64,000 nt of DNA from Microcaldota archaeon (GTDB lineage Archaea; Micrarchaeota; Micrarchaeia; Micrarchaeales; Micrarchaeaceae). The stretch's first letter is position 1; each line of letters starts with the position of its first letter. The translations under genes were made by a program, and so were the position numbers. Location of the stretch: assembly GCA_021827995.1 (NCBI GenBank), contig JAKATK010000001.1:1-64000 (forward strand), in the 5' to 3' direction. The notes under the pieces were generated by a model that did not search any database, was not told the origin of the DNA, and saw nothing but the letters and a program-made list of their open reading frames with translations. Below are positions 1-64,000 of this stretch, in pieces.

Positions 1-1994
1 TCCCTGAGCCTGACGAGGTCGAGGAGCTCCTCCTTTATGCCGTAGCGAAGCCGGACCCTCGCGTCTATGAGCTTGTGGAGCGGCATGTGCTGCACCCTGG
101 CTAGCTCTATGGCCGCGTACGCTAGCCAGTCGGCGTTCATCAGCTTGCTGTGCAGCGCGCCCGGCGTGGTGCCGTACTCCCTCACTATGTCCTGCTCCTG
201 CGCCTCGTCCATCCAGTCACAGAGCATCAGCGCTGTGCCGAATGCCCTCACCGGGTCGTGGTACACGCCGGCCTGTTCGTAGACGCCGCCGAGCCTGACC
301 TCTGGCTTGGCCCTGTTGTAAGCTGCGAACTCGAGCTCCGCGTCCTTCGTTGCTCGTGCGTGCGGCCTCATCTCTATGGTATTGGACAGCATGAAGAGAA
401 TGTCCATCGTCTCGCCAACGCTCTCCAGCGAGTCAATGATCCACTTCGCTGACAGCGGGTCTATGTAGAGCCTGCTGACCCTCTCGCCGATCTTGGTGGC
501 CCTGTACGACCTGTTCGTGAAGCCGCCATCCGCCTCGATGAAGCCCCACGCCGCTAGCTCGTCCAGCATGTCCTCTATCGTCTGCCTTATGCGCCTCGAG
601 CGGCCCATCGAGAAGCCGTAGAAGCTCTTGGCGATGAAGCCCTCTATGGCCTTCCTGTCGTTCAGGAAGTCCTCCGCGATGAAAGCCAGCAGGTGGCTCC
701 TGAGCACCGGGGCCATTCCAAGCTTCGATTCGAGCGGCTCTGGTTCCGCGTCTATGTAGCGCTCCCTGAGCGCGTCTACGTGGCCGCGGTTGTTCGCTAT
801 CAGCAGGGCCCTGCCCTCCTTGTCGTAGCTGGGCCGGCCGGCCCTGCCGAACAGTTGGAGCACCTCGTTCACGCTCAGGGTTCCGTGCGAGTCATCGCCG
901 AACCTGTGTATGTCCCTTACCAGCACCGTGTGCGCAGGCATGTTCACTCCGTAACCAAGAGTGGTCGTCGCGCACACTACTTTTATGAGGTTGGATTTGA
1001 ACGCTCGCTCCACTGCGGTGCGCTGCTCGTTCAGCAGGCCGGCATGGTGGAATGCGACACCGTTCCTGACCAGCTCGCTTAGCCTTTTGCACTGCTCCGT
1101 CGGCCTGCTCAGTACGTTGAGCACAGTATCCGCGATGCCGTCCAGCTCGACCCTGGCATTCTCAGTGAGCGCCGGCCTCACGACCCTGGCGAACCTCGCT
1201 GCACCGGCCTCGGCGTTCCTCTTCGTCGAGTAGAAGACCAGCGCCTGCTTCGACCTTGCAAGAGTGTCCTCCACGACCGATACCTCCGGCGTGCCGCCTA
1301 CGCCGCCCAGCCTTGCGGTTTCGTACCCCCTGCCTTCAGGGTAGTATACGCTGCCGTCGTAGACTATGCCCTTCACTAGCCTTACCGACCTGTAGTCGCT
1401 CTTGACAAGGTCCGCTCCGAGCCATGATGCGAGCTCGTCCGCGTTGCCTATAGTCGCGCTGAGCGCTATGATCTGTGCCGACAGCGTCGTTGCCACCTTG
1501 GTGATGAGCAGTTCGAGCGTCGGCCCTCTCGAAGCGTCGTCCAGCATGTGCACCTCGTCGAAGACAACGCAGCCGATTGACGGCAGCCAGTTTATTCCGT
1601 GCCTCATCAGGCTGTCGAACTTCTCTGTCGAGACGAATACCATCTGGTAGTCCGCGAGCCATGGGTCGCTCGAGTCTAGGTCGCCTATCGACACGGCAGA
1701 CTTTATGTATGGGTAGGCTTCCCTGAATTCCTCGAACTTCTCCATGACCAGCGCACGCATAGGCGCGATGTAAACCGCCTTCCTGCCCCTCGTCATTATC
1801 GAGTTTACGCACGCTATCTCTGCCACGAGCGTCTTGCCGCTTGCTGTGGGCGACGCCACCACCAGGCTCTTGCCCGCAAGCAGGCCGAGCCGCACCGCGC
1901 TCTCCTGCGGCGGCGTCATTTCCGAGAAGCCCCTGTTGCTAAGCGACTCGAGTATCTCGTTGGGGATTTTGCCGCGCAGTTCTGAGAACTCCAT
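1..1994 (-). CDS. hel308: Hel308/Ski2-like DNA helicase (C-terminus beyond window)
   Basis: Superfamily 2 helicase of the Ski2/Hel308 group, expected to unwind branched DNA at stalled replication forks. Visible in order: a Q-motif-like MTPPQ near residue 26, Walker A ASPTASGKT near residue 47, the DEVH box in CVVFDEVHML, motif III LSATIGN, a second RecA domain with the AFHHAGL segment and the motif VI stretch QLFGRAGRP, then a winged-helix and ratchet-like region. The ATG at 1992-1994 is preceded in frame by a GTG two codons earlier, so the start could shift by two residues. The reading frame is open to position 1, so the last domain is missing here. Hel308 against another Ski2-like helicase is decided by family resemblance only. 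Confidence 0.85.
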   Translation of the reverse strand, partial: MEFSELRGKIPNEILESLSNRGFSEMTPPQESAVRLGLLAGKSLVVASPTASGKTLVAEIACVNSIMTRGRKAVYIAPMRALVMEKFEEFREAYPYIKSAVSIGDLDSSDPWLADYQMVFVSTEKFDSLMRHGINWLPSIGCVVFDEVHMLDDASRGPTLELLITKVATTLSAQIIALSATIGNADELASWLGADLVKSDYRSVRLVKGIVYDGSVYYPEGRGYETARLGGVGGTPEVSVVEDTLARSKQALVFYSTKRNAEAGAARFARVVRPALTENARVELDGIADTVLNVLSRPTEQCKRLSELVRNGVAFHHAGLLNEQRTAVERAFKSNLIKVVCATTTLGYGVNMPAHTVLVRDIHRFGDDSHGTLSVNEVLQLFGRAGRPSYDKEGRALLIANNRGHVDALRERYIDAEPEPLESKLGMAPVLRSHLLAFIAEDFLNDRKAIEGFIAKSFYGFSMGRSRRIRQTIEDMLDELAAWGFIEADGGFTNRSYRATKIGERVSRLYIDPLSAKWIIDSLESVGETMDILFMLSNTIEMRPHARATKDAELEFAAYNRAKPEVRLGGVYEQAGVYHDPVRAFGTALMLCDWMDEAQEQDIVREYGTTPGALHSKLMNADWLAYAAIELARVQHMPLHKLIDARVRLRYGIKEELLDLVRLR

Positions 1995-2042
1995 GCTCAC
2001 CAGTCTGGCTCTGAAGGTATTTACCAGTTGCGCAACCCCGTC

Positions 2043-3608
2043 TCATCTGATGAACAGCGACGCGTAACGCATGAACGGGTCCACCAGCCTACCGGCGCCA
2101 AAGTGGCTGGCGACGCGCCTGAGGAAGTCCATATCCTTGGCCCTTATGCCCCCGAGCACCGCGAGCAGCGGCGGATATACCGCCAAGAGCAGCAGCGCAT
2201 TGGCCACGACGAGCGGTATGCTGCCGTGGACGAACACGCTCACGAGCAGCATCGCCAGATAAGAGGCAGCTGACGCCAGCAACACGCCCGCAATGCGCCC
2301 GATGTCGCCGTGCAGCGAGTGGGCCCTCGCCATGTGGCCCATGTATATGGCGTCTAGCGCAACCGGAGCTGCGGCGAATACCGATATGAGCGGCCCCCAC
2401 GCGCCTAGCGTGGGCGTCAGCGCGAGCAGCAGCGTCACCTCGATCGCCACGACCGCGAGTTGGTACCGCATGAACCTCTTGGAGTCTCCACCGCTAAGTA
2501 TGAACGTGCCCGCATAGCTGCCGAACATACCCGCCACTGTGCCAACAGAAATTATGGCGAAATACAGCGGCGCCAAGCCATAGGCAGAGGAGAACAGTAT
2601 ACGCACTATCGGTGCAGCATTGGCTACGGCATAGGCCAGCAGCGGCGCGATCATTAGCAGCGAGTAGTAGAGGGTCCAACCGAACATGTGCGGCAGCCTT
2701 TGCGATATCGACTCGCCATCGCGCGCCTCGGAGAATGCAGGCAGCAGCACGAACGTGTTCGACACTATCAGCGTCTGGAACACCGTGCCCAGCTTGAACG
2801 CCACGCCGTAGTTGCCCACCACGCTCGGCAGGGCGAACACGCCCAGAAGCACCACTGCGAAGTTGCTCGCTCCGAGTACGCTGATGTTAGATACCAGTAT
2901 TGGCGCGGAGAAGCCGACCAGGTTCTTGGCGATGTTCTTTGTCGGTCTATTCGGGGAGAAACCCAAATCAAGGCCGAGATACACCAAGCCCAGCAGAGTG
3001 GCGACAAGGAGTCCCAGGTTCATGCCGAGCATCACGCCGGTGACGCCGTAACCGTACAACAGCAGCGCAGCCACGCCGACTAACTGAACAGCCGGGTACA
3101 CAGAGTTTATCACCGCCGCCCTTGCCACCCTGCCAATGCCTACCAGCGATGCGAGCGTGATGTTGAACGCCACGCTTGCAAGCACCATGATCGATGCGAG
3201 TTCGATCGGCACCGCAAGGGCAGCGTTCCCGTAAACCATGCCAGCGAGCGCACCGCTCAGCGCCAGTCCTGCCGCCATAAGCAGGGTCGCGGCAGAGCAT
3301 GCGACCGCGTAACCGCTGCTGATGTAGCTACCCTTCTCTGCTATGTCCTTCAGTCGCGGTAGCCTCTGCCTTAACGCGGTCCCTATCCCGAAGTTGCCAC
3401 CCATGCCGACGAAGGCAGAGAAGGCTACCGCTATTGCGACAAGGCCGAAGGCAGACGGTCCCAGGAACCTTGAGGCAAAAATGAGCACGAGCAGGGAGAA
3501 GACAGAACTGACCAGCTCGCCGGCGAGGAAAACTATGCCCCTCTTGGCGGTCCTGGCGCCGAAATCGGCGCTTCCAGCCCCGTCCACGCCCGCCTCGTCG
3601 CTACTCAT
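2043..3608 (-). CDS. Polysaccharide/lipid-linked oligosaccharide flippase (MATE/MOP family)
   Basis: A 521-residue integral membrane protein with about 12-14 hydrophobic segments and the layout of the Wzx/RfbX-type polysaccharide export family in the MOP superfamily. The start reads as a soluble acidic leader followed by TAKRGIVFLAGEL, typical of the first helix of these flippases. Its likely job is to flip lipid-linked oligosaccharides across the cytoplasmic membrane for protein glycosylation or surface polysaccharide. That fits the many N-glycosylation sequons in secreted proteins elsewhere in the window. It lies 48 bp downstream of the helicase start on the same strand. Substrate is not predictable from sequence. 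Confidence 0.85.
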   Translation of the reverse strand: MSSDEAGVDGAGSADFGARTAKRGIVFLAGELVSSVFSLLVLIFASRFLGPSAFGLVAIAVAFSAFVGMGGNFGIGTALRQRLPRLKDIAEKGSYISSGYAVACSAATLLMAAGLALSGALAGMVYGNAALAVPIELASIMVLASVAFNITLASLVGIGRVARAAVINSVYPAVQLVGVAALLLYGYGVTGVMLGMNLGLLVATLLGLVYLGLDLGFSPNRPTKNIAKNLVGFSAPILVSNISVLGASNFAVVLLGVFALPSVVGNYGVAFKLGTVFQTLIVSNTFVLLPAFSEARDGESISQRLPHMFGWTLYYSLLMIAPLLAYAVANAAPIVRILFSSAYGLAPLYFAIISVGTVAGMFGSYAGTFILSGGDSKRFMRYQLAVVAIEVTLLLALTPTLGAWGPLISVFAAAPVALDAIYMGHMARAHSLHGDIGRIAGVLLASAASYLAMLLVSVFVHGSIPLVVANALLLLAVYPPLLAVLGGIRAKDMDFLRRVASHFGAGRLVDPFMRYASLFIR

Positions 3609-3760
3609 ACATTACCACGGCCTGCCGGCGTGCGGCTAACGTAACAGGTATCCCAAACAATACTTTTATCGCTTGCGCTAGCTGCCGCAGTCATAATCCC
3701 AATCCTAAAGATTTCGTTCGAGCATGCGCTTCTTGCTTGTAGCAGAGGACCACGCGCTGC

Positions 3761-4696
3761 TTATTCTATCGGTTCGGACATCCTGGCGAAGTCCCTGTTA
3801 GTCACCTGGCTGTACAGGCAGTAGCCGAGCCCGTCCCTAAGCTTGCCGTCGAGCTCCTCCCCCGGTATTGTGTCGACCCTGTCCGAGCTGAGCGGCGGCG
3901 TGCGATCCAGCACCCATGGCTTGCCGATGTGCGTATCAGAAACGATTCTTTCTGCCTCTTCGAACACTGCGCTGCCCACCTGCTTGTTCGCGTGGTTGCC
4001 TCCGGTGATCTGCTTCAGTATCTCCTCTTCAATGAGCCTCTTCGCATACTCCGTCCTGGCCGTCGGGCTTATCATGCGCATCCTGTTAGCCAGGCGCGCC
4101 CCTAGTGCGGGTATGCCTCTCAGCGCGGCCTCCTCGGAATAGACGTGCCTGCCTATCTTGCGCTCGTTGAGCCTCACGCGCCTGAGTATCGTGTTGACGT
4201 CGTACTTGTTGATCAGCATGAGGCCGTGCATTAGAGAGCTCTTGACCCCCCAGTACATGGCGTGGCTGGCCACCACCCTCCCATCGACGTTTATCGTCGA
4301 CGCCCTGTTGTCAACGCGGCTGACGTCTATGCCTAGCTCCGTGAGAGCGGCGCCGATCTTCTCGGCGTAGTACTTCCTCATGTCATCGAAGTGCTTGAAG
4401 CTGCCGTCCATAGGCACGGTGAACGAATAGGCCAAGCAGTTGCTGTCGAACTGCACGTGAGAGCCGCCGGTTATCCTGCGTGCCAGGTCGAACGATCTGT
4501 CGGCCCTCTTGATGGCGCTCGGCGACTCCCCGTAGCCGAGCACGACTGCGTCCTTCCTGACGTCCCAGAACCTGACGGTCGCGACCCCCATCCGCTCGGA
4601 CCTAGCGAGCGCGAACTCCTCTAGGGCCATGTTCATCTTTATCGGCAGCGTCTGTTCCCCCCAGTACTCATAGTAGAACACAGCAACCAGCCCCAC
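3761..4696 (-). CDS. lplA: Lipoate-protein ligase A family protein
   Basis: A BPL/LplA/LipB-fold protein of 311 residues that would attach lipoate or a related acyl group to the lysine of E2 or GcvH proteins. The substrate-binding loop is RRITGGSHV (residues 73-81), close to the family RRxTGGGAV. PIKMNMALEE near residue 18 is the usual N-terminal signature. The conserved lysine loop (GKKISGSAQ-like in known enzymes) reads as DGRVVASHAMYWG near residue 165, so the usual lysine is not obvious there. A start at GTG 4696 places the gene 49 bp from the divergent AlaX-like gene. No lipoylated enzyme is encoded nearby, so the partner is unknown. The family call is secure; the exact acyl substrate is not. 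Confidence 0.8.
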   Translation of the reverse strand: MGLVAVFYYEYWGEQTLPIKMNMALEEFALARSERMGVATVRFWDVRKDAVVLGYGESPSAIKRADRSFDLARRITGGSHVQFDSNCLAYSFTVPMDGSFKHFDDMRKYYAEKIGAALTELGIDVSRVDNRASTINVDGRVVASHAMYWGVKSSLMHGLMLINKYDVNTILRRVRLNERKIGRHVYSEEAALRGIPALGARLANRMRMISPTARTEYAKRLIEEEILKQITGGNHANKQVGSAVFEEAERIVSDTHIGKPWVLDRTPPLSSDRVDTIPGEELDGKLRDGLGYCLYSQVTNRDFARMSEPIE

Positions 4697-4712
4697 GCGA
4701 GGTTTTTAATCA

Positions 4713-4720
4713 CTATATAG
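4713..4720. promoter_or_regulatory. Palindromic TATA element in a 49-bp divergent spacer
   Basis: The only space between the divergent lplA and AlaX-like starts contains CTATATAG, a perfect 8-bp palindrome. It sits 17 bp from the lplA start and 26 bp from the AlaX-like start. A symmetric TATA box could recruit TBP in either direction, giving very short leaders on both sides. This is inferred from spacing; no transcription data are available. Confidence 0.45.
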
Positions 4721-4745
4721 ATTAAGGATATTAAGGTGTTGTATA

Positions 4746-5651
4746 ATGGTCGGTACTGCTACCCCCGGGCAGCTTCACACAGCGGCCCACATATTCGCCA
4801 GGAGCCTGCAGAACCTCGGTGTCCAGATAAGCGTTAGGAAGGCCGATACCTCCGGTACCCCTGACATCGGCTACGACTTCATAAGGGGCCGCATACCTGT
4901 GGATCGAATAATAGCTGCGGAGGCCGAGGTCAACAGGGTCATAAGCCAGGGGCTCGACATAGACTACGACAACTTCGACAGCATCGAGGCCGCAAAGGCG
5001 AAACTGCCAAACCTGAGGTTCAATGAGGAGCGCCTGGCCGAAGTGTCAGGCATAAGGGTGGTGCGCATAGGCGATTTCGATTCGGCTGCATGCTCGCAGG
5101 TACACGTCGGGAACACCAGTGACATACTGGCCTTCGCCGTGCTCAGGGTCACATACCCGTCCGGAGAAACCAGGGTCACGTTCAGTGCTGCTGAGGCGGC
5201 AATCGAGCGCATGCTCAAGACAAAAGCCGGCATACTGACTATCGCTAGCGCGGAGAACTTCGACATCGACAGCATGGGTGAACGCTACGCCGCGCTAGCC
5301 GAATCTACGCGCGCTCTGGAAGCCCAACTGGCGTCTGTCGCGTACGCGTCAATAAGCAACTCTAAGGAACCGTTCATGTACGTAAAGGCAGATAACATAA
5401 ATGCGTTCTTCAGACCGCTGGGGGAATACACCAGGAAGAACCCCGACAGGTATTTCATAGTGTTCAACGATAAACAGCTGCTTGGGGCTAGAGGCGCGGA
5501 ATGCAGCGTAGATCTCGGCGCGCTAGGAGCGCGCCTTGTTGCATCCGGTGCGTTTAAGGGCTCGGTGAAGCCCGATGCGATAAGCGGCCGCGTCCTGAGA
5601 GTCGATTCCGTGGTGGAAGGCGTCAGGGCGGCTGCCGGCTCGCACGGCTGA
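4746..5651 (+). CDS. AlaX-like trans-editing protein (tRNA SAD domain)
   Basis: A free-standing homologue of the editing half of alanyl/threonyl-tRNA synthetase, expected to hydrolyse mischarged tRNA such as Ser- or Gly-tRNA(Ala). The zinc-binding HxxxH motif is H11-TAA-H15 and the CxxxH motif is C116-SQV-H120. The remaining 170 residues hold a helical linker and a DHHA1-like end, where the sequence SGAFKGSVKPDAISGRV resembles the C-terminal DHHA1 end of AlaRS. The ATG start follows the shared divergent promoter closely. pth2 begins 6 bp after its stop, forming a two-gene tRNA quality-control operon. Which mischarged tRNA is cleared cannot be told from sequence. Confidence 0.82.
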   Translation: MVGTATPGQLHTAAHIFARSLQNLGVQISVRKADTSGTPDIGYDFIRGRIPVDRIIAAEAEVNRVISQGLDIDYDNFDSIEAAKAKLPNLRFNEERLAEVSGIRVVRIGDFDSAACSQVHVGNTSDILAFAVLRVTYPSGETRVTFSAAEAAIERMLKTKAGILTIASAENFDIDSMGERYAALAESTRALEAQLASVAYASISNSKEPFMYVKADNINAFFRPLGEYTRKNPDRYFIVFNDKQLLGARGAECSVDLGALGARLVASGAFKGSVKPDAISGRVLRVDSVVEGVRAAAGSHG

Positions 5652-5657
5652 TACGGC

Positions 5658-6026
5658 ATGATTGCGATGGACGTCGAGATAAAGCAGGTCATCCTGGTCA
5701 GGAACGACCTTGGCATGGGCAAGGGCAAGCTGGCTGCACAGGTGGCGCACGCATCGCTGATGAGCTATTTCAAGGCCAGCGAGCAGGACAAGGGCGTAGC
5801 GGACAGGTGGCTCGAGACCGGGGAGAAGAAGATAGTGCTCAAGGCGAACAGCGAGGAGACGCTCCTCAAGTTCTTCAACGCCTTCGAGTTCAAGCGCATT
5901 CCATGCGCACTGGTCACCGATGCCGGCCTTACCGAGTTGCCGCCAGGCACTAAGACAGCGCTCGGCGTAGGGCCATGGAAGAGCGACGAGATAGATGTGC
6001 TGACGCGCGGCATGCAACTCCTGTGA
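5658..6026 (+). CDS. pth2: Peptidyl-tRNA hydrolase, type 2
   Basis: Pth2 recycles peptidyl-tRNA released from ribosomes during translation. At 122 residues it has the normal length, with the family N-terminus KQVILVRNDLGMGKGKLAAQ followed by VAHASL. The C-terminal DAGLTELPPGTKTALGVGP matches the conserved active-site half, where T, D and K residues cluster. Two in-frame ATGs (5658 and 5667) are possible starts. It follows the AlaX-like gene by 6 bp and is convergent with ilvE, whose stop is 7 bp away. Confidence 0.95.
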   Translation: MIAMDVEIKQVILVRNDLGMGKGKLAAQVAHASLMSYFKASEQDKGVADRWLETGEKKIVLKANSEETLLKFFNAFEFKRIPCALVTDAGLTELPPGTKTALGVGPWKSDEIDVLTRGMQLL

Positions 6027-6033
6027 GGCCGCC

Positions 6034-6951
6034 TCACGCTATGAAGGTCAGCCAGTCTATGAAGTCCTCGTCCTTGCCGCGCACCACGTCATAGTACTTC
6101 TGTGCCAGCAGCGTGGTTATCGAGCCGGCCTTGCCGCCGCTCACCACCACGCCGTCTATCCTTGTGACTGGGGTTATCTCTGCGGCAGTGCCGGAGAAGA
6201 AGACCTCGTCGGCTGTCAACAACTCCTCTCTGTGCACCTCCCTCTCCACCACTTCTATGCCGGCCGCTTCCGCTATTCTCATCAGCGAGTCCCTGGTTAT
6301 GCCGAGGAGTATGTCCGCGCTCGTGTCGGGCGTTATGAGCTTATGGTCCTTTACCAGGAAGATGTTCTCGCCAGGGCCCTCCGCCACGTAGCCGTCCCTA
6401 GATATAAGTATCGCCTCGTCGAAGCCGTAGTTCTTCGCCTCGTTGCTGGCCAGTATGGAGTTCAGGTAGTTGCCGCTCGCCTTCGCCTCCACCGGTAATA
6501 TGTTGGAGTTTATGCGCCGCCACGAAGATATCATGCATCGTATGCCCTTGTCGCGCTTGCCCTCGAAGTACTGGCCGTACGGCAGCGCTCCGATGAACAC
6601 GCTTATCTTCTTGCCCACGGTGCTGAGGCCTATGCGTGCATCGTCATAGAACGCGAACGGCCTTATGTAGCAAGACTCCAGCCTGTTCGCCCTTACCAAG
6701 TCGATGCACGCGCCAGACAGAGCGTCCTCGTCGTAGCCGAGGTTCATCGAGTGGATCCTCGCGCTGTTCATGAACCTGCGGATGTGGTCCGCTAGCCTGA
6801 ATATCGCCGGGCCGCGCTCGGTATCATAAGCGCGTATGCCCTCGAATATGCCGCTGCCATACTGCAGCGAGTGCGTCAGTATATGGACTGTGGCTTTGTC
6901 GTAGTCTATGAACCTTCCGTTGAGCCAGACCTTGAGCTTTTTTTCGGGCAT
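6034..6951 (-). CDS. ilvE: Branched-chain amino acid aminotransferase (PLP fold type IV)
   Basis: A 305-residue fold-type IV aminotransferase that interconverts Leu, Ile or Val with their 2-oxoacids using 2-oxoglutarate/glutamate. The PLP lysine lies in VEAKASGNYLNSI, and the phosphate-binding EGPGENIF and SGTAAEITPV stretches are intact. The N-terminal KVWLNGRFIDYDKATVHILT matches the family. The ATG at 6951 has the TATA-like TTTTATAG (on the minus strand, near 6998) about 45 bp upstream. No other branched-chain pathway genes are nearby, so it may serve amino-acid breakdown rather than synthesis. Confidence 0.93.
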   Translation of the reverse strand: MPEKKLKVWLNGRFIDYDKATVHILTHSLQYGSGIFEGIRAYDTERGPAIFRLADHIRRFMNSARIHSMNLGYDEDALSGACIDLVRANRLESCYIRPFAFYDDARIGLSTVGKKISVFIGALPYGQYFEGKRDKGIRCMISSWRRINSNILPVEAKASGNYLNSILASNEAKNYGFDEAILISRDGYVAEGPGENIFLVKDHKLITPDTSADILLGITRDSLMRIAEAAGIEVVEREVHREELLTADEVFFSGTAAEITPVTRIDGVVVSGGKAGSITTLLAQKYYDVVRGKDEDFIDWLTFIA

Positions 6952-7075
6952 GGAGCTCCTCGCGCGCAGACCCAGAAACAGCGGGCGCCATGACTATAAA
7001 ACTGAAAAGCTTATTATATGGTTCGCTGCACCGTAACGTAGAGTCCCTTTCCGACGGCACAATCATCAGGGTTAG

Positions 7076-7089
7076 TTTTTATATATTTT
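7076..7089 (+). promoter_or_regulatory. TATA box for the TPR-AAA gene
   Basis: An A/T-only tract TTTTTATATATTTT lies 27-40 bp upstream of the GTG start at 7116, the spacing of an archaeal TATA box for a transcript with almost no leader. Confidence 0.55.
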
Positions 7090-7115
7090 CCATGCTGATA
7101 TAATCGGGGATCGTA

Positions 7116-8624
7116 GTGGCAGAGCACACGCCTAGCGATGACGCGAAGGAGCACTGGCGGAACGGCAACAAGCTCTTCGAGGACAGCAACTTCGAGGAGG
7201 CCCTGGTGGAGTACGGCAAGGCCATAGAGAGCGACAGCGAGTACCCGGACGCGTATTTCAACAGGGCGCTTACCGAGCGCATAACCCACGACTACGACGC
7301 TGCCAGGCGCGACCTCGAGAGAGTCATAGAACTACAGCCTGACAGCGCGGACGCGCTCCTTCTCATAGGGGACATAGCGGAGATGAACAAGGACCTTCTC
7401 GGCGCGCGCTTCTGGTACGAGAAGTCGCTGGCTGCGAACCCTGACTACACCGAAGCCAAGACGAGGCTGGAGCATATCGACTCGATACTGCACCCTAGCA
7501 AGCCGGCTTCCCCCGGCAAAACGAGCGAGAAACAGATACAGATCGAGCAGCTGAAGCCGATCAAGCCTGCCGAGCAGCAGAAGGAAGTGATTGAGGAAGG
7601 CCAGATAAAGAAGCTCGCATTCTACAAGTCTAACGTCAAGTTTGATCGCGTCATAGGACTGGAGCGCGTGAAGCGCTACCTGTACGAGAACGTGGTGCTA
7701 GCGATACAGAGGCCCGAGCTCTTCCAGAAGTACGGCAAGAAGATGGGCATAGGTCTGCTGCTCTACGGGCCGCCAGGAGTGGGCAAGAGCTACATAGTCA
7801 ACGCCATAGCTGGCGAGGCTAACGCCAACGTCATAGTCGCCAGGATAAACCAGATAGTTGACATGTACACCGGCAACACCGAGAAGAACTTGCATGCCGT
7901 ATTCGAACAGGCGAGGCAGAACGCCCCGTGCCTGGTACTCTTCGACGAGGTCGACGCCCTCGGCGGCAAGAGGAACAGCGGCGGCACCGGCGAGAACTCC
8001 GCCATGCGCCTCGCCGTAAACCAGTTCCTGGTGGAGATGAACGGCGTGGAGGCCAACCCGGAGGGCATCTTCGTTATGGGCACCACGAACCAGCCGTGGG
8101 ACATGGATCCGGCGCTCAAGCGAAGCGGCAGATTCGGCGACAGCGTCTACATACCGCCGCCGAAATACGGCGACAGGAAGAAGCTGTTCGAGCTATACAC
8201 AAGGAACACGCCCAGGGGCAGGCTGAGCTACGGCAGGCTCTCCAGGGCCACGGCAGGCTACAGCCCCGCGGACATCGAGCGCATATGCGACAAGGCCAAG
8301 ATGCGGCCCCTGCTGCACGAGTACACCAGGGCGCAGGGCAGGAAGTTGACGATGGGCGACATGATGGCCGTGCTCAAGGACCCGGACCAGAACAGCGGCA
8401 GCTCCCTTGACGAGTGGTACCTGATGGTCAAGAAGGACGTCATAAGCAAGACAGAGACGCAGATAGTCGATGGCAAGAAGCAGGTCATAGAGAAGGAGGG
8501 CAAGCTAGACGCCGAGGAGAAGATACTGTATAAGGCCATGATAAAGGACATAAAGAAGAACACGAAGCGCCTCAGGGTGCGCGCCAAGAAGATGCAGAGA
8601 TGGTGGGCCATCCACGTGTGGTAG
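7116..8624 (+). CDS. TPR-repeat AAA ATPase
   Basis: A 502-residue protein fusing three N-terminal TPR repeats (about residues 5-110) to one AAA+ module. The Walker A is GPPGVGKSY near residue 217 and Walker B is LVLFDEVDAL near residue 273. A second region of homology GTTNQPWDMDPALKRSGRFGD carries the sensor and Arg-finger segment of the spastin/katanin/Vps4 group. The last 90 residues are highly charged and rich in lysine. Such proteins are likely protein-remodelling machines, with TPRs for partner binding. The start is GTG, supported by the TATA box at 7076. The downstream gene begins 49 bp later but has its own promoter. The substrate is unknown. Confidence 0.85.
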   Translation: MAEHTPSDDAKEHWRNGNKLFEDSNFEEALVEYGKAIESDSEYPDAYFNRALTERITHDYDAARRDLERVIELQPDSADALLLIGDIAEMNKDLLGARFWYEKSLAANPDYTEAKTRLEHIDSILHPSKPASPGKTSEKQIQIEQLKPIKPAEQQKEVIEEGQIKKLAFYKSNVKFDRVIGLERVKRYLYENVVLAIQRPELFQKYGKKMGIGLLLYGPPGVGKSYIVNAIAGEANANVIVARINQIVDMYTGNTEKNLHAVFEQARQNAPCLVLFDEVDALGGKRNSGGTGENSAMRLAVNQFLVEMNGVEANPEGIFVMGTTNQPWDMDPALKRSGRFGDSVYIPPPKYGDRKKLFELYTRNTPRGRLSYGRLSRATAGYSPADIERICDKAKMRPLLHEYTRAQGRKLTMGDMMAVLKDPDQNSGSSLDEWYLMVKKDVISKTETQIVDGKKQVIEKEGKLDAEEKILYKAMIKDIKKNTKRLRVRAKKMQRWWAIHVW

Positions 8625-8673
8625 CCGGCACAACTAATTTATAACCTCACGGGCAGTATTAAGCGTGTTTTGC

Positions 8674-9678
8674 ATGATAGTGTTCAGCACGGCCACGGCT
8701 GGCTCCAACAGGTCCAAGCTAGAATCGGAGACCGCGCAGCTGGCCAAGAGGAGCGGGAAGAAGGTCGTGATTCTGAACCTTGTCGACGAGATGATAAAGG
8801 CGGCGAGGGAGCTCAACAAGGAGCTCGACCCGTCTACGCTGCCGAATCTTGACGCCAAGGTACTTAACGTGCTCAAGGAGGACGCGATACACGCCATGAG
8901 CGACAGGATAGCGCAGAGCAGCGGCACCGATTACATAATAGACGGCCACACCTCATTCTGGTGGAGGAACGGCCCCATAAGCCTGCTCGACATAGACGAC
9001 TTCAGGGAGCTGAAGCCCGACTTCTTCATAACTGTAGCATCGCCTCCAGGCGAGCTCAGCGAGTCGCTGAAGAGCAAGAGCGACTGGTCCGGCAAGCAGG
9101 TCGACATATACGACATGCTGCTCTGGTCCGAGGTGGAGCTCTACACCGCTGACCTGGTCAGCAAGACGCTCGGCAAGCCCAACTACGTCATAGGCGTGTC
9201 TGAGAATCCTATAACGCTGTTCAACCTGATGTACAAGCCGGACATGCTGAAGATATACGCCAGTTACTCGATGGAGCACAGGGACATCGGCTACGGGAAC
9301 GTGACCAGGTTCGTCGGCAAGCTCAGGGAGAGCGCGATAGTCTTCGATCCCAGGAGCGTGGACCTCGGCGCTTACAGGTACACTTATGACAAGAGGCTCA
9401 AGGAGGTTGTGTTCAACCAGACCGTGCGGCGCGACTATCACATGATAGACCAGGCCGACATGGTGGTCATACACCTCTCGCGCCTGGTCTACTCTAGCGG
9501 TGTGGACAGCGAGAGGATGCACGCGCACAGCACAGGCAAGAAGGTGCTGCTCTACTTCCCGTTCGAGAAGTACAGCCCGTTCACCCCGTATTTCGTGGAC
9601 AAGATGTTCAACAAGGAGAACGAACTGCTCGACGAGATCAAGGAAGCCGCAAGCAACAAGCGCGGCAGGGCAAAATAA
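8674..9678 (+). CDS. AdkA-like kinase domain fused to a nucleoside deoxyribosyltransferase-like domain
   Basis: A 334-residue, apparently two-domain protein. Residues 1-160 resemble archaeal adenylate kinase AdkA in order and spacing: a first strand MIVFSTATAG, then KVVILNLVDEM, then YIIDGHTSFW where AdkA has VVDTHST. The P-loop is broken, reading STATAGSNRSK without the GK[ST] triplet. Residues 205-334 resemble 2-deoxyribosyltransferase or Rcl-type N-glycosidases: RRDYHMIDQADMVVIHLSR, then SSGVDSERMHAHSTGKKV with a candidate nucleophilic Glu. ATG 8674 is preferred over an in-frame GTG at 8665. A nucleotide-sensing or salvage role is an inference; a genuine AdkA lies at 51.5 kb. Confidence 0.6.
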   Translation: MIVFSTATAGSNRSKLESETAQLAKRSGKKVVILNLVDEMIKAARELNKELDPSTLPNLDAKVLNVLKEDAIHAMSDRIAQSSGTDYIIDGHTSFWWRNGPISLLDIDDFRELKPDFFITVASPPGELSESLKSKSDWSGKQVDIYDMLLWSEVELYTADLVSKTLGKPNYVIGVSENPITLFNLMYKPDMLKIYASYSMEHRDIGYGNVTRFVGKLRESAIVFDPRSVDLGAYRYTYDKRLKEVVFNQTVRRDYHMIDQADMVVIHLSRLVYSSGVDSERMHAHSTGKKVLLYFPFEKYSPFTPYFVDKMFNKENELLDEIKEAASNKRGRAK

Positions 9679-9750
9679 TCGTTGTGGCATTGCGCCCTCT
9701 TAATCGCGGTGCGCAGCATTACTGCAGCGGAAGTGTGAGCGTGCGTTCGT

Positions 9751-10218
9751 ATGCCATCGTGTATATTCTGCGACATCGTTTCCGGCAAGGTGCCATCGTT
9801 TAAGATTTACGAGGATGACTCGTACATAGGCGCGCTGGACAAGTTCCCGAACACAAAGGGGCAGTCGCTTGTCATGCCGAAGAGGCACCACGGCAGCTAC
9901 CTGTTCGACCTCGATGACCAGACGATAAGCGAGTGCATCCTGGCCGCTAAGAGGGTCGCCAAGGTTCTGGAGCGCGGCCTCGATGTTGGCCGCGTGCACG
10001 TAGTATTCGAGGGCACCGGCGTAAACCACCTCCACGCCAAGCTATATCCGGCAATCGGCACGACCAAGACGTTCGAGGAGAAGATTGCCGAGGGGCGCGT
10101 CTTCTTTTACACTTACCCCGGCTATGTGTCTACGCTGCTAGGGCCCGGGGCCGATGACGAAACGCTCAAGAAACTCCAGGCCGACATACTCGGCAAGAGC
10201 GCAACCGGCAAGCGATAA
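9751..10218 (+). CDS. HIT family nucleotide hydrolase/transferase
   Basis: A histidine-triad protein of 155 residues, usually a nucleoside-phosphoramidate or dinucleotide hydrolase. It begins with the zinc pair CIFCDIVSG and the family segment GALDKFPNTKGQSLVMPKRH. The triad reads NHLHAKLYP: the first and the middle (nucleophilic) histidines are present, but the third is lysine. That resembles branched HIT variants more than the canonical HINT motif. The C-terminal 60 residues (GRVFFYTYPGYVS onward) are an extension shared with archaeal HIT-like proteins. It ends 34 bp before tRNA-Asp. Confidence 0.88.
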   Translation: MPSCIFCDIVSGKVPSFKIYEDDSYIGALDKFPNTKGQSLVMPKRHHGSYLFDLDDQTISECILAAKRVAKVLERGLDVGRVHVVFEGTGVNHLHAKLYPAIGTTKTFEEKIAEGRVFFYTYPGYVSTLLGPGADDETLKKLQADILGKSATGKR

Positions 10219-10252
10219 ATATTATTAACATGGGGCACAAATGCTAGAGCGT

Positions 10253-10325
10253 GCCTTGGTAGTGTAGTGGTCCAGCATGCGAGCCTGTCACGCTTGCGAC
10301 CCGGGTTCGAATCCCGGCCAAGGCG
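10253..10325 (+). tRNA. tRNA-Asp (GTC)
   Basis: A 73-nt cloverleaf: acceptor GCCTTGG pairs with CCAAGGC, the T-arm is CCGGG-TTCGAAT-CCCGG, and the anticodon loop CTGTCAC holds GTC. The discriminator is G at 10325. No intron and no encoded CCA. It is the likely integration target for the AT-rich island that follows. Confidence 0.95.
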
Positions 10326-10399
10326 TTTTCATTAGTAATGCACAAAACTTCTCATTAATAACGAGAAGATTTAAATACCAGAAGGTTCGATAACCTAAT

Positions 10400-11647
10400 A
10401 TGATACTCAAAGAAACCCTGAGGGAAGTTGTACTATCACAGAAGGAAGCCTTTGACGATTTAGAATTAGGGGTAGAACGTGAAATAGTTAGCGGAATAAG
10501 TATAGAGTTACAACATGCACTGGTTATCTCTGGGATAAGAAGATGCGGAAAGAGTACATTAATGCACCAACTTTCAAAGAGAATTAAGAGCTTCAATTAC
10601 CTAAATTTCGAAGACACAAGGCTTACGGGCTTTGAATTATCCGATTTCGAAAAACTCGACGAAATATACGCGGAAGAATTCGGAGAGCGTGATTTTTATC
10701 TTTTTGATGAGATACAAAATATACCTGGTTGGGAAATATTTGTAAGGTCTAGGCTGGATAAGAAGAAGAGATTTGTGATAACTGGTTCAAATGCATCACT
10801 CTTGAGCAAAGAGTTAGGTACAAGGTTGACAGGAAGACACATAAACGTAGAATTATTCCCTTTCTCTTTCAAGGAAACGATGACATTCAAGAAACAAAAA
10901 TGTGGCGCGAGCGAGTTCGGAAAGTATCTAAAGGAGGGCGGATTTCCCGAATACCTTAAGTACAAAAATCAGGAAATATTGCGCGAACTATTCACAGATG
11001 TGATTCAGAGGGATATAGTAGCAAGGCATAAGATAAGGGAGTCTAAAGCGTTAAATGAGATAGCGCTCTATCTGCTAACAAACGTCGGGAAAGAATTCTC
11101 TTTCAACACATTAAAAAATATCTTTGCACTGGGTTCGGTAAATACAGTGTCATCTTTTATATCCTATCTCGAGGATAGCTACCTGGTCTTCACAGTACCA
11201 AAATTCGATTACTCCTTGAAAAAACAGATGGTAAATCCAAAAAAGGTCTATTCTATAGATAATGGACTGTGTGCAGCAAACTCCGTGTCTTTTTCTGAAG
11301 ATAAAGGCAGAATGCTGGAAAATCTGGCGTATCTTGTTCTAAGAAGAAACAATAAACAGATATTTTATTTCAAATCAGAAAACAAACATGAATGTGACTT
11401 CTTAGTGAAGGAGGCGGCTAAAATTAAGATGGCAATACAAGTCTGTCACGAACTAAACGAAGACAACAAGGAAAGAGAATTGAGCGGGTTGATGGAAGCA
11501 CTGAACCAATTTGACTTGAAAGAAGGCATAATACTCACATTTAATCAAGAAGACGAATTAACGCAAAATGGAAAGAAAATAATAATGCTGCCATTATGGA
11601 AGTGGAACGATTACCTGGCGTCGCTCGGTCCCAAAGACAGAAATTAG
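10400..11647 (+). CDS. AAA_14/DUF4143 archaeal ATPase
   Basis: A 415-residue ATPase of the widespread, often horizontally transferred AAA_14 plus DUF4143 family. Walker A is SGIRRCGKST near residue 48 and Walker B is YLFDEIQNIPGW near residue 100. The sensor segment VITGSNASLLS and the RLTGRH stretch follow, then a winged-helix-like middle and a C-terminal nuclease-like fold (DUF4143) with KSENKHECDFLVKE, a PD-(D/E)XK-like pattern. A TATA box at 10370-10377 lies 24 bp before the ATG, so the mRNA is probably leaderless. Codon use is AT-rich, unlike the genes on both sides. The physiological role of the family is not established. Confidence 0.88.
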   Translation: MILKETLREVVLSQKEAFDDLELGVEREIVSGISIELQHALVISGIRRCGKSTLMHQLSKRIKSFNYLNFEDTRLTGFELSDFEKLDEIYAEEFGERDFYLFDEIQNIPGWEIFVRSRLDKKKRFVITGSNASLLSKELGTRLTGRHINVELFPFSFKETMTFKKQKCGASEFGKYLKEGGFPEYLKYKNQEILRELFTDVIQRDIVARHKIRESKALNEIALYLLTNVGKEFSFNTLKNIFALGSVNTVSSFISYLEDSYLVFTVPKFDYSLKKQMVNPKKVYSIDNGLCAANSVSFSEDKGRMLENLAYLVLRRNNKQIFYFKSENKHECDFLVKEAAKIKMAIQVCHELNEDNKERELSGLMEALNQFDLKEGIILTFNQEDELTQNGKKIIMLPLWKWNDYLASLGPKDRN

Positions 11648-11648
11648 C

Positions 11649-11665
11649 CGATTTTTAATAAATCG
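11649..11665. terminator. Small hairpin after the DUF4143 ATPase
   Basis: CGATTT and AAATCG pair perfectly around a 5-nt AT loop, starting two bases after the ATPase stop codon. The T-rich strand could act as a terminator for the ATPase mRNA. No more than this is visible. Confidence 0.4.
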
Positions 11666-11730
11666 TACACTATTCTTATCGAAGCTTCTACTCAAGAAGG
11701 AATTAAAACTGATTCTACTCATCTTATAGT

Positions 11731-12216
11731 ATGCGTGACTTCGTAATAAGAATTGCAACTAAGAAAGATATACCAGCCATAAGCAGGTTTGGCACTCCGG
11801 TAGTCAGAGAGCTGAATTTCTACAAAAAAGAGCACATGGCAAGGAATGTGTACGAATTGAGCATAGAAGATCTTAACGACACATTCAAGAGCAAAGACAG
11901 CCTGATAGTAGCAGAATCAAGGGATGGCAAAATAGTAGGCATGGTAGCACACTATCCGGGTCATGGCCATGTTGATTGGCTTGACTGGATTATCATAGAC
12001 AAAAACTACAGAAAGAAGGGACTGGGCAAGGCTATGATAAACTTCACTATAAAAGAGGCGAAAAGGCGTGGCTGCCACAAAATATGGTGTGATACGCACC
12101 CAAAGAATACAACGGTCAATAGATTCTTAAAAAAGTTTGGTTTTAGAAAGGTGGGCATTCTTAAAAAGCATAGTTTCAAAGACGATCAGCTGATTTGGGA
12201 AAAAATCATAGAATGA
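11731..12216 (+). CDS. GNAT-family N-acetyltransferase
   Basis: A 161-residue acetyltransferase that would move an acetyl group from acetyl-CoA to an amine. Motif A reads WIIIDKNYRKKGLGKAM with the acetyl-CoA loop RKKGLG. The final strands NRFLKKFGFRKVG form the usual C-terminal hairpin. It belongs to the AT-rich island behind tRNA-Asp, 83 bp after the ATPase gene on the same strand. The substrate cannot be deduced. It may be a cargo gene unrelated in function to the ATPase. Confidence 0.88.
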   Translation: MRDFVIRIATKKDIPAISRFGTPVVRELNFYKKEHMARNVYELSIEDLNDTFKSKDSLIVAESRDGKIVGMVAHYPGHGHVDWLDWIIIDKNYRKKGLGKAMINFTIKEAKRRGCHKIWCDTHPKNTTVNRFLKKFGFRKVGILKKHSFKDDQLIWEKIIE

Positions 12217-12291
12217 AAGTTTGAAGCCAAGCAAGTAGGGGTTGATAAATTTATGTCAAAATTCACGAGTACGAAAGAGTGTTTTGACCAA

Positions 12292-12312
12292 GGTTCTAAT
12301 CCCGTTAAGGCG
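12292..12312 (+). repeat. Degraded copy of tRNA-Asp 3' end (attR-like)
   Basis: Twenty-one bases match the last 22 bases of tRNA-Asp (10304-10325) in 18 positions: the T-loop core, the CCCG of the T-stem and the terminal AAGGCG are kept. It closes the AT-rich segment. The match is short and could be chance, but its place exactly at the composition boundary favours an attachment-site remnant. Confidence 0.5.
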
Positions 12313-12384
12313 GTGTTTTATTTGCATAACTTAGTGGGCGTTTCTGCGGATTCGCCCAACTGGTGGCTATAGGGTGGCAGGCGC

Positions 12385-12906
12385 ATGCGATGGGGCTACT
12401 ACTTCAGCAGGCTGAACAGGGATACCGTTGGCAGGTACGATGTCACACCGCTTTTTGCGGATCCCTCCGTGTTCTCCAACCTTATATCAGATTTGCTGCG
12501 ACAGTTCAGTGGTACGCCTTTCGAAAAAGTTGTCGGCATAGACGCTCTTGGTTTTGTCCTGGCTGGCGCGATTGCGCTCAGAGCTAAAAAGCCCCTGGCT
12601 CTTATCAGGAAGGGCGGCAAGCTACCGCTAAGACCAAAGGAACTATTGCGCGCAAGCTTTACCGACTATTCCCGCTCAAGGAAAACTTTCGAGATGAGCA
12701 AGAGCGCCATAAGTAGGGGCGACAGGGTATTAATCGTAGACGAGTGGATCGAGACTGGCGCGCAGGTCATGGCGGCGATACGCTTAGTGGAGAGGGCGGG
12801 CGGCACTGTCGTAGGCATTGCAGCGATTAGCTGCGACAGAAACAGAAACACAGCCAAACTTCTGGCAAAATACAATTGCAAAACGCTGAACAATATCAGA
12901 ACGTGA
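12385..12906 (+). CDS. Phosphoribosyltransferase family protein (APRT-like)
   Basis: A type I PRTase of 173 residues. The PRPP-binding motif is RVLIVDEWIETGAQ, where the classic motif has D-D/E followed by a TGG/T loop, so the acidic pair and TG are kept but WIE is unusual. The upstream segment KVVGIDALGFVLAGAIAL matches the APRT flexible part, with KPLALIRKGGKLP in place of the usual VRK loop. The last residues show a divergent hood. It would join PRPP to a purine base or a related substrate. It is followed after 4 bp by the phosphatase-like gene, probably one operon. Confidence 0.82.
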   Translation: MRWGYYFSRLNRDTVGRYDVTPLFADPSVFSNLISDLLRQFSGTPFEKVVGIDALGFVLAGAIALRAKKPLALIRKGGKLPLRPKELLRASFTDYSRSRKTFEMSKSAISRGDRVLIVDEWIETGAQVMAAIRLVERAGGTVVGIAAISCDRNRNTAKLLAKYNCKTLNNIRT

Positions 12907-12910
12907 GACC

Positions 12911-13327
12911 GTGAGGATTCTTTTCATCTGCGGGGACAATGTGGGTAGGAGCCAGGCGGCGGAGGCCATGTTCAACGCGTACGCTATTGGCAGCAAGGCG
13001 GAGAGCTGTGCAGGCAAGCCGATATGGAAGGCGAAAAAGAGGCTGGCAGATATAACCGAAGCCGAGGCTGTGATAAGCATAATGAAGAGCGACTACGGGA
13101 TAGACTTGTCTGAAAAGTTCTCGAAGCCCTTCGACCAGTCAATGGTGGACTCGGCAGACATTGTCGTGACGCTGTGCGACGAGAGCGAGTGCCCACGCAT
13201 AGACGGCGCCAGGCACTGGGATATACCAAAGCTAAGCAAACTAGACATGGGGGGCAAGAGGGCAGCGATAATTGAGCTGGAAGCAAGGGTCAGGGAGCTG
13301 ATAAGCTCAATCGGCGGTCGAGCGTAG
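12911..13327 (+). CDS. Low-molecular-weight phosphotyrosine phosphatase/arsenate reductase-like protein
   Basis: A 138-residue protein with the LMW-PTP fold. The catalytic loop C8-GDNVG-R14-S has the C-x5-R-S signature. The motif that usually carries the general-acid Asp appears as RHWDIPK near residue 102, like the arsenate reductase (ArsC) branch. Start is GTG at 12911, 4 bp after the PRTase stop, so translation is probably linked. It could remove phosphate from protein tyrosines or reduce arsenate. The additional cysteines of thioredoxin-coupled ArsC (C95 in CDESEC) are partly present, but the choice is open. Confidence 0.82.
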   Translation: MRILFICGDNVGRSQAAEAMFNAYAIGSKAESCAGKPIWKAKKRLADITEAEAVISIMKSDYGIDLSEKFSKPFDQSMVDSADIVVTLCDESECPRIDGARHWDIPKLSKLDMGGKRAAIIELEARVRELISSIGGRA

Positions 13328-13377
13328 GCCGGCACATCCCATTATTTATTTGGCTGACTATAAGAGTAAGACCCACC

Positions 13378-14496
13378 ATGAGCGAAAAATACGACGTAGT
13401 CGTTATAGGGTCTGGCATCGTCGGAGCCTCTACGGCTTACAATCTGGCCAAGAGAGGTGTCAGCACGCTCGTCCTGGAGAGGTTCGGCCCCAATCACACG
13501 AACGGGTCCTCCCACGGGAAGTCCAGGATAATAAGGAGCGCGAATCCGGAGAATATAGCGTACACCCGCTTGGCCAAGTCCGCGTTCGATAGATGGGGCG
13601 AGCTAGAGGCTGAATCCGGATCGCCCCTCATGATAAAGACCGGCGGCCTGATATTCGGCGATAGGAAGGACCGGTTCATATCGCCCTTCCTTTCCGATGC
13701 CATGAAAAGCGAGTTGGACTACGAAATCATGTCACCAAGTAACGCCATGGCCCTATTCCCACAGTTCACCATCGGTAGCGACGAAGTCGCCGTTTACGAT
13801 CCGAGTGCAGGGATACTCTTTCCGGAGAGGTGCGTGGATAGCTATTCAAGCCTGGCTCGTGGTTTCGGTGCCGAGTTCCACTTCAACGAGGAGGTGCTCA
13901 GGTGGGACGCCGCCAGCGACTGCGTCGCGATTGAAACACAATCTGCATCGTATAAGGCCGGCAGGGTCGTTTTAGCGGCCGGTGCATGGAACGCGAAGCT
14001 GATCAGCGATGTGGATCTGGGGTTGCGCTGCGAACGCCAGGTCGTCTTCTGGTTCAAGCCCAATGACGACTCTGGGAGCTTCATGCCCGGCAGTATGCCG
14101 GTGTTTATCTGCTGTGATTATGGCAGACACTTCTACGGCTTCCCTGACCTTGGGGACGGCGTCAAGGCAGCTCAGCACCACGGCGGCGAGGCCGCAGATC
14201 CGGACAGTGTACGCAGGGCCGTTGGCAAGGACGACGAGGGCAACGTCAGGGCGTTTCTTGGGAGAAGGATACCTGCTGCCGACGGCACCGTCACCGGCTC
14301 CTCAACGTGCCTGTACACGAACACGCCAACAGGCGATTTCATAATAGACTTCCACCCGAAGCACAGTAACGTGCTGATGGTGAGCGCATGCTGCGGAATG
14401 GGGTTCAAGTTCGCCAGCATCACAGGCGAGATAGCAGCCGATCTGGCCATGGCCGGCAAGACCGAGCACGACATATCGCTCTTCGGCCTGCGATGA
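13378..14496 (+). CDS. Monomeric sarcosine/N-methyltryptophan oxidase-like flavoprotein
   Basis: A 372-residue DAO-family flavoenzyme that oxidises secondary amines, releasing H2O2. The N-terminal Rossmann motif is VVIGSGIVGASTA (residues 8-20), followed by the conserved GSSHGKSRIIR. C311 in STCLYTNTP corresponds to the cysteine that binds FAD covalently in monomeric sarcosine oxidase. The end GMGFKFASITGEIA matches the family GHGFKF motif with His replaced by Met. The ATG at 13378 is well placed behind the TATA-like TTATTTATTT (near 13342). It may supply formaldehyde or amino acids from methylated amines; the substrate is not known. Confidence 0.88.
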   Translation: MSEKYDVVVIGSGIVGASTAYNLAKRGVSTLVLERFGPNHTNGSSHGKSRIIRSANPENIAYTRLAKSAFDRWGELEAESGSPLMIKTGGLIFGDRKDRFISPFLSDAMKSELDYEIMSPSNAMALFPQFTIGSDEVAVYDPSAGILFPERCVDSYSSLARGFGAEFHFNEEVLRWDAASDCVAIETQSASYKAGRVVLAAGAWNAKLISDVDLGLRCERQVVFWFKPNDDSGSFMPGSMPVFICCDYGRHFYGFPDLGDGVKAAQHHGGEAADPDSVRRAVGKDDEGNVRAFLGRRIPAADGTVTGSSTCLYTNTPTGDFIIDFHPKHSNVLMVSACCGMGFKFASITGEIAADLAMAGKTEHDISLFGLR

Positions 14497-14560
14497 CCTG
14501 CTCTCAGCCAGCACCGCATCCAATCCCGCAATGTCAACTACGCTTGACAGCGCTCCAGTG

Positions 14561-15030
14561 TCAGAACGAATCCCTGCGCATCAGGTCCCCGAGCCTCGCC
14601 CTGTAAATTCCAATCAATTGCCCGGCCTTGTGGCGCACCATCTCCATGTTTATCGGCTTACTCCGGTCCTCGTTGAAGAGCCCTCTGTTCATGGCCTTAG
14701 CGTATATAGACTTCTTGTTCCCGTCGTTTATGTTGCCGTAGTACTTCTGTGCTAAGGCTCCCAGCTTGTCTATCGTTACCTTATAGAATACGTCGAATGA
14801 GAAATCTTCGGCCGAGCCGCTGTACCTCCAAGCCCTTACTCCATGCTGGCATAAGTGCTTATGTACGTCCGCACCGCGTTGCGCCACATGCCTATTACAG
14901 CCTTCTTCTCCGCATAAGCCATATCGGCCATGTCCGGTGTCTTTGTCATTGTCCTGTAGAACTGCCCGTTGAACCTTGTAGCTGCCCCGTCGAGAGCGTC
15001 CAGAGCCTGCTCCTTCGTCTCCGCAGACAT
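14561..15030 (-). pseudogene. Hypothetical protein split by a frameshift
   Basis: Two reading frames on the minus strand look like one interrupted gene. The first part runs from ATG 15030 (a TTG at 15042 is an alternative) to a stop at 14836, ending RTYISTYASME. The second continues in another frame from about 14850 to a stop at 14561 (RYSGSAEDFSFDVFYKV, then KYYGNINDGNKKSIYAK, ending LMRRDSF) and lacks a convincing start of its own. One extra base near 14837-14840 would restore a single protein of about 155 residues. I do not recognise the family. Sequencing error, programmed frameshift and real decay all remain possible. Confidence 0.45.
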
Positions 15031-15128
15031 TCCGCTCCCCAAATCGTATTATAATTAAAGCATGTCGATAGCTATCCCGCGTGCAGGGACCGAGGCACCC
15101 AGCTATACTGCCGTGGCTGTGCTGATTG

Positions 15129-15890
15129 CTATAGCCCTAAGCGCCTGGCCAGTGTCTCTTCCTCAATATCGCTCAGCTTCGCCGGTATTATGATAGAAGT
15201 CGGGCCGCTCCCCAGCTCCAGTCCTGACGCATCGCCCAGTGCCAGCCTTTTCACCGTGCAGCCAGCCAGGCCTATGTTGTGCATGACTATCACGCTCGTG
15301 TCGCCGCGCAGCAGTCCAGCGCCGTAATGCGCCTCGGCTGCAAACAGCGTTGCCACTGTGTCCCTAATCGGGAGCGACGACTCGTTCTCCGGAAAGTAGT
15401 CGAGCAGCACCAAGCTGTGCAGGCCAGCGGTCGCGTTTGCCGCTAGCTTCTCATAGAACGACACCGGCTTGTAGTGCCCGCTCCACCTAGGCACGGTCGT
15501 TATCTGGCCGAAGCGGTAGAAATCCAGGCCGCTCTCGCCTATCGCCGCGGTGAATATCGATGCCGCATGTATAACTGCGGTATCTATGCCCCTATCAAGC
15601 GCCTCGTTTATGATTATCTTGTGGGTCGTAGCTGTCATTGGGTCCCCGCCGGTCAGTAGCACTATGTCAGCGTTCTTCGCCTTTGATACGAACATACCGA
15701 CGTCGTCCTCCAGGTCCTTCCTTGACAGCTCTATCGGCACCTTCCCTGTGCGTTCGCGAACCAGGCCGAGCGCGGTCGCAGGGACGAAGCTCGTGTAGCG
15801 CTCGATGTACGGCTCTGCTCTTGCTATGGCGTCTAGGGAGCCGATCGGTATGTCCCTGCCGGATAGCCCCAAGCCGGCTAGGTACAGCAT
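15129..15890 (-). CDS. dphB: Diphthine synthase
   Basis: A 253-residue SAM-dependent methyltransferase of the tetrapyrrole methylase fold, which adds the methyl groups to the modified histidine of elongation factor 2 during diphthamide synthesis. The start MLYLAGLGLSGRDIPIGSLD is the family signature, and VLLTGGDPMTATTH is the conserved SAM-binding GGDP loop. ATG 15890 is chosen because it begins exactly at this signature and follows the radA stop by 5 bp. The C-terminal half RFGQITTVPRWSGHYKPVSFY is well conserved. Position directly behind radA suggests a shared transcript. Confidence 0.95.
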   Translation of the reverse strand: MLYLAGLGLSGRDIPIGSLDAIARAEPYIERYTSFVPATALGLVRERTGKVPIELSRKDLEDDVGMFVSKAKNADIVLLTGGDPMTATTHKIIINEALDRGIDTAVIHAASIFTAAIGESGLDFYRFGQITTVPRWSGHYKPVSFYEKLAANATAGLHSLVLLDYFPENESSLPIRDTVATLFAAEAHYGAGLLRGDTSVIVMHNIGLAGCTVKRLALGDASGLELGSGPTSIIIPAKLSDIEEETLARRLGL

Positions 15891-15895
15891 GCCGG

Positions 15896-16849
15896 TCACT
15901 CGTCCCTTATGCCATCCTCGCTGAGCTTTATGACGCACTCGCCCTCCGGCATGCTCGGCGAGTCGACAAGCCTGACTATGCGCCGCTCCTCCTTGCTCTT
16001 CCTCATGTACAGCCTCGTTGTCGCGGCATGGGCCAGCACGTTACCGCCTATTGGCGTCGTCGGGTCGCCGAACATTATGCCAGGGTTGTCCATCACCTGG
16101 TTCGATACGTACACGGCCAGGTTGTACTTGTCAGCGAGCATCTGCAGCCTGTGCACGTGAGCGTTCAGCTTCTGCTGCCTCTCGGCCAGGGCGCCCCTGC
16201 CGGCGAACTCCGACCTGAATAGGGACGTGAGCGAGTCCACCACTATGAGCTTTATGTTGTGATCCTGTATCAGCTTCTCCGCCCTCTCCACTGCGAGCAT
16301 CTGCTGCTCAGTTGTTGTTGCACGCACAACGAGTATGTTCTCCAGCGCCTTCTTAGGGTCCAGACCCTTGGCCTTGGCTATGTTCTCTATGCGCTCAGGC
16401 CTGAACGTGCCCTCAGTGTCGATGAAGAGGACGCCGCCGCCCAAGCCGCCGTTCTCCCTGTCAAGCTGCGCATTGACAGATAGCTGGAAACCTATCTGGG
16501 ACTTACCGCTCGCGAACCTACCGTAAGCTTCGGTTATCGCGCCGGTCTCGACGCCGCCGCCTATGAGCTCATCGAGGTCCTTGGAGTTCGTTGATATCTT
16601 GCCTATCTGCTTCCTCTTCTCGTATATGGCCTCTCCGGTCTCGTAGTTCACCGTCGTAGACTCCTTAGCGGTTTCTATAGCCTTCTTGGCGTTCTCCACG
16701 CTTATGCCGGTAGTCTCAGCGAGCTCGTACGGCGAGGCCACGGCCACCTTTGCAAGAGAGTCGACGCCTGCATTCCTAAGCTTCTCAGCGGAGGCCTCCC
16801 CTATGCCAGGTAGGTCCTCTATTTCGCGTACTGCCTTTTCCTTTGCCAT
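15896..16849 (-). CDS. radA: DNA repair and recombination protein RadA
   Basis: The archaeal RecA/Rad51 recombinase, which forms filaments on single-stranded DNA and drives strand exchange. Of its 317 residues, the first 60 are an HhH domain (DLPGIGEASAEKLRNAG). The ATPase core has Walker A GRFASGKSQ near residue 105 and Walker B LIVVDSLTSLF near residue 195, with loop L2 SNQVMDNPGIMFGDPT. The normal GEFGSGKTQ is slightly changed. ATG 16849 is preferred; an in-frame GTG lies at 16858. A long TATA tract at 16921-16940 sits upstream. dphB follows after 5 bp. Confidence 0.96.
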   Translation of the reverse strand: MAKEKAVREIEDLPGIGEASAEKLRNAGVDSLAKVAVASPYELAETTGISVENAKKAIETAKESTTVNYETGEAIYEKRKQIGKISTNSKDLDELIGGGVETGAITEAYGRFASGKSQIGFQLSVNAQLDRENGGLGGGVLFIDTEGTFRPERIENIAKAKGLDPKKALENILVVRATTTEQQMLAVERAEKLIQDHNIKLIVVDSLTSLFRSEFAGRGALAERQQKLNAHVHRLQMLADKYNLAVYVSNQVMDNPGIMFGDPTTPIGGNVLAHAATTRLYMRKSKEERRIVRLVDSPSMPEGECVIKLSEDGIRDE

Positions 16850-16920
16850 GTCAAACACTGCCGGCCGCTCCCGCTGCGTGGTGCTAAGAACCTATTGCGC
16901 GGCCACTCACTTATGCTTCC

Positions 16921-16940
16921 ACATTTATATATATTTACTT
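16921..16940 (-). promoter_or_regulatory. TATA box upstream of radA
   Basis: On the minus strand a 20-bp A/T tract (AAGTAAATATATATAAATGT) is the strongest promoter-like sequence between radA and the next gene. A start 25 bp downstream would give a 45-50 nt leader before the radA ATG. Confidence 0.5.
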
Positions 16941-17299
16941 GCGCTCCGCGCACCCCAGTCCAGCCGTGGGCGCGAACCTGAGCGGCGAGAATGACTGGTG
17001 TCATGCAATAATCAACACGAAATAGAAATAGTGCCAGCGTGCATAGACGCACGCTGGCAAGGCGACCAGTTCTTTACGACCTTCTTGCAGTAGAGAACCC
17101 GATAACTATTATGGCCGGATACATTTAAAAACGTTTCCGGAACTCTGCGGCAAGGCCATACATATTTTAAATCCTTGTTTTTTCCATTTATTTGAGCTAT
17201 AGCCCAGTGGCATGCACAAAACGGAGCGCCGCTACCTGCTTGGCACAGCATAGAATAAAAGCGTTGCAGCTGCAACAAGCGTGCGCACTCGGTGAGACC
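16941..17299. other. Intergenic region radA to zinc-ribbon gene
   Basis: About 360 bp without a supported protein gene. Besides the two hairpins at 17032-17098 it holds TATA-like tracts at 17118-17128 (readable on the minus strand) and 17166-17175 (ATTTTAAATC, plus strand). The latter is too far (about 125 bp) to be a simple leaderless promoter of the downstream gene. Short open frames across it have no recognisable product. Confidence 0.5.
17032..17098 (-). ncRNA. Candidate structured small RNA (two stable hairpins)
   Basis: In the 450-bp space between radA and the zinc-ribbon gene, two hairpins stand side by side. Bases 17032-17042 pair with 17049-17059 in a perfect 11-bp stem with a 6-nt loop. 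Bases 17069-17077 pair with 17090-17098 in nine pairs including one G-U. A TATA-like element on the minus strand (17118-17128) would start transcription close to 17098, exactly where the structure begins. No open frame fits the region. I cannot assign it to a known RNA class; no clear box C/D or ACA signature is seen. The structure is direct evidence, the RNA is inference. Confidence 0.35.
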
Positions 17300-17533
17300 T
17301 TGACTTACACGTGCAAGATATGCGGGGAGGAGCTTAACGCTGAGACTTTCCACTACATAGCCTGGGGAGGCATGGCGCAGGGGCCGTCTTCGGACAAGAG
17401 CAACTACACCGAAGAGACTTTCTGCACCAACTGCTTCACTATGCTCAAGACCAGCATACTGGTCTCTATAAGCAAGGCGATTGCGGCTAGGAAGCCCCAG
17501 GGTTCCGGTGGGCAGGCCGACCCTATTTCCTGA
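17300..17533 (+). CDS. Small zinc-ribbon protein
   Basis: A 77-residue protein with a four-cysteine zinc site: CKICGEEL at the start and CTNCFTML after a 35-residue spacer that contains HYIAWGG. The TTG at 17300 is chosen because GGTGAG sits 4 bp before it and the first cysteine comes five residues later; longer in-frame extensions upstream lack family-like sequence. The tail is short and slightly basic. Its stop overlaps the MFS gene tail-to-tail by 11 bp. The role is unknown; small zinc ribbons of this type commonly bind nucleic acid or assist transcription. Confidence 0.6.
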   Translation: MTYTCKICGEELNAETFHYIAWGGMAQGPSSDKSNYTEETFCTNCFTMLKTSILVSISKAIAARKPQGSGGQADPIS

Positions 17534-18713
17534 GCGTGGGCAGCAGAGCTATAGCAGCAGCGCCGAACGCCAGCAGCACCCAGAATGTCTGGCCTATGCC
17601 AAAGCCCAGGTCCAGCAGCGCAGTCGCTACGGCCAGGCCTGCAGCTGCGCCCATTGTGGTGCCGATGCCCCATACGTGCGCGCTAATGGCAGTCATGTGC
17701 CGCTGTGGCACAACCTGGCCTATGAATCCGAGTATGACTGGGAAGCCGGTGTACGCGAAGAACGTGAACGCTGCGTAGGCCAGCATAAGGGACGCTAGGT
17801 CCTGGGTGAGCATGAACAGCACGAATATCGGCACCAGCGCTGCCGTGGTTATTGAGAACGCGTAGAGGCCTCCGCGCCTTTCCGTGATCCTGCCGAAGAT
17901 GATCTGGCCGAATATAGCAGGCAGGAAGCTCACAGTTAAGAATAAGCCCACTATCACGTTGGAGTGGAATATGCCGTTAATGTACTCGCCAATGAACGTG
18001 GTCGTGCCTACAACGAACATCGACCTGAGCAGGGTTATCCACGTGAGCGCGCTTATGAACCTCGAGTGCGTGCGCCGCGCAGTGCCGTAATCGATGTCGT
18101 CCGTAGGTTCGCTGTGGTCCCTGCTGTAGCTCTCGTGCTCGAACACCCGCAGGCCGGCATAGATCACGATGGCCAGGGCCATGACCAGCATTGCCACCAA
18201 ACCTAGCCCCAACGGTATCCCTAGCGCCACTATAGCGAAAGTTATGAGCAATGGGAAGGCGGCCCTGCCTACGCTGCCCACGGAACCGTTTATCCCCATG
18301 GCCGTGGGCGCGGCCTTGCCGTAGACGTGCCTGAGCACCGAGCTGCCTATCGGGTGATAGAAGGTCTGGCCGATGCCCAGCGCGACGAGCCCAGATACCA
18401 GCAGCGGGTATATGTAGGCGCTGAACACGAATGACGCTGCGAAGAGGACCAGAGAGGCGCCCTCAAGGGCTATGCCAAGGGCCATGTAAGCCGCGCGGTC
18501 GCTCCTGCCGACGAACGCGCCTATGCGTGGCGACGCGATCCCGTCAATGACGTTGTACGCTATGCCGAGCGCACCCAGCAGCGCCACGCTGACACCGGAC
18601 TCGTGGTAGTAAACGATCAGGAGCGCGAAGAGCAGGAAGACGCCGTCGTTCGCGAAGTGGCCTATCGATGTGAACAGCAGCGACCTGACCTTGTCAGGCA
18701 CGCGAGTGCGCAT
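17523..18713 (-). CDS. MFS transporter
   Basis: A 396-residue major facilitator superfamily permease with twelve predicted membrane helices and the central cytoplasmic loop rich in charged residues (HESYSRDHSEPTDDID). The stretch GAFVGRSDRAAYMALG between helices 2 and 3 corresponds to motif A. The end of helix 4 has TFYHPIGSS, resembling the fosmidomycin-resistance (Fsr) and related drug-efflux group. Substrate is uncertain. It lies 24 bp downstream of acdA on the same strand and may be cotranscribed. Confidence 0.85.
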   Translation of the reverse strand: MRTRVPDKVRSLLFTSIGHFANDGVFLLFALLIVYYHESGVSVALLGALGIAYNVIDGIASPRIGAFVGRSDRAAYMALGIALEGASLVLFAASFVFSAYIYPLLVSGLVALGIGQTFYHPIGSSVLRHVYGKAAPTAMGINGSVGSVGRAAFPLLITFAIVALGIPLGLGLVAMLVMALAIVIYAGLRVFEHESYSRDHSEPTDDIDYGTARRTHSRFISALTWITLLRSMFVVGTTTFIGEYINGIFHSNVIVGLFLTVSFLPAIFGQIIFGRITERRGGLYAFSITTAALVPIFVLFMLTQDLASLMLAYAAFTFFAYTGFPVILGFIGQVVPQRHMTAISAHVWGIGTTMGAAAGLAVATALLDLGFGIGQTFWVLLAFGAAAIALLPTLRK

Positions 18714-18736
18714 AAAAAAACACGCAAACGAGCGTC

Positions 18737-20179
18737 TCAGTGCTTCGACGCAACGGCCGCCGCCTCCGCCTCGGCGCGCACGCGCTCCCTGTACCTAGCA
18801 TAGCGTACAAGCGCAGCTATGGAGCGCGCCGCCGCGGATGCCGAACGGTAAACCGGTATGCCCGAGCTCTCCATCACGGCCGCGTGCGACCTTGTGTAAG
18901 AGCCGCCGACGCTCACAACGACCATCGGCTTCTCCCTTCTGGCGCCGAAATTCATGATGCTCTCGACCACCTTCTCGTCAGCGCCAGGGGTCTGGAAGAG
19001 CACTATGACAATAAGCGCATCGACCGTCGGCTCGCCGCCGACCGCATCGAGCGCGTCCTCGAACCTCTGCGCATCGGCGTCGCCACCGATGTCCAGCGGC
19101 AAGGCTATGTTCACCGTGCCTGGCATTGCGCCCCTCAGCCTTCGCCTTGCCTTTGCGGATAGGCGCGCAAGCTCAAGCCCGTTGTGATATAGCGCGTCGG
19201 TGGCCAGTATGCCGTGGCCGCCACCGTTCGTTATCACCGCGACCCTGCTGCCGGTCGCCAGCGGTTGGGTATCGAATATCTTCGCGAAGTCGAGCAGCTC
19301 ATCGGTGTCGTTGGCCCTGACGAAGCCGTACTGCCTGAAGACCGCATCGTAGGCTTCGTCGCTGCCTGCAAGCGCAGCAGTGTGCGACCTGGCTGCGGCT
19401 GCGCCCGCCTGCGTTGTGCCGGCCTTCAGCACCACCACCGGTTTCATGGAGGTCACCTCTCTAGCAACGTCTATGAAGGCCCTGCCGCGCTTCACGCCCT
19501 CTACGTACAGCACTATGACCTGCGTGTGCACATCGTGCATGAGGTACCTGAGTATATCTGTCTCATCGATTGTTGCTGCGTTGCCGTAGGATATGAACCG
19601 CGACAGGCCGAAGCCAGCGCCGCTTATAAGGTCTAGCGTAGTGCTGCCCACGGAGCCGCTCTGCGACACGAAGCTCACGCCACCCACCTTCGGCCTGTCT
19701 ATCTTGAACGTCGGCAGGAACAGCGTGTCGTTCCTCGCCCTAACGTCCATGACGCCCAGGCAATTCGGTCCTATCATCGGCATGCCGTACCTTTTCGCCA
19801 CTTCAACTATGCTGGCCTGGAGCTCGGTGGCGCCGACCTCGGCGAAGCCCCCGCTCACCACAACCACTCCGCGCACGTGCGCCCTGCCGCACTCGTCCAA
19901 CACATCAGGAACCGAATCAGCTGGCACCGCTATTACCGCGAGATCTATGTCCTCGCCTATGTCGAGTACGCTCCTGTACGCGCGGTATCCCATGATTGTG
20001 CTGCCTGCATTCAGGTTAACCGGGTAGATCCTGCCACTGAACCCTACATCAATGTAGTTCAGCATGATCGCGTGCCCTACCTTGCCCGGCTTGTCGGTCG
20101 CGCCTATTACCGCAACGCTACCAGGACCGAATATAGGGTCGAGGTCGACGTAGCCCTTCTCAATCTCTGCGTGATCCAT
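18737..20179 (-). CDS. acdA: ADP-forming acetyl-CoA synthetase, alpha subunit
   Basis: The alpha subunit of the archaeal enzyme that converts acetyl-CoA (or another acyl-CoA), ADP and phosphate to acid, CoA and ATP. The N-terminal CoA-binding domain opens GSVAVIGATDKPGKVGHA. The middle domain holds the phosphorylated histidine in AAARSHTAALAGSDEAY near residue 255, and a third ligase-CoA domain follows. ATG 20179 is chosen as it starts 4 bp after the acdB stop; a TTG 12 bp upstream would overlap acdB. With acdB it forms an operon. This gives substrate-level ATP from fermentation of amino acids or sugars. Confidence 0.94.
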   Translation of the reverse strand: MDHAEIEKGYVDLDPIFGPGSVAVIGATDKPGKVGHAIMLNYIDVGFSGRIYPVNLNAGSTIMGYRAYRSVLDIGEDIDLAVIAVPADSVPDVLDECGRAHVRGVVVVSGGFAEVGATELQASIVEVAKRYGMPMIGPNCLGVMDVRARNDTLFLPTFKIDRPKVGGVSFVSQSGSVGSTTLDLISGAGFGLSRFISYGNAATIDETDILRYLMHDVHTQVIVLYVEGVKRGRAFIDVAREVTSMKPVVVLKAGTTQAGAAAARSHTAALAGSDEAYDAVFRQYGFVRANDTDELLDFAKIFDTQPLATGSRVAVITNGGGHGILATDALYHNGLELARLSAKARRRLRGAMPGTVNIALPLDIGGDADAQRFEDALDAVGGEPTVDALIVIVLFQTPGADEKVVESIMNFGARREKPMVVVSVGGSYTRSHAAVMESSGIPVYRSASAAARSIAALVRYARYRERVRAEAEAAAVASKH

Positions 20180-20183
20180 GCGA

Positions 20184-20849
20184 CTACCCAAATAACCTCA
20201 CGTCGACGACGTCATACGAGTCATCGTGCAGTATGACAGGGTTCAGGTCAAGTTCTGTCAGCGCGCTCTCTACGAACATGTGCGAGACAGATACTATGAG
20301 CCCGGACAGCATTGCCCGCTGCCTGTCGCTGTGCGCCACAATCCTGCCTGACCTAAGCTGGTCTATCATCGATTCGGCGTCGTAATCCGATATGGGGCAC
20401 ACCCTGAGCGCGAAGTCGCGGAACGCTTCAACGTATATGCCGCCCAGACCGATTAGCACCATCTTGCCGAACTGCGGGTCCGTGTTGCCGCCAAGTATGA
20501 TCTCTATACCGGGCTTGGACATCCTCTGCGCCAGCATCCTGTACGGCCTGTATCGTGCGGCCCTTTTCGCCACTAAACCAAAAGCCTTCGTTATGTCTCT
20601 GCCAGTCAGGCCGAGCGCGACTAGGCCGAGCCTGCTCTTGTGGGGCGCCCTTGGAGTTATCACCTTGAGCGCTATCGGTTCTCCGGCAGAGAACTCCACG
20701 GCCTCTTCCGCACTGCCCACGTACTTGCTTGGTGAGGTCCTTATCCCGTACCTTGAGAGCAGAGCCTCAGCATCCTTGTAATCGACTAGGCCGGCTATCG
20801 CATCACCAGCACCCAGACGCTGCCCTGCCCTGCAGTTCCAGGCCGCCAA
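20184..20849 (-). CDS. acdB: ADP-forming acetyl-CoA synthetase, beta subunit (ATP-grasp)
   Basis: The ATP-grasp beta subunit of about 221 residues, pairing with AcdA. Visible family elements are GEPIALKVITPRAPHKSRLGLV (nucleotide-binding lysine and the swinging-loop region), MSKPGIEIILGGNTDPQFGKMVLIGLGG, and the C-terminal LTELDLNPVIL. The start is a TTG at 20849, 29 bp after the rio1 stop. A TATA-like TTCATAAACTTATG lies close upstream, so the message may be leaderless. Gene order acdB then acdA, with a 4-bp gap, supports stoichiometric production. Confidence 0.93.
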   Translation of the reverse strand: MAAWNCRAGQRLGAGDAIAGLVDYKDAEALLSRYGIRTSPSKYVGSAEEAVEFSAGEPIALKVITPRAPHKSRLGLVALGLTGRDITKAFGLVAKRAARYRPYRMLAQRMSKPGIEIILGGNTDPQFGKMVLIGLGGIYVEAFRDFALRVCPISDYDAESMIDQLRSGRIVAHSDRQRAMLSGLIVSVSHMFVESALTELDLNPVILHDDSYDVVDVRLFG

Positions 20850-20877
20850 GTTTGTTTCTCCGCATAAGTTTATGAAC

Positions 20878-21672
20878 CTAAGCCGATTCGGCTGTCACGA
20901 ACGACAGCGCATCTGCCAGGTCCCTCTCGCAGCCATACTCCTTCCTGAAGTAATCGAGCATGTTGCGCACGTCGCGGCCAAGGAACTCGCTCGCCCTGGG
21001 GTGCTTGACCGATACGGCCTGTCCTAGGTCTATCAGATAGTGCCTGCCGTTGCTGACTAGCACGTTGTACTCGCTCAAGTCCGCGTGCACGAGCTGAGCG
21101 CGGTAGAGCAGCCTGACGCTGCGCATTATGTCATCGAGCATCATGTCTGGTTCTTCCAGCCTCACACGGTTGAGCGTAGGTGCTGCGGTGCCATACTCGT
21201 CCCCTATGAACTCCATGGCAAGTATGCTGCCGTGGGCCATGAGCGGTCTGGGCACGCTGACTCCGTGCTCTGACGCGACCCTCAGGTTGCCGAACTCCTT
21301 CATGCACCACACCCTGACCACCTCAGTCTTGCTCTTGCCCAGGCCGTGGAACCTCGGGTCGCCAAGTATGTAGTCCTGCATGTTGAGGAAGAGCGAGGTC
21401 TCTACCCTGAAGAACTTGAGGATCACGAAGGGCGCCCCGCCCGGCACCCCATGGCCGGAGTCCGCCACGTACACGTCAGCCTCCTTCCCGCTCGCTATCT
21501 TGAACTCGAGCTTCGACACTATGCCCTTGTTGAAGAACTTGCTCAGGTAGCCCATGCTCCTCGTGTCGAGCACTCCCTCCTCTATCTTGAGCTGCTCCTT
21601 TATCGCGTGCTTCTCCCTGCTCGGCTCCTTGCGCCTGCTCACTCGCCTAGACATGCAGCCACGTGCCAGCAT
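20878..21672 (-). CDS. rio1: RIO1-type serine protein kinase
   Basis: An atypical kinase for small-subunit ribosome maturation. In about 264 residues it has the glycine-poor nucleotide loop SGKEADVYVAD, the catalytic loop LVHADLSEYNVLV with the Asp/Asn pair, and the metal-binding LIDLGQAV in place of DFG, all typical for RIO1. The N-terminus is rich in Arg/Lys (SRRVSRRKEPSREKH). ATG 21672 or ATG 21654 could be the start. acdB follows on the same strand after 29 bp. Confidence 0.93.
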   Translation of the reverse strand: MLARGCMSRRVSRRKEPSREKHAIKEQLKIEEGVLDTRSMGYLSKFFNKGIVSKLEFKIASGKEADVYVADSGHGVPGGAPFVILKFFRVETSLFLNMQDYILGDPRFHGLGKSKTEVVRVWCMKEFGNLRVASEHGVSVPRPLMAHGSILAMEFIGDEYGTAAPTLNRVRLEEPDMMLDDIMRSVRLLYRAQLVHADLSEYNVLVSNGRHYLIDLGQAVSVKHPRASEFLGRDVRNMLDYFRKEYGCERDLADALSFVTAESA

Positions 21673-21784
21673 TAATCGCCTGGCACATTCTTAAGCATGC
21701 AGCCATGGTGCGTACAGGCGCGCCGGCCTCTCTGGGGTTAGCTTTTAATTGCTTAGCGCACAATATACCTCGCTGCTGGTTTTG

Positions 21785-22936
21785 ATGATTCCAAACATAT
21801 ACCAGTCCGAGCGGTACAAGCTACTAATAGTCGTGCCGCTGGCGCTCCTGGCCATAGGGCTCGTATTCATACCGCACATACAGCTGGACACATCGCTGCG
21901 CGGCGGCGTCTCGCTGCAGATACCTACCAACACTACGCTCACGCCTGTGCAGATAACATCGATGATAAACGCTAGGATACCAGGTGCGCAGACTGAGGTC
22001 GTCAAGTCTGCTTCCGGCCTCACGATAACTCTGGCAGCTAACTCGAGCGTAACAGCAGCGCGCGGCCAAGATGCAGCGTTATACTCTGCGTACAGCAACT
22101 ACTCGAACGATACCCTGCGCATGGCGATATACCAGAGCGAGCTCAAGCTCAACGCATCGAACACCACGGCGCAGGGCCTGCTCACCGCAGCCAGATTCAA
22201 CCAGAGCCTCTACGCCCACCAGATCAACGCGTCGTTCGCGGCCATATCTGCAGACCTCACGCCGTTCAACCTGGTACCGAACAGCTCGCTCAACCTGAGC
22301 AGCCCAGCTGGCATGGTCACCCAATCTACGGCGTACCTGACGCAGGCTGCATCGTCCTACGAGAGATTCGTACTGGCGCAGGTCGGCGCGGTCATACCGT
22401 TCACGACCTACTCATACCAGGAGATAACGCCATCGCAGGCCTCCTCATTCCTCAGCTCCATGATCGATATCATAATAGCGGCGTTCGTCCTGGTCGCCAT
22501 ATCGGTTTTCTTCATATTCAGGACGCCTCTGCCATCGTTCACCGTCGTGTTCGGGGCAGCCAACGACATACTGATAGCACTGGGCGCCATGGGCGCCTTC
22601 GGCATACCGCTTGGCACTGCATCAATCGGCGGCCTCCTGATGCTGATCGGTTACTCGATAGACACAGACATACTGTCATCTATAAGGATACTCAAGCGTG
22701 GCGAGTCCACGCCGCAGGAGCGCGCCTTCTCCACGATGAAGACCGGCGTGACCATGACCTCATCAGCGATAATATCGTTCGCGATACTGTTCGTCATATC
22801 GTACATAGCGTTCATACCGACGTACTATGAGATAGCTGGCGTGGTGCTCGTAGGCCTGATAGCCGACGTATTCACCACATGGTTCGGCAACACTCCTATA
22901 ATACTCTGGTACAAACTACGAAAGGGGGTGCACTGA
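21785..22936 (+). CDS. secF: Protein-export membrane protein SecF
   Basis: SecF partner of SecD, an RND-type membrane pair that aids Sec-dependent export. One N-terminal helix is followed by a long extracytoplasmic domain (about residues 30-215) and five C-terminal helices. GYSIDTDILSSIRILKRG matches the archaeal SecF motif, and LRGGVSLQI follows the first helix. ATG 21785 is chosen because the TM helix begins 10 residues later; earlier in-frame starts add only a short hydrophilic piece. The stop overlaps the secD start in TGATG. The gene order secF-secD is the usual archaeal one. Confidence 0.92.
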   Translation: MIPNIYQSERYKLLIVVPLALLAIGLVFIPHIQLDTSLRGGVSLQIPTNTTLTPVQITSMINARIPGAQTEVVKSASGLTITLAANSSVTAARGQDAALYSAYSNYSNDTLRMAIYQSELKLNASNTTAQGLLTAARFNQSLYAHQINASFAAISADLTPFNLVPNSSLNLSSPAGMVTQSTAYLTQAASSYERFVLAQVGAVIPFTTYSYQEITPSQASSFLSSMIDIIIAAFVLVAISVFFIFRTPLPSFTVVFGAANDILIALGAMGAFGIPLGTASIGGLLMLIGYSIDTDILSSIRILKRGESTPQERAFSTMKTGVTMTSSAIISFAILFVISYIAFIPTYYEIAGVVLVGLIADVFTTWFGNTPIILWYKLRKGVH

Positions 22937-24519
22937 TGGGCGCAGCAGACTACCTTAAGGACAGCCGCATACTTGTGCTTATAGTGATAGCCGTGGCGCT
23001 GCTCGCGCTCGATGCGACATACGGGCTGCACCTCGGCATAGAGTTCGCCGGCGGCACCCAGATACCTGTCACCCTCGAGCATTCCGTGAACTCCACCACG
23101 CTCGAATCCATAATAAGCGACCTAGAGCAGAGGCTGTCGACATTCGGCCTGTCACAGGTCACTGTGGAGGGCCTTGGCTCGTCCTCAGTGCTGGTCACGA
23201 TCCCAACGCTCTCGAGCTCCGATATAAACAGGACCATTGGCATAATAGAGAGCCAGGGTTCGTTCATCGGCGTGGTCAACGGCACCGAGGCCCTGAACGG
23301 CAGCGGCATACTAAAGCAGAGCATAGGCACGCCTCCGCCCATACAAGCATCGGGCACGGTCGAGTGGCAGGTCTCGTTCTTCATAACGCAGGCCGCGGCC
23401 GCCAACTTCGCTAGGGCCGCTTTCGGCCAGGCGGACAGGCCGCTGTTCATGTTCCTCGACAGGCCATCCAACGCGATAATAATAGCGAACGAGTCCCTCC
23501 TGGCGAACACGACCGATGGCGTCTCGCAGGCGACCGCGCTTCCGCTTCTGCAGCGCGCGCTCCAGCTCGGCAGCAGGACCATACCTGTGCTGACCTACTC
23601 GAACACCAGCTCAAGCACATCTAGCGTGCTAGACTTCCTCGGTGCAAACCCGGGCAGGTACAGCACCATAATAACCAGCAACGGTATCGGCGCCGGAATA
23701 CTGTCGTACGCGCGCGAACACAACTACACCGTGCGCCTAGAGAACGCGCACAACATGACCCCTACGTACGAGCCTGCACAACTGGGGTCGACTAACCAGA
23801 GCTGGGTGACCTCCTGGCCTGCGGTCGGCCTTCTCTCTGCGCCTGTGCTGCAGCCCTCGACGACGACTGGCAACATAAGCACCAGCTATGAGATAACCGG
23901 CCAGGTGCCGTTCGGCGTGCCGCCTGCGCAGATGCTGCCATACGCGCAGAACCAGACGAAGACGATAGCGAGCATACTCAGCGGCGGAGCTCTGCCCGTG
24001 GCGCTCACAGCAGGTACGCCTTATTCAGTGCCGCCAACTCTCGGCTCGCACTTCCTGTACATAAGCGGCATAGCCGGCATCATAGCCGTGCTCTTCGTGT
24101 CGGCATTCATAGTCTTAAGGTACAGGCACGCCTTCCTGGTAGTGCCGATACTGCTAACCACGCTCATGGAGCTCTTCATCATAGTGTCGATAATAGGGCT
24201 CATCGGCACGATAGACCTGGCTGCAGTTGCAGGCATGATAGCGGTGGTCGGTACCGGCGTCGATGCCCAGATAATAATAACCGACGAGATACTAGCCAAG
24301 CATGGCGTGCAGACATCTGCACGGCAGCTCCTCGGCAGCGCCTTCTACATAATATGGGCTGACGCTGCCCTGCTGGTGATAGCGATGCTGCCGCTCTTCT
24401 TCTCGACCTCGCTTGTCGACGTCATAGGGTTCTCGGAATCGACCATAATAGGCGCTCTGCTCGGCGTACTGGTGACCAGGCCGGCGTACGGCGCTATAGT
24501 CAGCAGGCACTACAAGTAA
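22936..24519 (+). CDS. secD: Protein-export membrane protein SecD
   Basis: The larger partner (527 residues) of SecF. One N-terminal helix, the LGIEFAGGTQI element, a long extracytoplasmic P1-like domain with SQGSFIGVVNG, then five helices with GTGVDAQIIITDEIL, the archaeal SecD signature carrying the conserved Asp. The ATG overlaps the secF stop, and GGGGGTG lies just upstream, so the two proteins are translationally coupled. The periplasmic domain is rich in Ser, Thr and Asn with several sequons. nmd3 follows after 15 bp. Confidence 0.93.
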   Translation: MGAADYLKDSRILVLIVIAVALLALDATYGLHLGIEFAGGTQIPVTLEHSVNSTTLESIISDLEQRLSTFGLSQVTVEGLGSSSVLVTIPTLSSSDINRTIGIIESQGSFIGVVNGTEALNGSGILKQSIGTPPPIQASGTVEWQVSFFITQAAAANFARAAFGQADRPLFMFLDRPSNAIIIANESLLANTTDGVSQATALPLLQRALQLGSRTIPVLTYSNTSSSTSSVLDFLGANPGRYSTIITSNGIGAGILSYAREHNYTVRLENAHNMTPTYEPAQLGSTNQSWVTSWPAVGLLSAPVLQPSTTTGNISTSYEITGQVPFGVPPAQMLPYAQNQTKTIASILSGGALPVALTAGTPYSVPPTLGSHFLYISGIAGIIAVLFVSAFIVLRYRHAFLVVPILLTTLMELFIIVSIIGLIGTIDLAAVAGMIAVVGTGVDAQIIITDEILAKHGVQTSARQLLGSAFYIIWADAALLVIAMLPLFFSTSLVDVIGFSESTIIGALLGVLVTRPAYGAIVSRHYK

Positions 24520-24534
24520 ACCAATGATGATACA

Positions 24535-25173
24535 ATGTTAAGGCACTGCCCGACTTGCGGTAGATCCAGCAAGGACGTGCGCTTCATAGCGGACTTCTGC
24601 GAGTCCTGCGTGGCTGGCCGGCTGAGCGGCTCGGTACCAGGGTACGCGGACCTGCTATCGTGCAGGGGCTGCGGCAGGCTCAAGACGCGCTCTGGTTTTG
24701 CGAAACCAGATGCGTCGTCGATCGCGGGCGTAATAGCCGCGCAGATGCGCGGCAAGTTCTCGGTCAGGGTGCTGCGCGTGGACCGCGACACCGCAATCGT
24801 TGAGTTCTCCACAGCCGTCGACGACTGCCCGGTGAGCTTCACAAGGAGCATCGAGCTCAGGCGCGCGCACGAGACGTGCACGGATTGCTTCAGGAGGAGC
24901 TCCGGCTATTACGAGGCCGTCGTGCAGCTGCGCGGGGACCCGGACTCTGTGAGGCGCACCCTCACCGGCTTGACCAGGTACGTCGAGAAGAACGACGCTT
25001 TCGTGTCAAAGGTCGAGACGCTGCCCTACGGGGTAGACGCGTACACGAGCGACAAACTGGTCACTGCGGCTTACCTATCGAGCAGGGGCATCAAGGCGGG
25101 CAGGTCGTACACCCTGTACGGCATGCGCCACGGCAAGCGCCTCTACAGGAACATCTATTCGGTAAGGCTCTGA
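24535..25173 (+). CDS. nmd3: NMD3-like ribosomal export/assembly protein (short form)
   Basis: An archaeal NMD3 relative, linked to the large ribosomal subunit. The zinc-binding N-terminus shows CPTCG, FCESC, CRGCG and CTDCF pairs. The segment RSSGYYEAVVQLRGD is diagnostic of the family. At 212 residues it keeps the N-terminal zinc region and one further domain, and is shorter than many archaeal NMD3 proteins. The final YTLYGMRHGKRLYRNIYSVRL appears to be a natural end. It abuts the convergent prepilin gene with no gap. Confidence 0.85.
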   Translation: MLRHCPTCGRSSKDVRFIADFCESCVAGRLSGSVPGYADLLSCRGCGRLKTRSGFAKPDASSIAGVIAAQMRGKFSVRVLRVDRDTAIVEFSTAVDDCPVSFTRSIELRRAHETCTDCFRRSSGYYEAVVQLRGDPDSVRRTLTGLTRYVEKNDAFVSKVETLPYGVDAYTSDKLVTAAYLSSRGIKAGRSYTLYGMRHGKRLYRNIYSVRL

Positions 25174-25680
25174 CTACGCCGCCCTTGAGATGTACACGCA
25201 GGACACGGCCGCGTTGCTTGGGCATGAATCCTGCGCGCTCACGTTTATGAGGTACGAGCCTGTCGAAGCTATCCCCTCAAGGTAACCGCTCACGTTCACC
25301 GGCGTGTATGCGGTTACGTAATCAAGGCCGGCGTCGGTGCTCACCACGAACGTTATGACGTGGCCGACGGTGTTGTTCGCAGTGCCGACAGTGACGTTCC
25401 TCACGTTGGGCGGCACCTGTATGAGCACCAGGAACCTGGCCGGCGGTCCCTGTGAGCCGACCTGCGTGGCTATCGTGGCCAGCTTGGTCGCCGCGCTCTG
25501 GGCCTCTGTCACAGACAGGGTGGAGGTCGAGGACGCTATCTGCAGGAACGCGAGGAAGACCACCGGCAGTAGTATTACAAGACCGAACGATAGCGTTATC
25601 AGGAGCTCCATGCTCGACTGCCCACGAGCCCTGGCGCTACTCGTCGATACCGGTGGGCGTGAGCTTCCTAACACTGACAA
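25174..25680 (-). CDS. Prepilin-like protein with class III signal peptide
   Basis: A 168-residue secreted protein whose N-terminus carries an archaeal class III signal: a basic stretch RARGQSSMELLI followed by a 22-residue hydrophobic helix. Processing would fall just before the QSSM segment, as in archaeal type IV pilins and related adhesins. The rest is rich in Ser/Thr/Val, with sequons NVT, NTT and NVS and one cysteine pair (C near 153 and C near 161). Start is TTG 25680 or GTG 25674, lying inside the end of the CBS gene (44-bp overlap). No pilus assembly ATPase is nearby, so the export route is unknown. Confidence 0.7.
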   Translation of the reverse strand: MSVLGSSRPPVSTSSARARGQSSMELLITLSFGLVILLPVVFLAFLQIASSTSTLSVTEAQSAATKLATIATQVGSQGPPARFLVLIQVPPNVRNVTVGTANNTVGHVITFVVSTDAGLDYVTAYTPVNVSGYLEGIASTGSYLINVSAQDSCPSNAAVSCVYISRAA

Positions 25681-26776
25681 ACCTCTCTTTCCTTTTTAAT
25701 ATGGCCTTCCGGACAAGGCCTAGAAGCTTCTCGAACGTCTGGTCCAGCAGGTAACCGGAGGCGTGCTCCGTGATCATGCCCTTGCTAGCGAAGCCCACCC
25801 TGGCGTGCAGCTCGTAACTCCTGGTCTTTATCCTCTTGACCGTTATCGCCATGTAGCCGATCTCTGCGCCGCTCAGCCGCCCTACCTTCTTGACGAATTC
25901 CTTGGCGCGCTGCATCATCTCCCCGCCGTACTCCATCGTCTCATTGTCCAGGCCGGACACGAACACGTTGGCCATCTCGCGCCTGCCCTTCACGACGAGG
26001 CTCTCTATTATATCGGTCACTGTCAGGACGCCGACGGGCCTCTTGCCGCTCATCGCTACCAGCGACGATATGCCGCTCCTGACCATGAGCTTTGTGGCTT
26101 CAGCCAGGCTCTCGCCCTCGTCTATGGTCTTCGCGCTGCGCTCCATGACGCTGCTCACCGGCACTTGCGCCGGCGAGTGCACCGCGGCCTTCATCTCTGG
26201 CAGCCTCTCCTTCGGTATGGTGTACCTGTGCAGTATGTCGTACTTCGTGAGCAGGCCAGCGAACGAGCCGCCCTGCAGCACTATGAGCCTGTTCACCTTG
26301 TTCTCGCGCATCAGCGCGTTCGCGCTGGCCAGCGGGGTAGCCGCGTCTATCGCCAGCACAGGCGTGCTCATCACCTCGCCGACCCTCGTGCCATCGAGGG
26401 CTTTGAGCGACAGTGCCGCGCTAAGCAGCGATTTCCTGTCGAGCACCCCTATTATCTTCTTGCCATTCACGTAAGGGAGCGCCCTGGTCCTCGCCGAGTA
26501 AAAGCCATTGACCGCATCCTCGAACGACGATGCCGGAGTGAGCACCGGCGCCCTGAGCGCGAAGTCGCCGGCGTACATGTCCTTGTCGAGCCTCAGGACG
26601 TGTGACGACCTGTAAACGGCCCTGGAATCTACCACGCCGAAGTACTCGCCGTTCTTGGTTATCACTACCGCCGGATATCTGCCGTCGAGAAGCGGCAGCA
26701 CCTTCGTTATTGGTGTCTTGTAATCGAGGAATTCCGTCTTTGAAAGCAGTCCGGCAGGCACGCCAAAAGTCTCCAT
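25637..26776 (-). CDS. Four-CBS protein with S30AE/HPF-like C-terminus
   Basis: A 379-residue soluble protein with four CBS motifs (about residues 12-60, 68-125, 130-185, 200-260), which typically bind adenine nucleotides in pairs. The last 110 residues are not CBS. KRIKTRSYELHARVGFASKG followed by GYLLDQTFEKLLGLVRKAI resembles the beta-beta-alpha end of S30AE ribosome-hibernation domains. A nucleotide-sensing ribosome-associated factor is therefore possible, but this is inference. ATG 26776 is chosen (METFGVPAG); ATG 26788 is also possible. Its 3' end overlaps the prepilin start. Confidence 0.75.
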   Translation of the reverse strand: METFGVPAGLLSKTEFLDYKTPITKVLPLLDGRYPAVVITKNGEYFGVVDSRAVYRSSHVLRLDKDMYAGDFALRAPVLTPASSFEDAVNGFYSARTRALPYVNGKKIIGVLDRKSLLSAALSLKALDGTRVGEVMSTPVLAIDAATPLASANALMRENKVNRLIVLQGGSFAGLLTKYDILHRYTIPKERLPEMKAAVHSPAQVPVSSVMERSAKTIDEGESLAEATKLMVRSGISSLVAMSGKRPVGVLTVTDIIESLVVKGRREMANVFVSGLDNETMEYGGEMMQRAKEFVKKVGRLSGAEIGYMAITVKRIKTRSYELHARVGFASKGMITEHASGYLLDQTFEKLLGLVRKAILKRKERFVSVRKLTPTGIDE

Positions 26777-26860
26777 GCTATTAACCATTACTAACACCGC
26801 GAGCGCAGGCACGCCAAATGGCGCAGCATCCTGTTCTCGTTGGTAGAATGAACGATAAAG

Positions 26861-26868
26861 TATAAATA
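26861..26868 (+). promoter_or_regulatory. TATA box of tRNA-Cys
   Basis: TATAAATA preceded by purine-rich ACGATAAAG (a BRE-like element) lies 28 bp before the tRNA-Cys 5' end, a standard archaeal promoter spacing. Confidence 0.65.
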
Positions 26869-26896
26869 GTTGCCATTCATGCATATAGCGGTCAGG

Positions 26897-26982
26897 GCCA
26901 GGATGGCAGATTGGCTATGCGGCCGCCTGCAGAGCGGCGCAGGAGGGTTCGATTTAGCGTTACGAAAATCCCTCTCCTGGCT
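26897..26982 (+). tRNA. tRNA-Cys (GCA) with a 15-nt T-loop intron
   Basis: A complete cloverleaf: acceptor GCCAGGA pairs with TCCTGGC, discriminator T at 26982 (the Cys identity base), anticodon arm GCCGC-CTGCAGA-GCGGC with GCA. The T-stem GAGGG/CCCTC is intact, but its loop is 22 nt instead of 7. The four bases TTCG (26948-26951) pair with CGAA (26963-26966). This leaves 3-nt bulges ATT and AAT, which together form a bulge-helix-bulge site. Cutting after the second base of each bulge removes 26954-26968 and leaves the normal loop TTCGATT. Confidence 0.9.
26954..26968 (+). other. tRNA intron (predicted, T-loop 59/60)
   Basis: Fifteen bases between the two predicted splicing-endonuclease cuts in tRNA-Cys. 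The bulge-helix-bulge has outer helix GAGGG/CCCTC, a central 4-bp helix and a minimal inner helix TA/TA around GCGT. Non-canonical archaeal introns in the T-loop are known; removal is expected to need a broad-specificity splicing endonuclease. Confidence 0.8.
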
Positions 26983-27112
26983 TTAATCCAGGCCCCTTTC
27001 AGCCCAAGCAAGAGGCGCGCCGCAATGGCGCGCAGCTGCGGCCAGTCAAGGCCGTAGAGGTAATCGCACGTCCCAAAGAATAAATGAAGGCGCCGGGACT
27101 GGAGGCCGCTCG

Positions 27113-28180
27113 TTGTTGAAGAGCGTAGAGAAGCTAGGGGAGCGCGAGCGGCACATCATCATTATCGCTGTCGCTGCGCTGCTGCTCATACTTGCGGTTG
27201 CGGTGATGTTCGTGAGCGGGTTAAGCCAGCCTGCTGCGGGCCTGGCCAGATGCAACGGCATAATACTGGCGCAGCAGCGCTACTCGTGCATATCGTCGCT
27301 GGCGCTGGCGCAAGGGAACGCATCGATGTGCACCGCGCTGCCAGCGCCAGGTTCCGACACGTGCGCCATCGCGGTTGAGAGCGCAACGGGCAGCGCATCC
27401 GCCTGCAGCGCCATAAGCAACGCCTCGCAGTACAAGTACGAGTGCGTGCTCGACGCCGCGCGGTCATTGCGCAACGTTTCGTATTGCGCGATGCTCATGC
27501 GACCGCAGATGGACCAGTGCGTCTACGCCATCGCGCAGGCGGAGAACTTCTCCGAGCCGAGCATGTGCGGCACCATCTCGAACGCCAGCCTGAGAACGAT
27601 GTGCACAAGTGTCGTGGACTACCGCTACGCGATAGAATACGGCAACGCGACTTACTGCGAAATGCTGCCGGCATCGTCGAACGCCACCATCCTGGCTACG
27701 ATGCTCGGCAACAGCTCCGACGCTTTCAGCACAGCATTCGACTACAACGAGATCGGCGGAACCCCGAGGGACTACTGCTATAGCCAGGTCGCCCTTGCCA
27801 CGAACGACTCATTGCTCTGCTCGTCAATCGCCAGCAGCGACGCAAGGAGCGAGTGCTCCGGGTCGCTAGCGTACCGCAGCAGCCAGTTGAACACCACCAA
27901 CATAACTCGCTTCTGCCACAACTCGTCGCTCACTAGGATGAACTCAACGCTCGTGAAGGAGTTCGCTCCAGTGCTGAAGCTAGCGTGCACGACCTCCAAT
28001 GCGATAGTGTCGAAGAACGTGACCGTGTGCAACGAGCTCTCGAACACGACCCAGCAGTATTCATGCATAATAAGCTACGCGCACGACCTGAACGACACCA
28101 GCGTATGCAGCCTAATAACGAACGCATCGGAATCGCAGGCGTGCGTCGTGGACGCGGGCGGCTATGGCGGTGTGTCCTGA
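27113..28180 (+). CDS. Cysteine-repeat, membrane-anchored extracellular protein
   Basis: I do not recognise the family. A short basic N-terminus and a single TM helix (about residues 15-37) anchor a 315-residue outside domain. That domain is built from repeats of about 35-40 residues, each with paired cysteines and the recurring pattern C..I.NAS....C....A (for example CSAISNASQYKYEC and CGTISNASLRTMC). There are more than twenty cysteines, so many disulfides are likely, and more than ten sequons. Start is TTG 27113 (or the next TTG), 7 bp after a GGAGG Shine-Dalgarno. Its TGA overlaps the ATG of the DHH gene. Confidence 0.7.
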   Translation: MLKSVEKLGERERHIIIIAVAALLLILAVAVMFVSGLSQPAAGLARCNGIILAQQRYSCISSLALAQGNASMCTALPAPGSDTCAIAVESATGSASACSAISNASQYKYECVLDAARSLRNVSYCAMLMRPQMDQCVYAIAQAENFSEPSMCGTISNASLRTMCTSVVDYRYAIEYGNATYCEMLPASSNATILATMLGNSSDAFSTAFDYNEIGGTPRDYCYSQVALATNDSLLCSSIASSDARSECSGSLAYRSSQLNTTNITRFCHNSSLTRMNSTLVKEFAPVLKLACTTSNAIVSKNVTVCNELSNTTQQYSCIISYAHDLNDTSVCSLITNASESQACVVDAGGYGGVS

Positions 28181-29604
28181 TGGCGTCGCTGCAAGGCATC
28201 GTCTCGTCCATCAAGTCCATGCCGGATCCGAGGGAAAACGTCTATACGATAATAGGGGGCAAGTCTGCGCAGTTCATGAGCGGCACGCTGCTTGCTCTCG
28301 GTGACGTTGTCGCAATCGATGTGCCAGCGGATGCGAACGGGCCATCCGTGCCGATGGTGACCAGCCCCAAGATCATGGATGCGGTGCCTATCAACGAAAT
28401 CGATAGCCATTTATCTAAACGTGTCGCTGCAGTCAGTGCAGGAGCGCGATGGCCGAGTAGCATCGGCGCGCTCAACGAGGCCATGGCTTCCTGTGCCGAG
28501 TCGATGCGCGGCGCGCTCCACGATTGTGCAGCCATTTTCCTGCGCGCCCTGTTGTCTGGCTCGCCGATAGTAGTGCGCTTCCACAACGACGGCGATGGTG
28601 CCTGCGGCGCTATGGGCGTGCAGGCCTCGCTCAGCAGGCTGATCAACGAAGAGTTCTTTGGCCAGCGCCAGGTCATGTGGCGCATGCACAAGGGCGTTTC
28701 GTACAGCGAGGATTCCCTCAACGATGACCTCGCGCATTTCAGCCAGTTCGAGTCGTTCACAAGGCCGCTGGTGCTCATAATAGACTTTGGCACGACGCAA
28801 GAGAGCGACGCGGCCCTGGTCAGGGCGGCCGGCGTCATCGACATACTGTGGATAGACCACCATCCCCCATATCAGGACTTCGACAGGGCCCGCGTTAAGT
28901 GCTACGTGAACCCGTGGGACCACGGCTGCGGCAGCGACTTCACCGCTGGCGCGCTAGCCTGCGTCTTCGCCAGGTCGATGCACGAGTGCGATGTCGATGA
29001 TTTCATAAGGGCCTCGCTGGTGAGTGACTACAGCTCCTACGCCGACAGGACCGACGCGAAGGCCATGGAGACTGCCGCGCTGCTAGACTTCCTGACGAGC
29101 GGTAGCAGGGCACATGGGATATCAAGCCCGACGCCACAGGCATTCATAGACGTGTTGTCGGATCAGGATAGGCGCGCCGAGCTGCTGGCTACGGCACGCG
29201 GCATGCTCGACGAGGCGTTCTCGATTGCGATGGGCGATCTCAAGCACTACACCGGAACGGCCGGCATCGACGTGTACGCGCTGTCGTTCGAGAGGATAGC
29301 GGAACTGGGCAACGGCTACCCAATGCCAGGCAGGTTCAGCTCCAGGTTGCAGGAACTTCTCGAGGCGAAGAACCGCGGCAAGACCCTGACCATGGTATAC
29401 CAGGGGAGCTACATATCAATAAGGATGAGCAGGGACATAGCCGGATCGGTCAACCTACAGGGCATGATAAGCAGGCTCAAGTACGCCTCGGAATACATCG
29501 AGTCCGGCGGCGGCCACAACGAGGCAGGGAGCATAAAGGTAAGCAAGGAGCACATGGACCACGTGCTCAGGCTGCTGTTGGCAGAGCTCGGCGTGAGGCA
29601 GTGA
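28180..29604 (+). CDS. DHH-superfamily phosphoesterase (RecJ/GAN-like)
   Basis: A 474-residue DHH/DHHA1 protein. Family motifs in order: VVRFHNDGDGACGAMGV (metal-binding HxDxDG form, near residue 128), VLIIDFG, the eponymous DHH in LWIDHHPPYQDFD near residue 225, and the DHHA1 motif SGGGHNEAGSIKV near the C-terminus. It likely cuts single-stranded DNA, RNA or short oligonucleotides 5' to 3', like archaeal RecJ/GAN. The first 100 residues, including TLLALGDVVAIDVPA, resemble an added OB-like part. ATG 28180 overlaps the stop of the Cys-repeat gene in TGATG. Confidence 0.82.
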   Translation: MASLQGIVSSIKSMPDPRENVYTIIGGKSAQFMSGTLLALGDVVAIDVPADANGPSVPMVTSPKIMDAVPINEIDSHLSKRVAAVSAGARWPSSIGALNEAMASCAESMRGALHDCAAIFLRALLSGSPIVVRFHNDGDGACGAMGVQASLSRLINEEFFGQRQVMWRMHKGVSYSEDSLNDDLAHFSQFESFTRPLVLIIDFGTTQESDAALVRAAGVIDILWIDHHPPYQDFDRARVKCYVNPWDHGCGSDFTAGALACVFARSMHECDVDDFIRASLVSDYSSYADRTDAKAMETAALLDFLTSGSRAHGISSPTPQAFIDVLSDQDRRAELLATARGMLDEAFSIAMGDLKHYTGTAGIDVYALSFERIAELGNGYPMPGRFSSRLQELLEAKNRGKTLTMVYQGSYISIRMSRDIAGSVNLQGMISRLKYASEYIESGGGHNEAGSIKVSKEHMDHVLRLLLAELGVRQ

Positions 29605-29613
29605 CCGCAACTG

Positions 29614-30441
29614 TCATGCACGCCGGTTAGGCTTCCTGCACACAGCAAGCATATGCGCGCTGAGGTCCGCTATCGACGGTTCGGTGCATATTGCGTAGTG
29701 GGTCTTCAGCCAGACATTCCATCGTTCGTCATTCCTCTCCAGCCTGTCGAACGCGTCTTTGGCCCACTGACCAGCGCCCTCAAGTCCGGCTATCTGCAGA
29801 ACTGCGAGCCCGTGCCTCGTTGCCAGCCCGCAGAGCTCGTCGCGCATGAACCCGTGGAAGGCTGTGAAGCCGGCCTTGCCGGAATAGTCTCCGGTACGCA
29901 CGTACCTGCTGAAGAATGGCATGGTGAGCTCCCTCTGGTACCTCGGCGTCGCCGCCTCGTTGATTACTGTGGACAGCTTTGACATGACCGATATGAGCAC
30001 CGGCGCGCCAGGCTTCGCCACGCGTGCGAGTTCCCCTATAGCATTCTTCCTGTCATCGCGCTTCAGCAGATGTGAAAGCGGCCCGCCGAGGCAGACCACA
30101 CCGTCAAAATGATTGCTCGGGAAGCACGACAAGTCCGTTATGTCAGCATTTATCGCCCCTGCAAGTCTGGCCTGCAGTCCAGCCTTCCTGACTTGCCTCT
30201 TTGCGAACGTGAGGTTGCGCTCCACGAAGTCCACAAGCACGACATCGTAACCAAGCCCTGCGAGCGCGACCGTGTACCTGCCAGGTCCGCCGCCGGCATC
30301 GAGTATCAAGCCACGCTTCGGGAACACCTTCTTGAGGAAGTGCATAGTGGTCAGGAACTCGAGCCTGTGGAATGCACCTGTGTCGAGGCGCTTCCACTCA
30401 TCCCTGACGTGCTTGGCGTAGTGCTCCTTGATGATTTTCAC
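29614..30441 (-). CDS. SAM-dependent methyltransferase
   Basis: A class I methyltransferase of about 275 residues. SAM motif I is GLILDAGGGPGRYT near residue 57, followed by the acidic end of strand 2 (DVVLVDFVERNL) and a motif IV region FDGVVCLGGPLSHLL. The GTG at 30441 is chosen because it follows the ubiX stop by 4 bp with GGTGAG just before it; an ATG at 30480 would overlap ubiX by 35 bp. The last 90 residues probably form the substrate lid. Coupling to ubiX may point to quinone-like or prenylated-cofactor work, but the substrate is not visible. Confidence 0.82.
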   Translation of the reverse strand: MKIIKEHYAKHVRDEWKRLDTGAFHRLEFLTTMHFLKKVFPKRGLILDAGGGPGRYTVALAGLGYDVVLVDFVERNLTFAKRQVRKAGLQARLAGAINADITDLSCFPSNHFDGVVCLGGPLSHLLKRDDRKNAIGELARVAKPGAPVLISVMSKLSTVINEAATPRYQRELTMPFFSRYVRTGDYSGKAGFTAFHGFMRDELCGLATRHGLAVLQIAGLEGAGQWAKDAFDRLERNDERWNVWLKTHYAICTEPSIADLSAHMLAVCRKPNRRA

Positions 30442-30445
30442 CTGC

Positions 30446-31039
30446 TCACCCGATGGCACCGCCGGCCATGTCATGCGCATTGTCCGAACCCCAGCGCCTG
30501 TATACGCTGTGCTCTATGCCGAGCACGTCCAGCGTCTTGCCGACGACGAAATCTATTATGTCGTCTATGCCCCTGGGCTTAGTGTAGAATCCGGGCGAGG
30601 CCGGCACGATGAATGCGCCGGCCCTTGCGGCCCTTAGCGCGTTCTCCAGCTCTATCTGGCCGAGCGGCGTCTCCCTGAGCACCAGAGCAAGCCGCCTGCC
30701 CATCCTAAGCGAGTTTATCGCCGACCTGGTTATCAGGTTTGACGTTATCCCGGAAGCTATCTCGCCAAGGGTCTTTATGCTGCAGGGCATCACGGCCATG
30801 CCCTGGACCACGAAGCTGGAGCTTGATATGGCAGCAGCCATCTCGTGCTCGTCGTATACCATGGCAGAGTGCGCGCCCATCCTCTCCCTCAGGCCATCGA
30901 TGCCCTCGGCCGCTGCGGTCGCGAGCGCCCCGTCGCTTATTATCGAGTGGACCTCGAATCCGAGGCCTTCGAGCACCTCGGCCGCGCGCATTGCGTACTG
31001 TATGCCGCTGGCGCCGGTAACGCCGATTATCACGCGCAT
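30446..31039 (-). CDS. ubiX: Flavin prenyltransferase UbiX
   Basis: UbiX attaches a dimethylallyl group to FMN, making the prenyl-FMN cofactor for UbiD-type decarboxylases. In 197 residues it shows the start RVIIGVTGASGIQYAMRA, the central VVQGMAVMPCSIKTLGEIASG and NLITRSA, and the phosphate-binding LVLRETPLGQIELEN, all canonical. No UbiD gene is present in the window. The methyltransferase starts 4 bp after the stop. Upstream lies a 230-bp region without a gene. Confidence 0.95.
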   Translation of the reverse strand: MRVIIGVTGASGIQYAMRAAEVLEGLGFEVHSIISDGALATAAAEGIDGLRERMGAHSAMVYDEHEMAAAISSSSFVVQGMAVMPCSIKTLGEIASGITSNLITRSAINSLRMGRRLALVLRETPLGQIELENALRAARAGAFIVPASPGFYTKPRGIDDIIDFVVGKTLDVLGIEHSVYRRWGSDNAHDMAGGAIG

Positions 31040-31268
31040 GCCATCGCTGGATTATGGCAGCATTAAGGCTAATAAATGAGCAGTGCCGGCTAGCTTGCGT
31101 AAACTGATTTTTTCCATATGGCCCAGATTGAAAATACGGCCGATAGGAAAACCCTGCGCCTAGCGCAGCGATATGCTTCGCTCTAAAGCTGCTTCGGAAG
31201 TCACCTTAGTGGCAGATTTGCAACGATGCTCACGTTTAAATATCTAAAGCGCCGTATACCTATTGGTG

Positions 31269-31373
31269 ATGAAAGTGTGTGACTGCGGATGCACGGAAGA
31301 GGAGAAAGGAAAGGAAGAGGAAGCCATAGTGGAGAAAGAACCAGCAAAGAAGGCACGCCGGCCAAAGGCGTGA
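31269..31373 (+). CDS. Very small Cys-motif protein (34 aa)
   Basis: A 34-residue open frame beginning MKVCDCGCTEEEKG, with three cysteines packed as CDCGC, a Glu/Lys-rich middle and a basic tail KKARRPKA. GGTG precedes the ATG directly, and a TATA-like TTTAAATATC lies around 31230, 30-40 bp upstream. Codons favour those of neighbouring genes. The tiny cysteine cluster could bind a metal ion. It is not a recognised family, and size alone makes this uncertain. Confidence 0.45.
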   Translation: MKVCDCGCTEEEKGKEEEAIVEKEPAKKARRPKA

Positions 31374-31390
31374 GAGTTCTGCCGGCGTGC
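31353..31390. repeat. Perfect 10-bp inverted repeat around the small ORF stop
   Basis: GCACGCCGGC (31353-31362) and GCCGGCGTGC (31381-31390) form a perfect 10-bp stem with an 18-nt loop that contains the TGA of the 34-residue ORF. The stem is very GC-rich. It could be a terminator or RNA-stabilising hairpin for the small transcript; no T-run follows it. Confidence 0.6.
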
Positions 31391-31465
31391 GCACGAATTA
31401 CGCATTAGCGTTAGCTCTTTTTCCGCATAACCTGTGGCGGATAACGCAGCGCGCACCAGAAATGC

Positions 31466-32830
31466 CTACTTCACCACCACAGTCTTTATGTTCGTGAACT
31501 CAAGCAGACCGTAGCGTGAGAGTTCCCTCCCTATGCCGCTGTCCTTGACGCCGCCGAACGGCAGGCGCGGGTCGGATGCCACTATGCCATTGACATACAC
31601 TACGCCGGCTTCTATCTTCCTGGCCAGCTCCTCGCCCTTTGCTGTGTCAGAGGTCCAGACGCTGGCGCCCAGTCCAAGCCTGCTCCTGTTCGCGATCCTC
31701 ACAGCGTCAGCTTCGTCCTTTACAGCTATTATAGGGGCCACAGGGCCGAACAGTTCTTCATTGAGCACAGGCATTCCTGGCCTCACATGCGTGACTACCG
31801 TGGGTTCGAAGAAGTAACCCTTTCCAGGCATGCGGTGTCCGCCGCATTCCACCTTCGCGCCCATAGCTACCGACCTGCCCACCTGGCTTTCGAGAGTCTC
31901 GACCTGTTGCCTGCTGGCCATCGGGCCCACCTCGGTCTTCTCGTCCATGGGATCGCCGACCGCCTTTGCCTGCATGAGCTCCACGAAACGGCGCGAGAAC
32001 TCCTCAGCAATGTCCTTTACCACTATGAAACGCTTGGCCGCTATGCAGCTCTGCCCGGAGTTTATGAGCCTAGCTTCCACTGCCATTGGGCATACAGACT
32101 CTAGCTTTGCGTCGCCCAGGACTATGAACGGGTCCGAGCCGCCAAGCTCCAGCACGAACTTCTTTATGTGCCTGCCGGCAAGCGCGGCCACGCGCCTGCC
32201 TGCCTCGACGCTGCCGGTGAGCGACACGCCGTCTACCAGGTTGCCGCGTATCAGCCTCGAGACAGCGTCATGGTCTGTTATCGCGACCTCAAACACTCCA
32301 TCTGGGAAGCCGGCCTTCGCGAATGCATCGCCGATCTTCATGGCGCACATCGGCACTGTGTTCGAGTGCCTGAGTATCGAGGTGTTGCCTGCCGCAAGCG
32401 CAGGTATGCCGAACCTTAGGGCCTGCCAGAATGGGAAGTTCCATGGCATTACCGAAAGTATGACGCCCAGTGGTTGCGGGGTTATGAAGCTCTTCCGCGC
32501 GCCAGCCTCGACCTGCTCGTCCTCGAGCCACCTCTTTGCGCTGTCGGCGTACACGTCCGCGGCCCAGGCGCACTTCTCCACCTCGCCAATCGAGCTCTTT
32601 ATCGGCTTGCCCATCTCAATGGTCATGCAGCGGCCGTAGTCCTGCGCGTTGCTCCTCAGCGCACTTGCCAGCTTCCTAAGGTAACCAGCGCGCTCGCTCA
32701 CGTCCAGCCTACGCCACTCTTCGAATGCCTCCCTGGAGTCCTTCGCCGCTTTCTTGACGCCTGGCCAATCGAGCGTCTCGAACTCGCCGTTGAGCTGCTC
32801 GGTTGCCGGGTTTATTGACTGGATTTTCAT
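31466..32830 (-). CDS. Aldehyde dehydrogenase (succinate-semialdehyde dehydrogenase-like)
   Basis: A 454-residue NAD(P)-dependent aldehyde dehydrogenase. The catalytic base Glu sits in KFVLELGGSDPFIVL and the nucleophile Cys in INSGQSCIAAKRF, as in the GabD branch. The NAD site LTGSVEAGRRVAA and the C-terminal PFGGVKDSGIGRELS are intact. ATG 32830 is chosen (MKIQSINPATEQL is the family start). It lies 5 bp after the truncated G1 gene on the same strand, yet has normal GC, so the AT-rich cassette has been inserted upstream of it. A likely substrate is succinate semialdehyde, made from GABA. Confidence 0.9.
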   Translation of the reverse strand: MKIQSINPATEQLNGEFETLDWPGVKKAAKDSREAFEEWRRLDVSERAGYLRKLASALRSNAQDYGRCMTIEMGKPIKSSIGEVEKCAWAADVYADSAKRWLEDEQVEAGARKSFITPQPLGVILSVMPWNFPFWQALRFGIPALAAGNTSILRHSNTVPMCAMKIGDAFAKAGFPDGVFEVAITDHDAVSRLIRGNLVDGVSLTGSVEAGRRVAALAGRHIKKFVLELGGSDPFIVLGDAKLESVCPMAVEARLINSGQSCIAAKRFIVVKDIAEEFSRRFVELMQAKAVGDPMDEKTEVGPMASRQQVETLESQVGRSVAMGAKVECGGHRMPGKGYFFEPTVVTHVRPGMPVLNEELFGPVAPIIAVKDEADAVRIANRSRLGLGASVWTSDTAKGEELARKIEAGVVYVNGIVASDPRLPFGGVKDSGIGRELSRYGLLEFTNIKTVVVK

Positions 32831-32835
32831 GCAAA

Positions 32836-33327
32836 TCACGTAACATGATTCAGGATCCAAGCAGAGCGTTGCATGGCAGTTGCGTTTGCATTCTGGCCAG
32901 TAATATCGACTTTAGCGTACATAAGGTCATCGGCGTTCACTGGGAAAAGAAATTGCATGCCGTTATTTATACCAACTAGCTGGTACCAGGCGTAATACGA
33001 AGATGGTGGGCATCCCGATATGGTGCATTTATAAAATGAATCTGTACCGATTTGTACTAATGGAATTATGTGATAGCCACCAATTCCAACCCATTGTGCT
33101 AAGTACCTCGGCGTAGGGCTATTCAAAAACTGTTGCACAAGCCACTCGCCAGACACACTGGTAACGAGTTGGGATGGATGAACCACATAGCCAGACCAAA
33201 TATGAGAAGTCTGTTGGGCTGGTGGCGATGAATACGCCGAATTAATTATAAAAATAAGCAATGAGGTTATAATTATCAGAAACCTCAACAACGACATTTT
33301 CATTGAAACACGCTGGATTATTGCCAA
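32836..33327 (-). CDS. Truncated G1-like (eqolisin) acid peptidase paralogue
   Basis: A 163-residue secreted protein: N-terminal signal helix (residues 9-32) and a G1-like domain start HIWSGYVVHP, AQWVGIGGYHIIPLVQIG with Q92 matching catalytic Gln53 of scytalidoglutamic peptidase. The next conserved acidic position reads YAWYQL (Q116) where the long paralogue has YTWYEF. The chain stops at residue 163, before the segment that carries the catalytic Glu (IEWIDE in the long copy). It should therefore be inactive as a peptidase. AT-rich. It is the second gene of the downstream copy of a duplicated cassette. Confidence 0.65.
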   Translation of the reverse strand: MAIIQRVSMKMSLLRFLIIITSLLIFIINSAYSSPPAQQTSHIWSGYVVHPSQLVTSVSGEWLVQQFLNSPTPRYLAQWVGIGGYHIIPLVQIGTDSFYKCTISGCPPSSYYAWYQLVGINNGMQFLFPVNADDLMYAKVDITGQNANATAMQRSAWILNHVT

Positions 33328-33341
33328 GAGTCTTCTATGCG

Positions 33342-34307
33342 TTATGTAAAGAGGGGCGGTGGATTGGTGCTATTGGTATCAGTACCGTTATATGGTGTGT
33401 TGCCTATTGTGAATAAGGCAAACAGTCCATCGCAAGTCTCACCACTCATATAAGCATTTAAAAGGTAGGTACCTTTGGTTGCATTTGCGGCTACAGAGAA
33501 TGTTGCATTTACAATGGTTGATTGGTTTTGCTTTAGTAGCTCATATTTTGGTTGTAAAGTTATATTGATTCCAGTATGTGTATAATTTGTAAAAACAATA
33601 CTCACGCTATGTGGTGCATATTTTGAAACATCATGGCATCCTATTTCTTCTCCACCACCAGGTCCTTGTAAATGAACAGCGGTACAGCCACGATAAAGTG
33701 CAATCTTAGTTTCACCTATTGGTAGAGATTTAACCGTGAAGCTTGTGTTTTTAGTAAGTGTGAGTTCTGTACCATTTGGGAATGTGATTGTTGAACCATT
33801 ATAAACCGTTATATTGCCGTTTCTGTGCGGAATAGAGCCATTGTAAGTCACTGTATTATTCTGGTACTTTATAAGTAGTGCATTTATCTGAGTTATGGAC
33901 TGATTAACAATCTCGCGGGAGATATGCATTAGATAGATGTTGTTTGATATATTCGCCGTTGGCGCATTACGCGTATTATTATGCAAATTAAGTCCCTGCC
34001 TATAAACCAGGAAACTTATAACACCAGTATGGCCTGGCTGTACAAGAAATCCAGTCGGTTGATTTGATATGTTGTATGTCTTTATACCACCTGCAGTGCC
34101 TAAATATTTAACAAATGTATAAACTCCAATTAGCGCCGTAGGGCAAGATGAACCACCGTAGCTTGCAGGTACGATCTCCTGCGCCTGGCCACCCTGCCCC
34201 AACTGTGGGCTACCTTGCCCAAACAATGTGTAAGATACTGTAATCACTGCTGCAACCGCTACCGCTATCGCAACGACTGCATACAGGTAAACCCTCTTCT
34301 TCATCAT
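33342..34307 (-). CDS. Membrane-anchored extracellular glycoprotein (cassette copy 2)
   Basis: Unrecognised family. A basic start MMKKRVYLYAVV leads to one TM helix (residues 5-29), then QLGQGGQAQEIVPAS and a 270-residue beta-rich outside domain with about twenty N-glycosylation sequons and four cysteines. It is a paralogue of the protein at 35988-36974: the first 50 residues are almost identical, and later blocks such as EIGCHDVSKYAPHSVS align with EIGCRGVPKSAPHNVS. It lies 15 bp before the truncated G1-like gene. AT-rich codon use sets it apart from flanking metabolic genes. A surface or substrate-holding role beside the peptidase is inference. Confidence 0.65.
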   Translation of the reverse strand: MMKKRVYLYAVVAIAVAVAAVITVSYTLFGQGSPQLGQGGQAQEIVPASYGGSSCPTALIGVYTFVKYLGTAGGIKTYNISNQPTGFLVQPGHTGVISFLVYRQGLNLHNNTRNAPTANISNNIYLMHISREIVNQSITQINALLIKYQNNTVTYNGSIPHRNGNITVYNGSTITFPNGTELTLTKNTSFTVKSLPIGETKIALYRGCTAVHLQGPGGGEEIGCHDVSKYAPHSVSIVFTNYTHTGINITLQPKYELLKQNQSTIVNATFSVAANATKGTYLLNAYMSGETCDGLFALFTIGNTPYNGTDTNSTNPPPLFT

Positions 34308-34371
34308 ACCAATTCAACTTCACTGCTAATCCATAAAAGCGTTGCGAGGGGGGCGTGTAGTCAAGTAAATG
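34159..34371. repeat. Cassette direct repeat, copy 2 (about 213 bp)
   Basis: Nearly identical to 36826-37042. It includes the first 50 codons of the glycoprotein gene, its start region and about 60 bp upstream, ending CGTGTAGTCAAGTAAATG. The left part of this copy also supplies the last three codons and TGA of the long G1 gene, showing where the duplicated unit was joined. Confidence 0.85.
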
Positions 34372-35968
34372 AGGCCGAAAGGGAAACCGAGAGCGCGTTG
34401 AAGACCGTCACGTTTGCTATGCTTGAGTTCACGACGAGCGGCGCGCTCTCGTTGTCCGTAGCCTGCAGCATGAAACGGTATGTGCCGGTCTGGTAATTCG
34501 GCTTGGTGTAGAAGATGGCCGTACTGGACTGCGCCTCACCGAAGGCCGTGCCGTGGCCTGGCAGCGCGTTCGCCTCCGCCGCAGACATGCCGCAGTCGAC
34601 ATGCACCACGCACGGAAGGCCGCTGCCGAGAAGGGAGCCCGTGCCCGGTATTGTAAGGTTCGACTGGTTCGGCGCTTCGGCGTACCACTGGTACCTGTAC
34701 GGCTTTTTGCCGCCGGCCGCGATCCCGGTTATCGTGGTATTGAAGCCCTTGTCCATCGCGGCCTTGAGTGGCGATATGTCCGCTGCGAAGACGGAGACAT
34801 TTATGACAGAGGAGTTGATGGATTCGGTCTTGTCAAACGAATCGTTGGCACGCAAAACGTATGAGTAAGTGCCGCCTTTTGTAGAGGAATTGGTTTGAAC
34901 AATGCATACGTTAGTGCCTGCGTATGCGCCACAGCTCGGTGCATTTGATAGGAACGCCCTGCTGCCCGGCGCTTTCTCAAACCAATCGTATCTGTAAGTG
35001 TAGTTACCATTGCCCCCAATGGCAGTGTCGATGGTTGCGGTCGCATTCCAGTAGGTCACCGGCTTTATCGTGTAGCTCCCTCCAGCCGGCACCACTTTGC
35101 TGGAAGCGTTAAGTCGTGGGCCGACCCGGAAATTGTATATCTTGAATGCAGTTCCGTTATCCTGAAGCGGCGATGGTATGGATGTGTTGGACATAGCCGC
35201 TATAGTTTGATTGGTGTACATTGTAAGATTTATGATAAAACTACTGTTTAGCAGATGGCTCAGGGCATGTGAGCTAAAGTTAGTAGAAAAACTACAATTA
35301 AAGAAGGTCGCATTTATAAAATTGGTTAAAGTTCCATTCAAACAGGTAGTCAGTGGGCAAATCTGTGGTCTTTCATCTATCCATTCAATTGATGTATTTG
35401 CACTCAAAGCATAGCTTGCGGGTGTATAAGCAATGGTGCTATTTTTTTTACCTGTGTTAACATCTATTATTGTAATATTCCACGTAGTTTTATTGAGCGT
35501 TAGATTTTGATTGGTGACATTTATAGTCGCGAACATGTCATCTCCTGAATTCACGGGGAAGAGATTCTGCGCGCCATTATTCAAGTGGACGAACTCGTAC
35601 CATGTGTAATATTGGGAGGGTGGGCATTTCAATCCGAATATGCCCAAACTGCATTTATAGAAAGATTCTGTTCCTACTTGTACCAAATCTCCCGAATTAA
35701 AATAACCTCCAAGCCCGACCCATTGCACTGAATATCTAGATGTTGTGCTGTTCATTGCAGGCTGCACAAACCAATTGCCATACAAATGGGTAACCTGCCC
35801 CGCCTGATATGGAATAAATGGCCCAGCAACGTAGCCAGACCATATTTTGCTGGTTTGTGATGATATCTTCGATGGATACGTAGTCTGACTAAAGAAAGAG
35901 AACGTTAACACTACCAAAAACATACATTGGACAGGTTTCAGCGTTCTTGGCTGCACTAATTTACACAT
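34361..35968 (-). CDS. G1-like (eqolisin) acid peptidase with Ig-like repeats
   Basis: A 535-residue secreted protein. A signal helix (residues 15-30) is followed by a G1-family peptidase domain: KIWSGYVAGP, QWVGLGGYFNSGDLVQVG with Q97 as the catalytic-Gln equivalent, YTWYEFVHLN, PVNSGDDMFA, and NTSIEWIDERPQ with E195 in the place of catalytic Glu136. Residues 300-535 form two or three beta-sandwich repeats, each built around YRYDWFEKAP or YRYQWYAEAP, like PKD/Ig modules. G1 peptidases act at low pH, which fits an acidophile. It starts 20 bp after the upstream glycoprotein gene. No pro-peptide is evident. Confidence 0.72.
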   Translation of the reverse strand: MCKLVQPRTLKPVQCMFLVVLTFSFFSQTTYPSKISSQTSKIWSGYVAGPFIPYQAGQVTHLYGNWFVQPAMNSTTSRYSVQWVGLGGYFNSGDLVQVGTESFYKCSLGIFGLKCPPSQYYTWYEFVHLNNGAQNLFPVNSGDDMFATINVTNQNLTLNKTTWNITIIDVNTGKKNSTIAYTPASYALSANTSIEWIDERPQICPLTTCLNGTLTNFINATFFNCSFSTNFSSHALSHLLNSSFIINLTMYTNQTIAAMSNTSIPSPLQDNGTAFKIYNFRVGPRLNASSKVVPAGGSYTIKPVTYWNATATIDTAIGGNGNYTYRYDWFEKAPGSRAFLSNAPSCGAYAGTNVCIVQTNSSTKGGTYSYVLRANDSFDKTESINSSVINVSVFAADISPLKAAMDKGFNTTITGIAAGGKKPYRYQWYAEAPNQSNLTIPGTGSLLGSGLPCVVHVDCGMSAAEANALPGHGTAFGEAQSSTAIFYTKPNYQTGTYRFMLQATDNESAPLVVNSSIANVTVFNALSVSLSASFT

Positions 35969-35987
35969 TAAAACATTAAGCTAACCT

Positions 35988-36974
35988 TTACGGTGGTATG
36001 ATATTTGGTATGCCATTAGTGCCATCGTATGGTTTGTAGCCTATTGTCAATAAAGCAAACAAACCCTCACAGTACTCCTTGCTCGTGTGAATGCCTAATA
36101 GGTATGTCCCGTATGTTGCGTTTGGAGCCACAGAAACTGTTGCATTTACTATTATTGACTGGTTAGCTGTCAACAGTTCATGTTCTGGCTGTAAAGTTAT
36201 GTTAACACCTGGATGGGTATAGTTTGTGTATCCAACGCTCACGTTATGCGGCGCGGATTTGGGCACGCCACGGCATCCGATTTCTTTGCCACCACCAGAC
36301 AGATAGACAGTTGTGCAACCTTGATAAGATATAATAGTTGTTTTACCTACCGGTACAGTCAGAACATCAAAGCTAATATTTTTAGTAAAAGTTATCTTAG
36401 TACCGTTTGGAAATATGATTGTAGAACCATTTGCAATAGTCACGTTTTTATTAACTTCTGAAAGTATAGATTTATTGTAAATGATTGTTCCATAAACGCC
36501 ATTGAAAATAACTGTGCCATTTTTATACTTTATAACAGTGGAATTTGCCTCTGTTATGGTTAAATTGACAATTTCATGCGATACATGTGCTAAAGAGATA
36601 TAGTTTGATACATTTAATATTGGTACTTTGAGCGTAACGTTGGGCTGCCCAAACAAAATCTTGCTTATAGATACCTTAAAACTTATCACACCGGTGTCGC
36701 CCGGAGCTATGAGGAACCCTGCAGGTTGGTTTGAGATATTATATAAGCTTAGAGCTTTAACAACCTTTAGATACGTAACTGTACTGTAGAACCCAGGGGA
36801 TCCTGCAGGGCATGCAGCGCCGGTATAGCTTGCAGGTACGATCTCCTGCGCCTGGCCACCCTGCCCCAACTGTGGGCTACCTTGCCCAAACAACGTGTAA
36901 GATACTATAATCACTGCCGCAGCCGCTACCGCTATCGCGACCACTGCATACAGGTAAGCCCTCTTCTTCATCAT
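35988..36974 (-). CDS. Membrane-anchored extracellular glycoprotein (cassette copy 1)
   Basis: Paralogue (328 residues) of the protein at 33342-34307 with the same basic start, TM helix (residues 5-29) and QLGQGGQAQEIVPAS linker. The outside domain has about twenty sequons, four cysteines and the shared block KEIGCRGVPKSAPHNVSVGYTNYTHPGVN. It is the first gene of the upstream, intact cassette copy; the long G1-like gene follows after 20 bp. Between the shared ends the two paralogues have diverged considerably, so the duplication is not recent except for the conserved 5' 210 bp. Function unknown. Confidence 0.65.
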   Translation of the reverse strand: MMKKRAYLYAVVAIAVAAAAVIIVSYTLFGQGSPQLGQGGQAQEIVPASYTGAACPAGSPGFYSTVTYLKVVKALSLYNISNQPAGFLIAPGDTGVISFKVSISKILFGQPNVTLKVPILNVSNYISLAHVSHEIVNLTITEANSTVIKYKNGTVIFNGVYGTIIYNKSILSEVNKNVTIANGSTIIFPNGTKITFTKNISFDVLTVPVGKTTIISYQGCTTVYLSGGGKEIGCRGVPKSAPHNVSVGYTNYTHPGVNITLQPEHELLTANQSIIVNATVSVAPNATYGTYLLGIHTSKEYCEGLFALLTIGYKPYDGTNGIPNIIPP

Positions 36975-37042
36975 ACCAATTCAACTTCACTGCTAACCCG
37001 TAAAAGCGTTGCGGGGGGGTGGGGCGTGTAGTCAAGTAAATG
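36826..37042. repeat. Cassette direct repeat, copy 1 (about 217 bp)
   Basis: Direct repeat of 34159-34371 with only a few base changes and a short G-run difference. It covers the 5' end of the glycoprotein gene and 65 bp upstream. The TCAAGTAAATG at its outer end no longer closes a recognisable G1 gene, since a different gene remnant adjoins it. Confidence 0.85.
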
Positions 37043-37072
37043 GCGCGTATGCCTCGCCTGATATCAGTCATA

Positions 37073-37291
37073 TCACAAAACAGATACCAGTACCCGTCCT
37101 GCATACGTGCTCAGCTGCGGCGCCTCATTCGCAGTCTTGCAGTTGGACGCAATCTCGTTCATCGGCAGGAAGCCCATGTAGACGGTTACGTTCGTGTTTG
37201 CCGGTGCGCCCTCGGCGAGTTTCAGCCAGTAGGCCGTATCAGTGGAAGCGTTGGAATTGCCGGACTCCAGTCGCGATGGCACGACGAACAA
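37073..37291 (-). pseudogene. Remnant of a secreted surface protein
   Basis: A 72-codon open piece (extendable upstream in frame to about 37345, without a start codon) between the cassette repeat and the aldehyde dehydrogenase. TDTAYWLKLAEGAPANTNVTVYMGFLP and EAPQLSTYAGRV resemble DUF2341-like modules of archaeal surface proteins. There is no signal peptide and no complete domain, so it looks like the 3' scar of a larger gene destroyed when the cassette arrived. The rest of the 320-bp interval 37043-37360 contains nothing else I can support. Confidence 0.45.
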
Positions 37292-37360
37292 GCGTTGGTA
37301 TAACCCAATGCCGGTACATTCACGTATCAGAGCCGTGCATTCTCCGCTCCTCTCCGCCGC

Positions 37361-38896
37361 TCACTCCTTGTCGCCGTAGACGACGTAGTACCAGGGCTTC
37401 CTGGCCATGCCGGTCTGGTCTACGTATATGTGTTTCACCTGCGTGAAGTCCTCGAAGGCGTAAGTCGATAGGTCCTTGCCGAAGCCGCTCTGCTTGTAGC
37501 CGCCGTGCGGCATCTCAGAGGCGAGGACGCCGTGCTCATTTATCCAGACGGTGCCGAACCTCAACCTGCTCGCCACGTCCATCGTCTTCGTTATGTCTGA
37601 GCCCCAGACCGAAGCGGCCAGGCCGTATATCACGTCGTTGGCCTTCTCCACCGCCTCGTCTACCGTCTTGTAGCTCATCACCGATAGCACAGGCCCGAAG
37701 ATCTCCTCCTGGCATATGCGCATCTTCTGGTCCACGTCCCCGAATATCGTCGGCTCGAAGAAGAAGCCCTTCTTGAGCTTGGCCGGTCTCTTGCCGCCGA
37801 AGACCAGCTTCGCGCCCTGGTCTATGCCGGACCTGACGTACTCCTCGGTGCGGTCGCGCTGCCTGGCCGATATGAGCGGCCCCATGTCGGTCTTCTCGCT
37901 CATCGGGTCGCCTATGCGTATCTTCGCAGCCTTCTTGGCCAGTGCCGACACGAACTGGTCGTACGACTTCTCGTGCACGTACACCCTGGTTGTGGCCGTG
38001 CAGTCCTGAGCGTTGTTCCAGAAAGCGCTGACTATGGCGCCCTCCGTCGCTGCCTCCAGCGATGCGTCCGGCAGGACCACGAGCGGCGCCTTTCCGCCGA
38101 GTTCGAGATGCACCCGCTTTATATTGATTGACGCAGACTGCATTATGTTCTTGCCTGTCGTGACGTCGCCCGTGAGCGCCACCATGTCCACATTCTTGCT
38201 CATCGCCAGCCCAGACCCGACTATCTCGCCCGGCCCGGTCACGACGTTGAGCACGCCCTTCGGTAGCAGGCCGTTGACAGTCTTGGCGAACTCAAGAAGC
38301 GTGAGCGGCGTGTAGCTCGCAGGCTTTATGACAAGGGTGTTGCCTGCGGCCAGCGCGGGCGCTATCTTCCATATAGCTATATAGAGCGGGTAGTTCCACG
38401 GCACTATCGCTCCGACAACGCCTATAGGCTCGCGCTTTATCATGCTCAGGCCTATGCCGGAGAAGTTCGCGACAGACTTGCCCTCCAGGTTCCTCGCAGC
38501 GCCGGCGAAGAAGCGCAGATTGTCTATTATGAAAGGCATGTCCGAGTCCCTGCTGTACTTTATGGTCTTGCCCACGTTCCTGGTCTCCAGTTCAGCCAGG
38601 CGCATGAGCTGCTTCTCGACCATCTCAGCCATCTTCCATAGTATCACGGACCTCTCTGCCGGGGTCTTGTTCGACCACACGCCGCTGTCGAAGGCGGTCC
38701 TTGCAGCGTCGATTGCAGCATCAATTTCCTCTTTGCCGCCATTGGCTACCTTGGCGATCGGTTCCTCTGTCGCCGGGTTTATAACGTCGAAAGTCGCCCC
38801 GGATTTCGCATCCCTCCACTCGCCGTCTATCAGCATCTTGTAGCTCGGTATTGCCATCGGCTCACCAGTGATACGCACGATTGTTCCTTGTGCCAT
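37361..38896 (-). CDS. Aldehyde dehydrogenase (aminobutyraldehyde/betaine-aldehyde type)
   Basis: An NAD-dependent aldehyde dehydrogenase of about 511 residues. The Glu base is in VHLELGGKAPLVVL, the nucleophile Cys in WNNAQDCTATTRVYVH, and the NAD loop in ALTGDVTTGKNIM. QDCTATTR and the C-terminal MPHGGYKQSGFGKDLS resemble gamma-aminobutyraldehyde dehydrogenases (PatD-like). The final 20 residues (VDQTGMARKPWYYVVYGDKE) are an extension. ATG 38896 is chosen over GTG 38908. It is divergent from the class III aminotransferase with a 174-bp gap, so the two could serve one amine-degradation route. Confidence 0.92.
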   Translation of the reverse strand: MAQGTIVRITGEPMAIPSYKMLIDGEWRDAKSGATFDVINPATEEPIAKVANGGKEEIDAAIDAARTAFDSGVWSNKTPAERSVILWKMAEMVEKQLMRLAELETRNVGKTIKYSRDSDMPFIIDNLRFFAGAARNLEGKSVANFSGIGLSMIKREPIGVVGAIVPWNYPLYIAIWKIAPALAAGNTLVIKPASYTPLTLLEFAKTVNGLLPKGVLNVVTGPGEIVGSGLAMSKNVDMVALTGDVTTGKNIMQSASINIKRVHLELGGKAPLVVLPDASLEAATEGAIVSAFWNNAQDCTATTRVYVHEKSYDQFVSALAKKAAKIRIGDPMSEKTDMGPLISARQRDRTEEYVRSGIDQGAKLVFGGKRPAKLKKGFFFEPTIFGDVDQKMRICQEEIFGPVLSVMSYKTVDEAVEKANDVIYGLAASVWGSDITKTMDVASRLRFGTVWINEHGVLASEMPHGGYKQSGFGKDLSTYAFEDFTQVKHIYVDQTGMARKPWYYVVYGDKE

Positions 38897-39070
38897 GCTT
38901 GGCCGCACCCGCGCAGAGCGCGGTGCTGTTGCTCGCAGTATTGTCCGCAGTGTCTATTCCAGCATGAGCTTATAAGAACCTTATGCACAATCATTGACAG
39001 CGCGGCAGGAACGTGGGCGTTGCTCGTTGGCCGAGCGCCCGCGTAGTCTGGCCGTGCGTCTGGTGACCGC

Positions 39071-40405
39071 ATGGTAAAGCTGACCAATAAGACGAAAAAG
39101 CTCGTTGCGCGTGACAGGAAGTTCCTGCTTAGCCAGCCGAGGATGCCGTACACGTTCGCTGCCGACAGGGGTGACGGCGATTACGCATACGACATAGAGG
39201 GCAACAGGTTCATAGACTTCTCAAGCTTCATCGGCGTCTACAACATGGGCGTGAACTCCGACAAGAAGGTCAGGGAGGCGATAAAGAAGCAGCTCGACAA
39301 GTTGATGCACCCGGCGCTGCTGGAGTTCTACGCGGAGCTGCCCGTGGACTTCGCCGAGCTCCTGTCCGGCATGATGCCGCGCGCCGGCTGGAAGTTCTTC
39401 TTCTCGAATTCTGGCGCCGAGGCCAACGAGGCAGCGATAAAGTTCGCTAACCTGTTCACAGGCCGCCAGTATACCATGGCATTCTACAACTCCTTCCACG
39501 GCAGGACATCCGGCACGCTGTCGCTGACGAGCTCGAAGATAGTCCACAGGGAGCACTTCGGGCCATTCACGAACACGATCCACGTGCCATTCCCGTACTG
39601 CTACAGGTGCCCGTTCGGCCAGGAGTATCCTGGCTGCGGCCTCGCATGCATAGACTACATAAGGAAGCAGCCGCTGTCAAAGGAGGTGGGCCCCAATGAG
39701 GTCGCCGCATTCTTCGCCGAGCCTGTGCAGGGAGAGGGCGGCTACATCGTGCCGCCCATGGACTACTACAGGGAGCTCAAGCGCCTCCTCGAAGAGCACG
39801 GCATACTTCTCGTATCGGACGAGGTGCAGGCAGGTTACATGCGCACTGGCAAGTTCCTGGCAATGGACAACTTCGGAGTGGTCGCGGATATCTACACGAT
39901 GGCGAAGGCCATAGGCGCCGGCCTCCCTCTGGGTGCTACCATTACGAGAGCTTCTCTCGGTGACATACCACCTGGTGCTCACGCGAACACCTACGGCGGC
40001 AATCTCGCTGTCATAGCGGGCGCATTCGAGCAGCTCAAGGGCGTTAGAGCGAACAGGGCAAAATTGGAGAGCGAGATAAAGTCTAAGGGCGCCTTCGCGC
40101 TCAAGAGGCTAGCGGAGATGCGCGAGAAGTACCAGATAGTCGGCGACGCCAGGGGCATAGGGCTCATGCTTGCCATAGAGCTCGTCAAGGACAAGAAGGG
40201 CAAGGAACCGGCAGTGCATGAACGCGAGCTCATACTGAAGGACGCCTTCGACAACGGCTTGATACTCCTTGGCGCCGGCCAGTCGGCCATACGCCTGGTA
40301 CCGCCTGTCACAATCAGTCACGAAAACCTGGCCAAGGGCCTTGATATCCTGGAGCAGTCGGTGAAGCGCGCCAACGCCGAGACGCTCAAGGGGCGCTCCC
40401 GATAG
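39071..40405 (+). CDS. Class III aminotransferase (GABA/diamine aminotransferase-like)
   Basis: A PLP fold-type I, class III enzyme of 444 residues. PLP-phosphate site FFSNSGAEANEAAIKFA, the stacking residue in NSFHGRTSGTLS, the Asp of LVSDEVQAGYMRTG and the Schiff-base lysine in IYTMAKAIGAGLPLGATI are all present. It resembles archaeal GABA and broad omega-amino-acid aminotransferases. An additional CYRCPFGQEYPGCGLAC segment has four cysteines, typical of the archaeal GabT-like branch. Together with the flanking aldehyde dehydrogenases it could turn diamines or GABA into succinate. The exact amine donor is not resolved. Confidence 0.9.
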   Translation: MVKLTNKTKKLVARDRKFLLSQPRMPYTFAADRGDGDYAYDIEGNRFIDFSSFIGVYNMGVNSDKKVREAIKKQLDKLMHPALLEFYAELPVDFAELLSGMMPRAGWKFFFSNSGAEANEAAIKFANLFTGRQYTMAFYNSFHGRTSGTLSLTSSKIVHREHFGPFTNTIHVPFPYCYRCPFGQEYPGCGLACIDYIRKQPLSKEVGPNEVAAFFAEPVQGEGGYIVPPMDYYRELKRLLEEHGILLVSDEVQAGYMRTGKFLAMDNFGVVADIYTMAKAIGAGLPLGATITRASLGDIPPGAHANTYGGNLAVIAGAFEQLKGVRANRAKLESEIKSKGAFALKRLAEMREKYQIVGDARGIGLMLAIELVKDKKGKEPAVHERELILKDAFDNGLILLGAGQSAIRLVPPVTISHENLAKGLDILEQSVKRANAETLKGRSR

Positions 40406-40484
40406 GCCGGCAATGCCTACCAGGTATGACGCCGATGCGAGAGCGCTTCAACAAAACCAGCGCGTTCGCCACAGTGCAAAACGG

Positions 40485-40928
40485 CTAGGCAGTCGTCGAT
40501 TCAATACGTCTATACCTGTAGTGCTTTATTATGCTGAACTCTATCACTGCGGCTGCCGCGCATATCGTGACGACGCCACCTACGACCGCCGTCGCAAAGG
40601 CCAGTCCAGCAGCCAGCGTGCCAGGCGATATCAACATCATTATCACTGCTTCCTGCACCGCCAGCACCGTAGCCGTCGTGTAAGCGCCTATGACGATTTG
40701 CAGGGTGTGCCTGCCCCTCTGCCACAGCCTACCGATCTTAACCCAGTCCTCGTCCACGTTACTGCGGTATTTCTTGGCCGCTCTCATCATGTTGTTTGTG
40801 GAGATCGCTTCGTATTCAGAGAACCTGTGAGTCTCGTTGTCCTCTATGTCAATAAGCCTCTGCATGGCCTCAGACCTGTAGTCCTCAAGGCCCAGATCGA
40901 GGTCGCCTGGGCCCATAGCCGTAGTCAT
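40485..40928 (-). CDS. Small two-helix membrane protein, unknown
   Basis: Unrecognised. From ATG 40928 the product has 147 residues: an acidic N-terminal 70 residues (GPGDLDLGLEDYRSEAMQRL), then two hydrophobic segments (about 78-103 and 108-132), and a basic tail KHYRYRRIESTTA. The topology suggests both ends inside. A much longer in-frame upstream extension has no family-like sequence. It lies convergent with the aminotransferase gene. Nothing in its neighbours fixes a role. Confidence 0.6.
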   Translation of the reverse strand: MTTAMGPGDLDLGLEDYRSEAMQRLIDIEDNETHRFSEYEAISTNNMMRAAKKYRSNVDEDWVKIGRLWQRGRHTLQIVIGAYTTATVLAVQEAVIMMLISPGTLAAGLAFATAVVGGVVTICAAAAVIEFSIIKHYRYRRIESTTA

Positions 40929-41213
40929 TTTTACCACGCCCGCTATGCCAGCCGTATAAAGATAATACGCTAATGAGATATTAACAGATTGCGCATATGA
41001 CGGCGTTTGCGGCCTCGCGGCCGATAGCACAATCGATTGCAGGCCGCGTGCTGGCTATCCAATGCTATGCTCATAAAGGATTCTGTTCTGCAGTGGCGTT
41101 TGGCAAGGCCGGTACTATACATTGCACGCAGGCTCGCGGACAATGGCAGTCGGCGCGGTCATGTTAGCGCAACCAACCGCATCTATTCCAAACTGGCATC
41201 AACTAGCGATTCA

Positions 41214-42245
41214 TCAGCGGCGATCCTTCTTCCTCTTGCCCCGCCTTTTCTCGGATCCTGCCGTGGCGCTCGCTTTCGCGATCGCGTCCTTTATGCCCTG
41301 CATACCGAACGGTATCGGCATGCTGAGGTCGCCGCTCTCCGTCGGTATGAAGACCATGACGTTCTTGCCGGCAAGGCTTATCTCGTACATCATGTTGAGC
41401 GCCCTCAGCTGCATGGCCTTCGGGTAGGACTCGTACTTGCGTGCCGCCTCCAACATCTTGTCAGCCGCAAGCGACTCGCTCTCCGCCAGTATAACCCTGG
41501 CCTGCTTCTCCCTGTCTGAAGTGGCGACCCTCGCCATAGCGTTCTGCAGCTCCGCAGGTATCGCGACGTCGCGTATCTCTACCGATATCGCATCGATGCC
41601 CCAGCCGCTTATGCGCCCCTCAATGAGTTTCTGTATGTCCTTGCCCATAATGTCCCTGCCTGCGAGCATGTCCGCCAGCAGGCTCTTGCCTATCACGTCA
41701 CGCATCGCCGTCTGCGATGCCAGGAGCACGGAGTCGTAGTAGGACTGCACGTTGAGTATGGCGCTCTGAGGGTTCTTCACCTGCCAGAATAGTATCGCGT
41801 CCACGTCGACAGGTACGTTGTCCTTCGTGAGCGTCCTCTCCGCCTTGAACGAGGTGCTTATGACCCTAGTGTCGACCTTTATCGGTGTGGTGTCTACGAG
41901 CGGTATTATCAGGTACAGGCCAGGCCCTATGATGCCTACGTATCTGCCAAGCCTGAGCACGGCCATCCTGTTCCACTGGCTGAGCACCCTTATCGAGAGA
42001 GCGAGCACTATAAGCGCAGCGAAAAGCAGCATAATGATGGCTATGAACCCATTGTATGTCAGCGCATAGGCTATCAGCGCTATCACGAGCACTATTATTA
42101 CGTCTGCCAGTACCGCCTTCATCGAGTCGTATGCAGACGATTGCCGGCCCGCATGCGCCTCATTCGCCGCGTGCTGTGGCGTATCCGTGGCTCTCGGGGA
42201 TTCGCGAACCTGCGATGCCTCGCCGTCATGCGCTTCAGCAGCCAT
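41214..42245 (-). CDS. Slipin/stomatin SPFH-domain membrane protein
   Basis: A 343-residue SPFH protein. An acidic 40-residue leader precedes two adjacent membrane segments (about 45-90), then the SPFH domain with VLRLGRYVGIIGPGLYLIIPLVD, DNVPVDVDAILFWQVKNPQSA and the coiled-coil part DREKQARVILAESESLAADKMLEAA. The tail is basic (KRRGKRKKDRR). Slipins form oligomers in membranes and usually pair with an NfeD-type protease. Here the gene upstream encodes a different, HExxH metallopeptidase. The 72-bp spacing and strand suggest one operon. Confidence 0.9.
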   Translation of the reverse strand: MAAEAHDGEASQVRESPRATDTPQHAANEAHAGRQSSAYDSMKAVLADVIIVLVIALIAYALTYNGFIAIIMLLFAALIVLALSIRVLSQWNRMAVLRLGRYVGIIGPGLYLIIPLVDTTPIKVDTRVISTSFKAERTLTKDNVPVDVDAILFWQVKNPQSAILNVQSYYDSVLLASQTAMRDVIGKSLLADMLAGRDIMGKDIQKLIEGRISGWGIDAISVEIRDVAIPAELQNAMARVATSDREKQARVILAESESLAADKMLEAARKYESYPKAMQLRALNMMYEISLAGKNVMVFIPTESGDLSMPIPFGMQGIKDAIAKASATAGSEKRRGKRKKDRR

Positions 42246-42317
42246 GCAATCACTAGTGCGTCACAACGTCCATATAGACACGCATGAACGGCCCGATGGC
42301 ATGTGCGCAGCTTGCGC

Positions 42318-43409
42318 TTACCTTGAGTCCTCCCTGAGGAGCCCATCTAATTTGATGGACGCTACAGAGCCGCCGCTACTGCCTCCCTTGAGCAGGGCGT
42401 TGACCTTGTTGAGCAGGTCAGTGTACACGTCGGATTGCAGCGCCATCTGCTTGTCCATCTCCGTGCCATCCACTGGCATGCCGATCCTGACAAGACTTGG
42501 CGCGTTCTCCACCTGCAGGCCCTTGCCCCTTATGTTAGTCACATAAGTCGTCAGGCCGCGGAGCTTCTGCGGGTTCTCCAGCGACGTGGCTATGAACTCG
42601 GCGAGGTCCATCGAGGGGTTCGCCTTGAGCGCGGTAGCGAAGCCCACCAGCGGGTAGTCATAATATATGAGACGCTCGCCATGAATCTCTGCCTCGTACG
42701 CCCTGTCACGCTTCTCCTTGGCCGTGAGCGACTGCCACTCCCTCCTCGTCTTATCGTTGAATATCAGTATGTCCTCTGCCTTGGCCTTCACCTTGAGCAG
42801 TATGGCATCGGCCACCGCGCCGTTGTCCGTCTGCTTCCCGTTCACCTTCTGCGCGACATAGAAACCTATGACCTCTGCCAGGCCGTCATCCTTACGCCTG
42901 TAGGCACCGCTGGAGTAAGAGTAGTGTGGGTCGTAGTTGAAGTAGGACGTGTGCAGCAGCGCATGGCCGAGTTCATGCCCTACTATCTGGTCGAGCGAGT
43001 AGGCTATCTTGTCCGCCATCGCCTTGTCCCCGTTCTGCTCCGCTGCCTTCATCGTCTTGAACAGCTTGTATGCGCGCTTGTAGAACGTTATCGCATAGCC
43101 ATTGTAGGACGCTATCGCACCCTGTGCATCGTTGCCGCAGTCCATGACGACGTACGGCATCTGCAGCTTGGCCGGGGTCGAAACTCCAGTGTGCACCTTC
43201 GAAGCAGTGCCGCCGTACAGCGCCTCTATCTCCTTGAATATCGCCCTCTCCCTTCCCTCCATGTACGTCTGAAAGTCCTGATACTTGTTGCTGCTCCCGC
43301 TCACGCCTGTGCGGCCGCCAACAGCACCGCCAATCGCCGCGCCCTCGTCATTCCCGCGCGCCCTCACCACCACGTCTATGAACGTGGCGTTCATACTCGC
43401 ATCCGGCAT
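42318..43409 (-). CDS. HExxH zinc metallopeptidase-like protein
   Basis: A 363-residue protein whose zinc site is H-E-L-G-H (residues 145-149 from the chosen start) in QIVGHELGHALLHTSYF. The Glu in GLAEVIGFYVA some 30 residues later is a candidate third ligand. It lacks a signal peptide or TM helix. The N-terminal 30 residues are Gly/Ser-rich. I do not recognise a named peptidase family. ATG 43409 is chosen because GGTGG lies just upstream and it follows the TRAM stop directly. Its location between slipin and TRAM genes suggests membrane or RNA-linked quality control, which is inference. Confidence 0.65.
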   Translation of the reverse strand: MPDASMNATFIDVVVRARGNDEGAAIGGAVGGRTGVSGSSNKYQDFQTYMEGRERAIFKEIEALYGGTASKVHTGVSTPAKLQMPYVVMDCGNDAQGAIASYNGYAITFYKRAYKLFKTMKAAEQNGDKAMADKIAYSLDQIVGHELGHALLHTSYFNYDPHYSYSSGAYRRKDDGLAEVIGFYVAQKVNGKQTDNGAVADAILLKVKAKAEDILIFNDKTRREWQSLTAKEKRDRAYEAEIHGERLIYYDYPLVGFATALKANPSMDLAEFIATSLENPQKLRGLTTYVTNIRGKGLQVENAPSLVRIGMPVDGTEMDKQMALQSDVYTDLLNKVNALLKGGSSGGSVASIKLDGLLREDSR

Positions 43410-43421
43410 AATTCCCACCAA

Positions 43422-43721
43422 TCACCAATTGCCAGAGTGCGCAATCCCGACGGCGAAGCCTCCCATCAACTCTGTTATCGATACCTTGACCGTCTGGCCC
43501 GCCCTCAGGTTGTCGCCCTCCACGAAGATGAGGTACTGCCTGCCGTTCTTGTCGTTTATCATGGCTTCGCCGCGTCCGCTCTCAAGCACCTTCTCTACCT
43601 TGAGCTCGAGCACATCGCCTATATCGACAGGCTCCTCGGGCACAACGCCAGTGTAAACGTCTGTACGCAGTTCCCTATGGCCGATGCTGCTCCCGTCGCC
43701 GCTGCCCTCCTCATCCCCCAT
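43422..43721 (-). CDS. Small TRAM-domain protein
   Basis: A 99-residue protein with a TRAM beta-barrel in the last 65 residues: PVDIGDVLELKVEKVLESGRGEAMI, then YLIFVEGDNLRAGQTVKVSITEL. TRAM domains bind RNA; single-domain TRAM proteins in archaea act as RNA chaperones. The N-terminal 30 residues are acidic and Gly-rich. ATG 43721 is preferred over ATG 43748. thiI lies 34 bp upstream, the HExxH gene 13 bp downstream. Confidence 0.85.
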   Translation of the reverse strand: MGDEEGSGDGSSIGHRELRTDVYTGVVPEEPVDIGDVLELKVEKVLESGRGEAMINDKNGRQYLIFVEGDNLRAGQTVKVSITELMGGFAVGIAHSGNW

Positions 43722-43754
43722 CGCTGCACACCAGATAAAATATTCCAACCTTGG

Positions 43755-44981
43755 TTATTTAAGGCTTTGTTTGACCGGCACGCGCTCGCCCGACGGCTCG
43801 ATCCTAGTGGCCTTTGCCAGCGTCTCCTCTACAGTCCTGTCGAGGTCTAGGCCACCGTAGAGGGCGTCTATGCGCTCCGGATCTGCGCCGGTAGCCGGAT
43901 TGTGCGCGCGCATTGAGCAGACGTCCCTGTACGGCTCGGTGGAGGCCGCGTATGTGCCTATCGAGACCGCCCTATCTATAATCTCCTGCTTGTCGAATCC
44001 TATGAGCGGCCTCATGATAAGCAGCCTGTCGCGCCGCTCTGATGCTATCATGTTCCTGACCGTCTGCGAGGCCACCTGTCCAAGGGCCTCGCCAGTCACT
44101 ATCGTCTGTGCGCCTTCAACACCTGCGATCCTTGCAGCCAGGGCCATGAGGAAGCGCTTGAAGAGCACCAGCTCGTACTTCGCCGGTGCGCCTATGGCCC
44201 TAGCCTGGAACACGTGCGCCGGCACATAATAGATTACATAGCTGCTGCAGTATCCAGAAAGGATATCCAGCAGCCTGCCGATTTTACTCCTTTCCGCCTC
44301 GGCGTTGCTGTGCAGGGCGTGCACGTGAACGTAAACCGGCCTGAGGCCGCGCTTCATAGCGTAATAAGAGGCTACCGGAGAGTCTATGCCGCCAGAGAAG
44401 AGCACCACGCCAGAACCAGAGACGCCAACGGGTAGGCCGCCTGCGCCCCTAATCTTGTCGGTATACAGCAGCGTCCTGCCCCTGGTGACGTTCACGAACA
44501 GCTTGCTCTTGGCGTTCTTGTCAAAGCCGAACGGCAGCTCGCCGGCCCTCTTCACGAAGGCCCCTACTATATCGCTAGAAGTGAAACCAACCCCCTTGAA
44601 CGACCTGTTTGCCACCACCCTGACGGTTGCAGACGGCTGCACAACGCCTTTGGCCGCCTCAACGATGCCATCAATGTCGTTGTCCGCGAAAGTAACCGGT
44701 GAGAACCACGAGATGCCGAAGACGCGGCCTAACTTGCCGAGTATGCTGGCGGTGTCGGAGCCGTTCCCGAGGTAGAGCATGAAGCGGTCGCCCCCGTGCT
44801 CCAGGCGAATCCCCCTCTCGCCGGCCAGCGCAGAGTCGACGTTGGCGCGCAGTGCGCCAATGAAAGCAGACCTGTTCCTGCCCTTGAGCCATAGCTCGCC
44901 GAAGTGTATGACGACCGCGCTTTTGGCACGCTTCAACCCCGCAGTGCCATCAGGCACGCTAGACCGCTGCATCAAAAACAT
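43755..44981 (-). CDS. thiI: tRNA 4-thiouridine synthase ThiI (no rhodanese domain)
   Basis: ThiI makes 4-thiouridine in tRNA and may act in thiamine thiazole synthesis. An NFLD/THUMP region (residues about 20-185, with VIHFGELWLKGRNR and GVGFTSSDIVGAFVKR) is followed by the PP-loop ATPase VVLFSGGIDSPVAS near residue 200. There is no C-terminal rhodanese domain, as is usual in archaea. The start is unclear: ATG 44981 and ATG 44972 overlap the TATA box shared with secE, and a GTG at 44957 would fit a leaderless message better. It heads an apparent four-gene unit with TRAM, HExxH and slipin genes. Confidence 0.92.
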   Translation of the reverse strand: MFLMQRSSVPDGTAGLKRAKSAVVIHFGELWLKGRNRSAFIGALRANVDSALAGERGIRLEHGGDRFMLYLGNGSDTASILGKLGRVFGISWFSPVTFADNDIDGIVEAAKGVVQPSATVRVVANRSFKGVGFTSSDIVGAFVKRAGELPFGFDKNAKSKLFVNVTRGRTLLYTDKIRGAGGLPVGVSGSGVVLFSGGIDSPVASYYAMKRGLRPVYVHVHALHSNAEAERSKIGRLLDILSGYCSSYVIYYVPAHVFQARAIGAPAKYELVLFKRFLMALAARIAGVEGAQTIVTGEALGQVASQTVRNMIASERRDRLLIMRPLIGFDKQEIIDRAVSIGTYAASTEPYRDVCSMRAHNPATGADPERIDALYGGLDLDRTVEETLAKATRIEPSGERVPVKQSLK

Positions 44982-44990
44982 TTTATATGG
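44981..44990. promoter_or_regulatory. Shared TATA box between thiI and secE
   Basis: TTTTATATGG lies 28 bp before the secE ATG and, read in reverse, 20-25 bp before a possible GTG start of thiI. It is the only promoter-like sequence in the narrow divergent space. Confidence 0.5.
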
Positions 44991-45018
44991 AACCGTTTAT
45001 AAGATTGCGGGCAACTCC

Positions 45019-45222
45019 ATGAAACTCAACATATCCGGCAGGCTCAGGGAATTCTTCAAGAACGCAAGGCACGTGACTAACATAAGCTACCGGCCGACCA
45101 ACGACGAGTTCAAGAGCAGCGCCAAGATAATAATACTGGGGATAATACTGATCGGCCTGATAGGCTTCATCATAGCCGTGCTCGTGTCCCTGATCATAAG
45201 CGGAAACTTCTCCCTGGTATGA
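45019..45222 (+). CDS. secE: Preprotein translocase subunit SecE (Sec61 gamma)
   Basis: A 67-residue single-span protein. An amphipathic N-terminal helix (LREFFKNARHVTNISYRPTN) lies on the membrane and is followed by one C-terminal TM segment (about residues 35-62), exactly the archaeal SecE/Sec61-gamma plan. ATG 45019 is chosen by the shared promoter and natural family length. The downstream NFACT-R gene begins directly after the stop codon (TGA-ATG), so both are translated from one message. Confidence 0.85.
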   Translation: MKLNISGRLREFFKNARHVTNISYRPTNDEFKSSAKIIILGIILIGLIGFIIAVLVSLIISGNFSLV

Positions 45223-46044
45223 ATGATGGAGATAAAGATCGACTTCACGAAGAGCGCGCAGGAGAACGCGGCCGAATACTACGCCGAGGCGAAGCGTTTA
45301 GAAGCGAAGAGGCGCGGCGCTGAGAAGGCGGTTCGCGACCTTTCTGATGCGCTCGCTCGCAGGCTGGCAGAGGCAGAGGCGCAGAGGCCGAAGCGGCGCA
45401 TCGTCATAAGCCGGCAGAAGGCGTGGTACGAGAAGTTCCACTGGTTCACCTCCAGCGACGGCTTCCTCTCCATCGGCGGCAGGGACGCCAAGCAGAACGA
45501 GCTCATAAATTCCAAGCACTTCGACGACAATGACCTGTTCTTCCACGCCAACGTCTTTGGGGCGTCTGTAGTGATCCTAAAGAACGGCGTGTCCGCTGGC
45601 GCGGATGCAAAACTAGAGGCGGCGCAGTTCGCCGCCTGCTACTCCAGCGCATGGGAGTCGATGCAGAGGAGCGTGGACGTATACGCCATGCGCAGGGACC
45701 AGGTGAGCAAGTCCACCTCTAAGGGTTCGCTCGGTGTCGGCAGTTTCCTGCTGAAGGGCGAGCGCGAGTGGTTCAAGGACGTCCAACCATCCCTGGTGAT
45801 CGCTGTCAAGGATGGCGTCCCAATAGCGATGCCGCGCCACGCGTTCGACAAACTAAGTGCAGGAGTCGGTGATGGCATGGCCCACGTCTTCGTGGAGCAA
45901 GGCCGGTCTAAGAAGTCCGATGCAGCGAAGGAGATTGCGTCGCGCCTTGGCATAGAAGACATAGACTCGATAATGTTACTGCTACCGTCCGGCAGTTTTA
46001 GAATCAGCACTCGTAATACCGATGCATTGCAAAGAAAGAACTGA
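45223..46044 (+). CDS. NFACT-R domain protein (Rqc2/NEMF-like, lacking NFACT-N)
   Basis: A 273-residue protein with a coiled-coil start (residues 10-60) and an NFACT-R (DUF814) domain: WYEKFHWFTSSDGFLSIGGRDAKQNE, then DNDLFFHANVFGASVVILKNG. The end of the domain is FVEQGRSKKSDAAKEIASRLG. Full-length archaeal Rqc2/NEMF homologues also have an NFACT-N domain and HhH, which are absent here. NFACT-R helps recognise stalled ribosomal large subunits with peptidyl-tRNA. It is coupled to secE, which suggests action near membrane-bound ribosomes. A missing N-terminal half encoded elsewhere is possible. Confidence 0.85.
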   Translation: MMEIKIDFTKSAQENAAEYYAEAKRLEAKRRGAEKAVRDLSDALARRLAEAEAQRPKRRIVISRQKAWYEKFHWFTSSDGFLSIGGRDAKQNELINSKHFDDNDLFFHANVFGASVVILKNGVSAGADAKLEAAQFAACYSSAWESMQRSVDVYAMRRDQVSKSTSKGSLGVGSFLLKGEREWFKDVQPSLVIAVKDGVPIAMPRHAFDKLSAGVGDGMAHVFVEQGRSKKSDAAKEIASRLGIEDIDSIMLLLPSGSFRISTRNTDALQRKN

Positions 46045-46093
46045 GCCACTACTTGTTCTGCAAGCGAATGGCTCGCACTGCATGTGATCGAAA

Positions 46094-46166
46094 GGCCTCA
46101 GCCGGGAGTCGGACCCGGTCTTGAAGGTCCACAGCCTTCCGTGCAAGCCGTTACACAACTGAGGCC
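46094..46166 (-). tRNA. tRNA-His (GTG)
   Basis: Minus-strand cloverleaf of 73 nt. The acceptor GGCCTCAG pairs with CTGAGGCC, giving the encoded G-1 opposite C73 that marks tRNA-His. Anticodon arm GAAGG-CTGTGGA-CCTTC holds GTG. The T-loop is TCCGACT, with C in place of the usual T55. No intron. A TATA-like TTATTTATTTG lies upstream at 46188-46199. Confidence 0.95.
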
Positions 46167-46370
46167 ACGGTATCATATTCCATCAATTGGCAAATAAATA
46201 ACATGTAGTTAGGTTTTTCTACGCACGATTACAAAGACGAGTATAAAAAATGCCGCACGGCCGTGCCGTCCAATTTCGAAACGAACAAATCGTGCAGATA
46301 CCAGATGTTCCAAATCGAGAATCTGGCGAATCTGAAACACCAGATTTTACCGCGCCGCCGCAAGGAAGAT

Positions 46371-46380
46371 ATTTATATGC
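46371..46380 (+). promoter_or_regulatory. TATA box for the acidic-tail ORF
   Basis: ATTTATATGC follows a purine-rich stretch (AAGGAAGAT), the usual BRE-TATA order. A start around 46400 would place the ATG at 46419 close to the 5' end. Confidence 0.45.
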
Positions 46381-46418
46381 TTCTATCATTAAACAAGGCT
46401 GTAAAAGGCGCAACGAAG

Positions 46419-46574
46419 ATGATGCAGGAACTTGCGTTTGTTGCTTTGATAAGACGTGGTAGCATGAATGGATATGAGAAGGAGCCTCTCCAGGCCGCCG
46501 CCGAAGAAGAAGATGATGAGGATCTCGACGAGGACGAAGACTTAGACGAGGACGAGGATACCGACGAATCCTGA
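46419..46574 (+). CDS. Small protein with strongly acidic tail
   Basis: From ATG 46419 the product has 51 residues: a short hydrophobic start MMQELAFVALIRRG and a tail with about 23 Asp/Glu in 30 residues, in repeats of the type DEDLDED. ATGs at 46377 and 46464 are alternative starts; the TATA box at 46371 disfavors the first. The family is not recognised. Acidic tails like this occur in small chaperone-like and RNA-polymerase-associated proteins, but no domain is visible. Confidence 0.5.
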   Translation: MMQELAFVALIRRGSMNGYEKEPLQAAAEEEDDEDLDEDEDLDEDEDTDES

Positions 46575-46676
46575 GGTCCAGACCTCATTCTACGCACGTG
46601 ACTTAACGCGGCTTAGCCGTCGTGCTAATCATGCGCGCCTCGTGCACCGCCGGTAGCACGAAAGGTATTAAAATAA

Positions 46677-49169
<2,493 letters not shown>

Positions 49170-49178
49170 GGTGCTTCG

Positions 49179-49610
49179 TTGAAAATAGTTTATTCCGATA
49201 GGAAGACTGGGAGGAGCGCGCAGGTCGAAGTGGGGGTCGACGCTGCCACCGCGATAATAGGGCGCAGGATTGGCGAGGCGATAGACGGCGCCGCGCTGGG
49301 CCTGCCTGGGTACAAGTTGAAGATCACTGGCGGCAGCGACTCCAGCGGCTTCCCGCTCGAGCGCGGCATAGGCGGGTCGGTCAAGACAGCGATGCTCGCG
49401 CACAGGAGCGCTGCCGGCAGGGTGCTCAAGAGCCCGCGCAGGCGCACAGTGAGGGGCGGCCTGGTAGCAGCCGATACGGCGCAGGTCAACGCTGTAATAA
49501 CTGACTACGGCGCGAAGCCGCTTGACGAGGTGCTGCCACCGAAGGCGGCCGCGGCAAAGGAAGCCGGGAAGGAGGATGCGGCCAGCGAGGAGAGGAAGCC
49601 CAAGGCGTAG
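49179..49610 (+). CDS. rps6e: Small-subunit ribosomal protein eS6
   Basis: A 143-residue eS6 homologue. The N-terminal KIVYSDRKTGRSAQVEV and the core IGEAIDGAALGLPGYKLKITGGSDSSGFP followed by SPRRRTVRGGLVAADTAQVNAVI are diagnostic. The C-terminal 25 residues are Ala/Lys/Glu-rich. The start is TTG at 49179, 9 bp after the cdc48 stop. eIF2-gamma follows after 18 bp, the gene pairing commonly seen in archaea. Confidence 0.96.
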   Translation: MKIVYSDRKTGRSAQVEVGVDAATAIIGRRIGEAIDGAALGLPGYKLKITGGSDSSGFPLERGIGGSVKTAMLAHRSAAGRVLKSPRRRTVRGGLVAADTAQVNAVITDYGAKPLDEVLPPKAAAAKEAGKEDAASEERKPKA

Positions 49611-49628
49611 TGTGATAAGGTCGTTTCA

Positions 49629-50843
49629 TTGAACACAACTCAGAGCGTACTTAACATAGGCACTCTAGGGCACATAGACCACGGCAAGACCTCGCTGACT
49701 AGGGCGATAACCGGTGTATGGACAGACAAGCACAGCGAGAGCCTCAAGAGGAACATGACGATAAAGCTGGGCTACGCCGACGCGATCATAAGGAAGTGCC
49801 CGCAGTGCACAGGCACTGACGCCTATACCACAGCCAAGACATGCACTATACACGACGTTCCGACAGACGAGCTCATGCACATATCAATGCTCGATGCGCC
49901 CGGCCACGAGACCCTGATGGCCACCGCCATAGCCGGTTCGAGCGTCATAGACGGCATACTATTCGTGATAGCGGCCAACGAGCCGTGCCCGATGCAGCAG
50001 ACCCGCGAGCACCTGATGATAATAGAGATACTCGGTGTCAAGAACGTTGTAATAGTGCAGAGCAAGATAGACATAGTCGGCAGGGAGGCCGCGGAGGCGC
50101 ACTACAAGCAGATAAAGGAGTTCATAAAGAACAGTCCGATACGCGATGCACCGATAATACCGGTTATGACGAACCAGAACATAAACGTCGACGCGGTGCT
50201 CGAGAGGATAGCCGGCATGCAGATACCGAAGAGGGACCTCGAGGCGCAGCCGCTCATGTACGTCGTCAGGTCGTTCGACGTCAACCGACCCAACATAGAC
50301 GCGTCAGGCCTTGTCGGTGGCGTCATAGGCGGCGCGATAATCCAGGGCAGGTTCAGGGTCGGTGACGAGATAGAGATAAGGCCTGGCATAAAGATCGGTG
50401 ACCGCAGCAAGAAGGATACCTACACGCCGATAGTGACCGTGATAACCAGCATGAGCAACGGCTCGAACGCGCTCACCGAGGCCATACCTGGCGGCCTCAT
50501 CGGCGTGTCCACAGAGATAGACCCGGCGTTCGCCAAGGCTGACGGCCTCATGGGCAACGTCGTGGGCCACGTCGGGAAGCTACCGGAGACGCGCAGTGAC
50601 ATAACGATGACGTACGTCAAGCTGGACCGCAAGGACATACCGGAGCAAGGCCTGAGGGAGGGCGAGCCGCTGATACTCGGGGTGGCAACCGCCACCACCG
50701 TTGGTGCAGTCCGGCGTGTCAGGAAGTCTGCGCTGGAGATCGAGCTGAAGAGGCCGGTGTGCGCCTTGAAGGGCGCCAAGGTCGCCGTCATGCGAAACAT
50801 AAGCCAGCGTTGGAGGCTCACAGGCTACGGGATACTGCAGTGA
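49629..50843 (+). CDS. eif2g: Translation initiation factor 2, gamma subunit
   Basis: The GTPase subunit of aIF2, which carries initiator tRNA to the ribosome. G1 is GHIDHGKT (residues 14-21) and G3 is DAPGHE. The G4 motif reads VQSKIDIV where NKxD is normal, so Asn is replaced by Ser. The zinc-knuckle region CPQCTGTDAYTTAKTC has only three cysteines instead of four. Domains II and III follow, ending WRLTGYGIL. Start is TTG. The gene closes the cdc48-rps6e-eif2g unit. Confidence 0.95.
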   Translation: MNTTQSVLNIGTLGHIDHGKTSLTRAITGVWTDKHSESLKRNMTIKLGYADAIIRKCPQCTGTDAYTTAKTCTIHDVPTDELMHISMLDAPGHETLMATAIAGSSVIDGILFVIAANEPCPMQQTREHLMIIEILGVKNVVIVQSKIDIVGREAAEAHYKQIKEFIKNSPIRDAPIIPVMTNQNINVDAVLERIAGMQIPKRDLEAQPLMYVVRSFDVNRPNIDASGLVGGVIGGAIIQGRFRVGDEIEIRPGIKIGDRSKKDTYTPIVTVITSMSNGSNALTEAIPGGLIGVSTEIDPAFAKADGLMGNVVGHVGKLPETRSDITMTYVKLDRKDIPEQGLREGEPLILGVATATTVGAVRRVRKSALEIELKRPVCALKGAKVAVMRNISQRWRLTGYGILQ

Positions 50844-50952
50844 ACCTGTTTCTGAGCATCCATGCAGCAATGCGCGGCAGCCAGTTTAAATCTGGTACGA
50901 GCTTGCCGACGGATCGACCGGTTGTATCCGTGCCAGCAGCATCGATGCATAT

Positions 50953-50978
50953 GCACCGGCGCGCGCTGAAGCGCGTGC
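50953..50978. terminator. Hairpin between convergent eIF2-gamma and EMC3-like genes
   Basis: CGCGC and GCGCG pair across a TGAA tetraloop, with GCAC and GTGC close outside. The 159-bp convergent space holds no gene, so this may be a shared transcription end. No T-run follows, hence low confidence. Confidence 0.3.
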
Positions 50979-51002
50979 AGCGAAACAGGAAGCCGGCCGC
51001 TA

Positions 51003-51503
51003 TTATTGGTTTGCCTGCGCGCCTGACTGTGCGGCAGCTTTCTCCTCCTTTGTCTTCTTGCGGTCGTACGCAAGGGTGATAACGGTAGCCACCATGCCGA
51101 GTATGAAGACGCATGCGAAGAAGAGACCCTGGTAATTGAGCTGGAATATGAAGTTGACAGTGCCGGTGACGCTGCCGAATGCCGCCGGCAGTATCACGTC
51201 GTACAGTATGAGGAACATCGGCAGTATTACGAACATCGACTTGAGCTGGCCCTTGGTCGTCGCGCTCACGAGCGGCATGATCTCCTTCTGCTTCGCCGCG
51301 ATCTCCTCGCGCGAGGCCTTGTTCTTCAGCAGCACCTTCATCTCGTCCTGTATGCGCTTCATCTCGGCCCTAGCGGCGCGCATGCGTTTCGGATTGGACA
51401 TCTTGCGCTGCAGCAGCACTGTCGTGGATGTGTACAATGCCGCTATGAGTATTATCGCAACCTCTATCGTCAGTGGTATTGGGGTGGTAACTACTACTGT
51501 CAT
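51003..51503 (-). CDS. EMC3/TMCO1/DUF106-type membrane insertase (YidC-like)
   Basis: A 166-residue protein of the archaeal DUF106 family in the Oxa1/YidC/EMC3 superfamily, which aids insertion of membrane proteins. One N-terminal helix (about 8-30), a conserved charged coiled coil (PKRMRAARAEMKRIQDEMKVL), and two further helices (about 95-120 and 130-155), followed by a basic tail KKTKEEKAAAQ. ATG 51503 is chosen as it lies just downstream of the adkA stop; earlier in-frame starts overlap adkA. The pairing with adkA is a known archaeal gene order near ribosomal and Sec genes. Confidence 0.88.
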   Translation of the reverse strand: MTVVVTTPIPLTIEVAIILIAALYTSTTVLLQRKMSNPKRMRAARAEMKRIQDEMKVLLKNKASREEIAAKQKEIMPLVSATTKGQLKSMFVILPMFLILYDVILPAAFGSVTGTVNFIFQLNYQGLFFACVFILGMVATVITLAYDRKKTKEEKAAAQSGAQANQ

Positions 51504-51516
51504 CGATTTGGCACCG

Positions 51517-52101
51517 CTATTTGTTGAAAACTTCTTCGGCGATCTCGGCAAACCTGCGCACCGAGTGCTCCAGCATTCCCTGCTTGTTATCGATTACGTA
51601 TAATGGGATATTTAAGCTTAACGAGTAGCTTGATAGCGTGGACAGGTTTATTATGCGCTGCATTTCCACGAACCTGGCGTCCTCAACCTCGCGCTTCCTG
51701 GTCTTGTCCTGCGAGCGCCTTGTCAGTATCTCCTCCGTGCTCGCGTCCACGCAGACTAGCGCAGTTAGGCCCTTCTCGAGCAGCATGGTCTCGCTGCGCG
51801 GCAGTCCTGGCACGTACCTGCCGTGCTGCTCTATGGTCGCATGCGTGTCAACTATCACGTTGCCAGGCATCTTCGCGACGGCGCCGAAGGTCGCCCTCCT
51901 CAGCTCTGCTATTTTCTCGTTCGGCATGTACCTGAGCTGGTCGCGGTCCTTGGCGTAGCCCTTCGTTACTGCCATCTCCTCCATAAGCGTGCCTATGTTC
52001 ACTATGGTGTGCTCTATCCGCGTGGCCGACTTCAGTCCTGTGAGCACAGATGTCTTCCCCGCGCCTGGTGTGCCAACGACCACCATTATGCTATTCGGCA
52101 A
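51517..52101 (-). CDS. adkA: Archaeal adenylate kinase AdkA
   Basis: Archaeal-type adenylate kinase converting ATP and AMP to two ADP. Walker A is VVVGTPGAGKTS near residue 8, then IVNIGTLMEEMAVTKGYAKDRDQLR, then VIVDTHATIEQHGRYVPGLP, all family signatures. The arginines of the lid are in LTRRSQDKTRKREVE. Possible starts are GTG 52110, TTG 52101 and ATG 52086; TTG is chosen since GGTGAT lies 4 bp upstream. The EMC3-like gene follows after 13 bp. truD is divergent across a 72-bp promoter region. Confidence 0.93.
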   Translation of the reverse strand: MPNSIMVVVGTPGAGKTSVLTGLKSATRIEHTIVNIGTLMEEMAVTKGYAKDRDQLRYMPNEKIAELRRATFGAVAKMPGNVIVDTHATIEQHGRYVPGLPRSETMLLEKGLTALVCVDASTEEILTRRSQDKTRKREVEDARFVEMQRIINLSTLSSYSLSLNIPLYVIDNKQGMLEHSVRRFAEIAEEVFNK

Positions 52102-52173
52102 GCAGATCACCGGGCACTAATAGCGTAAAACCTATTTAAAGCATCTGCACAAAAGGCAGAATCGGCTGTTTGA

Positions 52174-53430
52174 ATGCGGAGGCTCTCCAGGCTCGAAGGC
52201 ACCGGCGGCTACATGAAGGGCAGCCCTGACGACTTCATCGTGGAGGAGATCGCTCCCTCAGGCACCGTGCTCGAAATCGGCAGGCGCTATTCCGCCGACG
52301 AGCTCGGCATGGCGGCCAGCGCTGACGGAAGGTTCTCGACCTTCGTGCTGCAGAAGCGCGGGTGGAACACGATACAGGCGCTCAGGGCGGTCGCCAAGAA
52401 GCTGGGCCGTGGATTCAGGTCTGCAGGGTTTGCAGGCACAAAGGACCGCACCGCAGTCTCTACACAGCTGTGCAGCGTATTCGGCGCAGGTCCGGAAGCG
52501 CTGCTGGCCATGCACATAAAGGACATAGCGATAAACGGCGCCTGGCGCAGCGACGAGCCGGTCAGGATCGGCTACCTTGCGGGCAACAGGTTCACGATAA
52601 CGGTCAGGGATGCCATGAAGCCAGGAGCGGCGAAGGCCGTCGACGAAGAGCTATGCGGCGTCTTCCCGAACTACTTCGGCGAGCAGAGGTTCGGCGCCAG
52701 GAAGAACAACTTCGAGATCGGCCTGGCGATGCTGAAGGGCGACCTGGAGGACGCGACCATGCGATTCCTGACGGACACTGGCAACGAGACCAACGCAGAC
52801 GCAGTAGCTGCGAGGGGGCGCCTGCGCGACGAGATGGACTTCGATGCCGCGCTCGGCTACTTCCCCAAGCACCTGAAATACGAGCGGCAGGTCCTTGACA
52901 GGCTGGCGCTGATACCGAACGACTACTGCGGCGCCCTGCGGCGCCTACCCAGGCAGCTCCTGCTGATGTTCGTGCACTCCGTCGAGAGCCAGCTGTTCAA
53001 CGACGAACTGGAGCTGCGCGTCAAGGGGCGCGAGCTCGGGCCGCTGCCGGCCGACCGCGTGTGCGGCGCCAACGCCCTTGGGTTCCCGGACATGTCGAAA
53101 ATCGCGACCGCGCAGACCGCCCAACAAGGCATGCGCTTCATAGTCGGTAACATGATTGGTTACGGCACTGAGCGCATCAACGAGACAGAGTCTGGCATGC
53201 TCGACGAGCTGGGCCTGAGCACCGAGAGCTTCAGGATGAAGGCCATGCCAGAGCTGAACATGAAGGGCGCAGTTAGGGTGCTCTTCGCGCCGTACACCAA
53301 CCTGTCGCTCAAGCCCGGCGTAGATGACACGCTCGGGTTCAGTTTCTCCCTGCCGCCCGGTTCGTACGCGAGCGTCCTGATGGAGGAATTCGTCGGGAAT
53401 GGCGTCCGCGGCCCGACGAAGACCTTATGA
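52174..53430 (+). CDS. truD: tRNA pseudouridine synthase TruD
   Basis: TruD family enzyme that makes pseudouridine 13 in tRNA. In 418 residues, the N-terminal DDFIVEEIA is the family opening, the catalytic Asp is D91 in GFAGTKDRTAVSTQ, and the NYFGEQRFG motif follows near residue 170. The inserted TruD-specific domain occupies the middle. The C-terminus ends EEFVGNGVRGPTKTL. The 3' end overlaps the convergent nadM frame by 92 bp, which is unusual. Confidence 0.94.
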   Translation: MRRLSRLEGTGGYMKGSPDDFIVEEIAPSGTVLEIGRRYSADELGMAASADGRFSTFVLQKRGWNTIQALRAVAKKLGRGFRSAGFAGTKDRTAVSTQLCSVFGAGPEALLAMHIKDIAINGAWRSDEPVRIGYLAGNRFTITVRDAMKPGAAKAVDEELCGVFPNYFGEQRFGARKNNFEIGLAMLKGDLEDATMRFLTDTGNETNADAVAARGRLRDEMDFDAALGYFPKHLKYERQVLDRLALIPNDYCGALRRLPRQLLLMFVHSVESQLFNDELELRVKGRELGPLPADRVCGANALGFPDMSKIATAQTAQQGMRFIVGNMIGYGTERINETESGMLDELGLSTESFRMKAMPELNMKGAVRVLFAPYTNLSLKPGVDDTLGFSFSLPPGSYASVLMEEFVGNGVRGPTKTL

Positions 53431-53923
53431 CTGCCTCCTCCCTGCTGAGCTCGCGAAGCGCCTCCCTCGGCACTAGCTTCTTCCATGGCCTGCCATGCCT
53501 TATGAGCGACCTTATGCGCGTTGCAGACAGCTCCTTCCGCTCGTGCCAAGGCGGCACCACTGTCATTATCCCGCGCGACCTGAAGATCGACCTGACCCAA
53601 GCGTTGCCGGAGAAGACCGCGTCTATGCGCGGCACCCTGCCTGTTATGTACGCGAACCACGCGTCGTCGTCCATGAAGTCCGGCACCTTCATGTAACTTA
53701 TCCTGCAGCCGCATATCCTGCCGCTCGGTATGGCCATCCTTAGCGTCTTTAGCCTATCGTCGGCAGGCATGGGGTTCCTGGAAGTGCCGCGCTCCTGCGC
53801 GCTGCCCACGCAGACGACAAGGCGCCCGCACCTGGAGGCCGCGTACCTGATGGCCTCCATGTGGCCCTTGTGCAGTGGCTGGAAGCGCCCCACGAAGATG
53901 CACGTATCGAGACGCCCGCTCAT
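53339..53923 (-). CDS. nadM: Nicotinamide-nucleotide adenylyltransferase
   Basis: Archaeal NMNAT that makes NAD from NMN and ATP. The nucleotidyltransferase signature is FVGRFQPLHKGHMEAI near residue 10 with the GxxxPxHxGH motif, and the C-terminal ISATRIR-type loop reads LSATRIRSLI. From ATG 53923 it has 194 residues, somewhat longer than most archaeal homologues. The extra tail GRGRHSRRIPPSGRSRTNRAAG comes from antisense reading of the end of truD and is basic, so it may be a late stop gained by loss of the original one. The start is near the promoter shared with the winged-helix gene. Confidence 0.9.
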   Translation of the reverse strand: MSGRLDTCIFVGRFQPLHKGHMEAIRYAASRCGRLVVCVGSAQERGTSRNPMPADDRLKTLRMAIPSGRICGCRISYMKVPDFMDDDAWFAYITGRVPRIDAVFSGNAWVRSIFRSRGIMTVVPPWHERKELSATRIRSLIRHGRPWKKLVPREALRELSREEAVIRSSSGRGRHSRRIPPSGRSRTNRAAGRN

Positions 53924-53980
53924 TCTACCAGCAAACCGATGCGCGGCTGCGCCGTCGGTATTGCGTTGAATCGCTGCCAA

Positions 53981-53990
53981 TATATTTAAA
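53981..53990 (+). promoter_or_regulatory. TATA box upstream of the winged-helix gene
   Basis: TATATTTAAA lies 28-37 bp before the ATG at 54018, matching an archaeal TATA box for a nearly leaderless mRNA. Confidence 0.55.
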
Positions 53991-54017
53991 TGCACACGCG
54001 TTAATACTACCGATTCG

Positions 54018-54704
54018 ATGGCAGAGGAGGTCAACTTCCTTGACTTGGCCGCGCTCAGCAGGATAGGGCCTGACACCGTAGTCGAGAAGTTCGGCGGCCT
54101 GATAAACTCGTCGTTCTTCGATGCATCAAACATACTCGGCACGCTCAAGCTCAAGGGCCTTATAGACTTTTCGACGATGTACGCAGGGCAGAACGCCATC
54201 GTCGTGACCGACCAGGGCAAGCAATTGCTCGGCGAGGCGAATGCCAAGGCGTCGCAGGAGCTCGACCCGCTAGACACGGAGATACTCGCGAGGCTGTCCA
54301 GGGGCAAGATGCAGCTGCAGGAGCTCGGCGGCTCGGTGAACCTGGCGCAGAGGGACCTGGCCCTGCGCGTGTACAAGCTGACGCAGCAGCAGTTCGCATC
54401 GTACAGCATAAGGAACGGCACGCTTGACATAATGCTTACCGAGAAGGGCTTCCTCAAGGCAAAGGAGGAGCAGCCTAAGCCGCAGCAGGCTGCCCAACAG
54501 CAGCAGGCCGCGCCGCAGGCCGCGCCGCGCTCAAGCCAGCCCGAGCAGCAGGCCCATCCGGCCGTCTCTTCCGAGGCTGACGAGATAGCTAGCCTTCAGG
54601 GTATGCCTGGCATGGGCAACCAGAACCGCATGATAGTAGCCGTAAGCGTGATCGCGGTAATCGTAATCATCGTGGCCGCGCTTTTCATCCTTAACGTGCT
54701 ATGA
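54018..54704 (+). CDS. Tail-anchored winged-helix-like protein
   Basis: Unrecognised 228-residue protein with an unusual plan. Residues 5-70 (LIDFSTMYAGQNAIVVTDQGKQLL) and 78-140 read like two winged-helix modules. A low-complexity linker of Gln, Ala and Pro (QQAAQQQQAAPQAAP) follows, and a single C-terminal TM segment of about 22 residues (MIVAVSVIAVIVIIVAALFIL) ends six residues before the stop. The last helix would insert as a tail anchor, leaving the DNA- or protein-binding modules in the cytoplasm. Membrane-bound transcription control is a reasonable guess only. Confidence 0.65.
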   Translation: MAEEVNFLDLAALSRIGPDTVVEKFGGLINSSFFDASNILGTLKLKGLIDFSTMYAGQNAIVVTDQGKQLLGEANAKASQELDPLDTEILARLSRGKMQLQELGGSVNLAQRDLALRVYKLTQQQFASYSIRNGTLDIMLTEKGFLKAKEEQPKPQQAAQQQQAAPQAAPRSSQPEQQAHPAVSSEADEIASLQGMPGMGNQNRMIVAVSVIAVIVIIVAALFILNVL

Positions 54705-54761
54705 CCATGCAACACTGTGCACTCCTGCGCAGCATTCACTAGCATTCCTGGTTTACGAATC

Positions 54762-54836
54762 GCTCCCATCGTCTAGCCCGGTCAAGGACGCAGGCCCTTC
54801 GAGCCTGGAACACGGGTCCAAATCCCGTTGGGAGCA
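54762..54836 (+). tRNA. tRNA-Glu (TTC)
   Basis: Complete 75-nt cloverleaf. Acceptor GCTCCCA pairs with TGGGAGC, discriminator A, T-arm ACGGG-TCCAAAT-CCCGT, anticodon arm CAGGC-CCTTCGA-GCCTG with TTC in the centre. Base 33, before the anticodon, is C (54797) instead of the nearly universal T, and T-loop position 55 is also C. No intron. It is the target for the following integrated island; two partial copies follow at 56314 and 58314. Confidence 0.92.
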
Positions 54837-54913
54837 ATTTATACGACTAAACCAATCAAAAATGATTGGTTTAAACATATGAAATTAAATACCCGATTGG
54901 ACGAAGCATAATC

Positions 54914-55513
54914 ATGCATACCAACGAATTGATAGACAAGATATCGGGGCTGCAGCTTCCGGTCTTCACAGATGCTGACGTTTCAGAATTGACAATGAAG
55001 GACCAGGATTATACCCAATTGGTGCTCCGCCGGCTTGCAGGCAGAGGCATGGTCAAGCGCATCGAACGTGGCAAGTACTACCTGCCGAATGCAAATATAT
55101 ACGCAGTCGCATCCAATATAGTATTGCCTTCATATATAAGCCTGTCATCTGCGTTCAGGTACTACAACCTGACTACGCAGACGCTAGTGACCATGGACGT
55201 GGTAGTCACAAGACCGCGCAAGCCGATAGCGGACCTGGAAGGCCTTATGCTTAATTTCGTAAGTATAACGAAGCCCAGATTTTTCGGTTATTCCAGAGAC
55301 CGTGTCACGGGCGCATTCATGGCCGATATTGAAAAAGCATTAATAGACTCGCTCTACTTCAGACGCCCGCCATATCCCTACATAGAGGAGGCGCTGCGGG
55401 CTGCTCTGGAGGACAGGAAGGCCAGTACGGAAAAGTTGGTCCTGTATGCGAGGCGCATGCGTTCCAAAGCGCTGTCAAAGCGGCTCGACGAGTTGCTGAA
55501 AGAGGTGCAATGA
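54914..55513 (+). CDS. AbiEi-like antitoxin (type IV TA)
   Basis: A 199-residue protein like AbiEi antitoxins. The N-terminal winged helix (residues 1-60, LVLRRLAGRGMVKRIERGKYYL) is followed by the AbiEi C-terminal region with ALIDSLYFRRPPYPYIEEALRAAL. AbiEi represses its own operon and blocks the nucleotidyltransferase toxin. It lies directly upstream of the AbiEii-like gene with no gap (stop TGA then ATG). GC content is close to the flanks. Confidence 0.82.
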   Translation: MHTNELIDKISGLQLPVFTDADVSELTMKDQDYTQLVLRRLAGRGMVKRIERGKYYLPNANIYAVASNIVLPSYISLSSAFRYYNLTTQTLVTMDVVVTRPRKPIADLEGLMLNFVSITKPRFFGYSRDRVTGAFMADIEKALIDSLYFRRPPYPYIEEALRAALEDRKASTEKLVLYARRMRSKALSKRLDELLKEVQ

Positions 55514-56311
55514 ATGGTCTACATCGGTGATGCGGAATACTGGAGGGGCTATGCCAAGCAGATGGGCTTCGCTAAGACAGAGCAGGCTGAAAAAGATTAT
55601 CTTCAGGATCTGCTGCTGATGGAGCTCTATGGCGTAGAGCACGCCGAATGGCTGGTCTTCAGGGGTGGCACTGCCATAGCCAAGCTGTACAATTCAGGTC
55701 GCTTCTCGGAGGACCTAGATTTCATCCTTTCCAGAGCAGAAGACAGGGCGCATGTAATACAGAAGGTCGAGAGTGGCATAAGGGGCATGTCATACTACTA
55801 CGATCTTGAACACGTCAAAAAGGATTACAAGAATATGACAAAGTACACCCTGAAGGTAAACGGGCCAATGTACGCCGCCACCCTAAATCCGCAGTCAAGA
55901 CAGACCATATCGATGGATATAAACCTGTTTGAGCGGCCGGCATTTGACCCGATAAAGAAACAAGTGGTACCCAAGTATACCGATCTCAGACCATACCTGC
56001 TCACCGTAGTATCCGAAAAGGAACTTGCCGCTGACAAAATAAAGGCGATAATGGAACGACCAAGACCGGTTGCTAGGGACTTGTATGACCTTTGGGTTCT
56101 TGTCAGACGCTACGGCACAGCAGTGGATCTAAACGCCGCAAAGGAGAAACTCATAGCCTATCCAAGGGCGGAGCCCGTCAGGTTCACTCCAGCTAGCTTC
56201 GACAACAAGCTCCTTGAGATAGGCAAGGTCTGGAACGACGAACTGAAAAGCTTGATGCGCGATGTGCCCAGGTATGAAGACGTTCTGAGAGATATCAGAA
56301 CCTCCTTGTAA
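55514..56311 (+). CDS. AbiEii-like nucleotidyltransferase toxin
   Basis: A 265-residue nucleotidyltransferase of the AbiEii/AbiGii family. The motif FRGGTAIAKLYNSGRFSEDLDF holds the GG/GS helix and the paired acidic residues (SEDLDF) of the active site near residue 65. A lysine-containing segment AADKIKAIMERPRPVARDLYDLW near residue 180 completes it. Such enzymes transfer nucleotides to RNA or protein targets and limit phage growth. It is probably coupled to the antitoxin gene. The tRNA-Glu partial copy begins 3 bp after its stop. Confidence 0.85.
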   Translation: MVYIGDAEYWRGYAKQMGFAKTEQAEKDYLQDLLLMELYGVEHAEWLVFRGGTAIAKLYNSGRFSEDLDFILSRAEDRAHVIQKVESGIRGMSYYYDLEHVKKDYKNMTKYTLKVNGPMYAATLNPQSRQTISMDINLFERPAFDPIKKQVVPKYTDLRPYLLTVVSEKELAADKIKAIMERPRPVARDLYDLWVLVRRYGTAVDLNAAKEKLIAYPRAEPVRFTPASFDNKLLEIGKVWNDELKSLMRDVPRYEDVLRDIRTSL

Positions 56312-56313
56312 CT

Positions 56314-56369
56314 GGTCAAGGACGCAGGTCCGTCGAACCTGGAGCACGGTTCAAATCCCGATCGGAGCA
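56314..56369 (+). repeat. Partial tRNA-Glu copy (internal att-like site)
   Basis: About 48 of 57 aligned bases match the tRNA-Glu 3' three-quarters. The stem changes (CAGGT/ACCTG in place of CAGGC/GCCTG) are compensatory, so it comes from a once-working tRNA rather than random decay. The loop now reads CCGTCGA. It ends one base before the integrase ATG. Confidence 0.8.
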
Positions 56370-56370
56370 A

Positions 56371-57260
56371 ATGGAATTTGCGACGACAAGCCTGGGTTCG
56401 AATAGAGAGAAACTAGCCAAGCCCTCAAGCCCCAAACTAGCAAAAGGGGGGTTCGATTACAGCTCATTCCTGAACCTCGTGGAGGTTCAGAGCCAGGGCC
56501 TTAACTTCCATGAACTCAAGGCGCTCAAGACCGTAGTTAACGCGGTCTTCGTCAAGAAGTACAGGGGCAGCGGAGCGCCGAAGTACGGCTCGATCAATAA
56601 AGGGTTTACCGAACTTGAGTTAGGCCGCTTCCTCAGAAGCGTGAAGAACGAGAAGTTCGGCCTCCTTTTCAGGTATCAGGCATATCTCGGCTTGCGCGTC
56701 GGCGAGGTCTGCAAGTTGCACCTGGGCAACATCGACTTCGACAAGCGCGAGCTCACCACAAAGAGCGAGAAGTCCGGGAAGATGGACTCGCTGCTCATTC
56801 CTTTGGACCTCTTCAAGGAGACTGTGGAATGCATAGCCAAGAACGCAGACTCGATAAAGGCTGCGAACGGCTACGTGTTCTACAAGGAAAACGACAACAA
56901 CGATAACAAAATAATGCACATGGACCAGAACTACGTGAGCAAGGCCTTCCGAGAGACCGTGCGCAGATGCGGCTTGGACGCCACTTACGGCAACTCTGAT
57001 GAGAGTTTTTACCACAGGAGAGAGCGCACTCTGCACAGATTAACAACTCACAGCTTAAGGCACTACGCCATAACTCACTTCGCAAAGTCCACCAATGGCA
57101 ACGTCGTTCTAGCTTCCAGATTCGCCAGGCACGCCGATCTAGCTACCACCATAGGTACATAGCGAAAGATAACGAAGAGCTATTTAAGAACATAGACCAA
57201 GCCTTTAGTGTGGATACTTTTGCAAAACTAAAAGCCCTCTCTGTTAAGCCAAAACCATGA
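56371..57260 (+). pseudogene. Tyrosine integrase, frameshifted before the catalytic Tyr
   Basis: A tyrosine recombinase of the tRNA-targeting archaeal type. Catalytic residues visible: Arg in YLGLRVGEVCKL, HxxR in LTTHSLRHYAIT, and His in RFARHADLATT. The first frame stops at 57162. A one-base shift continues as YIAKDNEELFKNIDQAFS and ends at TGA 57258-57260, restoring the catalytic Tyr in YIAKDN. One missing base near 57152-57158 explains this. The product as read is therefore without the nucleophile, unless the sequence has an error. It begins right after the partial tRNA copy. Confidence 0.75.
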
Positions 57261-57270
57261 TTTGAAAATA

Positions 57271-58248
57271 TTATGGTGGCGGTAAGCAGCATGTAAAAGA
57301 TAAATTACCTGACTTGACTACATACACAGTTCTGTTAGCGATTGACGCATTAGTGAAATTCAGTGTAGCAGCGCCCTGTGGGCTGTATATGGGACCAAAA
57401 AGAACATTTGGAGTGGCTTCTAACTTTATTTTCTGCCCTGCTATAACACCTATTTTTGTATTTGAAGTTGTCGCATTAAGTACAATAATCGTACTGGTCG
57501 CATTATCATAGTACCAAGTAACAAGTCCAGATACAACCGTTATCCCTTTTGGAGGAGGTGGCTGAAACAAATTTGCATTAACTACTTTGAAATGAACTAT
57601 AACGGTCTGATTAAATGTGTCTATTGCTTCCACAGTATAAATGCCTAGCTCAAATGGAACGAACGTACAAGAAACAATATTGCATGGCCCACCAGTCCAG
57701 TACCCTGTTATGTTATTAAAATATAACATTTGCTTTACGGTTACGTTATATGCGTGTGTGTGGTTAATAAAAACACCAACATTGTAAATTGCGTTATAAC
57801 TTTCAGGCTCAAAGCTAGCACCGAATATAACTGGCTCAGCCAGGCAACTGGCTGCCTCTGGCTTAACTATCTCCAATGGTTTTGCTCCTGAGATGTTGTG
57901 CGCTGTGTAGTATCCTGCATAAATCTGCTGCGAGAATATTAATGGCTCTGCTCCGCAGCCTCCTAAACTCATACCTATGAAGTTGGGTCGATTAAAAGTA
58001 TAGATTTTACTACCGCTATAAAAAAGTTTTGCTGACATAGTTATACCATTAACATTTGCATTTGTGGTATTAAGCGTTATAGAAAGGGTAAAGTTGTTAG
58101 ACATTGAACTATTATTTGCTTGCAATGTAGTTATTTGCAATCCGGCACTAGCGTTGCTTTTGGTATTGGTATAAATCACACTTATAATTAAGCTCATTAG
58201 ACCCAGAATTACTATAGCAGCTACGATTTTGTTTTGCATTAAAATCAT
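57271..58248 (-). CDS. Secreted or membrane-anchored glycoprotein, unknown
   Basis: Unrecognised 325-residue protein. A TM/signal segment (residues 6-27, KIVAAIVILGLMSLIISVI) is followed by a beta-rich outside domain with more than fifteen sequons, seven cysteines and a proline run PPPPK near residue 240. It is AT-rich compared with the neighbourhood. It is cargo of the second island segment. Style and composition resemble the glycoproteins of the 33-37 kb cassette, but no shared block is clear. Confidence 0.6.
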   Translation of the reverse strand: MILMQNKIVAAIVILGLMSLIISVIYTNTKSNASAGLQITTLQANNSSMSNNFTLSITLNTTNANVNGITMSAKLFYSGSKIYTFNRPNFIGMSLGGCGAEPLIFSQQIYAGYYTAHNISGAKPLEIVKPEAASCLAEPVIFGASFEPESYNAIYNVGVFINHTHAYNVTVKQMLYFNNITGYWTGGPCNIVSCTFVPFELGIYTVEAIDTFNQTVIVHFKVVNANLFQPPPPKGITVVSGLVTWYYDNATSTIIVLNATTSNTKIGVIAGQKIKLEATPNVLFGPIYSPQGAATLNFTNASIANRTVYVVKSGNLSFTCCLPPP

Positions 58249-58313
58249 TTATTTAGTTATCAAGTCGATTTTTACTCACTAATAATTTTGCTAACTGATA
58301 CTTAAACATTTTT

Positions 58314-58383
58314 CATCGTCTGGTCCGGTCAAGGACACGGCCCTCTCAAGGCCGGAACTCGGGTTCAAATCCCGGAGGGAGCA
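58314..58383 (+). repeat. Near-complete tRNA-Glu (CTC) copy lacking its 5' acceptor strand
   Basis: Seventy bases align without gaps to tRNA-Glu from position 6 onward. The anticodon arm CGGCC-CTCTCAA-GGCCG is intact with CTC and normal T33; the T-arm is TCGGG-TTCAAAT-CCCGG. The 3' acceptor AGGGAGC has no matching 5' strand: the first five bases are TTTTT. So it is an attachment-site copy at the outer end of the island or an inactivated tRNA, rather than a working gene as it stands. Confidence 0.75.
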
Positions 58384-58470
58384 AATCAAATCAGGGATTA
58401 TATATAAGGCCATGTTCTGCGCCCTGCCAAATCGCTGCAGAAACGCCTCCAGTCCCATATACTTCAGCGC

Positions 58471-58902
58471 TCAGCTCCTGGGCGGCCGCCCGCGCCTGGG
58501 CACGTGCATAAACGACCTGCGCGCAGAAATCCCGCCTAGCAGCGCAGTCACGAACCCGAGAATGGCCGTGTAATAGAGCGGCGTGCCGAACCCTGCTCCT
58601 GCAGGTGTGGCTGAGACCGCGGTCAATGCTATCAGTGTTACCCCGGCAATCGCGTTTACCGGCATGCCTATGAACGCGCCCACCGGCATGCCTACCAAAT
58701 TGGTGAAACTGGCAAAGAACAGCGTTATAGAAGCCACTGTCGCTATGCCTATGAATGGCGGCACCCACACCGCCCAGAGTCCGGCTGCGCTCAGAAGCGC
58801 GCTACCGTGGCCAAAGACAATCCACAGGTATGCCAGGCTGCCTATGAACTGCAACGCGAATGCTATGATATTCCCCTTGCCGCGTCCAGGTGTTCTTGCC
58901 AT
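58471..58902 (-). CDS. Four-helix membrane protein, unknown
   Basis: A 143-residue protein with four hydrophobic segments (about 12-30, 40-62, 66-88 and 106-125), a basic start ARTPGRGKG and a basic tail RRSFMHVPRRGRPPR. The pattern implies both ends in the cytoplasm. No family is recognised. It lies between the island's outer tRNA copy and the HMG-CoA synthase gene. Confidence 0.6.
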   Translation of the reverse strand: MARTPGRGKGNIIAFALQFIGSLAYLWIVFGHGSALLSAAGLWAVWVPPFIGIATVASITLFFASFTNLVGMPVGAFIGMPVNAIAGVTLIALTAVSATPAGAGFGTPLYYTAILGFVTALLGGISARRSFMHVPRRGRPPRS

Positions 58903-59072
58903 CCAATCACATCAGTGTACTGATATGTACCAAGTGCCTTAAAAATCATATGGCAGAGATGAGGATGGCCGGATCGCGCCGCGCTGCCTGAGATGACGCT
59001 AGAAAGTTGCCTGCGCAGCTCGGCAGGCGCATGCTACCCGCCCAAAAATGCCGGACCGGATTGTGCAGACGC

Positions 59073-60812
59073 TCAGTACCTTATCCTTACGGGCGTTATG
59101 CGTTCGCCATCGGAATAGACGTACTCGCCGGTGCCGTCCGTGTTCCTCCTGTTGACGTGGAAGCCCTTGGGTAACTTGTCGGTCTTGAGCAGCTTCTGGT
59201 CCTTCTTGACCAGATCCGGGTTCGCCGTGAGCCTGACGGCATCACCCTTTATGTGCGCCGCGTGCAGCTCCTCGTACTGCTCTGCCGTGAGGGCGTACTC
59301 GACGCCGTCGTTCATATGTAGCGCCAGCTTGCCATCGAGGGTGCCCTTCCTAGCCACTATGTTTATCGGGTAGGTCATGGCCTGCGCACCGCTCCCATAG
59401 CCTGCCATTATGCCGGCCGAGCCGGCGCCGCCGTTCTCCGGCATCTCGCCGAAGACGTACTTGATCAAGCTCGCGAGGCTGACGAAAATGGAGCTGGAAT
59501 ACGAGTTGCCAACCTGCGCCGGCAGCTTCAGTGCGTCCCGTATGTGCAGGCCGTTCAAGAACCCCTCGAACTCGGGCGTCTTCCTGAGCGCCTTTAGCCA
59601 CTCCCAGTAAGTCTTTATCTCCTGGTCGCTCTCTATGTAGCCAATTATCTCCTGCTCGTTCCTGTTCTCGTTCCTGTTGAATGACCTCATCTTGCTGTCC
59701 ATCATGTCAGTCAGGTGCCTGAAACTGCCAAGGGGCTCCTTGCCTATGCCATCCCTGCCCTGGATCTCGGCGAACTTCTGCTGATCGTGGAGCTTCATCC
59801 AGTGCATGAACAGGAAGCTGGCGAAGTACTCGGCCTGCTTCGGGAACGGCACATGGCATATGAAGAAGTCTAGCTCGTTCAGTATGCTGGCCTTGTGCCT
59901 CTGGTCGCCTATCAGCTCTGTCTCGAGCCTCTCTAGCGCCTTCGAGACTGTGTAGACGTAGGCCAGCTCAGAGAACTTGCCGTGCACCTCCGGCGTCTCC
60001 TCTATGAACTTGGTAAAATCCGACATCGCAGTGCGGTAGTTGCCTGTCTGCTCGCCGACTATTACCAGGTCTGGGTTCTGCGTTACCCACATTATGGTAG
60101 CCGCCGCGCCCTGCGTCGCCTCTGCGCCAGGGGCCTTCTTCGAGTCGTAGTAAGCCGTGTCCGCCCCTATGACCAGGGCCGACTCTGACCTGCCAGAGGA
60201 TGTCGCCTGCCTGACCCTAGTCACTGCCTCGTGGAGACCGACGACGCCGCCCACGCACGCGTATGTGATCGGCACGAGGCGCGCCTCCTTAAGCATCTCC
60301 ACTATCGGCCTGTACTTGGGCTCGTCGTCGTCCAGCAGCTTCGAGCATGCCACGAGGAGCGAGACCTCCAGTTCCGGTCTGCTCCTATCTGGGTTGCTCT
60401 CCGTGCCGTAGTATAGCGCCCTTATGGGCTCATTGATCAGCTTGCTGAAGGACGCGCCGTTGCCGGCCACCCCCATTATGAATTCGTAAATGCCATCAGC
60501 CACGAAGGTGGCATTGCTCTCCGAGTAGCCGGCCATCCTTATCGTCTCGACGCCCAGCCCCTTCCTTATCTTGCCCACGTTCTCTGCGACCTTATCCGCT
60601 ACCATGCGCTCAATCTCGTCCCCTGCAGGTTCACGCCACTCCCTGCCGGCAGCACGGGCCTCCTTCGCTTCCTTTTTTAGCTTGTAGTCTATGTCCTGCC
60701 TTGTGATCGGTTTGGCTATCTCCTCGGGCTTTATGTACAAGCCCGGCGTTGTTACGACCATCCTGTTTATGCCAACTCTTATGCCGTTGTACGGCGCAGG
60801 TCTTCCCGTCAT
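59073..60812 (-). CDS. hmgs: Hydroxymethylglutaryl-CoA synthase (long form)
   Basis: The mevalonate-pathway enzyme that condenses acetyl-CoA with acetoacetyl-CoA. The nucleophilic Cys is C186 in ITYACVGGVVGLHEAV. ATQGAAATIMWV, then HVPFPKQAEYFASFL with the catalytic His, and VGNSYSSSIFVSLASLI are matches to the family. From ATG 60812 it has 579 residues, far more than the usual archaeal 350. Additional charged segments occur near residues 55-95 (KEARAAGREWREPAGDEIE) and 295-380, plus a C-terminal extension of about 60. It faces the spermidine-synthase-like gene across an 80-bp divergent promoter. Confidence 0.88.
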   Translation of the reverse strand: MTGRPAPYNGIRVGINRMVVTTPGLYIKPEEIAKPITRQDIDYKLKKEAKEARAAGREWREPAGDEIERMVADKVAENVGKIRKGLGVETIRMAGYSESNATFVADGIYEFIMGVAGNGASFSKLINEPIRALYYGTESNPDRSRPELEVSLLVACSKLLDDDEPKYRPIVEMLKEARLVPITYACVGGVVGLHEAVTRVRQATSSGRSESALVIGADTAYYDSKKAPGAEATQGAAATIMWVTQNPDLVIVGEQTGNYRTAMSDFTKFIEETPEVHGKFSELAYVYTVSKALERLETELIGDQRHKASILNELDFFICHVPFPKQAEYFASFLFMHWMKLHDQQKFAEIQGRDGIGKEPLGSFRHLTDMMDSKMRSFNRNENRNEQEIIGYIESDQEIKTYWEWLKALRKTPEFEGFLNGLHIRDALKLPAQVGNSYSSSIFVSLASLIKYVFGEMPENGGAGSAGIMAGYGSGAQAMTYPINIVARKGTLDGKLALHMNDGVEYALTAEQYEELHAAHIKGDAVRLTANPDLVKKDQKLLKTDKLPKGFHVNRRNTDGTGEYVYSDGERITPVRIRY

Positions 60813-60892
60813 AAAAATCAACCGGTGCACTACTTTACCTATGAAAGGTTTTTAAACGCAGCATCGGTGTTCGGCAGTTAGCGTTGGTGGCC

Positions 60893-61666
60893 ATGCAAAG
60901 ACTATTCTGCCTTTGCGCCGGAACTATCTCAATTGAAGATCGCATGCAGACGACAGAGACCAGCGTGAAGGTTGGCAAGGACACGATAGCGATAGTCAAG
61001 ACCGGCGAGGGCCGCATTCTGACGCTCAACGGCACAATATTCTCCATGGTAAAAGATGGCACGCCCTACACCGGCCTTTACTGGGACCTCTTCGTACCGC
61101 TGCCATCGCTCTTCGAGAGCGCCAGTGTTCTTGTTATAGGTCTTGGCGGCGGCACCATACCCCGCCAGCTCAAGGACGTCTATGGCGACAGGATCGTTGT
61201 AGACGTGGTCGAGATCAGCAGGGAGATGGTCGGCCTTTCGGAGCGATTCGCGCCAGGCTTGTCGTCCCGCGTCAACATAATAGTCGGCGATGGGCTGGAC
61301 TACGTCTCGCGCGAAGCCTCGAAGTACGACATAATCATACTAGATGCCTACGGCCCCAATCTGAGGATACCGCGCGGTTTCCTCGCCAAGGAGTTCGTGG
61401 CTAGCACTCTGGCGGCACTCAAACCTGACGGCCTTTTTGCAGTTAACTACGTCTTCACGCTTCGCCAGTTCCTGGCGTTCCCTGGTTATCTAAGGACGCT
61501 TAGGCGCGGCTTCCACAGCGTCTACATGATAAGCGATGGGCCCTTCCTGCTCAGCAACCTTGTGATGGTGTGCTCAAAATCAATCAGCAGCGCCGAGCTG
61601 CGCAGGCGCATCAGGGAGCGCTTCCCTTCAACCAGCGAGACAGAGCGCATACTGGGTAGGTTCTGA
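60893..61666 (+). CDS. Spermidine-synthase-like methyltransferase-fold protein
   Basis: A SpeE-like protein of 257 residues. SAM/dcSAM motif I is VLVIGLGGGTIPRQL near residue 80. VVDVVEISREMVGLSERF, then IIVGDGLDYVSREASKYDIIILDAYGP match the family acidic loop that precedes the aminopropyl acceptor site. The N-terminal beta domain is short. ATG 60893 is chosen (ATG 60944 is possible). A TATA-like TTTTTAAA near 60848 fits a short leader. Whether it uses decarboxylated SAM or normal SAM cannot be told. Confidence 0.82.
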   Translation: MQRLFCLCAGTISIEDRMQTTETSVKVGKDTIAIVKTGEGRILTLNGTIFSMVKDGTPYTGLYWDLFVPLPSLFESASVLVIGLGGGTIPRQLKDVYGDRIVVDVVEISREMVGLSERFAPGLSSRVNIIVGDGLDYVSREASKYDIIILDAYGPNLRIPRGFLAKEFVASTLAALKPDGLFAVNYVFTLRQFLAFPGYLRTLRRGFHSVYMISDGPFLLSNLVMVCSKSISSAELRRRIRERFPSTSETERILGRF

Positions 61667-62094
61667 CCCGAGTTTCCGTGGTATCTAATGCATGGCATTC
61701 CTTCCGTGACCATCTTTCCGCCCAACTCCACGGCATGTATGGCATATGGACCACAATGGCGAGGCGTCTAAACGCCGCCTTCGTATGTAACGCACCAGGT
61801 CAAAGACTGCACCTACTAGCGCAGAACACCGATAGATAGCGTCCATTGCAAGATATGCTTGTAACCTCTTGCCCGTCAAAAGAGAGATTTGCGCTAAAGA
61901 GCAGGAAACGACCGTCTAGGGCGCGTTCCGTCTTTGCAGCCCAATCATATCCAAATGCGCCAGCAGCGCCTTAATGGCTGGCAGTGCCGCAGCTCTACGA
62001 AAGATGCACCAGTATCTTTGGAAAACCTTAAAATAACGTCTATCGAAGTCTGAACTACTACAGCGCCCCAGGACCCAGTTCAAAGTGATCACGC
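61667..62094. other. Intergenic region before the geranylgeranyl reductase gene
   Basis: 428 bp with no supported gene. A 5-bp hairpin with a CTAA tetraloop (GGCGT/ACGCC, 61763-61776) stands 97 bp after the upstream stop. A TATA-like TTAAAATAAC at 62028-62037 may serve the downstream gene. Nothing else was recognised. Confidence 0.5.
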
Positions 62095-63201
62095 ATGAAG
62101 GACGTCATAGTCATAGGGGCCGGCGTCGCCGGACTCGTTCTTGCGAGGGAGCTCGCCCGCCTCGGCATCATAGCGAAAGTTTACGACTCGAAGAAGGCGG
62201 TCGGAGACGGCGCGTCCAAGGCCTCCGGCATAATCTCTACCGAAGGGATAGCGGCCACCGGCATAAGCTACGAGGGCTGCATCGTCAACACGCTGGACGG
62301 CGCGACATTCCACTCCGGCCGGAGCAGGCTCAGGGTCAAGGCCGGTTCCGTACGGGCCTACGTCGTCGACAGGGCCCTTCTCGCAGAGGAGTGCCTTAGG
62401 GAGGCCGAATCCGCGGGCGCAGAGATAGAGCTCGGCAGGCGCCTATCGAGGGATGACATAAGCGGGCTGGTGCACGACCGCTCCAACATAGTCGTCGGCG
62501 CTGACGGCGCCGTGTCGACCGTCGCCAGTTCTTGCGGCTTCCCGCCGATACGCGAGTTCGTCATGACATACAAGGCGGAGTACGATGGCGCGGGCATACC
62601 AGATTCCCACTCGGTAGAGCTGTTCTTCGCCAGTGGCGTCTCCAATAGGTTCTTTGGCTGGACAGCGCCGTACTCCAGTGAGATACTCGAAGCCGGCATC
62701 GGGATAAGCAGCTTCGCTAGGATGAGCAGCGCCGCAGCCTTTAACAGCTTCGTGGCCGGTACAGATGTGCACCGCATGCTGGACGGGTCGCGCCAGATGT
62801 CCGGCCATGCCAGCGTGATACCCCTGTCGACAAGGGGCCGCACCGTCAAGGAAAACGTGCTTCTTGTGGGTGACGCGGCTGGCCAGGTCAAGGCAACGAC
62901 CGGCGGCGGCATCGTCTTCGGTTCCGCCTGCGCAAGGGTCGCGGCCAGGTGCATAAGCGACCACATACGGAGAGGCCTGCCGCTCTCCAGATACGAGAGG
63001 GAATGGCGCAGGTCCTACGGTCTTGACCTAGCGATGCACAGGGCGCTTCACAGCTTATATTCCAGCATCGGCGAGAGCAACCTCGGCCTGCTCTTCAGAC
63101 TGTCGAAGCTGCTCGGGTCGGAGAGCTTCCTCAGTGCCTACGGAGACATGGACAGGCCCTCGCTCATGCTGCGTAGGTTCTTCCTTAGGAGCAGGGCGTA
63201 G
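62095..63201 (+). CDS. Geranylgeranyl reductase family flavoprotein
   Basis: A 368-residue FAD-dependent oxidoreductase of the digeranylgeranylglycerophospholipid reductase family, which saturates the double bonds of archaeal lipid side chains. The dinucleotide motif is VIVIGAGVAGLVLARELARLG (residues 4-24). The second FAD motif, LLVGDAAGQVKATTGGGIVFG, is diagnostic. The middle holds SNIVVGADGAVSTVA. It fits with HMG-CoA synthase nearby as lipid synthesis. A TATA-like element is upstream at 62028. Confidence 0.85.
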   Translation: MKDVIVIGAGVAGLVLARELARLGIIAKVYDSKKAVGDGASKASGIISTEGIAATGISYEGCIVNTLDGATFHSGRSRLRVKAGSVRAYVVDRALLAEECLREAESAGAEIELGRRLSRDDISGLVHDRSNIVVGADGAVSTVASSCGFPPIREFVMTYKAEYDGAGIPDSHSVELFFASGVSNRFFGWTAPYSSEILEAGIGISSFARMSSAAAFNSFVAGTDVHRMLDGSRQMSGHASVIPLSTRGRTVKENVLLVGDAAGQVKATTGGGIVFGSACARVAARCISDHIRRGLPLSRYEREWRRSYGLDLAMHRALHSLYSSIGESNLGLLFRLSKLLGSESFLSAYGDMDRPSLMLRRFFLRSRA

Positions 63202-63442
63202 CCTCGGCCACTTTTCCCTTGCGGCCAGCTGCGCCAGCGCGGTCAAGTAAGCGGTCACTGCGGCCGCTATGATTGTGACTACGGTGGAGTGAGCAGGCCG
63301 GCTGTCTCAGACGTCGCGTGCAGTAAGCTAGAGATCACACCGCGCGGGCGTTGTCCCGGGCGAGCGCGGCCGCTAACTAGAGGGCAGGTATTGTCTTAGT
63401 GGCGGCCTGATCAATGGTCCAAGCCGTTCCAACGCCACGCGG

Positions 63443-64000
63443 TCATACCGATAGGAGCGCGCCGCTGGCCGCGCTCGCTGCGCTCATGAGCAGCTGCGGG
63501 TACAGCCCAAGTACTATAACGACTATGAGCGCAACGAGTACCACAGCCATCGTGAAGCTGTCGATCCTGAGGGCGCTCTTCTGCTTGCCGCCCCTGTACA
63601 TCCGGTCTATGACCTTTGCGTAGTAGTATATCGATATGAAGCTGTTTATGATGCCGATCACGGCGAGGTACACGAGGTTGCCGAATACTGCGCTAGAGAA
63701 CAGCAGGAACTTGCCGAAGAACCCGAGCAGCGGCGGTATGCCGGCCATCGAGAGCATGAGTATCGTTAGCGCCGCAGCGGCGAAGCCGTTCCTGGACGCC
63801 AGCGACCCGTAGTCGTCGAGGCTCTTTATGTTCTGGGTCTCTAACCAGAGCACTATAGCGAATGCCCCTATTATCATGAATACGTGCGCGGTTATCTGGA
63901 ACAAGCTGGCCTCTATGCCGAGCTGCGTAGCGGCGGCCATGCCTATCAGTATGTATCCGGCCTGCGATATCGACGAGTAAGCGAAGAGCCTCTTGACGTT
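63443..64000 (-). CDS. nuoN: NADH-quinone oxidoreductase subunit N-like (5' end beyond window)
   Basis: The C-terminal 186 residues of a proton-pumping complex I antiporter-like subunit. NVKRLFAYSSISQAGYILIGM at the window edge, LGIEASLFQITAHVFM, KSLDDYGSLASRNGFAAA and LSMAGIPPLLGFFGKFLLF are typical of NuoN. Five to six helices are visible, ending at a stop near 63443. The frame is open to 64000. It shows that the organism has at least part of a respiratory complex I, unusual for fermentative DPANN lineages. Downstream 63202-63442 holds no gene I can support. Confidence 0.9.
   Translation of the reverse strand, partial: NVKRLFAYSSISQAGYILIGMAAATQLGIEASLFQITAHVFMIIGAFAIVLWLETQNIKSLDDYGSLASRNGFAAAALTILMLSMAGIPPLLGFFGKFLLFSSAVFGNLVYLAVIGIINSFISIYYYAKVIDRMYRGGKQKSALRIDSFTMAVVLVALIVVIVLGLYPQLLMSAASAASGALLSV

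Follow-up and report, generated by a model that had tools for sequence, protein, structure and literature searches.

A putative T-loop intron in the tRNA-Cys gene of a Micrarchaeaceae archaeon and its recurrence in the family

The tRNA-Cys(GCA) gene at 26897-26982 (+) of the window, the whole 64,000-nt stretch of DNA analyzed here, has a T-loop of 22 nt (TTCGATTTAGCGTTACGAAAAT) by direct reading of the sequence. The question is how this gene could give a tRNA with the standard 7-nt T-loop. The initial annotation proposed that 15 nt between positions 59 and 60 are an intron, and this proposal agrees with the sequence, the geometry of a bulge-helix-bulge (BHB) motif, and 32 of the 75 orthologous loci described below. 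The acceptor stem GCCAGGA/TCCTGGC has 7 of 7 bp, and U73 and the D-arm are present. The anticodon arm is GCCGC-CTGCAGA-GCGGC with the anticodon GCA, and the T-stem is GAGGG/CCCTC. T54-T59 correspond to 26948-26953, the intron to 26954-26968, and position 60 to 26969. The elements of the gene are as follows.

26861..26868 (+): TATA-box-like sequence TATAAATA, ~30 bp upstream of tRNA-Cys, by inspection
26897..26982 (+): tRNA-Cys(GCA) with the putative T-loop intron, from the sequence, fold, structural scan, genome BLAST, and orthologues
26897..26953 (+): 5' exon, positions 1-59, from the BHB cutting rule; the same loop types are seen in intronless orthologues
26954..26968 (+): putative intron of 15 nt, TTAGCGTTACGAAAA, inserted at 59/60, from orthologue comparison and BHB geometry
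26969..26982 (+): 3' exon, position 60 to U73, from orthologue comparison

By inspection, many other tRNA genes of this genome also have AT-rich elements upstream at a comparable distance. The gene at 26897-26982 was reported neither by ARAGORN nor by Rfam at the gathering score, and because gene finders can miss such tRNAs, micrarchaeal genomes may seem short of essential tRNAs. The assembly is 1.2566 Mb in 22 contigs, 88% complete with a GC content of 0.56, and the window lies on contig C20. BLAST with the spliced sequence found tRNA-Cys at one site of the assembled genome, and the second, intron-free tRNA-Cys that the initial annotation had named as counter-evidence is absent from this assembled 88%. 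ARAGORN with introns allowed did not report any further tRNA-Cys from the same assembly either. As the genome is 88% complete, a further copy could sit outside the assembly.

The T-loop was initially described as containing a 4-bp helix of TTCG with CGAA between two 3-nt bulges. The motif is composed of the following elements.

26948..26951 (+): 5' strand of the central helix, T54 T55 C56 G57, pairing with 26963-26966; TTCG in 32 of 32 intron-bearing orthologues
26952..26954 (+): 5' bulge ATT, with the predicted cut after AT; a 3-nt 5' bulge closes the inner helix in 27 of 27 distinct loops
26955..26962 (+): intron-side mini-helix TA-GCGT-TA, 2 bp and a tetraloop; weak here, 1-8 bp in relatives
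26963..26966 (+): 3' strand of the central helix, CGAA, from orthologue comparison
26967..26969 (+): 3' bulge AAT, with the predicted cut after AA; a 3-nt 3' bulge gives 105 of 108 central pairs

In the MFE fold of this tRNA-Cys, the 4-bp helix and the 3-nt 3' bulge are formed above the T-stem. In this sequence by itself, just two A-U pairs (TA-GCGU-TA), the whole of the inner helix, close off the 5' bulge. The MFE fold accordingly has an 11-nt loop, and judged only by folding energy the motif is of the relaxed bulge-helix-loop type. The relatives contribute 27 distinct loops. Among them, a 3' bulge of 3 nt allows 105 of the 108 central pairs to form, versus 48-62 for a bulge of 1, 2, 4, or 5 nt. 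Likewise, the closing pair of the inner helix is formed in 27 of 27 at a 5' bulge of 3 nt, versus 0-17 at other sizes. The closing pair is UA in 11 loops, CG in 15, and UG in one, and the exchange between U-A and C-G represents covariation. The 4-bp helix and the two 3-nt bulges of an archaeal BHB intron were thus recovered by comparison, with a weak inner helix in this gene, and the alignment of relatives supports the full 3-4-3 geometry for the predicted motif.

The family survey gave a match in 76 of 85 genomes, and 75 tRNA-Cys loci were read. In 32 of them, representing 15 genera, an insert of 13-31 nt enlarges the T-loop exactly at 59/60, and the other 43 have a 7-nt loop. TTCG, T60, and the 3-nt 3' bulge are found in all 32. 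Removal of the insert from the orthologues gives TTCGACT, TTCGATT, or TTCGAAT, and TTCGACT is also the loop of intronless orthologues. In silico removal of the 15 nt here leaves TTCGATT, as the initial annotation expected from cleavage between the second and third nucleotides of the bulges, and its length and pattern match those of intronless orthologues. Both the BHB rule and the alignment with intronless orthologues place the insertion point at 59/60, a position of non-canonical T-loop introns. As judged from these alignments, an insertion point shared by 32 of 75 orthologues is far beyond what would be expected by chance. G57 is present in 32 of 32 intron-bearing versus 16 of 43 intronless tRNA-Cys genes, and T54-T55, normally universal in tRNA, are altered in 0 of 32 versus 13 of 43 (both raw counts, kinship included). 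These two counts would fit positions 54-57 being held by pairing with the intron. The T-loops TGCGACT, CTCGACT, or TCCAACT were observed in intronless tRNA-Cys genes from the genera g1, g2, g9, g14, g15, g16, and g22 (for example, L198, L206, and L193).

The following gene lies upstream of tRNA-Cys.

25637..26884 (-): divergent CBS-domain-like protein, a syntenic marker of the tRNA-Cys locus, whose homologue adjoins tRNA-Cys in most relatives

The true start of this gene is probably near 26788. In most relatives its homologue is next to tRNA-Cys whether or not the intron is present, and because this neighbor is common to both states, the presence and absence of the intron are alleles of one locus. 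The congeneric sister species G051, G052, and G054 have the locus without the intron. A minimum of 10 changes in intron state is required on a quick tree built from EndA alone; because the strongly supported branches force only three, repeated gain and repeated loss are indistinguishable on this tree.

The initial annotation anticipated a splicing endonuclease of broad specificity, and an epsilon2 EndA with the ASL Tyr-Lys and the catalytic Tyr, His, and Lys was found. It is the only PF01974 protein found in the genome, 369 aa long with two PF01974 hits in one frame, and its closest relatives are records from Micrarchaeota. The closest solved structure is ARMAN-2 EndA (4fz2/9w2k), and residues 2-369 align to 4fz2 with the e-value 7.8e-166. 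The full-length similarity, and the catalytic and structural units contained in a single gene, characterize the epsilon2 type. Y219, H233, and K264 align with the catalytic Y236, H251, and K282 of ARMAN-2 EndA, and Y143-K144 with its ASL Y160-K161. The ASL Tyr-Lys residues of ARMAN-2 EndA have been linked to broad substrate use (PMC12397907), and the YK motif was found in the EndA of most family members by a simple motif search, which missed a few. Epsilon2 endonucleases of broad specificity are known from Micrarchaeum (PMC6379350, PMC12397907), and relaxed motifs are cleaved by epsilon2 EndA (PMC4033280, PMC6379350). RtcB is also encoded in the genome. Two CysRS-family proteins were found at C5:5804-6709 and C12:67941-68858 of the source genome (G000), a full-length protein of 491 aa and a shorter paralogue of 378 aa.

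In the precursor tRNA-Cys, T54-T55-C56-G57 would pair with the CGAA located toward the 3' end of the 15-nt intron, and this pairing would generate a bulge-helix-bulge stacked above the T-stem. The homodimeric epsilon2 endonuclease, encoded elsewhere in the genome, would cleave both bulges between their second and third bases, and joining of the exons by RtcB would restore the standard 7-nt T-loop TTCGATT with release of the 15 nt. It is very probable that the insert is a 59/60 BHB intron excised by epsilon2 EndA, with the exons joined by RtcB. Cutting, ligation, and the function of the mature tRNA-Cys are predicted here from the gene, the insertion point, the geometry with its covariation, the single tRNA-Cys copy, and the enzymes with their key residues.

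Alternatively, the 15 nt might be retained and the tRNA-Cys might work with an enlarged T-loop. In eukaryotes, short inserts in the T-arm of tRNA genes are for the most part read as pseudogene features (PMC4090602), which is a point in favor of a reading other than splicing. In this family, however, only the BHB elements of the insert are fixed while its length (13-31 nt) and sequence otherwise vary freely, a pattern that would be typical of an intron recognized by structure and that places the splice sites at 59/60. As the loop is 7 nt long in orthologues that lack the intron at this locus, and a matching broad-specificity EndA is encoded in the genome, retention is very improbable. The gene might also be a degenerate pseudogene whose working copy lies in the 12% missing from the assembly; the assembly is divided into 22 contigs at 88% completeness, and it does contain partial copies of tRNA genes. 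Against this, every stem of the tRNA-Cys is intact, a TATA-like element is at the usual place upstream, and the synteny of the locus is conserved. In G070 (952 kb) and G075, both single-contig genomes, there is one tRNA-Cys match each, which is intron-bearing, and no full intron-free tRNA-Cys was seen beside the intron-bearing one in the 32 relatives, two of them on single contigs. A pseudogene is just as hard to credit as retention, and an excised intron is the preferred reading.

The structural scan revealed six tRNA genes with an insert-enlarged T-loop in the source genome, with isotypes assigned manually from the anticodon loops.

26897-26982 (+): tRNA-Cys, 15-nt T-loop insert
C8:12980-13081: tRNA-Arg-CCT, 27-nt T-loop insert
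C10:54986-55085 (-): tRNA-Lys-TTT, 25-nt T-loop insert
C10:31808-31904 (-): tRNA-Leu-CAA, 12-nt T-loop insert
C11:54934-55036 (-): tRNA-Arg-TCG, 28-nt T-loop insert
C20:179402-179513: tRNA-Ser-GGA, 15-nt T-loop insert and an anticodon-loop intron

The 59/60 rule fits most of the six, with poorer pairing in Leu-CAA. The predicted mature anticodon loop of tRNA-Ser(GGA) (G000:C20:179402-179513) has C33, not the usual U33, and C33 pairs with the intron. Further anticodon-loop introns were found in the source genome by ARAGORN with introns allowed, and tRNA-Ile-GAT and tRNA-Ser-GCT appear to have D-arm introns. A probable tRNA-Trp with a 62-nt intron, labeled Arg(CCT) by ARAGORN, is located at G000:C20:176870-177004 (-); this intron may contain a box C/D RNA, like those of other archaea.

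Several defective tRNA copies were also observed. At 58314-58382 (+) of the window there is a defective second tRNA-Glu(CTC), whose body is near-identical to that of the intact gene at G000:C20:79339-79413 and whose 5' acceptor strand is unpaired. A pseudo-tRNA or a remnant of an integrated element was considered for this copy, as was a split tRNA. Partial copies with Ala, Val, and Pro bodies and incomplete acceptor stems are located at G000:C13:37248-37298, C22:6445-6504, and C18:41085-41142.

A loose T-loop pattern search in the genus gave mostly chance matches, and usable ones were chosen by tRNA structure. In G051, tRNA-Arg-TCT and tRNA-Arg-TCG (L339 and L340) have near-identical 16-nt T-loop introns, ATACAATGTATGAAAA and ATACGAGGTATGAAAA, and tRNA-Ser-GGA has one of 17 nt; that of tRNA-Arg-CCT in G052 is 38 nt. 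tRNA-His has a T-loop intron in the genera g10, g17, and g25. In the second family of the order, a T-loop intron is found in tRNA-Ala, and G088 has one in tRNA-Cys. The T-loop of this order is favored by introns, and the probable reason is that TTCRAN, which is nearly universal there, already provides the splicing motif with its 5' half.

A T-loop intron of tRNA-Ala was found in 12 of 12 genomes with an intron-bearing tRNA-Cys where both genes were readable. In G075, G076, and G082 from the Micrarchaeum group, the Ala and Cys introns are equal in length (13, 16, and 14 nt) and similar in sequence, and the Ala T-loop has the Cys-like G57. A permutation over the 12 genomes gave p = 0.02 for the resemblance between the Cys and Ala introns of the same genome, a signal carried by these three related genomes, and the similarity in these three suggests possible intron copying between tRNA-Cys and tRNA-Ala genes. 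It is conceivable, if somewhat doubtful, that the T-loop of this order is a standing acceptor for a mobile or gene-converted mini-intron, and that Cys and Ala introns undergo concerted evolution within single genomes through inter-tRNA copying. If so, a short insert ending with YGAA-NN could enter any tRNA, TTCRAN supplying half of the splicing motif, and the unit copied between unrelated tRNA genes would be the intron together with position 57 and perhaps even all of the T-arm.

Non-canonical introns at 59/60, and elsewhere in the T-arm, are known from tRNAs of Crenarchaeota, Nanoarchaeota, and Caldiarchaeum (PMC4090602, PMC3293823). The insertion point and the BHB-type junctions are the same, but the intron described here belongs to another phylum, its predicted removal is by an epsilon2, not an (alpha-beta)2, endonuclease, and it recurs in one isoacceptor across a whole family. 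Multiply disrupted tRNAs are described from ARMAN-1 and ARMAN-2, as Fujishima 2011 is cited in PMC4033280. These belong to the same phylum, with an epsilon2 EndA (PMC12397907), and have disruptions at varied positions including relaxed motifs; the species here is a different one. Similar introns in different tRNAs of one genome are likewise seen in the tRNA intron transposition of Thermoproteales (Fujishima 2010, as described in PMC4090602 and PMC4033280), while the present cases are few, in Micrarchaeota, and at the T-loop site only. No description of the family-wide tRNA-Cys recurrence and the Cys-Ala likeness was found in the limited open-licence literature. The tRNA-Cys 59/60 intron is a familiar kind of feature, since the position, the epsilon2 enzyme, and the non-canonical ARMAN introns are all published, and across the family a single syntenic locus is seen with and without it while the enzyme type stays constant, a favorable setting for research on the gain, loss, and movement of tRNA introns.
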